From Agelas oroides (lineage: Eukaryota > Porifera > Demospongiae > Agelasida > Agelasidae), in the NCBI GenBank assembly GCA_949130485.1, contig OX422193.1:331501-395500 (forward strand): a DNA stretch of 64,000 nucleotides. Direction: 5' to 3'. This document shows positions 1-64,000 of the stretch, piece by piece. Each line of letters begins with the position of its first letter. Positions within the stretch are counted from its first letter, which is position 1. The position numbers and the translations under genes are program-made. Below the pieces are notes generated by a model. That model worked only from the letters and a program-made list of their open reading frames with translations, did not search any database and was not told the DNA's origin.

Positions 1-109
1 CACGCACACTTGTAGGTGAGCATGATCATGGAATTTATGGCTCCTCTTTGTCCCTTCTCTTCTCCTTTCCTCTCCCCCTCTTCCTCCCCCTCTCACCCCC
101 TCCCCCCAG

Positions 110-3100
110 CACCCCTTGTGGCACCGGTTGATCAAGGACTACCAAGACCTCGGTCTCCTTGTGGAGGGACCTCTGAACAACCTCCGGAGGAATGAGATGC
201 ACCTCCCCAAACCTTCCAAACTCTACAACAAGAGGAACCCGGTGAGACAACACGCACATGCTTTCCTCAGTAGCCTTATACTAAGATACTCGTTTTTGTC
301 TGCTGGTTAGTAACATACTTAACCTTCCTTTCTTTCTTCTCATCTCCTCCTCTCTCTCCCTCTCTCCTTCTTCCTCTCTTTCCCCCTGCTCTCCTCCCTC
401 CTCCCTCCCTGCTCCCATCCTTCCTCTCATCCCTCTCCCTCTCCTCCTCCTTCTCCTCCTCCTCCTCCCTCTCCTCCTCCTCCCTCTCCTCCTCCCTCTC
501 CTCCTCCCTCCCCTCCTCCCCCCTCCCCCTCCTCCCTCTCCTCCTCCCTCCCCTCCTCCCCCCCTCCCCCTCCTCCCTCTCCTCCTCCCTCCCCTCCTCC
601 CCCCCTCTCCATCTCCCCCCCTCCTCCATCCCTCTCCTCCTCCCTCCCCCAGGGTGCTCACTTCATGTCACATGCAATGTACAGTGCGCGTGATGCGGTG
701 ATTGTCGCTCCTCCCGGAGCAGCCTATGACATGCCCACCAGTAGCAACAACATGGACCAACAGGGTAAGAACCACGGGTGCTGGAGGTTCACTAGTCTCA
801 CACAAGTACCCTTGCAGACAGACATCCTCGCATACTTACAGTACAAGATGTGTAGTATGAGTGCTGAGTAGCGTAGCAGACACTGAGGGTTTGCTAATCT
901 TTTCACCCTTCAAACTCCACACAAGAGCACTTGTATAGCCCGCCACAGAACAATGTGTGACTGACTGAGAATCTGACTGAGTGCCTTCTAACAAGAGCTC
1001 TTGCTTTAGTCTCGTCCCCAGACCCCCATCAACACTCCAAGGAGGGTCTGGGAACGAGACTACTCTTGGTGAAAAAAGACTACTCTTACTTCTACACTGA
1101 ATTAGACACTCACGGCAGAGCAGGACAAGCAAGTCTGCATGTAGTAGTACAGGCTAGAGTGCTCAGCCAATTCAGCTTTCTATCTGTCAGTTAGTTACAC
1201 TGCCTATAGTGAGGGGAGATCTAGCCTCGTACCCAGGCTCTTCCCAATTTGTCTGCATGGGGAGGAGCCTGGGTACGAGGCTAGGGAGACCCACTGTGGA
1301 CGGGTTTGCAAATTTAGGTTGGTTCTGAATCCAAAGTAACAACAATTAATGAAAATGAAACCATACAACTGCAGCAAGATATTAAGATGAAAGATGTATT
1401 AAGCTAAAGTGTCAGCATTATGAGGGGAAAAGTATACATTTTGTACTTGTGTGAAAATAAAACAAGAAAACTGCATGTAACAATTTGAAAGTAAAAGCTT
1501 AAGCTAATTGTACCGAGCTGCCACATTGAGAGGCGTGTCTGATCAAACCAACATTGCTAAGATAGTGCAGAGTCCAGTAATCGTCATGGAAACTTGCAGG
1601 ACGACCGAATACGAAGTTAAAGCTGAAACTTGAGAGTTGTCGATAGTGTTTCTGCAAAAACCGGGGCTTTCTACTCCACATGTGGACCAGAGAATGTGAT
1701 TGGTAGCGAGGTAATCTGAGGTTCTGACCAACACGGGGCTGGTGTTATTGTACAGGTTGTTTAAACAGCAGCCTGCTCTAGTTCGGAAGAGCTCAAGTGT
1801 AGCTCTGCAGAAAATTGGGCAGGTTTCTGCATTTGAGGAACAGCTAGTCTGGATTTGAGGTAGTACGAAAGATACGTTGCGTTCAGTTTCGAAACAAAGG
1901 CGTCCGTACTCGTTCACACCGCACCTGTTAATCACCCCTTGTGCACTTTCCTCCAAGCCACAGTTTCTCATGATGTTGAGAACTGGAGTAATATAGTCTG
2001 GGTTGCAAGACAGCCGGCTGATACGGAATGTTACCTCTGCCTGTGAGCAGACCCTTTCATTCTGGGTTTGCTGAAAACGCAAGGCACTTGGACAGACATC
2101 AGGACGCTCAAGGCTACAGTTTGACCACAGGTCTGGAGGAGCTTGTTGTCTTTGCCGAACATAAGCATCAGTGATGAGGTAGTTTGCACAACATCCAGCA
2201 CCTTCTCTGAGCTGCTGTAATGAGCTGCTGCAGAAGGAACTGCAGGATGTACGTGAAAAGATTGATCTGAAGCAGTTGGAGGGAATTTGGCTTGCAAGTG
2301 AAGTTAAAGTAGAATTATTCCTTAATTCAAAACAAAATCTTCCCGTTTCATTACGACCACACTCCTGTTCGATCCTCAGTGCCTGTCCGTTGTCCCCGCA
2401 CTCTGCATACACATTCAGTCGCTGCTGACCGACTGATGTATTGCTGCAGTGAAGAATATCGCTGCGGCGCTGGAACTCTGCTCCATCACACACTTCTTGG
2501 TTTTGTTGAGGTGGCAGAGGAACTTGACGTTTCTTCAGTTGCGTAGCTTTGCTGCCACCAGCATGGCCAATGCAGACCATTGCAGCAGACACGGCCAGTA
2601 CCGTCACCATAAAATACTTCATCTTACTCAAAACAAGCACCACAGCTATTTCCAGTTCTAATATTCTGTGTGATGGCTTATATACCATCCCTCTTCCTTT
2701 TTGGGAATCTGTTAGAAGCTTTGCTTGAGAAGTCGAGTCATGCAGGTACATGTACACAGCTACCCTGGGACATACTTGTGTAAGCAGAAACAAGACAGCT
2801 GCCAACTATTGGGAAACTTTCAAACACCATTATCTCTAGCATGTGTGTTGTCTGAAAGTATTATTAAGTTCCCAAAGCATACCTCATACCTTATCGAGGA
2901 GGTTGTAGCGAAGACCTTGTGTGGCTTGTGTAGTTGCTGAAGTTTAGAGTGTTTCTGTGTACAGCAGATTGCAAAAGTCTTGCAACACGCAAGCGGAACA
3001 GTGGAAAACCACAATTGATTTACCATGCATGAATCTGATTATCTTTCCCACCTCAGCAGGCCCTTCCTCTTGGTTGAAACACAGTAAATCAATTGTGGTT

Positions 3101-4222
3101 TTCCACTGTTCGGCTTGCTTGTTGCAAGACTTTTGCAATCTGCTGTACAGAGCCCATTTACCACTGCACCAAGTGACATCATAATGCTGAAATCAGCTGG
3201 TGGATAGTAAGTAGAGGGAAACCAGCATGACCTTTTCTCCCTCCTCCTCTCCCTCTCCCTCCTCCTCTCCCTCTCTTTCCTCCCTCTCCCTCCTCCTCTC
3301 CCTCTCCCTCCTCCTCTCCCTCTCCCTCCTCCTCTCCCTCTCTCTCCTCCCTCCTCCTCTCCCTCTCCCTCCCTCTCCTCCCTCCTCCTCTCCCTCTCCC
3401 TCTCTCTCCTCCCTCCTCCTCTCCCTCTCTCTCCTCCCTCCTCCTCTTCCTCTCTCTCCTCTCTCTCTCCCTGCCACACACTCAGGTCCATTCTATGATG
3501 ACTACTACCGCACTCACGACCATCTTGGCTACATTGGGGCAGACAGGAATGCCACAGTGGCTGCCCACAGCATGTACGTCCCTCCGAGCATGTTCAACCT
3601 CCCCATGCCCCCTCCACACCACTATGTCCAGGTGAGTGGACCATATACTTCAACCTTCAATGTTAGTTTACTGAATCTTGTACATGGATACAAAGTATGT
3701 ACTCAATTACATGTGCAACATTCTCCTTCCCTCCCCTCCTCCCTCCCTTCCCTCCTCCCTCCCTCCCTCCCTCCCTCCCTCCCTCCCTCCCTCCCTCCCT
3801 CCCTCCCTCCCTCCCTCCCTCCCTCCCTCCCTCAGCCCCCTGCTGGAGCCAGCAAGAGCTCATTTGCTCAGAACCTCCTGAACAGTCAGGCCAGCCAGGA
3901 CGCTACACAGCCAAGTTCTCAAACCCTCACCCAGAACACTCTCTCTATGACCCAACCCTCCCAGTCCCTGACACAGAGTGAACTGTCCCAGGTAAGCTAG
4001 TGAACATTCCAACTTCCAAGATTAGTTAAATCGATGTCGCTTCACCTCCTTCCCTCCCTTCCATCTGTCCCTCCCTCCCTCCCACCCACACAACAGGACT
4101 ATCTTGATGACTTTCGCTCGCAGGACGCAACTCTCTCTCAGGAGTCCAGCTTTCATACTGAGGTTGCTGGGCAACGCCCACCCATCCTTGACTACCATCA
4201 CCCAGCATACAACCTCTACTGA
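110..4222 (+). CDS. UPF1: UPF1 RNA helicase, C-terminal part (five last exons, 5' partial)
   Basis: C-terminal 223 residues of the nonsense-mediated decay helicase UPF1, an ATP-dependent RNA helicase that marks mRNAs with premature stops. Exons: 110-241, 653-764, 3486-3631, 3836-3991, 4097-4222; all junctions are AG/GT and phases agree (0, 1, 0, 0). The first exon reads HPLWHRLIKDYQDLGLLVEG, the end of the helicase core (family: [22 protein letters not shown]). The second carries the conserved GAHFMSHAMYSARDA segment. The fourth and fifth form the unstructured SQ/TQ-rich tail (NSQASQD, TLTQ, SQSLTQSELSQ, FRSQD, TLSQES), the known substrate region of the SMG1 kinase. Stop TGA at 4220. The helicase core and N-terminal zinc domain lie upstream of the window. 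The 2.7 kb intron 765-3485 carries a nested antisense gene. Confidence 0.95.
242..652 (+). repeat. UPF1 intron with pyrimidine array at its 3' end
   Basis: Intron between UPF1 exons. From about 320 to 650 it is an almost uninterrupted CT/CCT array (TCCTCC and CTCCCT units) ending directly at the acceptor CCCCCAG. The array acts as, or has grown out of, the polypyrimidine tract. No gene seen. Confidence 0.85.
1007..1062. mobile_element. Short fold-back element of the TAGTCTCGT family
   Basis: Near-perfect hairpin inside the UPF1 intron. It starts TAGTCTCGTCCCCAGACC and ends with the reverse complement GGTCTGGGAACGAGACTA. The loop is about 20 bp and there is no coding capacity. One of many copies in this window. 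Confidence 0.7.
1222..1283. mobile_element. Short fold-back element of the TAGCCTCGT family
   Basis: Hairpin with arms TAGCCTCGTACCCAGGCTC and GAGCCTGGGTACGAGGCTA around a short centre. It lies in the UPF1 intron, downstream of the nested antisense gene. Confidence 0.7.
1543..2622 (-). CDS. Secreted or GPI-anchored cysteine-rich protein with two internal repeats, nested in a UPF1 intron
   Basis: Single-exon gene of 359 residues, antisense to UPF1. I chose the ATG at 2622 because it opens a clear signal peptide (MKYFMVTVLAVSAAMVCIGHA). The frame is open further upstream, but that stretch lies over a TATA-like site. The signal peptide is followed by a basic KKRQ site, which is a possible furin-type cleavage. 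The mature part has two related cysteine-rich halves (about residues 45-185 and 190-330). Shared patterns are ECG/NCG, CGRNETGRFCFE versus CGVNEYGRLCFE, SFC/IFC, GAGCC versus RAGCC, and LWSNC versus LWSTC. Several N-glycosylation sites (NNST, NVS, NNTS). The last ~25 residues are hydrophobic, suggesting a GPI signal or membrane anchor. I do not recognise the family. The intact frame and spaced cysteines argue that it is real. Confidence 0.8.
   Translation of the reverse strand: MKYFMVTVLAVSAAMVCIGHAGGSKATQLKKRQVPLPPQQNQEVCDGAEFQRRSDILHCSNTSVGQQRLNVYAECGDNGQALRIEQECGRNETGRFCFELRNNSTLTSLASQIPSNCFRSIFSRTSCSSFCSSSLQQLREGAGCCANYLITDAYVRQRQQAPPDLWSNCSLERPDVCPSALRFQQTQNERVCSQAEVTFRISRLSCNPDYITPVLNIMRNCGLEESAQGVINRCGVNEYGRLCFETERNVSFVLPQIQTSCSSNAETCPIFCRATLELFRTRAGCCLNNLYNNTSPVLVRTSDYLATNHILWSTCGVESPGFCRNTIDNSQVSALTSYSVVLQVSMTITGLCTILAMLV
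2678..2686 (-). promoter_or_regulatory. TATA-like box of the nested cysteine-rich gene
   Basis: On the minus strand TATATAAGCC lies about 55 bp upstream of the chosen ATG at 2622. That spacing suits a TATA box with a short 5' leader. Inference from sequence only. Confidence 0.5.
2950..3153. mobile_element. Inverted-repeat MITE-like element, ~200 bp
   Basis: Left arm from about 2956 (GTACAGCAGATTGCAAAAGT) matches the reverse complement of the right arm ending near 3152. The arms are ~75 bp and flank a short centre (GATTATCTTTCCCACCTCAG). No coding capacity. It lies in the UPF1 intron. Confidence 0.7.
3229..3475 (+). repeat. CTCCTC/CTCCCT pyrimidine array before a UPF1 acceptor
   Basis: About 245 bp of CT-rich repeats ending in the acceptor CACACTCAG at 3485. 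Like the arrays at 320-650 and 3721-3833, it occupies the polypyrimidine-tract position of the intron. Confidence 0.85.
3721..3833 (+). repeat. (CTCC)n microsatellite abutting a UPF1 acceptor
   Basis: A run of CTCC tetranucleotides of ~90 bp that continues directly into the acceptor CTCAG at 3831-3835. The intron (3632-3835) is little more than this repeat. Confidence 0.9.
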
Positions 4223-5002
4223 ATGGTACCGTTGTTCTTGCTCTCTTCCCCTCTCCCTCCTCCTTCTCTTCCTCTTTAAATTGCTTATCATTCTCCACCT
4301 CCCCACTCTCCTTCCCTTCCCTCCTTCCCTTCCCTCCTCCCCTTCCCTCCTTCCCTTCCCTCCTTCCCTTCCCTCCTTCCCTTCTCTCCCTTCCTTCCTT
4401 CTCCCTTCCTTCCTTCTCCCTTCCTTCCTTCTCCCTTCCTTCTCCCTTCCTTCTCCCTCCCTCCTACTAGACCTGCTGCCACTGGGTGGATATTTTGCTA
4501 AGATTTCTCGCCCACTGCTCTGACATTTGATTGGAGAATCACAGTGGGCGTGGCTAAGGAAACTGACTAGTAGCGTTACACCTGCTAAGAACTTGTCAAG
4601 GAGTTGTAAAGTGTGCATTAGCGCTAATTATGTTACATTACATTACACGATTGTGCAGACCACTATACACTAACATGAACAGTGTAACATGCAGGACTAT
4701 CGTTTGTAAACCAAATAAACCTTTGCTAACTGTATGCTGCAGATTTACACAAAGTTGTCATAGGGGGAAGGGTGACCTTTCCCCCCTTCACTATACTACA
4801 TGGGAGCTATAGTGGAAAAGCAAAAATTTGTTGGGTAAAGAAGGCCTATAGGATCCGTTGCATGTTGCCTGTCTTTCGAAGATGTGAGAGGTTTTGTACA
4901 TAATGTCCTTGTTGCTGGAACAAGGCTAATGCTGTCCTGTCTAATGACTTTAGGATGACTTTAAAACAAAACATGGCAGACAAATTCACACTCTACCTCA
5001 TG
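4223..5002. other. UPF1 3' UTR and convergent intergenic region
   Basis: Sequence between the UPF1 stop and the stop of the oppositely oriented methyltransferase gene. 4238-4470 is CTTCC-rich. An AATAAA signal at 4714-4719 is the likely UPF1 polyadenylation signal. I see no clear signal for the opposite gene and no coding region here. Confidence 0.6.
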
Positions 5003-8000
5003 TCATGAGGTGTTGCTAAGTACATAGTGTCTGATGGTTGCTATGTCACTGGGGCCAACTCTACAGCATCCACCTGTGTGAGTGAGTGAGGGTGGGTGAG
5101 TGTGAGGGTGTGTGAGTGAGGGTGTGTGTGTGTGTGTGAACATTAAGTGTGAGCGAGGGTGTGTGCCGCTCATATTATCTTAAGTTGACTGTTACAACAG
5201 CTTGCTCACCAATGATCCTTGCTCCAAGTTTCATCCATTGTGGAATGTAGTGAGTGAAGGTAGCTGCACCACCAACCCACCTGTGGTGTGTGTGTGTGTG
5301 GGGAGGTGGAGGGGGGGAGTGTATCCAGTGTGAACACATGCATGCCTCAACATACTGCCCCTTCCTCCCTTTCCCGTCCTTTCTCCCCCTCTCTTAACCC
5401 CTCCACCCCCACTCACCCCTCTTCTCTGCTCCATCCCTCCCCCACTCACCCCTCTTCTCTGCTCCATCCCTCCCCCACTCACCCCTCTTCTCTGCTCCAT
5501 CCCTCCCCCACTCACCCCTCTTCTCTGCTCCATCCCTTCCCACTCATCCCCCTTCCCACTCACCCCCCTCCCCTACTCCATCCCTCCCCCACTCACCCCT
5601 CTTCTCTGCTCCATCCCTCCCCACTGTTTGGATACACAATGAACGGCTTGTGATTGGTCACTTCATGAGCACTGTGTAGCAAAGACTGGTGTGGTGTGTG
5701 GGAGTGTGAGTGTGTGGTAGTGTGAGTGTATGGGAGTGTATGTGTGTGATAGTGTGGACAGTGAGCACTAGTCTTGTGCCCAGACTACTTTCGCAGCGGG
5801 CATGAAAAATGCGGTCTGGGAAGTGAGCACGTGGTGTGTGTGTGTGTGAGGAGTTAAGAAAGGGAGGCAATTGATATCGCAAGTGGTCCTACTTGCACAT
5901 GTTCTGGATGTGAGCAGTTTACGCCGACTGCCACAATGTGGGGGGAGTGGGACACTGCTGCCACCGCCTCTGAGAATACATCACCATGGCAAGTGTGGAG
6001 ACCATCCTGGGAAGGGAGGAGAGGGAGGGGGGAGAGAAGGGAGAGGGGTGAGAGGAGAGGAGAGGGAGGGAAGGGAGGAGAGGGAGGGGAAGGGAGGGAG
6101 AGGGGAGGGAGGAAGCGGGAGTAGTGAAGAGAGGAGTGTTGAGAGGAGAAAGATCAAGATCAGCGAGTTTTCAGCCAACCTAGCCACTTACCTTGCAGGA
6201 GAAGGACACCCATGCTTTGGCTGTGGGAAACTCCTGCAACAGTTTCACCAGCGCCTCAGCTTCTTTCTGCAGAGTGAAGAGATGAACCAAACTGACATAC
6301 ACCTCTTGATGTCTGTATTACACCCCAAGGGAACGATTACTCCCATAAGCGCTGCAATTATGTAAGAGAGTGACCACAAATTGTGCAAATGTGGCATGCT
6401 TATGAAAGTGACCAGCCTTGTTCCCAGGCTCTGAGAAGACGAGGTCATGCAGTGAGTGACTAATTTTTGCCAGCCCATTGCTACAGCTATCATTCTATTT
6501 GTACTGCAAGTGATGCTGGTATGAGAACTGGGAACGAGACTCCTGATACCTTTGCTGGTAGCGTTTCACATGCCAGAATGTCTGCCCCGGCCTCCAAGAG
6601 TCTAGTGACCCGGGGACGGTGCCACTCCACAAGTTGCTCTGAGCTCATGTGATCCACATAGTTGCCATGGTACTCGGACCCATTGTGTTGACAGGCACCG
6701 TAGGGTCCTACGGAGCCGGCAATGAGGGGGGCATGTCTGCTGGGACCCTGCATAGAGCCCAAGTAGCATATGGCTGCACTGAAATAGTAGCATATGAAAT
6801 AGTCTGTTTTGAACAATGAATGCAAGTGATGAAATTCCCTCACAATGTCATGCATGGTGTTCTACAGTTCTACCCTCAGGCTCCTCCCAGCCCCAACTGA
6901 AAGAAGCCCAGGAGTGGGGATTTATGCATTCTGGAATCTGCTCTTTGCGAGTCCATTTTCATGACTTCCTTGAAACAAAGAGTTCCTGAAATTTATTTGT
7001 TTTGTTGTCAATATACCTGTAATTCCTCCTGTTCCAAAAATGAGCTTCTTGCTTCTGTTGCTATGGTAACACTCTGACCAATCAGATTGAGTGCTTCATC
7101 ACGGCTCATTTTCAGATGTTTGCAGAATCCATCAACACTGGCCTGGAGAAATAAGCTTTAATGCATATTCATATAGAGGGTGTGCATGTGACGTCACCCG
7201 GTAGGCAATTTCTGCATATTTCCGCATACTTCCGTATATGCGCCGCCGTTTTGAGAGGCAATGAATAGGGAAAATGTATAGTGAGGCCTATTCTACGAGC
7301 TCACTTCGAGGTACGGAGCATGCATTTAGCTTCAACTTTATAGTATGCAGAGAGCTAGTCATGACAGTTAACATACCTGTACAAGAAAGGAATGCTACTT
7401 GTAGGATCGTTGCTAGCGCGGGGAGTTTGATGTGCTAGTACTTAAGTCCCAATAAAAAACCATCAATGTTGCCTATCAAGATGGCGGCACAGCAACAGTT
7501 GCTCTGATGCAATGACGTCAATGCACACCCTCTATTGCGCTGATTCTGAGTCGATCCCCCTTCCCTTTCATCTCCCCCCTTCCTCTTCCTCTCTTACAAA
7601 GAACACTGTCTCCCTCAGCAGACAAACAGCTACTAATGTGTGTAGTCTCCAGCTGACCTGGTAGGAGGCGGTGGTGATAATGTCCGCTCCATGCTCCAGG
7701 TAGCTACGATGGATCTCCGCTATCACAGCTGGATGCGAGTGTAGCAGCCTCGCACTCCACAGGGGATCCCCCTGGGAGAAGGGTGGGGGGTAAGAGTGAA
7801 CATGTACATACAAAGTGACTGCATGAATTGTACATATGTGTCACTTGCACCCAACCATGAGTGATATATAGTCTCGTGCCCAGACCCCCCCGCACGTGCG
7901 AGAGAGAGGGTCTGGTGTTCTGAGGGGCTTTTCTTGTCACATGGGGCGGGGTAGCTCCCCGATCTGAGAGCTCAAATCAGATTGCAGAACGCGTAATTAT

Positions 8001-8335
8001 ATGTGATGACATACATAGGCAGTCGAGCATGAGATCTAGTACGGAACACAAAAATGCAGTGCATGGGGATGCAATAATTACATTCTTTATTCCATTCAAC
8101 CCTGCCCCATGTGACAAGAAAAGAACACCAGACCCTCTCTCCGTTTTTCGGGAGGGTCTGGGCACGAGACTAGGCAATGATCCAATCTCGTACCCAGACT
8201 AGCAGCATGGGAACGAGACCTACCTTAACCTTAGGTACATGTATATACTACACGTACTTGAATGGAAAAGCCCCTGTTTTCCATCTCCGTAGCCAGACCA
8301 CCGTCCAAAACCCAATAACCCTGCCGAAAGTCCAT
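5003..8335 (-). CDS. Homocysteine S-methyltransferase (nine exons, complete)
   Basis: Cytosolic enzyme that transfers a methyl group from S-methylmethionine or S-adenosylmethionine to homocysteine, giving methionine (MmuM/Mht1/HMT type). Exons in gene order: 8335-8258, 7771-7658, 7142-7017, 6747-6550, 6266-6192, 6006-5893, 5685-5597, 5280-5210, 5073-5003. They sum to 936 nt, 311 residues, like E. coli MmuM. Diagnostic segments are LDGGLATEME (start), GDPLWSARLL, ITTASYQ, AGSVGPYGA, GADILACET, AWVSFSCKDG, VGVNCSHPEHV, VYPNSGE and the zinc site GGCCR. NCSHP supplies one cysteine; the GGCC pair is split by the last intron. The start ATG at 8335 directly precedes the LDGGL motif. All junctions are phase-consistent. 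The donor of the VYPNSGE exon is followed by tandem copies of itself. The gene is divergent from MAT. Confidence 0.93.
5411..5600 (-). repeat. 33-bp minisatellite that repeats a 5' splice site
   Basis: A 33-bp unit (on the gene strand GGGAGGGATGGAGCAGAGAA followed by GAGGGGTGAGTGG) occurs at the end of the VYPNSGE exon of the methyltransferase gene. It recurs downstream: exact copies at 5411-5443, 5444-5476 and 5477-5509, a near copy at 5510-5541, and degenerate copies between 5542 and 5590. Each good copy carries the same GAGG|GTGAGT donor. Use of the first copy (exon end 5597) gives the correct phase 2. Confidence 0.85.
6007..6125 (-). repeat. Purine array on + strand: pyrimidine tract of a methyltransferase acceptor
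   Basis: GGGAGG/GAGAGG repeats on the + strand are CT repeats on the gene strand and end at the acceptor CCCAG (exon start 6006). This mirrors the arrays seen in UPF1 and MAT introns. Confidence 0.8.
7174..7538. mobile_element. MITE with TAGAGGGTGTGCAT termini in a methyltransferase intron
   Basis: Starts TAGAGGGTGTGCATGTGACG and ends CGTCAATGCACACCCTCTA, so it has ~20-bp inverted ends including a TGACGTCA-type palindrome. About 365 bp, non-coding, inside the 7143-7657 intron. The TA at both ends may be the target-site duplication. Confidence 0.7.
7869..8172. mobile_element. Longer TAGTCTCGT-family element (~300 bp)
   Basis: Ends TAGTCTCGTGCCCAGACC and GGTCTGGGCACGAGACTA, with arms extended to ~75 bp (including CTTTTCTTGTCACATGGGGC and its complement). 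The centre is unrelated to the arms. It sits in the first intron of the methyltransferase gene. It looks like the longer parent form of the short fold-back copies. Confidence 0.75.
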
Positions 8336-8541
8336 AAGTATATAAGTTGTAGGATGCATGCAAGTCGCTCAGTCCCGCTTCCGCATTCTTCCGCCCACTA
8401 TCGACCGTATGCTATAACCTCTTCCAGGCCATGTGCGCGTGTGACCTTACGATCGGTCGATCAGCTTATTCCTAGCGGTTTGTTGCAGCCAAGGCAGCTA
8501 TTGTTCCATCCATTCCCCTCCTGACAGTAGATCTACCAGTC
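8336..8541. promoter_or_regulatory. Bidirectional promoter region between methyltransferase and MAT
   Basis: Only 206 bp separate the two start codons, so the region must contain both 5' leaders and the core promoters. No TATA box is obvious. CTTCCGC occurs twice (near 8380 and 8390), which resembles an ETS-type site. A CGATCGGTCGATC stretch lies at about 8450. The assignment as one shared promoter is inference from the layout. Confidence 0.7.
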
Positions 8542-11500
8542 ATGGCAGACCATGCAAACAACGCCAAGCGACACAGGGGCGAAACCTTCCTTTTTACGTC
8601 TGAGAGCGTCGGAGAAGGGCACCCGGGTGCGTTGGGGCTAGCTTGGGAGGAGGCGGGGCTACCTGATTGTGTCATGATTGTGTTAAACAGCCTAAGAGGC
8701 AAAGGGTAGTCACTTATATGCCGCCTGTTGAATGTCTGTGACCACAATCAAGTTTTCTTGATCGCTTGATTGTTCCCTTCTGAGGCTCTTGATCACTTGA
8801 TTTTCAGGGTCAAAGGTCAAATTGCAGCCTCGTGTTCTTGATTGTTGATTTTTAGCTGTTCAGAAGTCACCTTGATCCCCCCCCCCCCCCCCCCCGCCCC
8901 AAAAAAGGGCTTTGATCACTCGGTTCAATTTTGATCCCGGTTGCAAACGCTTCTACACGGGACATATAGACCCTGTGCCTGCGTGGGCATGGTCCGTATA
9001 TTATACTCGAAAGTATATGATTTTCCCCATACTCACCACCATTTTGTAGGGCAGTAGAATAGTAGTAATGTACACGTGGACCCCTTGTTGGCTCCCTGCC
9101 AGCAATACTGACAGCTGGCTCGCTTAGTGGCTCACCTATGTTATCAGGCTAATTGCGATGTATGTCATACTGCAGTGATTTTAGATGCGGCTCATTGTAA
9201 CGTTCAGCAGCCAGCTCACAAGCTCGTCGCTGTATAAACGTGCCGTTCACAGAGCCATTTTTTGCCCTACATTGCGTCATCAGAACACTGACGCCACAGC
9301 CCGTGACGTCACTGCCACTTGTAACCACGCCCATTTAGGCACAGGGTCTATAAGTGACTACCTCTTGAGATGGCATTAGTGCGTGTCTGGTAGCCTCATT
9401 ACCAGGCCTTCGCTGCCTCCAGCCTTGCAGAGCGCGAATACTCTCCCTCCCTTACTTCCCTCCTTCTGTTCCTTTCCTCCCCTCCTTTTCTCCTTCCTTC
9501 CTCTGCAGATAAGATTTGTGACCAGGTATCTGATGCCATCTTGGATGCCTGTCTTGCTCAGGACCCCCACAGCAAAGTAGCCTGCGGTGAGCTTGTGTGC
9601 CGTGTGGCATGTTGATGACTGGAGTGCTAGGTTGTTATAGCTACTGTTAAGTGAAAAACTAAGGTTACACGATGAAAAGGACTCCCAAACAACGGCTGAA
9701 TTAACACTGAAGAGTTTTGTTGGTTGCATCACTGGGTCTGTTGCTTAGCAACCAACTGTTGCTTCAGGTACATTATGTCACACCCTTTGCACAGGCTCCT
9801 CCTCACCTTATCACTCATCCCAACCACTTATCCTCCTTTTCCCTCACACATTCTACCCTCACACCCACTCTTTATCCTCATAACCCCCCTTCTCACCTAT
9901 CTGTCACCCCCTCTCTCCCTCATCTCTCACACTCCTCACCTGTCACCCCCTCTCCCTCATCTCTCACACTCTTCACCTGTCACCCCCTCTCCCTCATCCC
10001 TCACTCCTCACACCCTCACCTATCTGTCACCCCCTCTCTCCCTCATCCCTCACACCCTCACCCCCCATCCCCTCACATACCACACCCCATCACAGAGTGT
10101 GCCACTAAGACGGGTATGATTATCATCCTGGGGGAGATCACAAGCACGGCAGTTGTCGACTATCAGAGAGTCATCAGAAATACCATCAAAGAAATTGGAT
10201 ATGATGACTCCAGGAAAGGTGGGAGGATGTGGTGTGTGTGTGTGTGTGTGTGGTAGGTGGGCATTGTGGTGTGTGCAAGACCAATGTTTGTAAGGTACTT
10301 GTATACACAACATCATCAATCTATATCTGTATTTCACCTTCCTCCCTCAGGTTTTGACTACAAGACGTGCAATGTTTTGACAGCAGTTGAGAAGCAGTCT
10401 GTTGAGATTGCCCAGGGTGTGCACAAGGGGAGGGAGGAGGAAGACATCGGAGCAGGGGACCAGGTAAAACTGGTAGGGATTCTGGTTACTTGGGAAACCT
10501 TCCTGGGTAGGAAGTCATGGCACATTTCTAGCCTTGATCATTTACCAACGAGTAGTGCATCACTCAGCTAATAGCGCAAAAGTCTCATGGTAAATGTTGG
10601 CTTGTCGTCCTTTTCACAAAGAGCACACATGGCAGTGGGTGCCTAAACTAATGTATATTTCAACCATAAACTCGTTACAGACAGACATACATACATACAA
10701 TCAGATTAGTGACAGCCACACCCGCATGCCACATGCTAAGGCGTTTGGCAATAAATTTGAAATAAACACAAATGCAATAATTGTCCAACTGACCTTGCTT
10801 TAATAACTGCAAGCTGGGGTGAACCCACTTGTTGGACATCTGAACAATGTCTCATGTTAACTTGCACTTTGTGAGGATCACCCTCCAAAGAGCTGAAGAA
10901 GAGGAACTTGCTGTAGTCAACCGTCCGTCCTCCTTCCCCACACACATAGGGGTTGATGTACGGGTATGCGACGGATGAGACCCCGGAGATGATGCCTCTG
11001 ACAATCATGTTGGCTCACAAGATGAACATGAGGATGGCCGAGTGTCGACGCAACGGAACACTACCCTGGCTGCGACCTGACGGCAAGACACAGGTGCAGT
11101 GGAAGAGTCCCCTTCCCCTCCCGTTTTTCTAGTACCTTCCCTTCCCACCTCCCTTCCCCCTCCTTTCCCCCTCTCCTTCCACCTCTTTCCCTCCTTCCCC
11201 TCCTTCTCCTCTCTCTTCCACCTCTCTATTCATCTCTCCCCATCCTCTTCCCCCCTCCCCCCTCCCCCTCCCCCCAGGTAACAGTAGAGTACAGGGTGGA
11301 GGACGGGGCGTGCATCCCATTACGGGTACACACGGTGGTGATCAGCACTCAGCATGATGATGACATCTCGCTGGAGGAGCAGCGCAGACAACTGAAGGAG
11401 GAGATTATTAAGGTGAGGGTGTGCGGAAGTTAAGAGGTGAGGGGTGAGGGATGAGGGGTGAGGATAAATGATTGTGAGGGAAACCTGTGTATTGGAGTGT

Positions 11501-12161
11501 GTGCGGCTAAAGACTTCTCTCTTTCCCTCCCATCCTCAAAGAAAGTGATCCCTGCACAGTACCTTGATGATGACACGGTGTACCACATCCAACCGTCTGG
11601 AAGCTTTGTAGTGGGAGGGCCACAGGTGCGTCACATGACTATCACATGATTTAGGAATCATTTTATACAGTTGCTATGTCCACCAGTCACATGACTTTCA
11701 CATGACCCTTGTGTGCAGGGAGACGCAGGTCTGACTGGTCGTAAGATCATTGTTGACACATACGGAGGATGGGGGGCACACGGGGGTGGGGCATTCTCTG
11801 GGAAGGACCCCTCGAAAGTGGACCGGTCAGCTGCATACGCTGCACGCTGGATTGCCAAGTCTCTGGTGGCCGCTGGACTGGCCAGACGTCTTCTGATACA
11901 GGTTCGACTCGCCTAATGCCTGTTCACATATCAGAGAGTTGGTAGACTCTCTATGTAGGGATGGCGCCGACGCGCAATATATGCAATACTTAAGCAAAAG
12001 CCGTATAACTTCACCACAAACACGCTAAAAGCTTATTTAAGCGCCCAGGCTTCCTCTTTGAGTGCCTTTGTGATCAGCAAGACTCATATAAGTGGCTAAA
12101 AGCCAAGCGGAAGACAGCTAGACGTAAAAGTGTGCTCTAGCAAAAGTGCCATTTTTGTTAT

Positions 12162-12197
<36 letters not shown>

Positions 12198-14204
12198 TGT
12201 TCCGACCATTCCGACCACTTTGTAAATTACGATAACTCGAAAACGGCTCAAGTACTCACCTTGATTTTAGCACGAAACGGATGCTCATCACAGCGCGCAG
12301 CTTCCCAACAGTACTCAGCGTCTTCATAGCTTCAAATTCACCCTGGTCAACAAAAGCCATTCACAACACTCTGAGGCTGCTGTCTGTTGCTTAGGACGCC
12401 ATTTTATAATTTTGCACGCATGCGCACACGAAGTCTCGTTCCCAGACCAAAGACCACGGTCATTGGTCTGGAAGCGAGACTAGTACACAGGCGAAATGGC
12501 TGGCAGCGGGCAGTACGCATGGCTAGCACAGACTTTTCCTCCCGCGGCATTGGGCAAGGCTTATGAACACCACGTAGGTAAGGCGCTACCTACTTGTAGC
12601 TACACTAAAAATAGCCTACTCACCGCTTTAGTGAAGCTAGGATGGTCAGTTGTCAGTATGATAGTTTTCTGTGCTGCAGCTGGTCAGTCGTCATGACAAC
12701 TGAATCATGAAATTGGTTTCACAAAGTTTGGTAGGGAGAGCAGTTGGCCCTTTATCAGGTTCTAGCTGGCTATATTACTCATTATTATTACATGCCTGGA
12801 ACTACTACTAAACTGTCAACACCGTTTCAAGTTCTGGTGTGGTTACACTTGAAATATTCTTAGGCTTAGGTCTAACTGTAACTGAGATTAACATCAAAAA
12901 AGTACAGAAACAAGACTTAAAAAACATTAAAAATGTAAAAAGATGTAGGGATGGCATGCCAAAAAGTATGCAAACAAGGTAGGGATGATAGCATAAAAGC
13001 AAAGGTCAACATAAAGGCAATGCCCCATCCCTACATCTTTTTCACACTGCAGTTATGACAGTGTACTGGAGGTCTCTATAAAATGTACAACAACCTTACT
13101 GGCAGTTCTTGAAAGGCATAGCTGTAACCTTGTTCTCAGGCCACTTCCTCCTCCCACATGGCCTGGGTTCTGGACTCCAAACCCTTCGAAAGGGCAAGAA
13201 GGGTCTGGGGTCCAGATTGCAGTGTAGTCTAGCAGCATGGGGTATGTGGTGTATGTGTACCTTGTCGGAAGCTATGCATGTAGCGACCAGGTAGCTTTTG
13301 ATGCTGACATGCTATTTGTAGTAACAGTGGAACCCTTGTTGGCATTTAATATTGTATACGGACCGCTTATACAACCTAGACACTGAGCTGAAGTGAGCTG
13401 CAGGACTGCATGGTCATATAGTAAGTGCTGTAGTATTTAAAAACTCAAGTAGTTGGTGCTCATTTACAGCATATTAACTCCACAGATGGTGCAGGTTTAG
13501 GTTTCAAGCATGCTGTCTAACTGCAGTGTGAAAAAGATGTAGGGATGGGGCTTTGCCAATATGTTGACCTTTGCTTTCATGCATCATCCCTACCTTGTTT
13601 GCATACTTTTTGGCATGCCATCCCTACATCTTTTTACATTTTTAATGTTTTTTAAGTCTTTATTCCTTTCCCCCTTCCCTCTTCCCTTTCTCCCTCTTCT
13701 CCCTCTCCCACATCTCTTCCCTCCTCCTCCCTCTACTTCACATCTCTCTTCCTTTTTCTCCCTCACCCGTTCCTCATTCCTTCCCTTCCCTCTCTTTTCC
13801 TACCTCCAGGTCTCCTATGCCATTGGCATAGCCAAGCCACTGTCTATTTACGTTGATACATTTGGCACCTCGAAACTCTCCAGTCCGGAGCTTTTGGCTG
13901 TCATTGAAAAGAACTTTGACCTTCGACCTGGGGTTATCATTAGGTGAGCTATTGTGGGATAAACATATTCTTATACAATCATGTAGTTTAGAACTTGGCA
14001 GTAGTGATGTGTCAAGCCCTCCCTCCCTTCCTTCCTCTCATCCCATTGCTCCGTATTGTCTTCTCTCTGCCTTCTTCTCTTTCTTCATTCTCTTTCCACA
14101 GGGAGTTAGGCTTACGGCAACCCATCTTCCAGAAGACAGCTTGTTACGGTCATTTTGGAAGGCCAGAATTCTCATGGGAACAGCCAAAGAAACTCGTCCT
14201 TTGA
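8542..14204 (+). CDS. MAT: S-adenosylmethionine synthetase (methionine adenosyltransferase, ten exons, complete)
   Basis: Makes S-adenosylmethionine from methionine and ATP in the cytosol. Exons: 8542-8626, 9509-9586, 10096-10218, 10351-10463, 10950-11093, 11278-11412, 11542-11625, 11719-11901, 13810-13943, 14102-14204. They sum to 1182 nt, 393 residues; animal MAT2A has 395. Conserved motifs in order: [17 protein letters not shown] (ATP/methionine site), [32 protein letters not shown] (signature 1), [40 protein letters not shown] (signature 2, P-loop), [10 protein letters not shown], and the C-terminal [12 protein letters not shown]. Phases are consistent at every junction. The second-last intron (11902-13809) is swollen by inverted-repeat insertions. 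The last exon is duplicated 27.8 kb downstream. It is divergently paired with the methyltransferase gene. Confidence 0.97.
8706..9362. mobile_element. Element with TAGTCACTTATA ends in MAT intron 1, CTTGATC-rich left half
   Basis: Begins TAGTCACTTATA and ends TATAAGTGACTA. The left part (to ~8960) is rich in CTTGATC/GATCAAG words and is homologous, in inverted orientation, to 63241-63503. The right part (8966-9352) has its own inverted ends, TATAGACCCTGTGCC and GGCACAGGGTCTATA. A poly(C) run lies at 8879-8896. Non-coding. Confidence 0.65.
12160..12198 (+). repeat. (TTTC)n microsatellite in a MAT intron
   Basis: About nine TTTC units within the long second-last MAT intron. The surrounding 11902-12880 intron sequence has no coding signal. 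Confidence 0.8.
12432..12482. mobile_element. Short fold-back element of the AGTCTCGT family
   Basis: Arms AGTCTCGTTCCCAGACCA and TGGTCTGGAAGCGAGACTA around a short centre, in the MAT second-last intron. Confidence 0.65.
12888..13662. mobile_element. Inverted-repeat element with GATGTAGGGATGG arms
   Basis: Left arm 12888-13053 and right arm 13495-13662 are inverted copies of ~165 bp (AAGACTTAAAAAACATT at the left end, complement at the right). Each arm contains GATGTAGGGATGG-type words. The centre is ~440 bp and non-coding. It lies in the second-last MAT intron. The same GTAGGGATGG word recurs in unrelated elements elsewhere in the window. Confidence 0.75.
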
Positions 14205-17200
14205 ATCACTTCATTAATTTTGTCATAGCAACTGACTCATTTTGTACTCGACTAATTAATGTGTGCTGATTGGTATACGGGTTGGCTTGGTGTGTGCTTG
14301 TCTTAGGTGACCACACAAAAGTTGTAATTGCACAGAATGAGCAACCTCTGTATAGTCCTGTGCCCAGACCCCACCCAGCTCACGTAAGGAGAAGAGGTCT
14401 GGTGTCAATGTGGAGCGACCAATGAAATCGCAGAGTAGCGTTTATTGGAATAATGCGGAAGCGAGAACAAGTACTTAAATCGTACTGCTTGAAGTGATGT
14501 TATGAAATTCCTACGCTAACAATTACAAGGCTTCAATACTTCCGCAAGCCCAAGGATTTGGACTTGTGACACCAGACCCTTTCTCCTTGCGTTAGCTGGG
14601 TGGGGTCTGGGCATGAGACTAACCTCTGTAATGCTAAGGATAACCCTACAACTGTAGTTAGGTAGTATAAATGGCATGCACTGAAGTAGCATTTTGGCTT
14701 CACCATGTGCTTTATCTACTCGATCAGTAAACAGCTCCACTAATTGGATAATGTGTAGTTGTAAGTGTACACTTTACCGGTGACAATTTTGTTGTAAGAC
14801 CAGTTCTGTTTGTGGTAAACAAGTAGATGGTTATACTCACGCAGTTAGTCGTGTCACTACAACTGTGTGTAGCTATATGTGGGTGAGACAGGTGTATTAA
14901 TGGTGTATGAATCACATGTGTACCTGGTACAAAGGATTCTGTAAATGACTAACAATTAAGGTGCACGGTCCTCTCCTATAAACTGTTGTTCATTGGTGGT
15001 TTCAGAGCTGCCAGGTTACCTGGGCAGGCGACACGCACGGCAGAGCCGCTGTCACAGTTTCCATAAGCAATAACCACAATTGACCAGAATTTTACTCAGG
15101 CAATGCCCGGGCTTGCCTGAGTCTGGAACCGCTACTGCTGTTATTACAGCATATACTGGCATCATATACTTCATAACAGGGAAAATGTTGGGCAAGCCAA
15201 ACTCATAACTGATCATTATAAGGGCCGGCTCTCGATCAGGCACATATTATCATACCAGTATATGACAGGCATCAGCCATGCACATATATAAGGCTATAGG
15301 AGCTGTTCATTATAAGGGCTCACAATTATCATACCAGTATATGCATATGTATCAGGCATCATACCTGGAAGCTATTGGTGCCCATTGAGTTGGTGTCATA
15401 AACAGGTATCAGTTGACCAACAGGAAGGTAGTGTGGCTGATGATGAGCTAGCTACAAGTGTCTGAAAATGAGTTTGTACAGTAACTGTTGCTCTGTTGCT
15501 GCTAACATTGCTGTACAAGCTTTCACTATAAACTGCAAGAGTCAGACTTTGACTGCCACATGTATGACCATCAAGTGCAAGACATACGAGGTAGTCCGGT
15601 GAGGAGCTGCAGAATCCTTTAGCTAAATAGTCTCTTCTTGCCAAACAATTATCAATCCTGGAAGAGGTTATGTTGCTTTAATCTTGTACAGCTTTTCTAG
15701 CTATCGTCGCTTGTACTGCAAGTGCTGTGGTGAAGGACTGGGAATGAGGCTACATCTTTTATCATTATTGCTGGAGGAGGTTACATTGCTTAAGTTCAGG
15801 AAACGCTTCCGAGAAAGTCCCTAGAACACCTATCAAAATCAGGCTGGGGGACTTCTCCAATAGCTGAATAGTCTCATCATTGCTGGAAGAGGTTGTGTTG
15901 CTTCAACCTTGTATGTGTTTATAATTCTGGCAGGAATATGTAGCCAACTGGGTCTTCTGAAGACACAACAAAATGGAAGCTCCTTGAAAAACTTCCGTTA
16001 TTGGCTACAATTTTAAGCCAAGCAACGATAAGCTAATCTAATCATATTACCAAAATCCACAAGGATTCTTGGCTTTGATGGTATATTGGCAAAACTTTAT
16101 TTGCACCAGAACTAATCTAAGCATTCTGTAAGCAATCAAAGACTGAAGGAATTGAAGGACTCGGAACAAGGTCACGTAGATGCTGAAGGCATTGAAGGCC
16201 TGAAAATGAGGCTCGTGGCTTCTGGTAGATTCTGCAGTCTACAGGCATGGTGATTTCCTATTCTTGTAGCTACACATGCAAGTACCAGTATATTGCATGA
16301 ACAATAAGCCATCTGTCAGGTCTGATGCATTACTTAATAATTGCTCCGAACTCTTAAATAACTTGGGTTGCAGTCATGATTAAGTTAAAGAGATAAGATC
16401 ACATAACTCTAAGTATGCAGCACATACTAAGTTAGCTACTAGATAAGGAACATATAGTACGGTATGTGTTCGTCGTTGAGTAAAGCAACGACCCACTTGT
16501 ATGATACACATGTTTACTGAAAACAGAACCAGTCTTTAATTAATAATTAACACTCAAGTGTGTTGATGCCATTGGACTGAATTCTTGCTATCAATGTATC
16601 AATGCATGACAATCATGCATGCATTAGGTGACCACAAATTGCTTACACATGAGTACATCATGCAAAGCACTGCACTGGACAAGCTGTACCTGGTGCATGT
16701 GTGCATGACTTGAGTAATCATGCACAAATTGTTTAGCATAGCACCATAAATCATGCAAACCTGCAATGCTCAGATGATTGGATACAAAACCCTACAACTG
16801 TTCATATGCAATAAAAGTGCGCTAAATCAGTTAAAGCGTTAGCTTCCCCATGTGCTTTATCTTTATTTAGTAAACAGCTCCACGTGGGAAACAAGTCTGC
16901 ATGGTGCAGGTGTAACCTGTACCAGGTACAAAAGATTCCATAATTTAACAAGATATTAAAGCGTGGTGGTCTTCCTGTAAACATCAATATTGGGTTGTTG
17001 TGTACAAATGATAAAATGTACGCTGCAACTCAGAAACTGGTACGAAAGATTCCATAATTATAGTTGATGAATCCAACAAGGTATTGATCTTGTAAAAGCA
17101 TGGTCCTTTTCCTACATGTAAAACACCTATATTGAATCAGTGTACAATTGACAGTTATGCACTGCGTTGTACTAAACATTCTTCCTTCCTTAAATGTGGA

Positions 17201-18520
17201 AGGTAATGATGTCTTGTACGTAAACATAACTGACTCAAGTACTTTGAGAAGCTTCACAATCAGACTTTCAATGTGTTCAGAAGACTTATATACTTGGAAG
17301 CATCCCCTGAACTTTGCAGTGTGTCACGCACATGCAATTAAAATGACCTAAATGATTTTATTTATTGTGAAGCTTTCATACCAGTTTCTGAGTGGATGGC
17401 ATTGACAAAAGTATAATTGTTGCATGTAGGGATTTAGCCTCATATCGCACACTGTTTTCTTTGCACAGCCTGGATACGAGGCTATTTGGGATTTCATGTG
17501 TAAAATGCATTGTGGTTTTTTCCAAGATACAACATTGGATTGTGCCATCATATATCCATTCAACTGAAAATTTTGTGCTGAAATAGCCTAAGTAGCACTG
17601 TCCAAGATTCAAGCGTGCGTTTTCAAGGTACATACCTTACTGTGTTTGATCCCAAATCTGTTGTGGTTATTGTGAACAAGCTGAGTGATTAAGGGAGACA
17701 CACAGCAGCAATCCTACCCCTATACCAGTAGTATCATGACTGTGTATACATGTTTCTCATCCTCAACATAAAGAAGTAAGACAGCTCCCCATAAAGAATT
17801 TCCATCCCATCCTTCCAGCCATCAGCCACCATATAGTCCACTACACTATAGTATTGACTTAATTTAGAAGATTATAACAAGCTCAGTAGCTAGCACTGCA
17901 GAATCTTAGGAGAGGGAGAAAACCCCAAGTGATTTGGACAGTGCTTTGCTCATTTTCATATGAATCACTGCTGCACCATAGTAAAAAGCAGTTGAATCAA
18001 ACAAGGGGCATGCGAGCTGTACTGCATCAAAAGGGTAGTGCTATTATCTTTGTAGAACTGAAAAACAGTAAAACTACAACAAAAATGCCCTGTGTTTCAA
18101 ATTCTCCTAAGCCTGCAAAGATTTAGTGGGATGTATAGCTGGCAATGAACCACCAGTGCTCAAGCATGAAAATCACTAATACTAATTTTTTTTGTGGGGG
18201 GGTTTCATGCTACAATTTTAATTAAGCTGCAAAGCAGTCAATCTGCATGGTGTGATTTTCTATTCATGTTGAATCACAGGTATTTCATGTACAATAACCA
18301 TGTATATACCCATCAGTCAAAAGAGCTTATAGAAGATAACATATATGCAGCACATACTAACCTACTAGCTAAGCAACACATACATGAAACTTGGCAGAAG
18401 TTCAATGTTTCTAACTGCTGAGTTTATCAAACTATTAATACTGCAAGAGTGAGCTCCAAAACTGCAACACATATATACTAGCTAAGCACAAAGAAAAAAA
18501 AATGAGAAAAAAAAATTGCT
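14205..18520. other. Gene-free stretch downstream of MAT (left part of duplicated block)
   Basis: No convincing coding region. It holds a TAGTC...CAGACC long-arm fold-back (14353-14621) and copies of a segment with GAAGTAGCATTTTGGCTTCA / ATGTGCTTTA words, near 14665 and 16830 (related copies at 42190 and 43020). The rest is AT-rich sequence. Much of 14.2-16.0 kb is homologous to 42.0-43.2 kb. Confidence 0.6.
14353..14621. mobile_element. TAGTC-family element with ~50-bp arms
   Basis: Ends TAGTCCTGTGCCCAGACC and GGTCTGGGCATGAGACTA. The arms extend through CCCACCCAGCT and AAGAGGTCTGGTGTCA. The centre is unrelated non-coding DNA. It lies just after MAT. Confidence 0.65.
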
Positions 18521-19250
<730 letters not shown>

Positions 19251-19632
19251 CTGCTATATATTTCTTGTACAATATGGTGATCTCTCCTTAAGAAATGCTT
19301 GAGCATAATCATTCCTAATCAGCGAGTAGCGCAATGAAGCAAAAAACCTTGGCAACCAAAAACCATACACATGCAAGACTATTTATTGGGGAGCCATGCA
19401 ATGCCATGCAATGCCATGCAAAGCAGCGTGCGCACAGGAGACTTGGTAAGACTTTAGAATGGTTTCTCTGGCTTCTGTTCAATGCAAACATTGTTACAAC
19501 TTGGGATGCAAAAAGTAAGCTTTAAAAATGCAGCACATTTTAGCTAAGCAAGAAAATCACATATTTAAACAGTACCAAACTTATCAGTGTTTCTAGCTAC
19601 CAAGTTTATTAAGCCATCAAAAAACAAATGCT

Positions 19633-20888
19633 TCAGTTGATACTAAATGGCCTGACACAAACTTCTGCGGGGACTTCAACACGCCTCAGGAGGATCTTTG
19701 CATTTCCTGCACAACCTGTCGGTATTACTTGAAAGGTGTGCTGATCTTGATCCAGCACCCGGCAGAGCGGTGATTCACCTTAGCAAGCATGAAAGAAGAA
19801 TAGAGCATGCAGCACTGACACATAAAATCTTATGCACATGTACACATCCATGCATGCACCCACACAAGTACTCACGCACGCACATGCACACAACACATGC
19901 ACACACACACACGTGCACAAGTACTACTGTTGCTTTCACTTTCCTTTGAATGAGTGTGAAGCATCAACACTCAGCGTGTAAGTATTAGCAAGTACATGCT
20001 TGTACTTGTACCAATGTATGCAACCTGATCTCTCATCCCTTCGAAGCAAGGCTGCATAAACTCATGTTGTAGTTAGTCACACACACACACTTACAAGATT
20101 GAAATTCCTCAGCATCAACCCTGCACTGAAACCCAGTTGGACTGCCAGTACTGTGCCACGTGAAACAGGTAGTTGCTTCGCTAGCATTGGTGTAGTTGGT
20201 AAACGTCACTCCATCATCGACGAGATATGGGCAGCAGTCTTGAGGCGCAGCTGGAGTAGGGAATGACCGTGTTATCGTGCGTTGAATACCTCCTAGAGTA
20301 CACCTCACACCACAGCTAAACCAGGCCCCTGCGTGCAGGTTTGTAAAGGTGACATTCTCCATCTGATCACAGCTGTGTTCCCATCGTGTTAGAGGGCACT
20401 TTTCCAAAACTCGAACAAAGCATTCGTACTTTCCAGCCGAGTTGCCATGTGAGAACCTGAAGGTTAAGGAATAATTGCTTTGACCAGGTGGCAGAATGAC
20501 TTTTGGGGTCTTATCAATGAAGCGCAGTGATACACAACTGAATGCTGCAGAGAGAGACACGAGCAATAATTGTGGGTTCAGTAATACAATGTCAAAATTT
20601 GGTACATGATTGCAAGAACTGTGGAAATGCATCTTAAATTTCTGAAGTCTTATGAAATGTTATATGCAAGTTCACAAATTTAAATTTGGTAGCAGGAAGG
20701 TATGTTACTATGGAATAAGAATATTTGCAAAGTCCTTTTTTAAACTTCAAATCAGCCATCCGGCAGTGCTAACATAAAGAATACAGAACAGAACAGATAT
20801 ATTGACATAACCAGTACAGCTTCTTACCAACTCCGCTGATGCTACAAACGCAAGCAGCTATCAGGAAGACATTCATTGTGCTGAACAT
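19633..20888 (-). CDS. Secreted cysteine-rich FN3-like protein, copy 1
   Basis: Three exons, 20888-20828, 20544-20095 and 19778-19633, giving 218 residues with consistent phases (1, 1). Exon 1 is a signal peptide (MFSTMNVFLIAACVCSISGV). Exon 2 reads like a fibronectin-III-type beta sandwich: NYSLTFRFSHGN, YECFVRVLEKC, VTFTNLHAGAWFSCGVRCTL, TRSFPTP, then DCCPYLVDDGVTF and FQCRVDAEEF. A cysteine codon is split over the last intron. Exon 3 ends LLRRVEVPAEVCVRPFSIN. Cysteines are numerous and paired; several N-glycosylation sites are present. It is therefore an extracellular protein. I cannot name the family; FN3-like is inferred from the strand pattern and the L-PG-W-F-GVR motif. A close paralogue lies at 44619-45869. 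Confidence 0.85.
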
Positions 20889-22330
20889 TGTAACTCCAGT
20901 TCACTTCAGGCGAAGAATTGTGAGCTTGCTTCACATGAGATTCGAGGGGAGGGCAACTGAATGAGAGCGTGCTTTGAGTTTATCTTTTGGTTGCTTAAAT
21001 ACGATAAGTGAAATCTAGCTAGTGGGTACAACATGACGATCTCTCCATGAGATAAGTGAAATCTGGGTAGTGTTTAATGTACAATGTGGGGATCTCTCAA
21101 AATAGTAAGTGAAATCTGGGTAGTGCATGTTTAATTAATGTACAACAAGGGGATCTCTCTATGGGAAATGAACTAACACAAGTGATTCCTGCTCTACATT
21201 TGGTTAAAACAGATTTGGGTTGCTATTTATGTCAACATACACTGGTAAAACTGGGGACCTGAAACAAGTCAAGTACAACTACTTTATCATATATATATAC
21301 ATATACTTGGTTCTGAATAATTTGCAAGCTGCATGCATGCAAGTGACTATAAAGACTGCAAGGAGGCAGCAAAGCGAACTCTAGGCCTGGCCACATCACA
21401 ACTAGCTTGTGGTAGGCGAAGGCTTCTCTTAGCAGGTCAAGGTCACTCAGTTAGCAAGTCACTTGAGCAGTGCTGAGGTTGTAGTAGAGGCACAGTACTC
21501 AAATTCTGTTTTGAACTCAATTTCAGGGCTCAAATGGGCCTTAAATAATAGCTAGGTGCAGTAACCAATAAAGAAGAATGCAAGATAAGATAATGCAATA
21601 AAACAGGGTGCTAAGCTCTGAGTTGTACGATTTGAGGGCTAGCTCTGAGTTGTACGCCACGCAGCTTTTGGTTTCTTTCTGCACAAAACTACAGACACAA
21701 CAGAACAAGTGAAAAGTTAGAAATGGAAAGGTTAAGACTTCTTAATTAGAATCTTTACCATGGTGTTAGGTTAACGGCTAGTTTACAGAAATTTATTCAC
21801 AGATGAGGCCATAATTTTTGTCTAGATTCCAGCAAATGTGTACATCTAACATAAAAATGGTTGGCTGGCTGTACTCAACCATCAGGGTTCTAGTTAACAA
21901 GTGCTACAGTTCTCTACAAAAGCTTCACTCACATGAGTAGCTATGTTGCCATGTACATTGCTTCACGTACACATGCAAGAGAAAGAAACTGCAAATGGAG
22001 TGTTTCTACTTTGTAGTGAGTATAGCTATACATCATTGTATTTTGCACGGTAGGAGCTACATTCCTATAAGGTTGTGGTTATATATATATATGAAATTAT
22101 GCAGTGTTGCCTGACAAGATGTGGCTCTGTGGTGAAATCGAAAAAGATTTTGCTGATTTTTTTATTGAATTCTTTCAGACCAAAAGTGTGATTTAATGCC
22201 AGTGTTCATTTTATAGCCATCCACTACATGTCACTGGAGGTCAGAGGACAGCTCCTTCCGCTCTCCTCACCAGCTAGCTACTATTTCCACAGTATTTCTT
22301 CCTGGCTGAAGTGCTATCCTCTACAGATGT
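20889..22330. other. Upstream flank of secreted gene copy 1, duplicated block end
   Basis: Non-coding. Beyond the promoter repeats it matches 45870-47160 (shared words include ATGGAAAGGTTAAGACTTCT and GGAGTGTTTCTACTTTGTAG), with indels. Homology stops near 22330 / 47165. Confidence 0.65.
20999..21190. promoter_or_regulatory. Tandem ~60-bp repeats upstream of secreted gene copy 1
   Basis: Three to four imperfect repeats built of GATAAGTGAAATCT, AATGTACAA and GGGGATCTCTC, starting ~110 bp upstream of the ATG at 20888. The same array precedes the paralogue (45945-46120), which makes it a candidate shared control region. Role inferred. Confidence 0.5.
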
Positions 22331-23807
22331 CTAGATGACTTTTGTAAATAGTCTGATTCCGTGTACTGCAGCCCTTATCGAGTGCTTTATGTGCAGTTTT
22401 CGAGAGTAGTTTGCCGCGCTAAAGCTAAAACATGCACTTTGGTTTGCGGTAACACGCAGTTCTCTCAGCATGGAAGGTGAGCTCACCATATCTAGGGATT
22501 TCTGACAATGTAGGGATGTTCTACCCTTAGAAAAAATGTGTTGCAAGCATCGAACCCCGGCAAATTTGGATGCAGGCTACGAGGCTAGCGCTTACTTGTT
22601 TTATCTCTGTAAATCGTCGCAAACTTTCCGCATACCCAAGAATGGCCTCGTCCCCAGGCCCCACCCGAAAAATCGGGTGGGGCCTGTAATGGTAAAAATG
22701 GACCCCCCAAAATTGGTTCCCCCCGAAACTTATTTTACTGCAAAATATAGACTTTGGACCACCTCCCCAGAGATGAAATAATGTAGACCCTGGAACATAT
22801 TTCACCTGCAAAATTTGGACCAGTGGCGTATGTAGGGGGTTTCTGAGATTTCTGGAAACTACTCAGGCCCGTCAGTTCAGCAGCACACAATGTACTGCAG
22901 TGGCGGATCTAGAGGGGGTTCTGTCACGCCGTGGATGGTCCCCCCGCAAAAACGGTCCCCCCGGACCGTCCGTAGCAGAATAATTGGTCCCCCCGGACCT
23001 AATATCGCAGCCATACCTGGTCCTCCCCTGCCGCGGATGGTCCCACCCTAGGCGTGGTGTTCAGCAAGAGTGTCGAGGCTGACAAGTGGACCAGGAAGGA
23101 CGAGGCTGTCTATGCAGTCAGTCTTAGACTGGGTTTTCAAGGCGAGCTAAACATTGGTACTTAGTGCATCCGTGTATGTTCGAAGCTATGGACTCCAGTG
23201 GCAGTGTCCTTCACGCCTGTACTCACGCAGTATCCCTCGGCAGGTAGTATATAGAGTCTAGAGTAGAGTCTGTACTAAACCAGGAGGATGGTAGAGTGCA
23301 CTGGTGGAAAAGGCATATTATTATCTCGCTGAAAAGAGGTAACCAGCTAACTATACACGAAAAATGACAAGCGCAGCATTCGATTAAGAAACTGTGCGGC
23401 ATCTTTCGACTATTGTCGTAGGCCCTCTGCGATGGTTTTGTGACATGGAGACCAAGTTTGAACTACTTGTGTAAGCTATCTGTGTAGTTCACATTTTGAC
23501 TTGGAATAGTGAAGTAGTGGGGGGGACCAATTGTGGCGAGGGGGGACTGCTTATAGCGCCGTAGATGGTCCTAGGGGGGACCATCTACAGTGCCATGGAT
23601 GGTCCGGGGGGACCGCTTTTGGGGGACCACTTATAGTATGACAGTTCCATGGGTTCCATGGAACCCCCCTTTTCAAGGGCTGCCTTCGCGTGTACTTACT
23701 AAGTCTGCGGAAACGTAACTACGTACACTACGGCCCACACTGGAGATACACAGAAGCCACACTGAAGTATTTGTATCTCTCAGCTCCACAGAGCAACGAC
23801 TGAACGA
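22331..23807. mobile_element. Element-rich stretch with GGTCCCCCC-type terminal repeats
   Basis: No genes. 22921-23644 looks like one element: it starts CTGTCACGCCGTGGATGGTC and ends with TATGACAG. Repeated GGTCCCCCC / GGGGGGACC blocks form the arms. 22640-22700 contains a CGTCCCCAGGCCCCACCCGA hairpin. Confidence 0.5.
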
Positions 23808-24908
23808 GTCTCTACAACCCCTCTCAACCCCTGAAACCTCCTAAAACTTCTAAAACTTCAGAAACCTCTGCAACCCATTCACAACCTCTCTACAACCCCT
23901 CTACAACCCCTGAAACCTCCTAAAACCTCAGAAACCTCAGAAACCTCTGCAACTCATTTACATCTCTACCTCTCTACAACCCCTCTACAACCCCTGAAAC
24001 CTCCTAAAACCTCAGAAACCTCTGCAACTCATTTACATCTCTACCTCTCTACAACCCCTCTACAACCCCTGAAACCTCCTAAAACCTCTAAAACCTCAGA
24101 AACCTCTGCAACTCATTTACATCTCTACAACCCCTCTCAACCCCTGAAACCTCCTAAAACTTCTAAAACTTCAGAAACCTCTGCAACCCATTCACAACCT
24201 CTCTACAACCCGTACATTGTGCAGTTTGCGACGAACGCACGTTTCGAACGCTATACCTGGCTTATTATAGGGACCAGTTTTTAGTGGTTTTCTGCATGGG
24301 TTTTGGGGTAGGTAACTATGAAATGCATGTGCACTGTCATAAGTAGTTGAGTGGTTTCTTTTTATATAGTGTAAAGTTTACAATGTAGTTCAAGTAAAGT
24401 GAGGTTTTAGGAGGTTTCTGAGGCTGTAGAGAGGTTGTGAATGGGTTGCAGAGGTTTTAGAGGTTTCTGAGGTTGTAGAGGGGTTGTAGAGATGTGAATG
24501 AGTTGCAGAGGTTTCTGAGGTTTTAGAGGTTTTAGGAGGTTTCAGGGGTTGTAGAGGGGTTGTAGAGAGGTTGTGAATGGATTGCAGAGGTTTCTGAAGT
24601 TTTAGAAGTTTTAGGAGGTTTCAGGGGTTGAGAGGGGTTGTAGAGATGTAAATGAGTTGCAGAGGTTTCTGAGGTTTCTGAGGTTTTAGGAGGTTTCAGG
24701 GGTTGTAGAGAGGTTGTAGAGAGGTTGTAAATGGGTTGCAGAGGTTTTAGAGGTTTGTGAGGTTTTAGGAGGTTTCAGGGGTTGTAGAGAGGTAAATAGG
24801 TTGCAGAGGTTTTAGAGGTTTCTGAGGTTTAGAAGTTTTAGGAGGTTGTAGAGAGGTTGTGAATGGGTTGCAGAGGTTTTAGAGGTTTGTGAGGTTTTAG
24901 GAGGTTGT
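23808..24908. repeat. Giant inverted minisatellite (two opposed arrays)
   Basis: Left array 23808-24211 is made of ACAACCCCTGAAACCTCCTA / AAACCTCAGAAACCTCTGCA units. Right array 24399-24908 is the same repeat reverse-complemented (TTTTAGGAGGTTTCAGGGGT, GTTGCAGAGG). They are separated by a 187-bp unrelated spacer. Confidence 0.9.
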
Positions 24909-26660
24909 GACAATTTTAATGTAGCGTTCCAGAAAGAAAATACAGAAATAAACTAGCATTTACAGCTGTGACAAATGTATTTGCGAATTAACTTAACACG
25001 AACAACTATGCACAGATCTTTAAACTTCAGCACAAACAACTTCAGAAACTATGCACAGATCACCTGTGTCAGCATAAAACCCGGAAACCTCGAAAACTAC
25101 TAAAACCGGTTGTAGAATAAGTCCTATTTCAAGCCACATATGTCGAACGCTGCGTGGGGCCCTGATTACTCATGAAAAGTAGTCATTCATTTCTCTAGAT
25201 ATGCAACTGTGAACTCCACTAATGTCCTTGATTTTCTGTCGTGTGGATGGCCTATAATGAGAGTGGGTCCAAATATTTTAGAAAAAATGGTTGGGGGGGG
25301 GGGGGGGGGGGAACCAATTTCAGGGGGGTCCAAATTAAACGTGACAGGCCTACCCCCCTCGGGGCCCAGACCCCACCCTGCTCACGCGAGTACGCACGAG
25401 ACAACCCCACCCCACGTGCCACCCCGGGGATCCGTATTTTTGATGAACGTGATGTTAGATTAGCCTCGTTCCCAGGCCCCGCCCAGCTTTCCGTCGCTTA
25501 TTAGTACGGCTTTTCCATACTGCAAGCGACGGAAAGCTGGGCGGGGCCTGGGAACGAGGCTAATGTTAGATTTGTGCTGCGGTTACATGTACAAACCCTT
25601 TGCAAAGTAGCAGCCGGTCTCCCTCGCAGGACGTTAGTGCACCAAGATTCATCATAGAGACGTTACTGATCAACGACCTAAGGCTAAGAACGAGGGATAG
25701 GCTCCCGCACATTATGCTTCATTGCCACCCTATTATGCTATTCCTTTATTCCCGACAATTTTACCAATTATGCTCAGTTATGTTCCCCATTATGCCCAAT
25801 GTGTACACAGCGTTTACGTGACAGTTCTGATCGCGTAGGGGCCTTGAGTCGGTCCAGCAATGAGATGTGGACTCCGTCTCCTTGGGCATACTACCCAAGC
25901 TCTGTTGCAAGAGTCAGACGTTGCGATCCTCGTGCTAGTAGTACCTAGCGTGAGCGGTATATACGTATACTACAGTTACTTTACACGTGGCATTCGGTTC
26001 AAAGGTTAAAAAATTATGTAAGCGCGCGTTGCGCTTACCTATTATGCTCGAAATTGTGCTTATGTTAATAGCTGCCTATTGTGCTCTAAATTATGCCGGC
26101 ATAATGTGCGCATGTCTAACGAGGGATAGCCAGCTACCGCCCGTCGTTTGTGGACCCGTTTTGCAGCAGATAATTTAGCCATAGATAATAGCCTCCTTCA
26201 TTCCAGCAATATAATTGACTGTTTTCCCTCCAGCCTCTTGATATGCCAGTCGATACTGGGCACCGGAAAGCTCAGGCGTACGCCTACCGAACAGGTCCGA
26301 AGGCCACAGCAGTACATCTACCGCTATTGTCAACGGAGCGGCTGTCATCTGAGTCATGCCACCCCTGGCTACGCCATCCTGTTGTCTGCGTGTATTTTCA
26401 TACTTCCAATGTTTGTTCAACATGTGCAGCTAACGTACCACATGAACCCCATCCCTGTCAACCAGTGGTATGTTCATCCGTGTCATGATCACATGACTTT
26501 CAGCCACGCCCCCCTGGTGCTCAGCAATGTGCTACCAGCCATGGTCCTCCAGAACAGTGTAACAAGGTCAAACATTAAGTGTCCATCATCCCACTCCAGT
26601 ATCCCTTATATTTTTCCTTTGCGTCCTGTCCTGTTCGGTCTGGGAAGGGGGGTGGTGAAG
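24909..26660. other. Upstream region of the first 2A-Death gene
   Basis: Contains a poly(G) run (25293-25310) and a perfect long-arm fold-back at 25461-25562 (TAGCCTCGTTCCCAGGCCCC...). 25590-25640 and 26490-26600 are homologous to 48020-48065 and 48185-48300, upstream of the second gene (GCAAAGTAGCAG, ACTTTCAGCCACGCCCC, CCATGGTCCTCCAGAACAG). An open frame from 26148 runs in phase into the 2A leader. The paralogue has a frame break relative to it, so I treat this part as 5' UTR. Confidence 0.55.
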
Positions 26661-26721
26661 ATGGTGATGGTTCTGCTATTACTGTTGAGTGGGGATGTAG
26701 AGATGAACCCAGGACCTGTCG
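26661..26721 (+). other. 2A (ribosome-skipping) leader peptide, copy 1
   Basis: In-frame ATG followed by a short leucine run and SGDVEMNPGP, then VG and a GTGAGT donor. All residues of the D-x-E-x-N-P-G-P consensus are present. By known 2A chemistry, the ribosome would skip the bond between G and the final P, releasing a ~18-residue peptide. Confidence 0.8.
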
Positions 26722-29700
26722 GTGAGTGTATGTAGTGCAAGATTGAAGAAGTGGAAACTGGATACTGAAATTCACCAGTTGGAAGTAGAAATTGTGTGGG
26801 AGTGTATGGAAACAAGGGCTAGTGTATATAGTACAAGGTACCATTATTGTGTCATTTCTGATCTCCCAGGAAACAAGCTGACCTTGGATGACTTTGGTTG
26901 TGTTCTGGCGGAGCTTTTGGATGTGTCTTCACTGTGGTACTTCCTTGGAGTTCAGCTGAAAGTGAGGGTTGGGACACTAGACAGCATCCAAGCACAGTTC
27001 CCTGACCCTAAACGCCAGCTCCTGGAGATGCTCAAGACTTGGTTGACTACCGGTGACAACACTAGCTGGAAGACTCTTACAAATGCTCTCAGGAGTCGAC
27101 TTGTGGAAGCAAGTCAGTTGGCCAGTGTTCTGGAGACAAAGTACTGCCTGGTGGCAGAAAATGAAGTAGTAGCTGCTGAGGGAAATCCTGCAATTATTGT
27201 TCCCTCTCATCCTCCACTGTTTGATCAGATGGTACCCATCCAACAATTGGTAGACGTGCAAGAGAGTAAGTGGAAGACTAAAATTTGAGTTTGCACACCT
27301 CAAGTAGCTACTGAATTGTGGCTCCTTTACTAGCTATACCGTAGTCTCGCGAAAAAGGGCCCACTTACGAAAGAGCGCCCACCCCCCTCTTTGGCAGACT
27401 TGTAAGGTGCTCCGCCCATGGGCCCTTTTTCGCGAGACTACGGTATAACCTTAGGCCCAGCCAATCCGGATTATTACCAAGCGCCTTAGAGCGAGGATCT
27501 GAATCGGGGATCTATTCTCGGGATGTGCGTGTGTACGTACGTACATACATATGTGTCGGTCACGCTTAGGAATGTCAATTTGCGGTATCGCTTAGGAATG
27601 TCAATTTGAGGTCATGCTCAGAATGTCAGTTTGCGCTCACGCCCGATATTGCATTACACGACGATGTCCGGACGTTTCTTGGCAACAGAGGACGGAGAGG
27701 ACGGTGCAGCTGGCCCTTCACAACGTACGTATTTGCGAAGCTAAGTGCATAAATGAGTGCTGAACACAGCTGACTGCTGGTGACTCTGAGAAAAAAAAAG
27801 CAGGGAGAAGTCAGCCCACCGTAGAAGCCAAGAGAGCGGCAGAAAAACAAGAAAGAGTTCAGAAGTAGAAAGCACGTATTGGAGATTCTTCACAAGCCAG
27901 GTATTTAGGCTCACTCTTCACATTGCCGTTGTTTTGTACTGTTCTTTGGACCCCCACTAAAAACGAGGAACGCCTGACACCTGCGCAGCGCGCCCCATCC
28001 GCGCATGGCGCTTGGAGTGGCGTGAGGCTTGCATACTCCTATATACCAGGAGCTTATGAGCGCGAAACTACCATACATTAGTTGGTCCTATCCTCTGCCG
28101 AATTTGGCGCCTCCAAAACGCGCCTTATAAGGTAGCTGCATGTATATGTTTGCACCATAGATAATAGAGACTCGTAACCGGGATTGGAAACGCGGAGCGG
28201 AAGTCGCATGTAACACAATACATTAACACACGGGCACTCCGCGTTGCACAGGAAGTGTTGAATTTTTCACCTTTTGGACGCAGCTGCTACAAGATTCAGA
28301 GACGACCAGAGGGAGAAAGAAGACTGCTTTCCGCACTTGGGTGGTGAATGCGTTGCTGGGAGGTAAGCAAGATGACTGTCTGGGAGGCATAATTTCGTAG
28401 TGTGCATTAATTTGGGTAGCTGTTGTTCAAATACGCGTTTAATGATGTGGTGATTGGGAGTTGAGTGTGGAATGGACATGAATTTTGCTCTTTGTGTACC
28501 TATATTTCCCCTTGAGTAAGTCTTTCTTGGTGTTTGAGCCTTCCCTTAGATTAGTCTGAGTGTGGGCTTTGTGATGATGCCAAGTTTGTGAGCATTCTGC
28601 TCCTCTAAGTTATACTATGCTCAAAGAAAGTGTGAATCTCTGATGTACTGTGGCTCTAGTTTTCCCTCAACTTTCTGTACCTCTCATGGGGCTGTTAAAT
28701 GCCTTAATGGAAAGAATTTGGTGTTTGCATGATCTTCCACCTTTCTGTTATGGACTCAGACCATTGTGATATTTGGGGACACTTGTGATCCTGTGATATA
28801 TTGGAAAGTTTATGATAATATATTATGTTTCCACGGACTCAATGTATGTGGTTTGCAATCGTACAGGATGGGAAGAAAGTTCAGGCTTCACCACAAGAAG
28901 AAGCATTATGACCCAAGTTCTCTTGTAGTATCTATTCCCCTGAGTGCTAGAGAAATTCTTTGGCCTACAGCGACAGCGAGGAAGAGTGAACGAGAACCCT
29001 AACGTGCAGGAGTTCTGTAAGAACACTCAGGCTCTCAGGGTCATAAACTGTTCATGCCTGGGCCCTGTCAAAGGCAACTGCAGGGGAAGCAACAAGAAGG
29101 AGATGACTGCAGCTGACTTGGAGGAGGAGAACCAGCCTCTCAGGAAGAGAAAAGCCACTAGGCCTACAAAGGGAAAACAGTCACTGACACAATAATTCTG
29201 TACATGTATTATTATTAACCAGTGCACTTTGATGACAACAACCATACAAGTCATGAGAACTATAGCCATTACATGTTGTCTTGTGTAGTTAGTTTCCGTC
29301 TGAGGGACTTGGATTTACCAGAGTCATCGCGCTGTCGTGCTTGAACCGCCATCTACCTTCCAGATCAGCTTCACAACCAACAACAGATATCCTTGTTCAA
29401 GTTTATTTACGCTAAATTAGAAAGGCATTCACTTCCGGAGCGCAACGCGGAGTGTAGTGCGAAATATCAGCGTTTCCAATCCCGGTTACGAGTCTCTATT
29501 ATCTATGTTTGCACCTACTTCGTTAAGAAGCCAAGCAGGTGGCTATTGTCACAGCAGGCGGGCTCTTGAGAATTATGAAGCATTATTTGTGCCAAAATTG
29601 CTCAATACGGTATAGACAATACGAAGGCAATGTCTCACACGCAACGCGAACGGTCAATACCATTCGGAAGGCGATTTATATCGTTTGGAAGGCGGTCTAT

Positions 29701-32700
29701 ATCATTTGGAAGGCGGTCTCCACCATTCGGAAGGCAGTCTGTGCCACTCTAGGAGGCTGGCTATGGCTTAGCTAACGAGCGAGCGACGGATGCTGTCCAG
29801 CTTCTGCGGCGCGGAGTTGAACCCGTGACAGGGGCACGGCGCGCGTCCACAGTGGTCACGTGTCCACAATTCAGACCCCGAACGTAGGAACATCGCGTCG
29901 ACTCTCGGTAATGTGTGTACTACTGTTTCAAAAGCAGCAGAGAGAGAAAGTTGAAGAAGAGTGGTCCCCATGTTCTGTGGATGTTGTAGACTAGTGTTTC
30001 ACAGCCATCATCCTGATTTTGTGATGACGATCAGGTATTGGATGATGTTGGAAGGAGCATTGGATTCTTGACTTGTTCCTTGCGAATATCAAATTTGGGG
30101 CGACCTGTTCCTACTCGTTTGGTACATAACTTGTATGGCAGGCCTCCTCCATGCTTTCCTTAATTTCAGATAGTAATCCAATGTATAGTAGCAAAAATCT
30201 GTGAAGTTGATGGCTGTGAAACACTAGCACATCCACAGAACGTGGGGACCACTCCTCTTCAACTTGCTCTTGAAACAGCAGTACACACATTACCAAGAGT
30301 CGCTAACCCCTGGGAAAGTGAGGACGCCATGTTCCTACGTTCGAGGCCTGAATTGTAGACACGTGACCACTGTGGACGCGCGCCGCGCCCCTGCCACACG
30401 TTCAACGCCGCGGAAGGACAGCTCGCTCGTTAGCTAAGCGATAGCCGGCCTCCTAGAGTGGCAAAGACCGCCTTCCAAATGGTGGAGACCGCCTTCCGAA
30501 CGATATAGACCACTTTCCAAAAGATATAAACCGCCTTCCGAACGATATAAATCGTCTTCCGAATGGTATTGACTGTTCGTGTTGCGTGTGAGACATCGCC
30601 TTCGTATTGTCTATACCGTATCGAGCAATTTTGGCACTAATAATGCTTCATAGAGAATCCATAGTAGTCACGGTAGAAACCTCAAAGCTCGTTAGCACGA
30701 GTAGGTTAAAACCCATATAAGGGGGCATATTGAAAAGCAGGAAATGGAAATGAAACGGAAACTGGAAACGGAAACCGGAAACTGGAAACGGAAATGGAAA
30801 CGCAACTTCTTAGCTGTTGTAGTCCTAGCAAGATTTGCACGTTGTCGTACCTAGGGATCCCAGTGCTCTCCCTGCCTCCAGTTTTTGGTTTGCTAGCCTA
30901 GCTAGCCTAGCCTCGTTGCCTTCCCTTCCCTTCGCCTGCCCCAGTTGTAGTGTAATGTGTGATTGTTTAGTATTTCTCACTTGGGTGGTACAAGTCATTG
31001 TTTATGTTCTCAGCTGTATTCTATCTTTGGTGTTCCATACTTAGTAACTAGCTGATTCTGTATAAATATGCCCTGTACATGTCCTGAGATTAATGTTTGA
31101 ATCAGAACACTACACCAGTATTTCTGCATTGGCAAGTATTGGGGGGGGAGGCAATGGTTGGGATGGGCCTATTGTACCCAGGGCCTGGGTATGAAGCCAT
31201 AATTTGCACACTGCAAGCAATCAAAACTGGAAGTAGGTCTAGGAATGAGGCTGCAAGAGTAGGAATGCTGGCCTTGTTCCAAAACGAAGTAGGTTACTCT
31301 CGTTGTCAGATTGCAACTAGTCTCATGCCCACACTGTCTCACATGTGAACCAGACTAGATTGCAACATTGCTTGCCACATGAGTGATAGTCAATCACACT
31401 AAAAGCAGTAATCACAAAGCACAGTACAGGAGTAAAGCAAAGCACATGACTCATAAAGCCAGTCCTACAACCATTGCTAAGCACAATACAAGAGTAATGA
31501 CGAAGCACACTATGAAGAAAACGTTGCACCAGTGATTGGTGCGTTTCATGTTCCCATTTCCGTTTCCAGTTTCCATTTCCAGTTTCCGTTTCATTTCCAT
31601 TTCCTGCTTTTCCATATGCCCCATATGGGCAAGGCGCGTTTTTTTAAAGTGTGATTCGATACAGGATGGGGGTTGCTGGGTTGAACCTGCATGACAAATA
31701 GTCCAGCCCCTCAGCCCCAGAAGCATTAGTAATTAGAAGAAATTCATGAGCTGGCCCTGTAGCTACGATTTTTTGCCAAACATCTGTTTTCATTTTGAAG
31801 GATTTTTTTCATGTTTAATATTCCCAGATTATTCAATCAAGTGCAACCACAACCCCATAATTATAACTTGAATCAGCATGGACAGTTCAGTAGCTGTTTA
31901 GGTGTCCTTACTATGTCGTTGTGATATAGCTTGGAGTACAATTTTCAATGGACGTGAAGCTATATACTCTAACAATGAGTGCTAAATCAGACTGTGCATG
32001 GTATAGCAGCTAGCAATGCCTTACCGTACTGTCAATAGCATTGATTTAATTGCGTATCACCAATGCCCCAGTCAGTGGTCAGTCTGGGAACGAGACTATG
32101 CATGCATCATTATGTGTACATAATTAGAAAATGGCGTCCTACACAATAGACGGCAGCTCAAGTGTGCTGTGAACCCCTCTAATGCAGACACCATGGGACT
32201 ATCGCTTGTGTCCGGAATATGGAGGTGTCTGTACTTCACAGGCTTCTGCTAAATTTCCGGTAGGCGTGGCAATGCATACTCATGCTGTTGAGTGTTATGA
32301 AGCTGCGTTCAAGAGCTCTCCCTTGCTGCATGTACGCTGGCCAGAAAAGGCTTGTACTATTCGTACCAGTGCTATTATGATGTACAGTTGTTGAATCAAG
32401 TGGCGGTGGTGGACAACTTTGTGGTTTATTCCCACTTCGTCAGTTCCCACTTTGTCAATTCCCACTTTGTCAATTCCCACTTTGTCATTTCCCACTTCGT
32501 CAATTCCCACTTCGTCAATTTCCACTTCGTCAATTCCCATTTGGTCAATTCCCACTTTGTTGATTCAATTGACAAAGTGGGAATTTCAAAAAATGTGATA
32601 CTGTCTATATCGACTAGAAATACAACAACCTTGAAAATTCCATAGATCTATATAGATGGTTTCAGCTTCGCAGAGTTTCTCTAAGGCAACAAGGCGGTTT

Positions 32701-35700
32701 TGATCATTTTGCCCAGTGTCCACTAGAAGGAAGTCCTCCTCACGGGCTTTAATTTCCTCTGGGTACATGTAGGCAGGGTGTATAATGCCCTCCTTTTTTC
32801 CAAGTGTCTGTTTGGATCCATACTAAGAAACAGGACACACAAAAAGGTTGCTAAGGATAAGTTACAAGTGTGTATGCACACAGAATTGCACTTACCCATA
32901 GTATTGTGTAGAGGTGCTTGTACAGCGCCTTTTTTCCTCATCTCCTCTCCCCTCCCCATACATTTTCAGTAGATACACCAGGTCATCTGGTGCCCCAGAC
33001 GCAAATCTATCATGGCGTATGGTAGTACGCCATATGTAGGGATGACCCCGAAAAAAAGTGGCGGCCACATTAAAAGTGCATAAATGACATGCTCGAAATG
33101 TCTACGTTAGATTAGTCAAAGGCCTCAATGAGCCATATCAGGCATTATCGAGTGCTTCCATAAGCAACGGGACCGTCAACTTTGCTGGAGAGCATCGCTA
33201 AAGTACCAGACCGGCAAGTCGCCAAAACGGGCAAATCGTCTATCTTCTGACTTTCTGACTAGCTACCTTCCAACACGACAGCAAGATAACTGCTACAGCT
33301 ATTACAACAACTCAAACGCGAAAGAACAGCATAAATCGCTGGGTATTGCACTCACTACTTATCGTTATCGTAGAACTCGAACTATTCTTCAGTGATTTTC
33401 AAGCACTCCGATGTTAATGCTCAGTGCTATACGCCATTTTACTAGAATATCATTATTCATAGCAAGTACGCCCCCCGGAAGCTCGACTGAGCACCAGCTT
33501 CCCGTCGCTTGCCGTACTGCAAGCGACGGGAAGCTGGGCTAGGGCCTGGGAACGAGGCTACGTGTTGACCGTGAAAGATGAACTTTGGACAGCAGCAGCC
33601 CATGTCAGGTGTATAGTATGACGCAAAACATAGAGAGGGGATGTGTATGTTTCCAGGAGAAGTGTTATAAGGTATATATTGCTAGAGCTGCTGTAAATGA
33701 AAGTGTATGTGAGGACTCACACACTGAGCATGCTCATGTAGTTTGGAAGTGCAGCAGTTTCGACTTCCATTAGACCGTAGCTGAAGTCATTTTGTAATCT
33801 TGTCAGTTGCTAGTCATATAACCCACCTATATACGAGGTGTACTTGATGGTTAATTAAAACACCAGCTGGTACTTGCCAGCTATAGTGTTTTAACCATCA
33901 AGTAGTTTGTATCTAGGTGCATGGGTTATATGACTTAGAACACTATAGCCATTGATATTCAATTTTTATTTTCAACTTCACATTTCTTGTTATAGTCATT
34001 TACAACTGTACACATACAATGTTTACTTCGAGTTGATGGTAGCATTTTGGCTGGTGTCTTCTTAACATCCTCCTTTTGTGTTGGGCCTGAGTCTTCATAT
34101 TCCTCCAATGCAGCAAGTAACAGCCTATTGATAGCTTGGTATTCGAACTGCTCTAGTGCAGCTAGTAGCACTGAGTCAACAGTGCATGGCTTCATTCAAA
34201 AACTTCCGCACTAGAGGAGGCGGCCACAGAAACTGGCGGTTGTTCAGCTCCATTGATCACTATGCTGTGGTTTCAAACCGATTTAGACTATAGCTACTCA
34301 CCATCAAACTGTTCCTGTAATGGGGTCTTATGACTCAATACTCTGTGGTGACAGTCTATGGAGAGTTTCTTGGTGAACCCATTAGCAGTCCACATGAAGT
34401 GAGCTCGGGAATTACAAGCTCGTGTGCAAAGCCTCATTAAACCCATGTGCTTTATGTGGCTTTGCTTGGGCTTCTAAACCCTGCAGATAAAGGAGTTTGA
34501 TGTTTGGATTTACAATTTCACTTAGAAGCGTTTGAATTTATGACGACTCTTAGTTCTTTGCGAACAAAAAGTTCTATACTATTATACTGTACACAGCATG
34601 CTCGTCCTACCCTCCAACGTCTCTTCTTTCTTACCATTCCTAAAAAAAAAAATAGCAGGAACAAGTCACAAAAAAGTTTTCTGAATGAAAACAAGCGCAT
34701 GTAGGGATGGAACCCTCTAAAACCAACCAAACTAGATGGGAATGACACCACAATACTTATTCACACCATCCCTACATCTTGTGCCATTTTGCCAACTATG
34801 CACACCACAAACCTCTCTACATGCACTTAGCCTATTCCCACCCACTAAATGAACACTGCATGTGCTCAGCACTGCTCACTCCACAGCCTTCTACATAAAA
34901 GACAATCCATATCTGCCATGTTCACCAGCAATAAAATTTCACATAACTAACTCCAACATACCTCTCTACTCTCTACATATTCCCACCCACTAAATGAACA
35001 CTGTGCTCAGCACTGCTCACTCCACAGCCTTCTACATAAAAGACAATCCATATCTGCCATGTTCAGCAGCAATAAAATTTCACATAACTTATATACTCTA
35101 TACAGACCCAGCTCATGCACTCCACAGTTTCTACATTCAAGACAGAACATATCTGCCATGCTCAGTATAGCAACTACATAATATGATTGCAGCCATCCAC
35201 AACGTAACTCACTCCCCATGCACATCAATATGCACTCCACACCCAGCACTACCTATACCACACTGCCTTCCACAACTTTCCTATATGCACACAACTAACA
35301 AACACAAAGCATAGTTGGCAAAATGGCACAAGATGTAGGGATGGTGTGAATAAGTATTGTGGTGTCATTCCCATCTAGTTTGGTTGGTTTTTGAGGGTTC
35401 CATCCCTACATGCGCTTGTTTTCATTCAGAAAACTTTTTTGTGACTTGTGTACATACAACAAATGTTAATCTTGACTAAACAGATCTAACAACCTCAAAA
35501 CAACATAATAATTGGGGCGAGCCTGAGCGAGCCCCACATAGACGGTACAACTGGGCGATTTCATATATGTATTATCGTTATCGTACGACCGTCACCCGCG
35601 CGCCGCGCTTGGTCGCACGAAGTATGTAGGGCTTCGCATTCGCATACATGGCTTCCGTGACCGCAAGAGAATCACCCGCGCGCCGCGCTTGGTCGCATGA

Positions 35701-38700
35701 AGTATGTAGGGCTTCCAATAGCGCATTAGCGTACATGGCTTCCGTGACCGCAAGAGAAGCTGACGTCAAGGAGGAAAAGGACGCCATCCGTCAGGTGATC
35801 TTTAACAACAAAGAATTCAAGCAATAGCTGTGTGATTTCAGTGAACTGTACCCAGGTGTAGCCTCGTTCCCAGGCTCTCCCCACTAAGATGGGGGAGGGC
35901 CCTTCTTAGCGGGGAGAGCCTGGGAACGAGGCTATATACCCAGGTAAGCAAGAATGGGAAGCATTTGCCACAATTGTGTCCACTACACAATCTGCCAGAG
36001 ACAATGATGATGCAAATATAAACTTTTCTAGCCAGCACGACGTTCAGCAACCTGGAGTAGAAACTCTCAGAGAAAATGATGTCATAGAAAAAATGGAAAA
36101 CTTTTGTGGCTACCGACAATGGTGTTGAGATAGCAATGACACAGCCCTAATGGAAAAACTGAACCAACCAACATCCACTAACTCACTGGCAATGTGTAAA
36201 AAACTACCATTTGAAGCTCTCATGCAAACAGGAAATATTATGTCATCACTTTTATATCGTTATTAGTGTAATGTCATGTTGTTTACAACAAAAATTGATA
36301 AACCATAACGGTGATTGTGTACACAAAAAATTGCATGTTAGCCTCTTCCAAACCAATTCATTGTTTCTCACCCCTAAGCAGAAAACTAGATGTGGGTTGG
36401 CCAAGAATTGAAGACTTTCAATTACGAGGTCATTCCTGTGTGAATAATGTACAATGCTGCCTTTGTCATTTCTACACTTGGATGAGGCACAGTAAGCAAA
36501 CAGCAACTTTACTTCTTACTAAACGCCACGCCAACTTCGATACCTCGACAGGTGCGAAAGGGTACGCGCGCGTGTGTACGAACTGCGCATGCGCAATTGT
36601 AGTCCTCGGCATACTGCTTGCTCAGGCTCGCCCCACAATGCCCTGCATTCGTCTAGTAGCCTCGTTCCCAGGCCGTTCCCGCCTCCAGTTTTGATCGCTT
36701 GCAGTATAAAAATGGAGGGGAAGGCCTGGGAGAAAGGGTCACGTGCATGACGTCAGGTAGACGTGAGGGGGGCAGTGCCCAACGAAGAATCTCGAGGTCC
36801 TTCTTGTAATATCTTGTCCAAGAACTTGAGACTGTAACGTTTGAAAGGCAGCATCAATACAGCTCGTTGTTTGGTAGACTCGAGTCTGATCAACGCAAAG
36901 TTTGTGAGTTACAACGATCGGGCACCACCCCCCTCACGTCTACCCTCACGTCTACCTGACGTCCGCACGTGACTCTTTCTCCCAGGCCTTCCCCTCCGTT
37001 TTTATACTGCAAGCGATCAAAAACTGGAGGCGGGAACGGCCTGGGAACGAGGCTACATAATAAAGTGTCTTACCCAGCTGTTCTCATACCAGTCTGGAGT
37101 CTGGCAAGTGCAGCCTCCAGGGCCAGAGAGGAACCACTTGCAGCCATTGCAAAACCACATGGTTGACACAATTACAGCGCAAAACGCTTAAACTACACGC
37201 TTGGAATTTCATTATAGTGTTAATTGGCGATGCGTTTCCGCAATGAATATAGTTATAGCTCCAGCTAAGCAACTGTCTGGAGTATGTCTGGATGAATATT
37301 TGTGAAGCATTTGGTTGCGGTAGACACATGTATTATTTCCAAACAAAAGAGGTGGGCCTAGACTGATGTACTACCTTAAAAGCTTTTAACGCATTCACGG
37401 TTGAGTTTTGGGGGTTTTTGCTTACGCATTGCATATATTGCGTGTCCGCACCATCCCTACATAGAGAGTCTACTGATTCATTGATGCATACTTCCCATGT
37501 TTCACTAGTAGACATGCACATACATACATTGCTAGGTATCCCAGGGTAGGGTGTGTTTGGCTAGTGATCTGTCTCAACTTTCCACCATTATTCAGCAACA
37601 TGAAGTTGTACATTGCAGTTCTTACTGAATGTCCACTATATTCATTCAGATCCACATACTGTGCAAGACCACATTCAAAGGTTTGAGAGGAAGTTTATCA
37701 GTCTCTTTACAAAAGCCTACCAAGAGGTGGCTCAAGCGATGAATCCCTCCAGTTTCCTTTCTCTTGTCACATATGTGCCCATATATATCAGCCCGCCACC
37801 TGCATCAAAGATTCATCAAGGAGAATTTGACCAACATTCCACCACCAGTAACCTTTGAGAAGATCTGGGCCACTCTGAACATGTACTGGAACTTTCTCAA
37901 CTATGGTTTCTTGGAACATGTTATCTATAATTGCACATCTGTTGACTTGAACCGACAGATGCAGGAGTACATTCATGAACTTTCCATATTCAAGAGAAGA
38001 ACTCGGCTCTGTGACTTTATAAGGAGCTGGCCATGTGATAAAAGACCACCAAAAAGCAGTCTCAAGAAACTGGTCTTTAAAATGTGGAAGAGATGGTCCC
38101 AGTGCACACTACACGATGTGGAGTTATTCAAGAAAGCTCTCATCCACAAGTTCTTTCTACCAGAAGTTGATTTTCTTCTTTGCAAGGCTAAAAAGGTGTG
38201 TGTCTGTGTCACATGGCTCACCTCTCCCTCCATTGCGACACTGCTGCAGCAGAAAGTTGAGACTAAATTCTTCAAGAAGCATGGCATTGATACAGTGACC
38301 ATTGATACATTGACCATTGAAAGTAAGTGTATACTGTATTTTGGTTTCAAGATGCTCTTCTCAAATTGCAGCTAGCACAGTTATGGCTTCCATTAGCTGT
38401 GAATATGTTAACAGTTGCCATATAAGGTCTTTGTCTATGTGGTGCCCATTATCTACATGTAGATACATGCTATTTTGTTTACATGAAAAAGGCCTTGATT
38501 TTTTTTTAATCAGCACCACTTTCAATGTGTCTGTCTTCTGTCTACCTGACATCATCTGATGTCATGGCATGTGATCACTTTAGCCTCATTCCCAGGCGCT
38601 CTGAGTCCTCTCCCTCCGACGCGCCTGGGAACGAAGCTAGTGATCACTTCTCCCTCCATATTTATATACCAGTATACTATGAGTACGCATGCGTATGATG

Positions 38701-41269
38701 TCTATGCACATCGCGCATGCGGGTGAGGCGCGCGGAGCAAGTGTCAGAAATTGTGCACTGCTGGTTTAGTGGGAGCCAAAAGAACAATACCTGGCTTGTG
38801 GAGACTCTACAGTACGTGCTTTCTACTTTTGAACTCTTTCTTGTTCTCTTGTTGCTCTCTTGGCTTCTATGATGGACTGACCTCTTTGCTTTTTTCTTTG
38901 TCAGAGTCGCTAGCTGCGTTGGCTGCGTTCAGCACTCGTTTTTGCACTTGACTCCGCCAAATACGTACATTGCGAAGGCTCAGCTACGTGTCTTCCCAGT
39001 CCTCCATCGCCAAGAATCGTTGTCCCCCCAACTCCGCCCTCCATTGACATCCTTGTGTAATACACGTTTCAGTGACGCCTGATTCATGAGCGTGAGTGCA
39101 AATTGACATTCCTAAGCATGACTGCAATTGACATTCCTAAGCATGACCGGCATGTACGTATGTACATACGTACATACGCACATCCTGAGAATAGATCCCC
39201 GATTCAGAGCCTCGCGCTAATGCGTTCAGCAATTACTGTAAGTGACATAATCTTGTAAAAATTTCTGTGCTATCTCTTGTGTAATTATTTTTTGTGCAGC
39301 TTTGGCTAACTCATAAGTAGGAGTATACACAAGGCAGCAGTATGGCAAGATTATAAATCCAGTGGCGTAGGAACCGTAGCGGCCGTAGCGGCTTTGGCCG
39401 CTACACTTTTTAGGCCGTAAATTAATATTCATAACCTGCATGCTATAAGTTAGCTCAAGCTAGCCTCGTTCTCTGGGAGCGAGGCTAAGGTCAAACAGCC
39501 TCTTCGTTGCATCAGTCTCATATGCAGTTACATGCGTACATTTCCGATTAAAGTACACTATAAGGTGATCGAAATCTTGGCAGTGAGATGGCTCGGTACG
39601 AAGCTAATGCAGATTTTCGAAGAGACTACTACAAGCGACGAAAGCTAGCCTGGCGGCGGTCTGCTTGGAACGACGACGAAGTCAGTATAATCTGTTTTCC
39701 ACATAAATTGAATATTGTACTGGAGGGTTGGTAAGGTCTGAGATTGAGGCTAGAATATTATACACCGTTGAAAAAAAAGGCTTTATTTTGCAGTCTAAAG
39801 GTGCACACTTTGAAAAATTTCGCCGCCGCGCTACGCGCGGCGAAATTACATCCCATTTTTTAGGGGCGCTTCGCGCGGCTCAGCATGGCCTCTACACTTC
39901 AAATTTGCTTCCTACGCCTATGAAATCCTAATCCCCACTTAGAACTGTTCCATTTCCCTCATAAAGGACGGAAGAATACTGGCGATATAAGTATGATTTA
40001 CACAAAAGTTATAAGCATGATATAGTGTTGACAACATAGCCTTGTTCCCAGGCCTACCCTGTTTTTTGTTCTTCAGTTTGCATTCAGTATTATACATGGA
40101 AGCGAACTGAGACCGGCAAAGAAACGGGGAAGGCCTGGGGTCATTCAGTATAATGCATGGAAGCGGACTGAAACCGGCGAAAAACATCCACTCACAATCA
40201 TGTGAGTGGATGTGAGGTGGACATAGGGGGTAGGAGCCGACATTCAAATACATACGAACTAAGCTCGAAAGTGAGTTTCTTACTGGTCAAGAGGAGTAGT
40301 TTCAACCACACTAACGTTTGAAGTCCAGGTAGAGTGCTGAAACAGATGATCCAGTGCATTGTTTTTGTGGCTGGGCCCCTCCCTCCTACATCCACCTCAC
40401 GTCCATCTGACGTCATTCACGTGATGAAGGAGCCCAGGCCTTCCCTGTTTTTTTTTTTTTTTCGCAGCTCTTCCGCTTCTGTGTATTATACTAAACACAC
40501 ACAAACCGAAGAACAAAAACGGTTGAGGCCTTAGAACGATGTGATAATTGTTCTTTTTGTCTCCATCCTCTAACCCTCTGCAGTACTGCTGGACACACAG
40601 TCAGTGAAACAACGTGTCAAGGAGTTTGAAAGTCGTTTTATTGAACTTACAGAATGCACACATGAAACATTGGTAGAGAAAAGCATCAGTGTGTATGACC
40701 TTTATGACCTGCTGATGTCAGTGAATACTTATGGAACATATGAATACGAAAAGTTTATTGATAGACATCTGATGAAAATGGACAAAGAAACAACATTCCA
40801 TGACCTGTGGGTAAGGCTCAGTGACTGTTGGAACTTCCTGAACTTTAACCTTTTGAAACATGTAATTACCAGATTTGGCAGTGAAGACTTCAAGCAGAAG
40901 ATGGAGTCCTATGAACATGATCTCCAGTCCTTTCAAAAGGTTGCCAGGGTGTGTGACTTTATTGATTCCTGGCCAGGGGGGAAGCAATCGCCTCCAGAGG
41001 CAGAATTGAAGCTTTATGTCGAGCTTAAATGTGACTGGGACACCTACACCCTGGAAGATTTTCAGATATCAAAGGAAGGCATTAGTAAATTATTGGAACT
41101 ACCTAAGTTTTCCCTTGGGCTAATTAAGATTGAACAGACTGAACAAGGCTGTATCATCACCTGGCTCATGTATGTGGAGGTCTCAGAGGAGGTCTCAGAG
41201 AAGATAAAGGCATTTAATTTACAGGAAAAAAACATCACGATTGCCCAAGAATCCTCAGTGGCTAGCTGA
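26661..41269 (+). CDS. 2A-leader Death-domain protein, copy 1 (frameshift in exon 3)
   Basis: Four exons: 26661-26721, 26870-27265, 37650-38322, 40584-41269, all joined in phase 1. Exon 1 encodes MVMVLLLLLSGDVEMNPGP, a hydrophobic leader with a canonical 2A motif (DxExNPGP). Exon 2 is a Death domain (TLDDFGCVLAELLD, LLEMLKTWL, SWKTLTNALRS). Exons 3 and 4 each encode one copy of a ~200-residue helical module seen also in the 48-53 kb gene (FLNYGFLEHVI, FKRRTRLCDFIRSW; FLNFNLLKHVI, FQKVARVCDFIDSW, GCIITWLMYV). Exon 3 has one extra base near 37780-37800, so its halves are in different frames: either a pseudogene, an allele, or a sequence error. The second intron (10.4 kb) is packed with transposons. 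Stop TGA at 41267. An adaptor or sensor role in innate immunity or cell death is inference from the Death domain. Confidence 0.75.
27330..27448. mobile_element. Fold-back MITE with ACCGTAGTCTCGCG ends
   Basis: Starts ACCGTAGTCTCGCGAAAAAG and ends with its complement CGCGAGACTACGGT, between TA dinucleotides. About 115 bp with ~30-bp arms. It lies in the large intron of the first 2A-Death gene. Confidence 0.7.
27470..27910. mobile_element. ~440-bp element, inverted copy of 38750-39230
   Basis: Contains CTGAATCGGGGATCTATTCT, TTAGGAATGTCAATTTG words and a TTCAGAAGTAGAAAGCACGT segment. All are matched in reverse complement at 38750-39230, on the other side of exon 3 of the same gene. Non-coding. 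Confidence 0.65.
28155..29508 (+). mobile_element. P-element-like DNA transposon remnant with 39-bp terminal inverted repeats
   Basis: Ends are 39-bp inverted repeats (CATAGATAATAGAGACTCGT... and its complement at 29470-29508). Inside, an open stretch at 28944-29195 reads LEKFFGLQRQRGRVNENPNV then QEF..NTQALRV and GPVKGNCRG. This resembles the C-terminal region of P-element/THAP9-type transposases (ENxFxxxRxRG-xx-NP...F...LxV). No full transposase is present, so it is a defective internal deletion copy. Family assignment is by pattern only. Confidence 0.55.
29568..30657. mobile_element. Element with ~440-bp terminal inverted repeats
   Basis: Left arm 29568-30005 and right arm 30210-30657 are inverted copies, starting GAATTATGAAGCATTATT... 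and ending with its complement. The arms include tandem ~22-bp units with GGAAGGCGGTCTATATC words. The centre is ~200 bp. No transposase. The arms differ by several percent, so the insertion is not recent. Confidence 0.8.
30705..31630. mobile_element. Element with GGAAATGGAAAC terminal inverted repeats
   Basis: Left end ACCCATATAAGGGGGCATAT with GAAAAGCAGGAAATGGAAAT, and right end the complement, at 31540-31628. The terminal arms consist of short GGAAACGGAAACTGGAAAC subrepeats. About 920 bp, non-coding. Confidence 0.7.
31631..33480. other. Intronic stretch with a small minisatellite
   Basis: Part of the large intron of the first 2A-Death gene. 32428-32570 is a 15-bp tandem repeat (CACTTTGTCAATTCC) of about nine units ending in a small hairpin. 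A GTAGGGATG word is at ~33035. No coding region is supported. Confidence 0.6.
33480..33560. mobile_element. Fold-back remnant of the TAGCCTCGT family
   Basis: Palindromic core CAGCTTCCCGTCGCTTGC / GCAAGCGACGGGAAGCTG, followed by GCCTGGGAACGAGGCTA. The left terminus has diverged. It shares its core with 25461-25562. Confidence 0.6.
33800..33935. mobile_element. Inverted-repeat element with TATAACCCA ends
   Basis: TCATATAACCCACCTATATA on the left matches the complement at 33905-33932. The inner palindrome (ACTTGATGGTTAATTAAAAC... and TTTTAACCATCAAGT) makes a near-complete hairpin. Non-coding. Confidence 0.6.
34645..35455. mobile_element. Inverted-repeat element with CATGTAGGGATGG arms
   Basis: Arms of ~150 bp, 34650-34800 and 35310-35455 (ACAAGTCACAAAAAAGTTTT and complement). 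Both contain GTAGGGATGG and CATCCCTACATC words. The centre has a ~150-bp direct duplication (CACTCCACAGCCTTCTACAT twice). Confidence 0.75.
35513..36645. mobile_element. Element with GGGGCGAGCCTGAGC ends and a nested insertion
   Basis: Left end TGGGGCGAGCCTGAGC and right end GCTCAGGCTCGCCCCA. Inside are a ~100-bp direct duplication (35587-35760, CACCCGCGCGCCGCGCTTGG twice) and a TAGCCTCGT fold-back at 35859-35934. The fold-back is inserted in TACCCAGGT, which appears on both sides. Remaining open stretches are short and unassigned. Confidence 0.6.
35859..35934. mobile_element. TAGCCTCGT fold-back nested in another element
   Basis: Hairpin TAGCCTCGTTCCCAGGCTCT...AGAGCCTGGGAACGAGGCTA. TACCCAGG on both sides is a candidate target-site duplication. 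Confidence 0.75.
36657..37056. mobile_element. 400-bp TAGCCTCGT-family element with ~85-bp inverted ends
   Basis: Ends TAGCCTCGTTCCCAGGCCGT and complement. Arms include TTTTGATCGCTTGCAGTATA. The centre holds GACGTCAGGTAGACGTGAGG and its partial complement. Non-coding. A good candidate for the long form from which the short hairpins derive. Confidence 0.8.
38581..38639. mobile_element. TAGCCTCAT fold-back element
   Basis: TAGCCTCATTCCCAGGCG and CGCCTGGGAACGAAGCTA around a short centre, in the intron between the two module exons. Confidence 0.65.
38750..39230. mobile_element. Inverted copy of the element at 27470-27910
   Basis: Reverse complement of the earlier copy over ~440 bp with indels (GCTTTCTACTTTTGAACTCT, GAATAGATCCCCGATTCAG). 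Together they flank exon 3 of the first 2A-Death gene in opposite orientation. Confidence 0.65.
39361..39917. mobile_element. Element with GTGGCGTAGGAA ends
   Basis: Starts GTGGCGTAGGAACCG and ends TTCCTACGCCTAT. Internal GGCCGCTACACTTTT and GCCTCTACACTT words match in inverse. Non-coding apart from short chance frames. Confidence 0.5.
40037..40545. mobile_element. ~500-bp element of the TAGCCTTGTTCCCAGGCC family
   Basis: Starts TAGCCTTGTTCCCAGGCCTA. The right arm has CCCAGGCCTTCCCTGTTTTT. Internal CACCTCACGTCCATCTGACG parallels the centre of the 36657-37056 element. It ends 40 bp before the last exon of the first 2A-Death gene. Confidence 0.6.
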
Positions 41270-41457
41270 GCTCATCATTTTGATAGAGAACAGTTAATTT
41301 AATATTACCACAACCTTTCAACCTTGACTGTGCTAATTATTTTTGAATACTTTGCATTGTGACTTTTTGAATACTTTGCATTGTGACTTTTTGAATACTT
41401 TGCAGTTATTTGTACAGTTTTTGTATACTCAATTATACATTGTGTGTGCAAGTTATG

Positions 41458-41500
41458 TAGCCTCGTTCCCAGGCTCTCCCTGGGCCTGGGAACGAGGCTA
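41458..41500. mobile_element. Minimal 43-bp TAGCCTCGT hairpin
   Basis: TAGCCTCGTTCCCAGGCTCT followed almost at once by GGGCCTGGGAACGAGGCTA. The smallest family member here; it is essentially two termini joined. Confidence 0.75.
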
Positions 41501-41901
41501 GGGGTACTGGTTATGGGCATTCTATGGAAGAACAGCCTGCAGGCTTCTCCAGTTCCCAACTTAAATTCCGACTGCATTTGTGCATGCAATCGAACTTGCA
41601 GGAGTATTATTATCTGAACCCCTGAGTATCTCCCCTTCAGAGGAGCTGAGAAAATCAAGTGGTGATGATGCACAATTGATATGACCACCCGGCCCATTGC
41701 CCAAGCTATTGTGGGATAAACACAATATATATTATACATGCAGTTTAGAACTTGGCAGTGATGATGTGCCAAGCCCTCCCTCCCTCCCTCCCTCCCTCCC
41801 TCCCTCCCTCCCTCCCTCCCTCCCTCCCTTCCTCCCTCTCATCCCATCACCCGTATTGTCTTCTCTCTGCCTTCTTCTCTTTCTTCATTCTCTTTCCACA
41901 G

Positions 41902-42004
41902 GGAGTTAGGCTTACGGCAACCCATCTTCCAGAAGACAGCTTGTTACGGTCATTTCGGGAGGCCAGAATTCTCATGGGAGCAGCCAAAGAAACTCGTCCT
42001 TTGA
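41902..42004 (+). pseudogene. Orphan copy of the last MAT exon
   Basis: 103 bp matching MAT exon 14102-14204, with pyrimidine tract and TTTCCACAG acceptor. It encodes the same C-terminus up to [10 protein letters not shown] and stop. I count three differences, TTT/TTC, GGA/GGG and GAA/GAG, all silent third-position transitions. No other MAT exon is near, so by itself it is a gene fragment. Confidence 0.85.
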
Positions 42005-43254
42005 ATCACCTCATTGATTTTGTAATAGCAACTGACTCATTTTGTACTTGAGTAGCAAGACTAATGGTTGGCTTGGTGTGTGCAGTAGGCTCGTGTCTTA
42101 GGTGACCAGACAAAAGTTGTTTATGAATAATTCTGCACAGAATGAGCAACCTCTGCAATGCCCTACAACTGTAGTTAGGTAGTATAAATGGCATGCACTG
42201 AAGTAGCATTTTGGCTTCACCATGTGCGTTAATCTATTTAGTAAACACTTCACTAATTGGATAATGTGTAGTTGTAAGTGGAAGTGTACATTTTACAAAT
42301 TTTGTTGTTTTAAATACAAGACCGGTTCTGTTTGTTGTAAGCAAATTGTTATACTCACACAGTTCGTCACGTCACTACAACTGTCGGGCAAGCCAAATGT
42401 AGTGTATGCAAGATTACATCACTATTATGTCATTGCTTTTTGTATTTGTACTGTGCATGAGCAGTTCTGGTCTGGTCTTCCTCGTGTATAAGAAATGGTC
42501 CCCGTGAGTGCTTCTGCGATCCACCATAATCCGCCTCAATAAGTCCTAAGACACCACACCAAACTCATAAGTGATTGTTATAAGGGCTCTCCTCTGTTGG
42601 CCAACTGATACCTGTTATGACACATATGTGCCATTTGATACTACCTACCTCACTGATATAAGGAATGGGGACCAAATGCATGGCTGATGCCTGTCATATA
42701 GCTACTGGTATGATAATACCCAATCAAGAGGTAGTATAGCTGATGATAAGCTAGCCGTTCAATCTGAAAAGTGGTTTGTACAGCTGCTCTGTTGCTGCTA
42801 ACATTGGTGTTCAAACTTTCACTAAACTGCAAGAGTCAGACTTTGACTGCCACATGTGTGACAAGTGCAAGACATGCTAAACTAGTCTGGCGAGAAGCTT
42901 CAGAACTCTTTAGCTAAATAGTCTCTTCTTGCCAAACAATTATCAATCTTGGAAGAGGTTGTGTTGCTTTAATCTTGTACAACTTTTCCAGCCTCATTTC
43001 CAGTCTTCCATGCATGAATGGCATGCACTGAAGTAGCATTTTGGCTTCACCATGTGCTTTAGTAAACAGCTCACTAATTGAATAATGTGTAGTTGTAAGT
43101 GGAAGTGTACATTTTACCAGTGACATAATTTTGAATACAAGACCGGTTCTGTTGGTGGTAAACAAGTAGATGCGCGCATGGTTGTTATACTCATGCAGTT
43201 ATTTTCACATCAATTAATTGACCTACAGCTGTAAACCCTCAACTAGCAGGAACC

Positions 43255-43695
43255 CATATGAAGTGCCAGTACTGGCCCACTCAAAGGTAAAATTTCCCTT
43301 ACCACCGTCATAACTAGCAAATGAGGCTCCATCATTGATGAGATATGGGCAGCAGTCGCCATGGTGAGCTGGTGTAGCAAGCGGCCTACGCTCAACAATT
43401 CAACGGGAGCACTTCACAAGTAAACCAGACCCCAGGTTTTAGGTTTCTAAAGGTGACAATGGGTTGCATGATACTAAACAAATATATTAGCTATAAATTT
43501 TGACATAATCAATTTTTACAGCTACATCACAATCACTCCTGTTTCTCTGCATGCACCCTTCTGTTGCGATGCACTGCATTTTATAAACAACTCTCCGATT
43601 GTGACTAAGCAGCATAATGTACTCTGTGTCCTTCACCTTCTCCCACACTGCCTGGGAGGAACCTACGAGTGCTTTTTCCGAGAGTTAGAAATGTT
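43255..43695 (-). pseudogene. Decayed and partly inverted secreted-gene fragment
   Basis: 43260-43470 matches the exon of the truncated copy at 18.9-19.2 kb on the minus strand, with frameshifts (CATCATTGATGAGATATGGG shared). At 43614-43690 the piece encoding TYECFFRELE lies on the plus strand, that is, inverted relative to the rest. Clearly non-functional. Confidence 0.7.
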
Positions 43696-44618
43696 TGACA
43701 TGTACAACTGAGCTGCAATAATGCATGCCCAGTAACAATATATGTACAATTATGTGTAGCTATTGCTGTTATTAATGAATGTAAGGAGCCTGAATTGTGT
43801 ACACTGTCGGGGGAGGTTGTTCCAAAATGTAGCATGCAAGTTCATAGAAGTGCATGCATTGTGAATTGAAGTTAGTACTGTAAGAAAAGTTTTGTAAATC
43901 ACTAGCTAGCTAGATAGAATCATTTTGGAGGTTTTCTTAATTAGGTAATGGACAGGTTAGGACATTTCTATATGTATCACTGTAAACGAAGATTCGTGCA
44001 AGATCCTACATGCACATCATCATCTTTGCATCTTTGCAATAATCTACCAACTTGAACTGCATGCAACTTTATTACTTTATACCCAAACAACACCATAAAG
44101 TATAAACTAGTACATTGTATAGCTTGCACAACAAAAAACATGTATTTGCTATTGCAATTTAGCAAATTACTTTATTAAATTAACACCAATGCAGTATAAC
44201 TTCTTATCAACTCCACACTGCAGAAGCAAACAGCTGTCAGGAAGATGAATCGCTGCTTGCATTGTCACTTTAGTGTGTTGTAGAAAGAACATGCGTTGTT
44301 TTCATCTGCTTAACAGTGAATTCCAGTGTGCAGCTCTTCTTGTCACGACTTGTGTTTCAGAGCTTCATTCCAGGAGCCTTGTAATGCGATGTAATGCAGC
44401 GTGCGCGCGCATGCAACTGACTAGGTAAGAATGGCTTTGCGGCTTCTGTGATTGTCAAAAGGTCATTATACAACTTGAGATACAAACAATGCAGCACATA
44501 CATGTACACTATATATAACTAAAAAAAACTTCTCGTGCAGTTCCTCATACAGAAAAGTTCCGAAATGTTTCTAGCTACCAAGTTTATTGACTCGGCCTTC
44601 AAAAACCAAATGCTTAAT

Positions 44619-44959
44619 TCAGTTGATACTAAATGGCCGGACACAAACCTCCCGTGCGGGGACTTCAACACGCCTCGAGAGGGTCTTTGCATCTCCGGCA
44701 CAACCCATCGGTATTACTTGAAAGGTGTGCTGATCAGTAGTCAACTGTCGGCAGTACCGTGATTCACCTGGACAAAAGTACATAAAGAGCTAGCATTGCA
44801 CACACGCACCGACCCACGCATTAGCTCCGTTCCCGGGCCTTCGAGCGTTCGTCGGCCACAGCTAGTACGAAATTTGCGCACTCGGATCGCGCATTTTGTA
44901 CTGCAAAGCGCCGAACGCGCGCGAAGGCCTGGGAACGAGGCTACACAACCGTGCACCCC

Positions 44960-44990
<31 letters not shown>

Positions 44991-45012
44991 ACGCACGCAC
45001 GCACGCACACAG

Positions 45013-45099
<87 letters not shown>

Positions 45100-45869
45100 C
45101 ACACACACACACACATACACACACACTTACAAGCATGGAATGCCTCAGCATCAACCCTGCACTGAAACCCCTCTGGATTGCCGCTACTGGCCCACTCCAA
45201 ACACGTAGTTGCATTATCACCACCGGTACTGTAGTTGGTAAATGTCACTCCATCATTGATGAGATATGGGCAGCAGTCTTGAGGCGCAGCTGGTGTAGGG
45301 AATGACCGTGTTATCATGCGTTGAATACCTCCAAAAGTACATCTCACACCACAGCTAAACCAGGCCCCTGGATGCAGGTTTGTAAAGGTGACAGTCTGCA
45401 TCTGATCACAGCTGTGTTCCCATCGTGTTTGTGGGCATTTTTCCAAAACTCGAACAAAGCACTCGTATTTTCCATCCGAGTTGCCATGTGAAAAGCGAAA
45501 GGTTAGGGTATAGTTAGGCTGTGAAGGTGGCAGGGTCACAGTCGGGGTGTTGTCCATAAAGCGCAGTGATGTACAACTGAAGGCTGCACAGAAAGGTAGG
45601 AGAGAGAAGCAGTTTCACAGTATTAGCTACAGTTTCATAATTAAATACCTAAATATAATGGAGAGGCACATTACCACCTGTTAGCTACTGTGAAATTAAA
45701 ATTTGTGCAAGTCCATGCAAATATTTTGCAGCTAAATGTCATGCAGTAGTATAGAATTGTACAATACCAGGTAGAACTGATGAAACTAGTTCAAAGTCTT
45801 ACCGATTTCACTGATGCTGCAGAGACTAACAGCTATCAGGAAGATGTTCAGAGTGGCAAACGTCTGCAT
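44619..45869 (-). CDS. Secreted cysteine-rich FN3-like protein, copy 2
   Basis: Three exons, 45869-45803, 45583-45131 and 44767-44619; 222 residues, same phases as copy 1. Signal peptide MQTFATLNIFLIAVSLCSIS, then TLTFRFSHGNSDGKYECFVR, LHPGAWFSCGVRCTFGG, TRSFPTPAAPQDCCPYLIND, FQCRVDAEAFHAC and a C-terminus RRVEVPAREVCVRPFSIN. All cysteines are kept relative to copy 1, and differences are mostly conservative, so it is probably functional. The second intron holds a (C)n-(CA)n tract and a TAGCTCCGT fold-back (44822-44943). Confidence 0.85.
44822..44943. mobile_element. TAGCTCCGT fold-back element in intron of secreted copy 2
   Basis: TAGCTCCGTTCCCGGGCCTT and AAGGCCTGGGAACGAGGCTA ends, inner arms CGCGCATT/AATTTGCGC. 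Absent from the matching intron of copy 1, so it inserted after the duplication, or was lost there. Confidence 0.7.
44957..45127. repeat. (C)n followed by (CA)n microsatellite
   Basis: About 20 C, then ~150 bp of CA repeat with CACG and CAGAGT interruptions, ending at the donor of exon 2 of secreted copy 2 (minus strand). Confidence 0.95.
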
Positions 45870-45944
45870 TGTAACTCCTGTTCACTTCAGTGAGACTGTG
45901 CTTCGTGTGAGAGCGTGCTTCGTGTTTACTGTTTGGTTGCTTAA

Positions 45945-46120
45945 ATACGATAAGGGAACTCTAGCTAGTGTTTGATGTACAACATGGCGATCTCTCAATA
46001 TGATAAGTGAAGCCTAGCATTTAATGTACAATGTGGGGATCTCTCAAAACAATAAGGGTAGTGTTTAATGTACAACATGGGGACCTCTCTAAGGGAAATG
46101 AACTAGGTATTTGAACACAA
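45945..46120. promoter_or_regulatory. Tandem repeats upstream of secreted gene copy 2
   Basis: Repeats of GATAAG, AATGTACAACATGG and GGATCTCTC, matching the array upstream of copy 1. Position ~80 bp 5' of the ATG in both genes suggests a shared control element. Confidence 0.5.
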
Positions 46121-47167
46121 TTTCAGGGCTCAAATGGACCTTGCTGGGTGCAGTATTTAGTAAAGAATAATGCAACACAAGATAATGCAAGTAAATTAAT
46201 TACTTTGAGGGCTTAGGCATCTCATGAGGCCAATGTAAACCTGCAACAGAAAACTTACGTAACATAATTTTGTACATGCATGGATTTTCCTATCTGAGGT
46301 ACTTCCCTGCACAAAACTACAGACACAACAGAACAAGTAAAAAGTTAGAAATGGAAAGGTTAAGACTTCTTAATTAGAATCTTTACCATGGTGTTAGGTT
46401 AACGCCTAGGTCATAATTACTGTCAACATCATATTTGCAGCATACCAATATGCTAAATGTGGCCACTTCATTCTCACTCAGTACAGGAAATGTTTATGGT
46501 GTTTACAGTGTTTACATGTATGTTGGTGGCGGTACAGGATAATCAGAATAGATTGATGATGCATATTAAGAGTATATCATCACTGACAGTTTACAAAGTT
46601 TTTGTCTAGATTCCAGCATCTAACATAATGGCTGGCTGTACTCAATCATCAGAATTCTACATAACATGCTACAATTCTCTACAAAAGCTTCAGTGTGTTG
46701 CCATAGATGTAATATCATAGCCCTTCACTGCTTCGTGTACACAATACAAAACTGCAAATGGAGTGTTTCTACTTTGTAGTGAGTAATAGTATACATCATT
46801 GTCTTTTGCACAGTAGGAGCTACGTTCCTATAAGGTTGTGGCTATGAAATCATGCAGTGTTGCCTGACCAGATGTGGCTCTGTGGAAACTAAGATGTTAC
46901 TTAAAATTGAAAAACATTTTGCTGATTTTGACTGAAAGCTTTCAGGTCGAAAGTGAAGAAAGTGTGATTTAATTATAGCACAGAGATGTTTTAATGGAGA
47001 TGCTTTGGGATTAAAAACCCTATGTAAGTAAGTCCAATTTTTATTTTAAGCCATCCAATAAGGACTGGAGGTCAGATGATAGCTCCTTCCTTCCACTCTC
47101 CTCACCAGCTAGGGATTTCTGCAGTCCTCCTTCCTGGTTGAAGCATTCTTCTCTACAGATGCTTTCT

Positions 47168-47182
47168 GGGGGGAGGGGGGGT

Positions 47183-47250
<68 letters not shown>
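47168..47250. repeat. Poly(G) tract of ~80 bp at the duplication edge
   Basis: Nearly pure G from 47168 to 47250, with single A and T interruptions at the start. It begins a few bases after homology between the duplicated blocks ends. Potential G-quadruplex DNA. Its exact length may be affected by assembly. Confidence 0.9.
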
Positions 47251-47251
<1 letters not shown>

Positions 47252-48354
47252 CTGGGCCATGCTCCCTCCAAGAAAATTATTAGCCTCCCAGCTCAGTTAT
47301 ACCTGCACTGGAATTATACCTGGTTCGTCTACTCCAGTTTCGTCTACCGCCGTTTCATCTACTCCAATTTCGTCTACTGATGTTTTGTCTACTCAATTTT
47401 TTAGTGCTTTAATCTTTGTAGAGCGTCTTTGTATTGCTTGTTGATGGTACATAGTCTAATGTCCTATGTTAAGGTCAGGGGTTAAATAGCAAAGGGAAAA
47501 CTAGCTTGTGAAGTGTTCTTTCATAGTACAGTCAATAAAGTACATCACTCTGACCCATGAAGCCACCATGGGTTGTCTGAATGGTGGATATAAAAGTTGT
47601 GCAAAGCCTCAGTTGACCATCTGGCAATAGAAATGGAGTGTGAGTTCGTGACTACGAAGAGAGGAGCAAGGTCTCTAGTTCAAGGTGGATTCAAGTAAGT
47701 ACTTATACAGTTATATAGTAATTATTAGAAGAATACGTACAACTGCACTAGGATTTTGACCTGAAAACGGTGGTAGACAAAACAGGAGTAGACGAACCAG
47801 GAAGATACCCTGCACTGGTGGGGCACATGCCCCAGTGTGCCCCAGCCTGCATGGCTACGCCACTGCAGTAGCCATACCTCTTTTACTGCACCTGTACCAC
47901 CAACGTACCATCATCTGTACACTACCATTGATTTATTGTGGATCGTGAATTGCAATTATGTGTAGTTCGTATTGCTCCCATGCCATGAATGCTGTGTTGT
48001 TGTTGTTATTCGTTTTCGAATAGCCCTTGCAAAGTAGCAGGCAGTCTCCCTCACAGGACGTTAGCGCGCATAAATTATCCCGAGACGGCAGTACCTCTAA
48101 GGTTCCTACATCGATCTAACACCACTAGTGACCTCTGGCCACGCCCTCCTTTCGAGTGCAGCTAACAACACGTATCACACTCACGTCACATGACTTTCAG
48201 CCACGCCCCACTGGTGCTTCGCTACCAGCCATGGTCCTCCAGAACAGAAGTCAGAGCGGTGAGGTCGAATATAGGGTATCCATCATCCCACTCCAGTGTC
48301 CATTGTGTCTCCCCCAGCCTGCATTTCAATCTCCCCTCTGGTCTGGGGAGGAGA
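47251..48354. other. Region upstream of the second 2A-Death gene
   Basis: 47310-47800 has inverted ends (CCTGGTTCGTCTACTCC and complement) and internal TTTCGTCTACT subrepeats: a MITE-like element. 48020-48300 is homologous to the upstream region of the first 2A-Death gene. No other gene seen. Confidence 0.6.
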
Positions 48355-48424
48355 ATGGTGGGCATGGTGGGGGCTCTACTGCTGCTGCCGAGTGGAGACA
48401 TTGAGACAAATCCAGGGCCTGTAG
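48355..48424 (+). other. 2A (ribosome-skipping) leader peptide, copy 2
   Basis: ATG, a short leucine run and SGDIETNPGP with every residue of the D-x-E-x-N-P-G-P motif, then V and a phase-1 donor (GTTAGT). Differs from copy 1 at the variable positions only (V/I, M/T). Confidence 0.82.
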
Positions 48425-51400
48425 GTTAGTGTATATCCTTGTACAGATGTACCACAGGAAGTTTTCTTCATTGATTAACCACACTATACTGTAGCATTAT
48501 CTCCTAAAACACTGTTAGAAGATAAGACTACAGCTGCAGCAAGGAGACACTGAGAAGAGGCAAATTGTAAGAATTGTAAGTAAGAATGGCTTAGTCTCAT
48601 TCCCAGGCTCCATTGCCAGACCCCTTCTCATTTTTTCGAAAGGGGTCTGGGTTCGAGACTAAGAATGGCCTTGGATGAAGCTTCAGCTACCTCCCTTCAA
48701 CAACTTTTTAGACCTTTCTCTTAGCAACATCAGAGTGTTGTCAAATGGCATAGTACCAACATGATGTAGCTGAACTCTGCAATCTGATTGGCACGCACTT
48801 TACAGTCCACACGGGACATGGCATTGTAAGCCATGTTGCCAGACCCCTTCTCGATTTTTCCGAAAGGGGTCTGGACACGAGACTAAGAATGGCCGTGGAT
48901 GAAGCTAATTATGCTGGTGTAAAACCTGCATTGTTTTAATAAAGGAATTTAGATGTTATGAGGCGAAAATAGAGGAAAGTGAAAAAGGCCGGCAGCCACC
49001 GGGAGTCGAACCCAGGACACCTGGCTTGTGCCGCCAGTGCTCTGCCACTGAGCTACGGCAACCGGACAACCACCAACCCTCACAATCCTCTATATGTACT
49101 GCACAGGTGGTACTGAATGCCTCAGTCGCACACCCGGGCGGCTCAACCACCAACCCTCACAATCCTCTATATGTACTGCACAGGTGGTACTGAATGCCTC
49201 AGTCACACACCCGGGCGGCTCAGGGCGGCTGCCCGGGTGTGTGACTGAGGCATCACAATCCTCTATATGTACTGCACAGGTGGTACTGAATGCCTCAGTC
49301 ACACACCCGGGCGGCTCAGGGCGGCTGCCCGGGTGTGTGACTGAGGCATTCAGTACCACCTGTGCAGTACATATAGAGGATTGTGAGGGTTGGTGGTTGT
49401 CCGGTTGCCGTAGCTCAGTGGCAGAGCACTGGCGGCACAAGCCAGGTGTCCTGGGTTCGACTCACGGTGGCTGCCGGCCTTTTTCACTTTCCTCTATTTT
49501 TGCCTCATAACATCTAAATTGCTTTATTTCCAGCTTGAGGCAAGATGCTCTGAGCTGCATTGTTTTAAAACACAGGCATGACTTTGGATGACCTTGGTTG
49601 TGTGCTGGAGGAGGTTCTGGATGTGTCTGGGCAATGGTACCAACTTGGGCTCCAGCTCACAGTGAAGACTGGGGCACTTGACAGGATCAGAATACAGTTT
49701 CAAAACCCCAGAGACCAGCTCTTGGAGATGCTCAAGATTTGGTTGAACACCAGTGACAATACCAGCTGGAAGACTCTTATAGATGCTCTCAGGAGTCGAA
49801 GTGTGGGAGCAAGTCAGTTGGCCGGTGTTCTGGAGAGAAAGCACTGTGTGATGGAGAGCCACCCTAAGGCTACAGTTTTTCCTCCTATTCCACAACCAGC
49901 TACCTCCCAACTTCCACCATATGCAGCTCCATCCCGTCCATACATCCTACCCATAACCCCTCCCTTACACCCTTCCCTATATGCTGGTGACTCCACTCCT
50001 CCACAACCTCCCACTGTAACCATGTACCAGCGAAAGTCCTACGTATCACATCCATGGATAGTAGAGGCACAAGAGTTGCCAACGCATTCCATTGGCCCAA
50101 GCTATTCACCAATGCCCAAGTCTCATGTTATAGTTCCCACAACTCCAGCTGTGACGCATTATATCTCAGAAGAGTTGCCAGTAATACGAAAGGCTCATGT
50201 TTCAGTTCCCACAACTATCCCTTTAGATTCCACAAGGGTACATAACGTGGAAGACCAAGTTCAACACTTTGATAGCAAATTCCGAAGCCTCATCAACAAA
50301 GCCTACCAAGAAGTGAATGGAAAAATGGAGTCTTCTGATTATTTCCTTTTCCATATTACGTGCCTACCAGCATCAACCCGTACTCAACATCGAAGCTTCA
50401 TTGAGAAAAAGTTGACCAGCATTCCACCACCAGTAACCATTGTGAATATCTGGACCATTCTGAAACTCTACTGGGACTTTCTGAACTATGGACTCTTGGA
50501 ACATGTTATCAATGTACGTGGAAGTGAAGACTTGAAACAGCAAATGCAGGAGTATGTACTTGAACTTTCCAAATTCAAGCAAACAACTCGAATCTGTGAC
50601 TTCATTGATAGCTGGTCAAGTAGAAGATATGGCCAAGTAGACAGTCTCAAGAAGGTAGTTGCCATGATGCAGATGGAATGGTCCCGGTGTACCTTACGTG
50701 ATTTGGAGTCATTCAACATAGATCTTGTTCACAAGTTCTTCTTGCCTGATTTTGACATTCAGCTGAAGTACTGTCTGGAGGATGTGGACAGAGGTATGTC
50801 TGCCTCTTCCAGTTGGCCTGAAACTAATGTTACCGCTTTCACAAATACACAGCACTTATGCTTCTGTGCGGTAAAATTAATTGACTCCTCAAAGGAAGAC
50901 GAGTCACTTAATTTTATCGCACATAGGCATAAGTGCTGTGTATTTGTGAAAGTGGTGACATTTAGTTGCGGGCCAACATTATATTATGTATAGCCACCTA
51001 TTTCACACACAGATCTTCTTGCCCTAATGTCTGTTATAGCTTCTCTTTGTCACTCAGTTGATTACGCAAAAAGATCCCACCTTCATTTGTTAGTTGGTAC
51101 GGGTATCAATTGAAATGAACTCAGCTTCCCTTTTTTAGAATGAAGATATTGCAGGCACTCTCACTTATATATAGTGTAGTATAGATGTGGTTATGTGAAA
51201 GTATTGGACAGTGAGACTTGCTGTAAATGCCAGTTGTATTGTAGCTATACTATCTCTCCGGGCCGCTTTCCTCCTTCCTCTCCAGTTGCTGATGACCCTA
51301 CTCTTCTAAAGACACCGCCCATACCCCCTCACCCTCTCACACCAGGTTAGACTTTAGTTACAAAAATGTGAGTAGTGTGATATCAATGCTGTCATTGATT

Positions 51401-53128
51401 TTAAAGGAAACCAGAGTATCATGTGATCATGTAACATCCTTCCTTGTTTAACTAATAAGACTAATTAACTAATTGACCCTCTATTGACAATCTATTTCCA
51501 GTTTCAGCAAAGTTTAATGATTTCAGGTTTTGTGGTATGCATGTACATCCTGTAGGCCCTATTTGTGGAGTAGAGGTAATTGGAGAAACAGAATTCATGG
51601 TTCCGAACCAAGGTGGCTTATTTGAGTGGAAAGGGTATGGACTTAGGCTTCAAGTTCCTGCAGGCAGCCTTTCAGTTGGCATGGGAGAGTGCAGGATCAA
51701 CATCAGGGTGAGTCTCTCTGGACAGTTTCAGCTACCTGAAGACTCAGACCTCCTCAGCCCTGTCTTCTGGATCACAGCACCCTGCAAATTCACAAAGCCA
51801 ATCACACTAGAAATCCAACACTGTGCACTCAGAGAAGATGAGACAGTGTTGTCTGACTTAAGTTTTGTCTCTGCCAACTGCTCTCAGCGGGAGCTTCCCT
51901 ACCAGTTCAGAAAGGTGGATGGAGGTGTGTTCACTAAGCATAGTTCCTATGGTAGCATCCAACTGAGCCACTTCTCTGGGAATGGTGTCATTGGGAGAAA
52001 GGGGGGCCCACGGTCGTACTGTGCACATCTATACCACAAGATAAAGCAGATTTATGACTGGAGGTTCTACCTTGTCATCACACAAAACATTGATGCACAA
52101 ATTACGGTGAGTTTTATTGTACACTGGAAAGCAGTAGAGTTTCATGTTACCATGCATGTTGTTACATTTTACTCCATCATGGGTTGCAGGCTGTGAAGTG
52201 CCACTATGATCATTTTGCTGAGTGGGACATTTCGTTAAAGATTGGGTTTCAGAAAAGTGAGATCACTCTGGATATTCCTGAAGGTTTACAGGAGGGATGG
52301 AAGATTACTCCAATGTCTTATCCTAGTGTAAGTTACCTTGCAGCTAAAGCAGTGATATGAGATCTATAACATACCTATGGTATGAATTAACACATTTCGT
52401 GGTGTGTGGTTCATACTGTGGTAACTCATGGGTGGATAATTATGGGTCTTATCAAAAATTATTGTGTACTTGTATATAGATTGCTAGAAAGGAAGTGGAT
52501 GAGTTTAGAGAAGGACAGTGGATCCCTCATTGTGAGCTGATGCTAGAGTGGAAAAAGAAGGATGAAACGCCAGAACGGCTGCAGTATAAAGTCAAGCTAA
52601 ATGGAGCCAGAGCACCCAAAGACTTTTTTCAACTTGTCTTGGACCCAGCAGAAGGTAGCCAACCATAAGTATTCCCAGGTCCAGTTTTTGATTGATTGCA
52701 GTATGCAAAAACGTTTTTGGTGGATACTGCAAGCAATCAAAACTGCATGGAGCTGGGGAAGGCCTCAGAATGAGGCTAGTCTGCATTGTCATCGTAAATT
52801 TATGTGTGTGTCGAATCATACAGGGATAGTTCCAGGAAAGAACAGTAGCCTATGCAAGCCAGAGATGAAGGATCTAATGGATGCCCTCTACCATACGGTG
52901 GCAGACAAATGGGAACACATTGGCATCTACCTCCACCTCCACATGGCCACCCTGAAGGCCATTTCTGATAAGCAACAGCATGACCCTCACAAGTGTCTTC
53001 TTGAGATGCTGGGGGCGTGGCTTAAGAGACTCCATCCTCCTGCCACCTGGTCTGCAATCATTGAGGCTGTGGAGTTTCTAGGGGAAGAACAGCTTGGGGG
53101 ACAACTTAGAGAGCAGTACCAACTCTGA
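48355..53128 (+). CDS. 2A-leader Death-module-ZU5-UPA-like-Death protein
   Basis: Seven exons: 48355-48424, 49576-50793, 51286-51345, 51502-52106, 52190-52327, 52480-52654, 52824-53128; 856 residues, phases all consistent. Exon 1: MVGMVGALLLLPSGDIETNP-GP, a hydrophobic leader plus 2A motif. Residues ~24-115: Death domain (TLDDLGCVLEEVLD, QLLEMLKIWL, SWKTLIDALRS). ~120-240: proline-rich linker. ~245-425: unassigned helical module (FLNYGLLEHVI, FKQTTRICDFIDSW). ~465-600: ZU5 domain (GGLFEWKGYGLRLQVPAGSL, PVFWITAPCKFTKPITLEI). ~610-750: UPA-like region. ~770-856: second Death domain (DKWEHIGIYL, CLLEMLGAWLKRL). ZU5-UPA-Death is the plan of UNC5, PIDD and ankyrins; here it lacks a transmembrane segment. 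Death-fold signalling is inferred. AATAAA signals lie at 53244 and 53265. Confidence 0.88.
48592..48884. mobile_element. Two short AGTCTC-type fold-backs in the 2A intron
   Basis: 48592-48661 (TAGTCTCATTCCCAGGCTCC ... GGGTTCGAGACTA) and 48838-48884 (CCAGACCCCTTCTCGATTTT ... GGTCTGGACACGAGACTA). Each has a CCCCTTCTC stem. Non-coding. Confidence 0.55.
48992..49062 (-). tRNA. tRNA-like unit (possible SINE head), minus copy
   Basis: 71 nt that fold as a cloverleaf: acceptor GTTGCCG/TGGCTGC (one mismatch), D stem GCTC/GAGC with box A TAGCTCAGTGG, anticodon stem CTGGC/GCCAG, loop GGCACAA, T arm CTGGG-TTCGACT-CCCGG with box B. A TTTTT run follows as Pol III terminator. The loop has G instead of U at position 33, so a true translating tRNA is doubtful; read literally the anticodon is CAC. 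No 3' poly(A) or CCA is seen. Confidence 0.5.
49080..49395. repeat. Palindromic array between the two tRNA-like units
   Basis: CACAATCCTCTATATGTACT / GGTGGTACTGAATGCCTCAG / CACACCCGGGCGGCTCAGGG blocks occur three times in one direction and once or more in the other, forming long inverted repeats centred on GGCTCAGGGCGGCTGCCC. With the flanking tRNA-like units, the whole 48956-49510 region is one large inverted repeat. Confidence 0.8.
49404..49475 (+). tRNA. tRNA-like unit (possible SINE head), plus copy
   Basis: Inverted partner of the unit at 48992-49062: same cloverleaf and box A/box B, with one change in the T stem (CTCACGG). Followed by CCGGCCTTTTTCACTTTCCT, which contains a Pol III-type T run and is shared with the minus copy. 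Confidence 0.5.
50838..50965. mobile_element. Fold-back MITE at the module-exon donor
   Basis: ACCGCTTTCACAAATACACA ... with its complement at 50925-50965, ~60-bp arms around AATTGACTCCTCAAAGG. Located 45 bp after the donor at 50794. The reading frame happens to stay open through it to 50993. Confidence 0.7.
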
Positions 53129-53169
53129 GCATATTATTATAGGTAGCTTTTTGTACAAACTGTAGTCAG

Positions 53170-53207
<38 letters not shown>

Positions 53208-54136
53208 TTTATTGTCACCTGACACCAAAGAGTGAGAAGGGGCAATAAAGGGAACAAAATTTAAAATAAATCATGTAGTTCGCAAGGTCTGTTGTGCCTA
53301 CCGTGGATGGCTCTCAGCTGTAATTGTTTCTTCACCGTGCCGCTTGTTGTGTACCATCATTTTTTTGTTAAGCAAGTGTCTTGGTTCTGTATGCTGGTCT
53401 GTCTGTTTCCCTCCACGCACAAATGCATGCAAAGATACCCTCCGAACGGAAATTTGTAAGGTAGCTAGCTAAATTGCTGTGGTTAAAAAAATGTTGCGCA
53501 CACGGTTGCGGAAATTCTTCGCGGTGTATGACTTAGAGTAGGTACGTGTACTTCCTAAGTACCGTAGTTGTTTCCCGCCACACAAAAATGGCAAGTGACA
53601 GTCCTTTTGCATTGTGCACCAAATACTGTTACGCAACAGATACCTTATAAACGTCGAATTTGTGACGTAAATTGCCGCGAACTTACAAAAACGGTCGGAA
53701 AGTTCTATGTAGGTATTCGACCGCAACCGTGAGTGAATGACCTCCGCTTGTATTAAAGCAGCAGATACTGCGTCCTAATAGTAGTACTGACTGAAGATTG
53801 TAGTTTGGCTGTCTTGAACGTGAAGAAGTAAGTGCATTTGATGAGCGTGTATGTATGTACTAGTTAACAATATTGCTAGCTACGAAAGCCCCGGGATATA
53901 GCATAACAATTATTCTGGCATCGGTGGGCACACTTAACTTGTAAAATTGCCTGCTAACTTATAGTTAATGTGGGGTGTAGTGTGCATGACTTGCATGCCA
54001 GCTGAAGAAATGTCTACAATAATAGTCCTGCATGTATTTGCTATAAAACTTGTCATCTTCTCTCCATGATACTATTGCCACTGATAGGAGCCGCTTGTTT
54101 GTTGTTCTTTGTAGGATAGAGACACAGTAGTTGAAG
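53129..54136. other. Intergenic region and 3' UTR of the second 2A-Death gene
   Basis: Contains a (CAAT)n microsatellite (53168-53209) in the 3' UTR and two AATAAA signals. No coding region. The last ~300 bp is the likely promoter and leader of the next gene, with no obvious TATA box. Confidence 0.6.
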
Positions 54137-54172
54137 ATGGGAGCATTCATAAGTTCACATCGGTAAGTGTTG

Positions 54173-54211
<39 letters not shown>

Positions 54212-55793
54212 AAGATGCATATATAGTCACCATAATACTTGCTCATACAAAATATTTGCCTCAGTTTGCACTGCTACAAGCATGGCTACAATAGCTTAGC
54301 AAAACATTAAAGGGATAAAGCACACATTATAGAATGAAGAGGAGGGATCTCAGTAACTGTGTCATGATGGTCTTGTTCCATGCTATCAGTTGTACATGTT
54401 TAGTAGTGCAAGCACAATAATATGGTAACTCAATGAAACAGCCTTGATGTTAAATTTTGTATATTAAGGGAGTGAAAACCACATTTGAACAATGTACTTG
54501 AAAACTGTCCTTGGGTAACGGGCTCCTTGATGGGAGTGTATACACAATTTTTATTTAATTGTAAGCCCATCCAAGGTTTCCCTATTCAACGCTTGAGGAA
54601 CAGTTTGGATGAGTACCACCTAAAGGGCCACTGTTGGTGGTCTGTTTACCAGTCAAACATTTAATGATACCCAATGTTGTTGTCCCAGAGGTGCTTCTGC
54701 TTATTAACACCACACTAATTTACTTGCCACTTCCAGGTGTGAATAGGTTTAAACTGAGGTGGTGATTGTAAATACTGCAATTGTCAATATATGGCCCTCT
54801 ATTTTGCAATACATATGTTTGGTCTGCTGGGACACCTTTCCAGCCAACATATCACATGCAAAGATATCAGTTCAATTCTTCCCAAACGACAACATGACCC
54901 TCCATGTAAATGTATGCAAACCACACCCAAGGTTTTCTTGCCAGACTATAGACTACAAAGGTATAATGACCTGATTCCAATTGCTACATTAGCCTCAACT
55001 CCAGAACTCTGTGATGCTTTTTACCATACTCTTCCATAGCTCTACCGTACTCTGGCACACTTTGCAATAGTGCTGCTGTACTCTCGCTCAATCAGCCACA
55101 GCTATACTCCACCATACACTCTCTGGCTGCTCTACCACTAGTCTTGTTCCCAGGCTCTCTCTCCTCACCCGATTTTTGAGGAGAGAGCCTGGGAACAAGG
55201 CTACTCTACTACAAGCTGAGCGGGTTACTTGTATATGGTAGCATTACCACCTTCAGTCTTGAAGGCCTGTCTTTCACCTGTGCATCCAAACACCTTCTGT
55301 TAACGTTTGCTCTCCTCGTAAGCTGTCACTTACACTGTAGCATATCCAGCTAACATCATCTAGCACTGTAAGCCAGACCACTGCAATGTATTGTACGCCA
55401 GACCACTGCAATGTATTGTAAGGGGCAAGCCAGACCACTGCACACCCACACTTCTACAACTTCAGCTATAACTGTCTTGCAAGCCATACCACTGTAGAAT
55501 GCATGATCACATCCTTTTTGTGAGTTTCATGAAGCAGTTCATTCCAGAGTAACAACTTTCAATCTCAAATGCAATTGTTATAAACCTGAAAAAAAGCCAT
55601 TCTGCACAAATACTTTTCTGGTATCTGTTTAGTATCATTGTATAATGTATGTGTTGTGTTTGATATCTAGTCACATGACCTTTAACCAATCAGATCTCTC
55701 AATTTGGGTGATAATACATACCTACATCACATATTGGTAGGTTTGTTTACATACACTATTAGGAAGGTATAGTGACAGAATGACAGATTCTGT

Positions 55794-55840
<47 letters not shown>

Positions 55841-58800
55841 AGGTATTGAGATCAAGCAATTATGAATGCAAAGTTGAGGCCAAATTGATGCCTAATTGAA
55901 GTACAGATGGTGAAGAATCCCCAGTGTGTGTTAAACATTTCCTCCCTAAAGGGATGCACCCTAGTGTGGGAATGTGGCCATAATTTTATGTATTGTGGAA
56001 TTTGTGGATATACAGTCCCTGTACCCTCACACAAAAAAGCAGTTGTGTAATATATTACATGGGTAAATGTGTCCATTGAATCCTGTACACGGATTACTTC
56101 CTATAATACTAAATGGTACCCATTCAGCCCAGTATGTATGTGGAAATCTTTCCTCCTGTAAAACTCTATAAAGGATGACACTGAATCCAAGTACACTAAA
56201 GTTAAGAGCTTTGTGTGTACTTACATCCCTGCCTTGCGGATGGTCATCTGCCTTGCAGATGACCATCTTATATTATGGGCAAAATATCTTGTAACTACTT
56301 TAATCCTGTTACCTAAGCAACGCACCACTGTAGCGTGGAATACTCTGATGTGTTGCTTAGGTAATCGGATATTGGTCAGAATGGACATCAGTTATTGATG
56401 AATGTGAAGTAGTCTACAGCCTAATTGGCTGATCACCATTTTCGTCTACCTCTCAGACAGCCTTGGCTGTTACTTTAATATTACTGTCATTACAATTCAT
56501 GGTAGCCAGGTAAATAGAGCATTCTTACAGTGTAAGGTGAATGCTGTATGTTTCAATGTTTCTCACTATAGTATTATGTTTGTTCCACATCATAGATTGT
56601 ATGTAGAACTATATACCTCTAATAACATCATACCTTGTTTACTATGAGTCCTACATTTGGGGGAAAGTCAACCAGCAACAATGAAGAATTGGGGGAAAGT
56701 TAAATTGTTTCTCAACCACTGTTTGTAGCAACTGAGGAAGTGGTTTACAACTTTGTAGTAAATTAGTTGTAAAAAGAAACCAGGGAGTGTTTTCTAGGGT
56801 ACTGCAGGGGAAGACCAGTCATTTTTATAACATGTTTAGGTTGAAGAATGAGGAGTCCTTGTCCCTAATTGGGGAAAATTTAAATTGGTTCTCAACTACT
56901 GTGAGGAAGTGGTTTATAACTTAGTTGTAAAAAGAAAACAGGGAGTGTTTTCTAGGGGAATGTCATTTCTATGTTTAGGTTGAAGTGGGGATGAGGAATC
57001 CATGATTGCAGTTCTCTCATGCAATTTGGATTTACAAAGAATTGAAAACTGGACCATGGACATAGTGTTGATTTATAATGAAATGCACATTGTGAAGAAG
57101 GTGGTAGTGTGTACAAACCTAAGGTGTGTTCTGTAGTGGGTGTAATGTCTGTTTCCATGGTTCTATTATTTTGTGTGAGAGAGACACTATTCTGTTACAG
57201 AAAGCTGCTGAGGAAGTCTATTCATGGCTTCTGTATCTATTCAGAACTCTTACTTCACCATTTATTTACAATCAAATATTCAGCCTTCTCTGTGTGCTAG
57301 TGTTCTTGGTGCATTATCTAGTGGTGACACTGAGTACCAGGAGGGGCTGGTAGCTGAATGTGTCAGAATCAGCCTATGGGGACTAGGGCTGGGAATTAAT
57401 TCATTATTAAGGCCAAAGAGGGTTGAAAGTGGTCGAAAGTATGTCTTAGTTGGCTTAATCAATTATCATTTAAGTAGTTGATTAATCTCCCATTGGTAAA
57501 GAGAACCCATGCATCTTCAAACTGATTTTGTTGGGAGGAGTAGCAAATGTATTGCTTAGTCTATGGACACTAGGTAATCGATCATCAGTGTAAAATATAC
57601 TAACAATTTGAAGACCAAAGCGTGTAAGTGTATAAGTAGTGAGAGTTATGTCTGACAATCCAAGCATTGATTAATTTTCCCAGCGATACTAAATTGTGGT
57701 GGCTATCCTTCAGTGGCTTCTCATCTGGTTTCCTAGGAGAATTGCAATACGTACCAGTAGCTACTGGTGTACAATAACCAGCCCTTGTCCTCAGGCTCTG
57801 CTTTGCCCTGGGAGCCGGGGGTGGTTACATTGACCATGAATCCCTAGCTACAATGCTTTTACAAATAAACTATGTCAGATCCTGTCAGTGAAGTTGTGAG
57901 TATGGTGTTGGCAGCAAGCTATTTTATTGCTACTGCACCTATTCTAATAGAACACGTGATCCATCTAGCACTAGAAATTCAATTTATGGCTGGATCTAAC
58001 TTAGCAGCAGACAGTACTAATTAATGCATAGAAGCTAGCCACAATTGATGCCGTACTGTGTATGAAACAATGAGCGATCAAGTGGAGTCTGTTGAAAATC
58101 TATTCTGTGTACTTTAATTACCAAGTGTATCCATGGAGTAGTCATAGTAAATAAGGCACATCAATTGAGAGTTTTGCCTGCAGCATATCACTCTCTACTG
58201 TCTTCTGTTGGCATACATCTGGGGTTAGTGGAGCCACAATGTCTACTGATAGTCAACACACACAGCCATGTTTTGACTCACAGAGGCCTGTATTCTAATG
58301 AATGGAGATTTAATGACAGTCTACTGCTGACTTCTTGTGTATGTGTGTGGGGGGGTAAGTGGATACTGAGTACATAAGTTTATAAACACACATTGTGGAC
58401 ACTGAGGTTAAAGTTTAGTAACAATCTATTGTGGACTAGTCATGTGTGTGTGTTTGTATTGTGTTTTTGTGTGTGGGAAACATTCAGTGTGTGTACTAGG
58501 TATGCTCATAAACACATCAGGTTAAAGTTTCGAAAGCAATTTGAATTTCTATTGTGATGTGTGTGTGTGTGTCTGTGGGAGGCTATTGTGTGTCCTAGGT
58601 ATACAGCTATGTTGTGTGTTCAGGTGTGTGTCCATAAGCACAACAGGTCAAAGTTTAGAAAACAGTTTTGGATTCCTATTGTGGGACAATTGGACCAGTT
58701 GTGTGTGCATGCTTAAGCGTGCGTGTGTGTGTATACGTGTATGCTTGCGTGTGTGTATGGTTGTGTGCATGTGTGTGTGTGTGCACATGCTTATGTGTGT

Positions 58801-61163
58801 GTGTGTGTGTACATGCAAGCTAATGTGTGTGTGTATACGTGCATGTGTGTCCTAGCACCTGATATCACATTGGAAGTGCTACACTTCAAAGACGTGCGCA
58901 GAATGTGATAAAGTGCAATAAAATAATGTTTGTTTTCTACATGGCACTACCACATATAGTTTGTTGACACAAATAGTTTTCCCTTATGGATTCCAGTATG
59001 CAATCTTGCCGCAGTAATTAAACACACACAGCAAGTACACACCCAGTAGATGTGTTTACATTATTGTTGTGTGATTGACTGTAAATTAAATGATACCTCT
59101 AATATCACCCCCCTTATGGGGTGGGTGGGGTTTTAATTTGTCAGCCAAAAAAGAATAGTATTGACACAGCACTGTATTACAATGACAGCACTTTTTGGTG
59201 AATAAATTAGTTATCAGTTCTCAACTATGCAAGCTATGAATTTTGTAATGAAGCCCAAGGAATCAGCCGAATGTCACCAGACCCTGTCCTCACGGGTGAG
59301 GTCTGGGCACGAGACTAGCATACGAAGTGCACATGAGCCCATCCGTTGTGAAAGTTCAGGTGTAAAAGCAATTTATATGTGTGGGTGTACTACATCAAAT
59401 GTTTAGAGTATGTGATCATGAAAAGGGTAAGCCAAGTGATGAGGTTATATCTGATGACATAGTGCAGTATATTGTGTGTAGCTGTCAGAGGATTTAATGC
59501 TCAGTGGGTTAATATGCCAGCATGCTACAGTGTTCATCAACGCATAGTGCACATGGGTTCTCTCTGAACTGAACCACAGTAAATCAGAGTTGGGAGAGGT
59601 AGTGTATTTGTACACACTGTCATGCTGACTGCCAAGTCAAATGGCAACTCTGTCATAAAGCAGGAAACAGGAAGTGACTCTTCCTTATAACAGGAAATGA
59701 CTTCCTTATAACAGGAAGTGATGGATCATTTACGACAACAAGTTCCTGTCAGTGTACTTTCTTCCTTATTTGGAAGTTGTCTTGCAGACTGTCATATGAC
59801 CAGTAAGTGTACAACACTGTACTAAGTTGGTTTGTCTCTTGTTGCAGGACATTCTCTTTTGGGTCTTACGATACAAGAAGAAGAAAATTAGAGCGAAGTA
59901 GGAGACATCGTAAGTTGTGTTTGTTTTTGCAATTTGACTGTTTTAGTTTCAGTAGACCAAACAGTGTCATTTGGCTCATTGTAGCAACAATGTTGTGTTC
60001 TGCATCAACAGACTTTTCCATTTAAAGTGAAATGTGTGCTTGTTAGGAGAGTTGTGGGGAGGCCGGGGTGTCTCAAACACTGTAGGGGTCCAATACATTA
60101 GCAAATCATGACTGTATGCAATTATCATTATGTATGCACACTCGTGCACACTTTTGTATTCTAATGTGCACTCTGGTATACTCTAATGTGCACTCTGGTA
60201 TACTCTAATGTGCTCTCTGGTATACTCTAATGTGCTCTCTTGTATACTCTAATGTGCTCTCTGGTATACTCTAGTGTGCACTCTGGTATACTCTAATGTG
60301 CACTCTGGTATACTCTAATGTGCTCTCTGGTATACTCTAATGTGCACTCTGGTATACTCTAATATGCACTCTGGTATACTCTAATGTGCTCTCTGGTATA
60401 CTCTAATGTGCACTCTGGTATACTCTAATGTGCACTCTGGTATACTCTGATGTGCTCTCTGGTATACTCTAATGTGCTCTCTTGTATACTCTAATGTGCA
60501 CAGAGCTCACAGACAAGGAGAAGCGCAGTTCTGTGAACCGGCCAGTGTTGAGATTGCAGATCAAACCCGAGACACTGAAGCGAAGGACACAGGAACTGAG
60601 TGCCCTTCACAGTGCTGGCAGGAGGAGTTCCATGAGGGATGAGAGGGGTTCAGGGGCGTATGGTACGTACACATTGTTTGAGTACAGTCTTTGCACAATC
60701 ATTGCATACGGTTGTACACATTTGCGTACTCTTGCAAACTCTAAGTACATCTTTCTATATTGTTTGGTACTCCGTAAACCTAAATCAGTTTTTATACCTC
60801 ACTTCCCCTCTCTTCCTCCTCTCCTCCCTTCCCTCCTCACCAGATCACTTTCCTCCTCGCAGTAGTTCAGTTCCTCCTCTCTCCATCCACACAACCACCA
60901 ACCACGACAGACCACTATCATCAGATCCCATGATGATTGTTCACTTCATAGATAATGGAAGGTACGTTACAGCTGTGGCAGCTCTTAACACATGCACCCC
61001 TCACTTTAATCACATGTCCACACCCTACAATAGAACAGTTTATTAACTCATTTTGAGTACCACCATACCAACTCACCGATTGCACTGCCTAATGAACATT
61101 ACACTCCCTTTATCACCCCCATCACTCCTCTTTAGTTATAATGCCCCATTATATCCTTCCCCT

Positions 61164-61255
<92 letters not shown>

Positions 61256-62746
61256 CCTCAGATATGACTTCACACTGGAAGAGAAAGATGACAACGATTA
61301 CGACCACCTGCTACCTTTGGGAGAATTTGATCACCTCTGTACGTGTCAGTACCGCAGGGTCGACTCTGGGGAAAGTACCGGGTCCTCCGAGGGAGATCAC
61401 ATGAGCACCGTGCAGATGTGAGTGTGTGTGAGCTAGGGTGAGGGTGTGAGGATGTGAGGGTGTGTGTGCATGAATGTGTGTATGGGCAAATGAGTCACAT
61501 CTATTTGTATGCATGTGTTTGATGTATATGCTCAGTGCTCACATACTCACTCTTTTCTCCTTTTCCCACACTCCTCCTCCTCCTCCTCCTCCTTTTCTTT
61601 GTCTGCCTCCTCCTTCCCCACACACAGAGGCAGAGATCCTCGTATTGTTCAAAACTTTGACATAGCCAGCCTCAGGGAAAGAATCCTACAGCACACACCA
61701 CCTAGCATTGAGGTGGAGTTGGTTGAAGGGAGACACAGAAGATCATACTCAGTCGATGCCTTAAACAGTTCCAAAATTCGGAACAACTATGAGAACCTGC
61801 CACAGAGGAGGAGAGTGTGAGTGCCAGTTACTTTGTACGATTATGTATAAACCATACTTCAGTATTACATAGTGCACACACTCTTCATTTGAGGAATTTG
61901 TGCACTGTACTGTGTGATGTTGGCCAATGTAGTAGTGAAACACTGTTCTGGAATATCCGTGAAAGTGATCCTTCTACATTCTGCATTAGCCCGAGATACC
62001 AGCATTTAGGGTTAATTTTGGAATACATATCACTTCTTGTGAAATGAACCTTCCTTTCTCCTGCCTTCCTTTCCCCTCTCTCCCTCCCTCCCTCCCTCCC
62101 TCCCTCCCTCCCTCTCTCACAGTCAGAGCACCAGCTACCTGGATGATGACAGAGGCTGGAGTCTCGGGGAGATTGTCATGAGATCTCTCTCACAAACAGG
62201 AATCAACCTCTTCAACATTGAGAACCCAACCCATGAAAGGCAAGAATGAAAACAAAAAAGTTTTCTACCATACTCTTCAATACGTGTAATTCTGCCACTA
62301 ATGGCTCTCCATGCAATCCCCAAGTGTGTAGTTGCATGGGTGAATGTGACATTTCTTGTGTCATTGTGTGACATTCTGTGTCCTGCTTCCACAGTGAGCT
62401 GGAGGTGAACAGAGTGTGGCCGCACCTGAAGGACAAAATGAGGAAATGGAGACAGTCACAACAGAGGTAAGACAGTGTGCGTTTGATTATCCTCCGTAGC
62501 GATGCTGTATACAATAGATCTGATATTGGGTATATGCATGACTGAGGTTGCAGATATGGCACACAGTGAGGGTACAGCAGGTTCTACTATGTATGTATAA
62601 TGTTTAACGTTTCATTTCCTTCCCACCCACCCACTTACCTTCACAGCTTAAACAAATTGGATGAAGAGGTGTTTTCAGAGAATAGCGATGTCACCATGGT
62701 GACAACTACCCATGGCAATGTTACCATGGTAACATCCACCCACTAA
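54137..62746 (+). CDS. Unrecognised 332-residue protein with a predicted N-myristoylation start (nine exons)
   Basis: Exons: 54137-54162, 59848-59909, 60504-60662, 60844-60961, 61262-61417, 61628-61816, 62123-62239, 62395-62466, 62647-62746; sum 999 nt with consistent phases. The protein begins MGAFISSHR, fitting the N-myristoylation pattern (Gly2, Ser6). A very basic stretch follows (RRRKLERSRRH), so membrane attachment on the cytoplasmic side is plausible. The middle is polar and serine-rich, with SSDPMMIVHFIDNGRYDF and an acidic EEKDDNDYDH segment. The C-terminal part has GWSLGEIVMRSLSQTGINLF and a basic WPHLKDKMRKWRQSQQR helix. No transmembrane segment and no family I recognise. One intron (62240-62394) uses a GC donor. 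The first exon is separated by a 5.7 kb intron, so assigning it rests on phase (2) and donor only. Confidence 0.75.
54163..59847. other. Large first intron of the MGAFISS gene
   Basis: No coding region. Holds (TG)n tracts (54178-54210, 55796-55830, 58430-58850), a TAGTCTTGTTCCCAGGC fold-back (55139-55203) and a GCCAGACCACTGCAATGTAT triplication near 55370-55440. Also a ~180-bp tandem duplication (56690-56985, AGTTGTAAAAAGAAA) and a degenerate fold-back at 59275-59318. Confidence 0.6.
55139..55203. mobile_element. TAGTCTTGTTCCCAGGC fold-back element
   Basis: TAGTCTTGTTCCCAGGCTCT and complement AGAGCCTGGGAACAAGGCTA, with inner arms CTCTCCTCA/TGAGGAGAG. In the first intron of the MGAFISS gene. 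Confidence 0.7.
60148..60503 (+). repeat. 21-22-bp minisatellite ending in a splice acceptor
   Basis: About 16 copies of TATACTCTAATGTGCACTCTGG (variants GCTCTCTGG, GCTCTCTTG). The last copy reads TATACTCTAATGTGCACAG, and its final AG is the acceptor of the exon at 60504. Confidence 0.9.
61165..61252 (+). repeat. (CA)n microsatellite before a splice acceptor
   Basis: About 85 bp of CA repeat followed by CCTCCTCAG, the acceptor of the exon at 61262. Confidence 0.95.
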
Positions 62747-64000
62747 CATCACTATACATTTGTACCAGGCTGGACCAGTGTACAATTTTTAAACAGGACT
62801 ATTCAATTAGCATTATGACTGCAATGCTTATAACTTCCATATGTTAACTGTCACTAATCATTTTTACTTACTATATGATATTTTATAATGTACTTATTTT
62901 GTTTGTTTTTTGTTTGTTTGTTTGCTGTTATTGTCACAACATTACAAATGTGACACTAATTCCTATGTCACTATGGTGTACTATTTACATATTATATGTA
63001 TCCATAAAAGTCACTGAGATGCTAATTAAGGAGAGAAAAGATGAAGGGAAGAAGGAAGAAGAAAGGAGGGAAGAAAGAAATGAGGGAGCTACCTATACTG
63101 AGGGGGGAAGGGTTGTGCACGATGCAATCAATCATGTCAATGATGATAGAATATGCTTGCAGTTGAAACATAGAGTTGAAACATTTCTTTCTCCCTCATT
63201 CTCCTAAGTTCTAATGATACAAGTCATTTATATGTTCCATGTAGAAGCATTTGCGACCGGGATCAAAATTGAATCAAGCGGTCAAAGCCCTTTTTTGGGG
63301 CCAATCAAGGGATCAAGGTGGCCTCTGAGCTGCTAAAATCAACAATCAAGAACGCTCGACTGCAATTTGACCTTTGATTCTTGCAAATAAAGCGATCAAG
63401 AGCTTCAGAATGGAACGATCAAGCGATCAAGCACACTTTTTGCCGATCAAACATTTTGATTGCGGTCGGAAACGCTTCAACAGGCAACGTATAAGTGACT
63501 ATCCCTTGTGGTATCTCAGTTATACTTCCCCCAACAAGTTCTGTGGTTACTGACTGTGTTTTTCCATGACAATACCAGTGTCTTCAATAGGGCTATTTCG
63601 ACACTGAAAAACCATCCATAGGGGGATACTCTTATTATCCCATATTCTGAGGCTGAGAGTCTGCCTGCCAGACTAGGGAACAGCCAAATAATTGTGATAG
63701 TTTTAAAAGAGGAAAGCCGGGGGTTATAAAACATGCTTGCAGAATAAATGAAAAAGGATCACAGATAAACTCCAACAATTTTGTAATTAACAGTACTGCG
63801 CATGCGTAGTAGTGCAAGGAGTCATGTGATGTTCACACCCCCGTCCATACCCGTATACTAGTGCGAGTGCGTTACCAAGCAGCTCAGCAGCAGTGCAAAG
63901 AATCGTGAGTTGTTACTCTTTTACGATACTTGCAGCTTGTACCACCACCGTGCCGTCGATTGTTGGTTCATTTACAATAGATCTAGGTTTTGATTGGATG
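62747..64000. other. Downstream of the MGAFISS gene; inverted copy of a CTTGATC-rich element
   Basis: No coding region supported. 63241-63503 is the reverse complement of the CTTGATC-rich part of 8706-8960 (GATCAAAATTGAATCAAG, ATAAGTGACTA end). Sequence after ~63800 may lead into another gene but nothing can be called. Confidence 0.55.

Follow-up and report, generated by a model that had tools for sequence, protein, structure and literature searches.

A large family of host genes in the sponge Agelas oroides carries a leader exon whose 3' end is a 2A (StopGo) motif. Most inspected copies of this motif precede a Death-domain exon, although the use of StopGo in cellular genes is described as rare in the accessible text of Li et al. 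2026 (PMC12846837). The motif is the 3' end of a modular leader exon. StopGo there likely frees the leader, which is of membrane type, from a Death-domain receptor that stays in the cytosol, and each gene of the family probably makes two separate proteins. Leader anatomy, intron phase, motif conservation and domain order were read directly from the DNA. The window (the whole analysed stretch of 64,000 nucleotides) holds two copies, gene A and gene B, and the finding is firmer for the family than for the gene A copy. Genome copies and sites are labelled with L and a number, and database proteins with P and a number.

The motif in the genome and in database proteins

The pattern GAYRTNGARNNNAAYCCNGGNCC (D[V/I/M]ExNPGP) has 285 sites (159+126) in the 259-Mb genome and its reversed form has none (0+0); therefore the motif is not a product of chance. 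A stricter pattern, consisting of the octamer with CCR proline, one G-initial codon and G/GTRAG, is present at 29+29 genome sites, with 0 in the control. Among the first 100 octamers listed of the 285, 23 lie in matches to the leader type of the window, 52 in matches to a second leader type (MGID-type) and 25 in neither. The latter include two retrotransposons (L073 and L074) and the Death-bearing L023 and L027. Genome-wide, the two leaders give 93 and 75 matches, pieces included; some genome copies are without the motif or without the frame. At least 75 octamers lie inside the two leader families, and all together there are probably well over a hundred.

The start of the second leader type (MGID...WRARIGL), searched alone, has 71 genome sites (control: 0). 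An octamer follows 44 of the 47 starts situated on C1 and on as much of C2 as the octamer listing covers; it is in frame in 42 cases, mostly at 375 bases, and three starts are without it. The 2A motif was not used in finding these starts.

In the protein database, the L070 query found 201 proteins. Among the best 120 of them, 101 matched the leader and 100 reached beyond the core, with the motif kept in 99 of these 100. The MGID profile gave 759 proteins, and the motif is kept in 118 of the best 120. These leaders were picked by similarity and not by motif, although the queries included the motif. The exceptions among the listed leaders are P0056 (DIETNPGL), P0181 (DVKTNPGP) and P0220 (no motif). 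NPGP is thus conserved in the relatives, while the sequence-only reading had named a lack of such conservation as evidence against itself. The database is clustered at 90% and looks genomic. Since it holds 759 related proteins at this clustering level, other individuals or species probably carry leader sets of their own. One database leader, P0125, has 93 matches in the genome, with at most 92% identity to any full-length copy and 96% over one piece.

Leader anatomy and constraint

In the leader exon, a hydrophobic segment in the first half or in the middle is followed by a second one at the end, then by D[VI]ExNPGP and, usually one codon later, by a phase-1 donor. According to hydropathy, scored on those of the 120 proteins listed per search that were long enough (96 and 118), the first segment starts some 115 residues ahead of the core, or 72 in the MGID family, while the second adjoins it. 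The family leaders comprise about 125–165 residues and not the 26 residues of the SpNLR2A kind; with the octamer included, most leaders of the window type have 140–171 residues and those of the MGID type 132–133. The sequence-only reading had described exon 1 as a short leader of 20 residues with a Met-Leu run, which did not hold for the family, with its long leaders and another hydrophobic segment far upstream. Such a leader changes the targeting argument drawn from the 26-residue leaders of sea urchin.

The upstream frame is long in most of 32 copies (30 among the first 100 octamers listed and the two copies of the window). In 14 copies of the window family, pairwise comparison gave 145 gaps in the last 120 bases 5' of 2A, and every one of them has a length divisible by three. 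The corresponding counts (multiples of three versus others) are 109 versus 36 and 93 versus 18 in the next two 120-base bins upstream, and 37 versus 73 just after 2A. Seven copies of the MGID family show zero frame-breaking gaps in the last 360 bases. A wider scan took in 53 distinct copies, of which L036 and L037 were probably placed wrongly. It recognised the first hydrophobic segment in 35 copies, and in 34 of these an in-frame Met precedes it. Given the in-frame gaps and these in-frame Mets, the leader is read as coding far upstream of position 26661 of the window.

The start codon of the family may be an AG/ATG, one of the later ATGs, or may lie in an upstream exon. A pyrimidine tract with AG stands directly 5' of the ATG in 27 of 28 copies, all of which were picked for an MP-type start. 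In the wider scan AG/ATG is in frame in 22 of the 35 copies; L019 and L021 read ATT at this place, and L050 has the ATG out of frame. The first in-frame Met of eight C9 copies comes later than the AG/ATG position.

No part of the leader is better kept than the 2A motif. The dN/dS ratio is 0.49 in the first part, 0.79 in the residues 20–40 before the core, 0.41 in the last 20 residues and 0.070 in the octamer. It was calculated for genome copies found by similarity, because copies found by motif favour the core; 28 of the 30 were used, the two window copies being left out. In a profile comparison the two leader families have only 32 aligned columns in common, i.e., the hydrophobic run, 2A and the few residues that follow; the two types are otherwise unrelated, both ending in 2A. 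Structure prediction for two leaders (pLDDT 58 and 61, pTM 0.26 and 0.31) gave helices over the hydrophobic segments as the only believable feature. No Pfam match above cut-off was obtained for the leaders, for the helical domain described below or for the 600-residue frame of L078, and no NCBIfam match for the two leaders.

Downstream Death exon and cargo

A Death exon lies no more than 1.5 kb downstream in 31 of the 32 copies inspected first, the exception being L024; these copies (30 listed first and two in the window) come mostly from C1 gene clusters and are not a random sample. Upstream of 2A, Death was found in none of 62 stretches of about 1.0–1.4 kb, some places being counted twice (0/30 and 0/32). 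Among the copies found by similarity, Death is present within 1.5 kb in 20 of 30, a set that includes gene A, gene B and seven places already seen. The other ten are eight C9 copies, L051 and L060; in one C9 copy the Death exon is about 2.5 kb away. Seven further motif sites, chosen from elsewhere in the genome, are divided between a Death-like frame (L071, L075 and L077), retrotransposons (L073 and L074) and neither of them (L072 and L076).

In each of the 38 intron-bearing copies scored, gene A included, the acceptor leaves two bases, which fits a phase-1 donor; the donors were read from the sequence letters, and four intronless copies were set aside. In these four distinct copies (L009 = L066 = L070; L052; L053; L068), as well as in 11 database proteins, the query itself among them, 2A runs into Death without an intron. 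The intronless copies and proteins show the common reading frame without any splice assumption. A spliced leader-Death query found 185 proteins, and no spliced copy was recognised among the 120 matches listed. The 67 newly found proteins were judged by coverage alone, and the junction was read only in those common to the L070 search. The best match of the spliced query, P0018, was rejected as a transcript, being a genomic frame with the intron read through; P0001–P0008, its other high and wide matches, are intronless and were rejected as spliced forms.

The genes behind the leader differ in their later domains. Downstream of leader and Death, L079 has NACHT (4e-16) and LRR, L080 has ankyrin repeats and L070 has LRR. 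The Death domains of L070 and L080 are just under the Pfam cut-off, that of P0008 is also under it, and that of L079 is not listed at E 0.001 and has 3.9e-33 with the family HMM. The Death calls in L070, L079, L080 and P0008 thus come from the family HMM built in this analysis. In L079 and L070 the leader stands before the Death domain in an NLR gene, according to the order of frames on one strand. From such order and strand we infer that the leader, Death and NACHT, LRR or ankyrin frames belong to one gene. In L035 and L031 the exon after Death is 79% identical, but their leaders, which belong to the unrelated families, align over 21 residues at 2A only; on these grounds leader exons appear to have been exchanged between gene bodies.

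A recurring helical domain (...WNFLNYxLLEHVI...FG...), recognised by eye, is situated between Death and NACHT, ankyrin or ZU5. It occurs in L035, L031, L070, L079 and L080 and, in the window, in two open frames (Table 1) and at 50240–50780.

The two copies in the window

The window contains two D[VI]ExNPGP octamers, one in gene A and one in gene B (start at 48397), both on the + strand and both followed by a Death exon; PHD, endonuclease and reverse transcriptase, which follow 2A in retrotransposons, do not follow here. A 2A-type leader in a host gene, proposed by the sequence-only reading, is borne out by the family copies in phase with a Death exon and by the conserved NPGP. Its letters and coordinates for the gene A frame from 26661 (MVMVLLLLLSGDVEMNPGPV) were found again, with every residue of the octamer in place. 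The core fits (D/G/C/N)(V/I)ExNPGP and, by comparison of letters only, the LLLLLSG that precedes D agrees with the L-rich (A/S/C)G-D class of StopGo. The Met at 26661, taken as the start in that reading, is probably not the start used by the family, since 34 of 35 relatives have an in-frame Met far upstream, before the first hydrophobic segment.

Table 1. Features of gene A and gene B in the window.
Feature	Position	Strand	Remarks
Gene A, region homologous to the family leader exon	26234..26721	+	DNA alignment (five relatives and window copy B), genome matches, protein match
Gene A, ATG matching the AG/ATG start of the relatives	26243..26245	+	One base out of frame with 2A (26694-26243 = 451, remainder 1 on division by 3)
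Gene A, first exon ATG in frame with 2A	26409..26411	+	Gives a 95-residue leader before the octamer
Gene A, hydrophobic run MVMVLLLLLSG, adjoins the 2A core	26661..26693	+	LLLLSG-like class of viral StopGo contexts (PMC12846837, accessible text)
Gene A, 2A/StopGo octamer DVEMNPGP	26694..26717	+	Predicted break between Gly (26712-26714) and Pro (26715-26717)
Gene A, predicted intron, phase 1, GTGAGT...CAG	26722..26869	+	Matching acceptor phase, as in 38/38 intron-bearing copies
Gene A, Death-domain exon	26870..27265	+	Pfam PF00531 E 1e-5; family HMM 3.4e-37
Open frame with the helical domain that comes after Death in relatives	37743..38375	+	Similarity to L070/L079 frames by eye
Second open frame with the helical domain	40574..41269	+	Similarity to L070/L079 frames by eye
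Gene B, leader end from in-frame Met, MVGMVGALLLLPSGDIETNPGPV + G	48355..48424	+	Donor GTTAGT (weaker)
Gene B, exon with Death domain, linker and helical domain	49576..50793	+	Pfam Death 5.5e-8; borders by eye
Gene B, ZU5 domain	51591..51842	+	Pfam ZU5 5.4e-8, residues 39-122 of the frame from 51477
Gene B, C-terminal Death-like domain	52871..53089	+	Pfam Death 0.0082, under curated cut-off; family HMM 1.9e-18 (frame)

The leader exon of gene A is preceded by the acceptor-like CCCTCCAG, which ends at 26233, and its 3' end reads ...NPGPV + G at 26721. The predicted donor is ...GTCG/GTGAGT, and the predicted acceptor, ending at 26869, is CTCCCAG/GAAAC. As to the join of 26721 to the Death exon at 26870, which the sequence-only reading had put in phase, the phase was confirmed in the DNA; the predicted splice would give NPGPVGNKLTLDDFG... 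across the intron. The Death domain of gene A scores 26 bits against a curated Pfam cut-off of 22.6.

Gene A is a poor representative of the family, being out of frame near the counterpart of the start. In the alignment this offset comes from a single-base difference some 45 bases downstream of 26243. From 26310 to 26721 all internal gaps with respect to each of the five relatives are multiples of three, and ATGs in frame with the octamer are situated 5' of it at 26409, 26442, 26493, 26541, 26661 and 26667. The database protein P0016 aligns to the gene A leader from residue 15, and to other copies likewise from residues 9–22.

The two open frames with the helical domain are probably later parts of gene A and constitute a candidate link; they have no Pfam match above cut-off. 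The NACHT/LRR part of gene A was not found in the window. Between the Death exon and these presumed later exons there is a large imperfect inverted repeat (29574–30652; arms of 167, 135 and 90 nt, 88–90% complementary). An element at 28156–29507 has flanking 41-nt inverted repeats, 98% complementary and 1270 nt apart.

The octamer of gene B (48397–48420) is SGDIETNPGPVG, and its Death domain (33.3 bits in Pfam) is above the curated cut-off. The gene B leader aligns only from residue 73; 5' of this residue there is no match in the 2A frame. In both genes the front end of the leader appears damaged, with 2A and the Death exon kept, and both leaders may use an inner ATG as a start or may be decaying. 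Two tRNA-Val (CAC) predictions in opposite directions (48990–49063 and 49403–49476) lie in the predicted intron 1 of gene B and are perhaps tRNA-derived repeats.

Comparison with known systems

The closest likeness is to SpNLR2A of the sea urchin Strongylocentrotus purpuratus (Roulston et al. 2016, PMC4981915, accessible text), where an N-terminal hydrophobic stretch with D(V/I)ExNPGP is found in numbers on genes of the Death-NACHT-LRR type (85/241 in one count). The 26-residue N-terminal form of 2A accounts for 14 of 87 NCBI entries, and SpNLR2A6 was estimated to be about 80% active (PMC4981915). In contrast to this leader of 26 residues, those of A. oroides, with about 125–165, form two families with conserved upstream parts; they differ also by the additional upstream hydrophobic segment and by introns as bounds in most copies. 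The cargo here, unlike in the SpNLR2A comparison, also includes ankyrin and ZU5-Death proteins.

The core (D/G/C/N)(V/I)ExNPGP, (A/S/C)G before D and the LLLLSG-like run are features in common with the viral L-rich 2A/StopGo group, of which motif 6 is active in vitro in rabbit reticulocyte lysate (Li et al. 2026, PMC12846837, accessible text). The host genes differ from viral StopGo in being multi-exon, and in most of them an intron interrupts the frame one codon past the predicted break.

APE-type non-LTR retrotransposons with 2A have been described (Odon et al. 2013, as cited in the accessible part of PMC11512398), and this genome contains elements of that kind. L073 (C1:25005300-25008800) and L074 (C2:8721500-8725000) have a hydrophobic stretch and 2A before a PHD finger, with an endonuclease and a reverse transcriptase after the PHD finger in L074. 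As in the host genes, 2A opens the frame or comes soon after its beginning (judged from L074). They differ in cargo (PHD, endonuclease and reverse transcriptase, not Death) and in having no intron after 2A.

Death-NACHT-LRR genes are numerous in another sponge as well, comprising 25 of 126 NLRs in Dysidea avara (PMC12909245, accessible text). The accessible main text of this paper contains none of the terms '2A-like', 'NPGP', 'skipping' and 'signal peptide'. No report of 2A in sponges was recognised in the open-access literature searched.

Alternative explanations

For the locus in the window, the chance that gene A belongs to a real family but is itself a decaying pseudogene, in which 2A and the Death exon persist and no working leader is made, comes close to even but stays below it. 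The counterpart ATG at 26243 is +1 out of frame, and the exon has no in-frame ATG before the first hydrophobic segment, unlike 34 of 35 relatives. The next frame that can be recognised lies about 10 kb beyond the Death exon, across inverted-repeat elements, and gene B is also damaged at the front, with a weak donor. However, decay does not readily account for gaps that, from 26310 to 26721, are all multiples of three against five relatives, nor for the canonical donor, the fitting acceptor, the intact Death exon and the in-frame ATGs. Other copies, including the C9 group, match P0016 only from residues 9–22, so that the very front may be dispensable or the start may lie elsewhere.

A very improbable alternative for the family is that selection keeps the octamer because a signal peptide or membrane segment ends there, and not for StopGo. 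Death, NACHT and ankyrin proteins act in the cytosol. The same octamer ends two unrelated leaders, and NPGP is kept letter for letter (dN/dS 0.07, against 0.41 in the neighbouring 20 residues), for which a signal peptide would offer no reason, even though hydrophobic segments precede the octamer in nearly all relatives listed and the sea urchin leader of like kind acts as a signal sequence (PMC4981915, accessible text). It is hardly credible that non-LTR retrotransposons with the same leader inserted beside Death genes and left the 2A sites behind as remnants; as a full account of the family this is contradicted. Two of the seven further sites are such elements (L073 and L074), and L074 has a short Met-Leu-run leader. 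But 75 of the first 100 octamers listed lie in matches to host leader exons, which show coding constraint and a fixed phase, and where inspected they are mostly followed by Death and not by PHD or reverse transcriptase. By eye, the leaders of the elements and of the host have only the 2A context in common. The origin of the motif is a separate matter: that the host family took 2A over from a retrotransposon and has retained it since is conceivable, though rather unlikely. Both kinds coexist in the genome, and in both a long frame has 2A at its start or close to it, but no homology is shown beyond the short 2A context, and for so short a motif an independent origin is as easy (also the view in the accessible text of PMC4981915).

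Proposed mechanism

In the favoured reading, release of the leader by StopGo, splicing would join the leader exon to the Death exon, and during translation 2A would stop the formation of the Gly-Pro bond, so that the leader is released as a protein of its own. The receptor would start with Pro and stay in the cytosol. The ribosome exit tunnel holds some 30–40 residues; therefore, by the time NPGP is translated, the upstream hydrophobic segment would already have emerged from the ribosome, with the second segment still inside. The sea urchin leader, unlike those of the present family, would sit wholly inside the tunnel. With or without the break, the leader could thus be directed to the ER membrane; in the rare unbroken product, the receptor would be tied to the membrane.

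A joint reading of these elements as a two-protein unit, in which StopGo couples a membrane peptide to an immune receptor and the receptor reports the state of the translating ribosome, is improbable as a whole. A virus or stress would alter elongation or release at NPG/P, the unbroken receptors would be tied to the membrane, and their Death domains would cluster and signal. If this were true, the conserved upstream part of the leader (CxLMLPM..., MGID...WRARIGL) would be a functional protein and not a throw-away signal.

The benefit to the host of detaching a receptor from its own leader in translation can be tested on many natural variants, of which the intronless ones can be cloned as they stand. 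More octamer clusters lie at C3:325-820 kb, C10:3.93-4.11 Mb and C3:5.9 Mb. Leader types beyond the two described occur at L072, with no Death-like frame seen downstream, and at L071 and L077, where such a frame follows.
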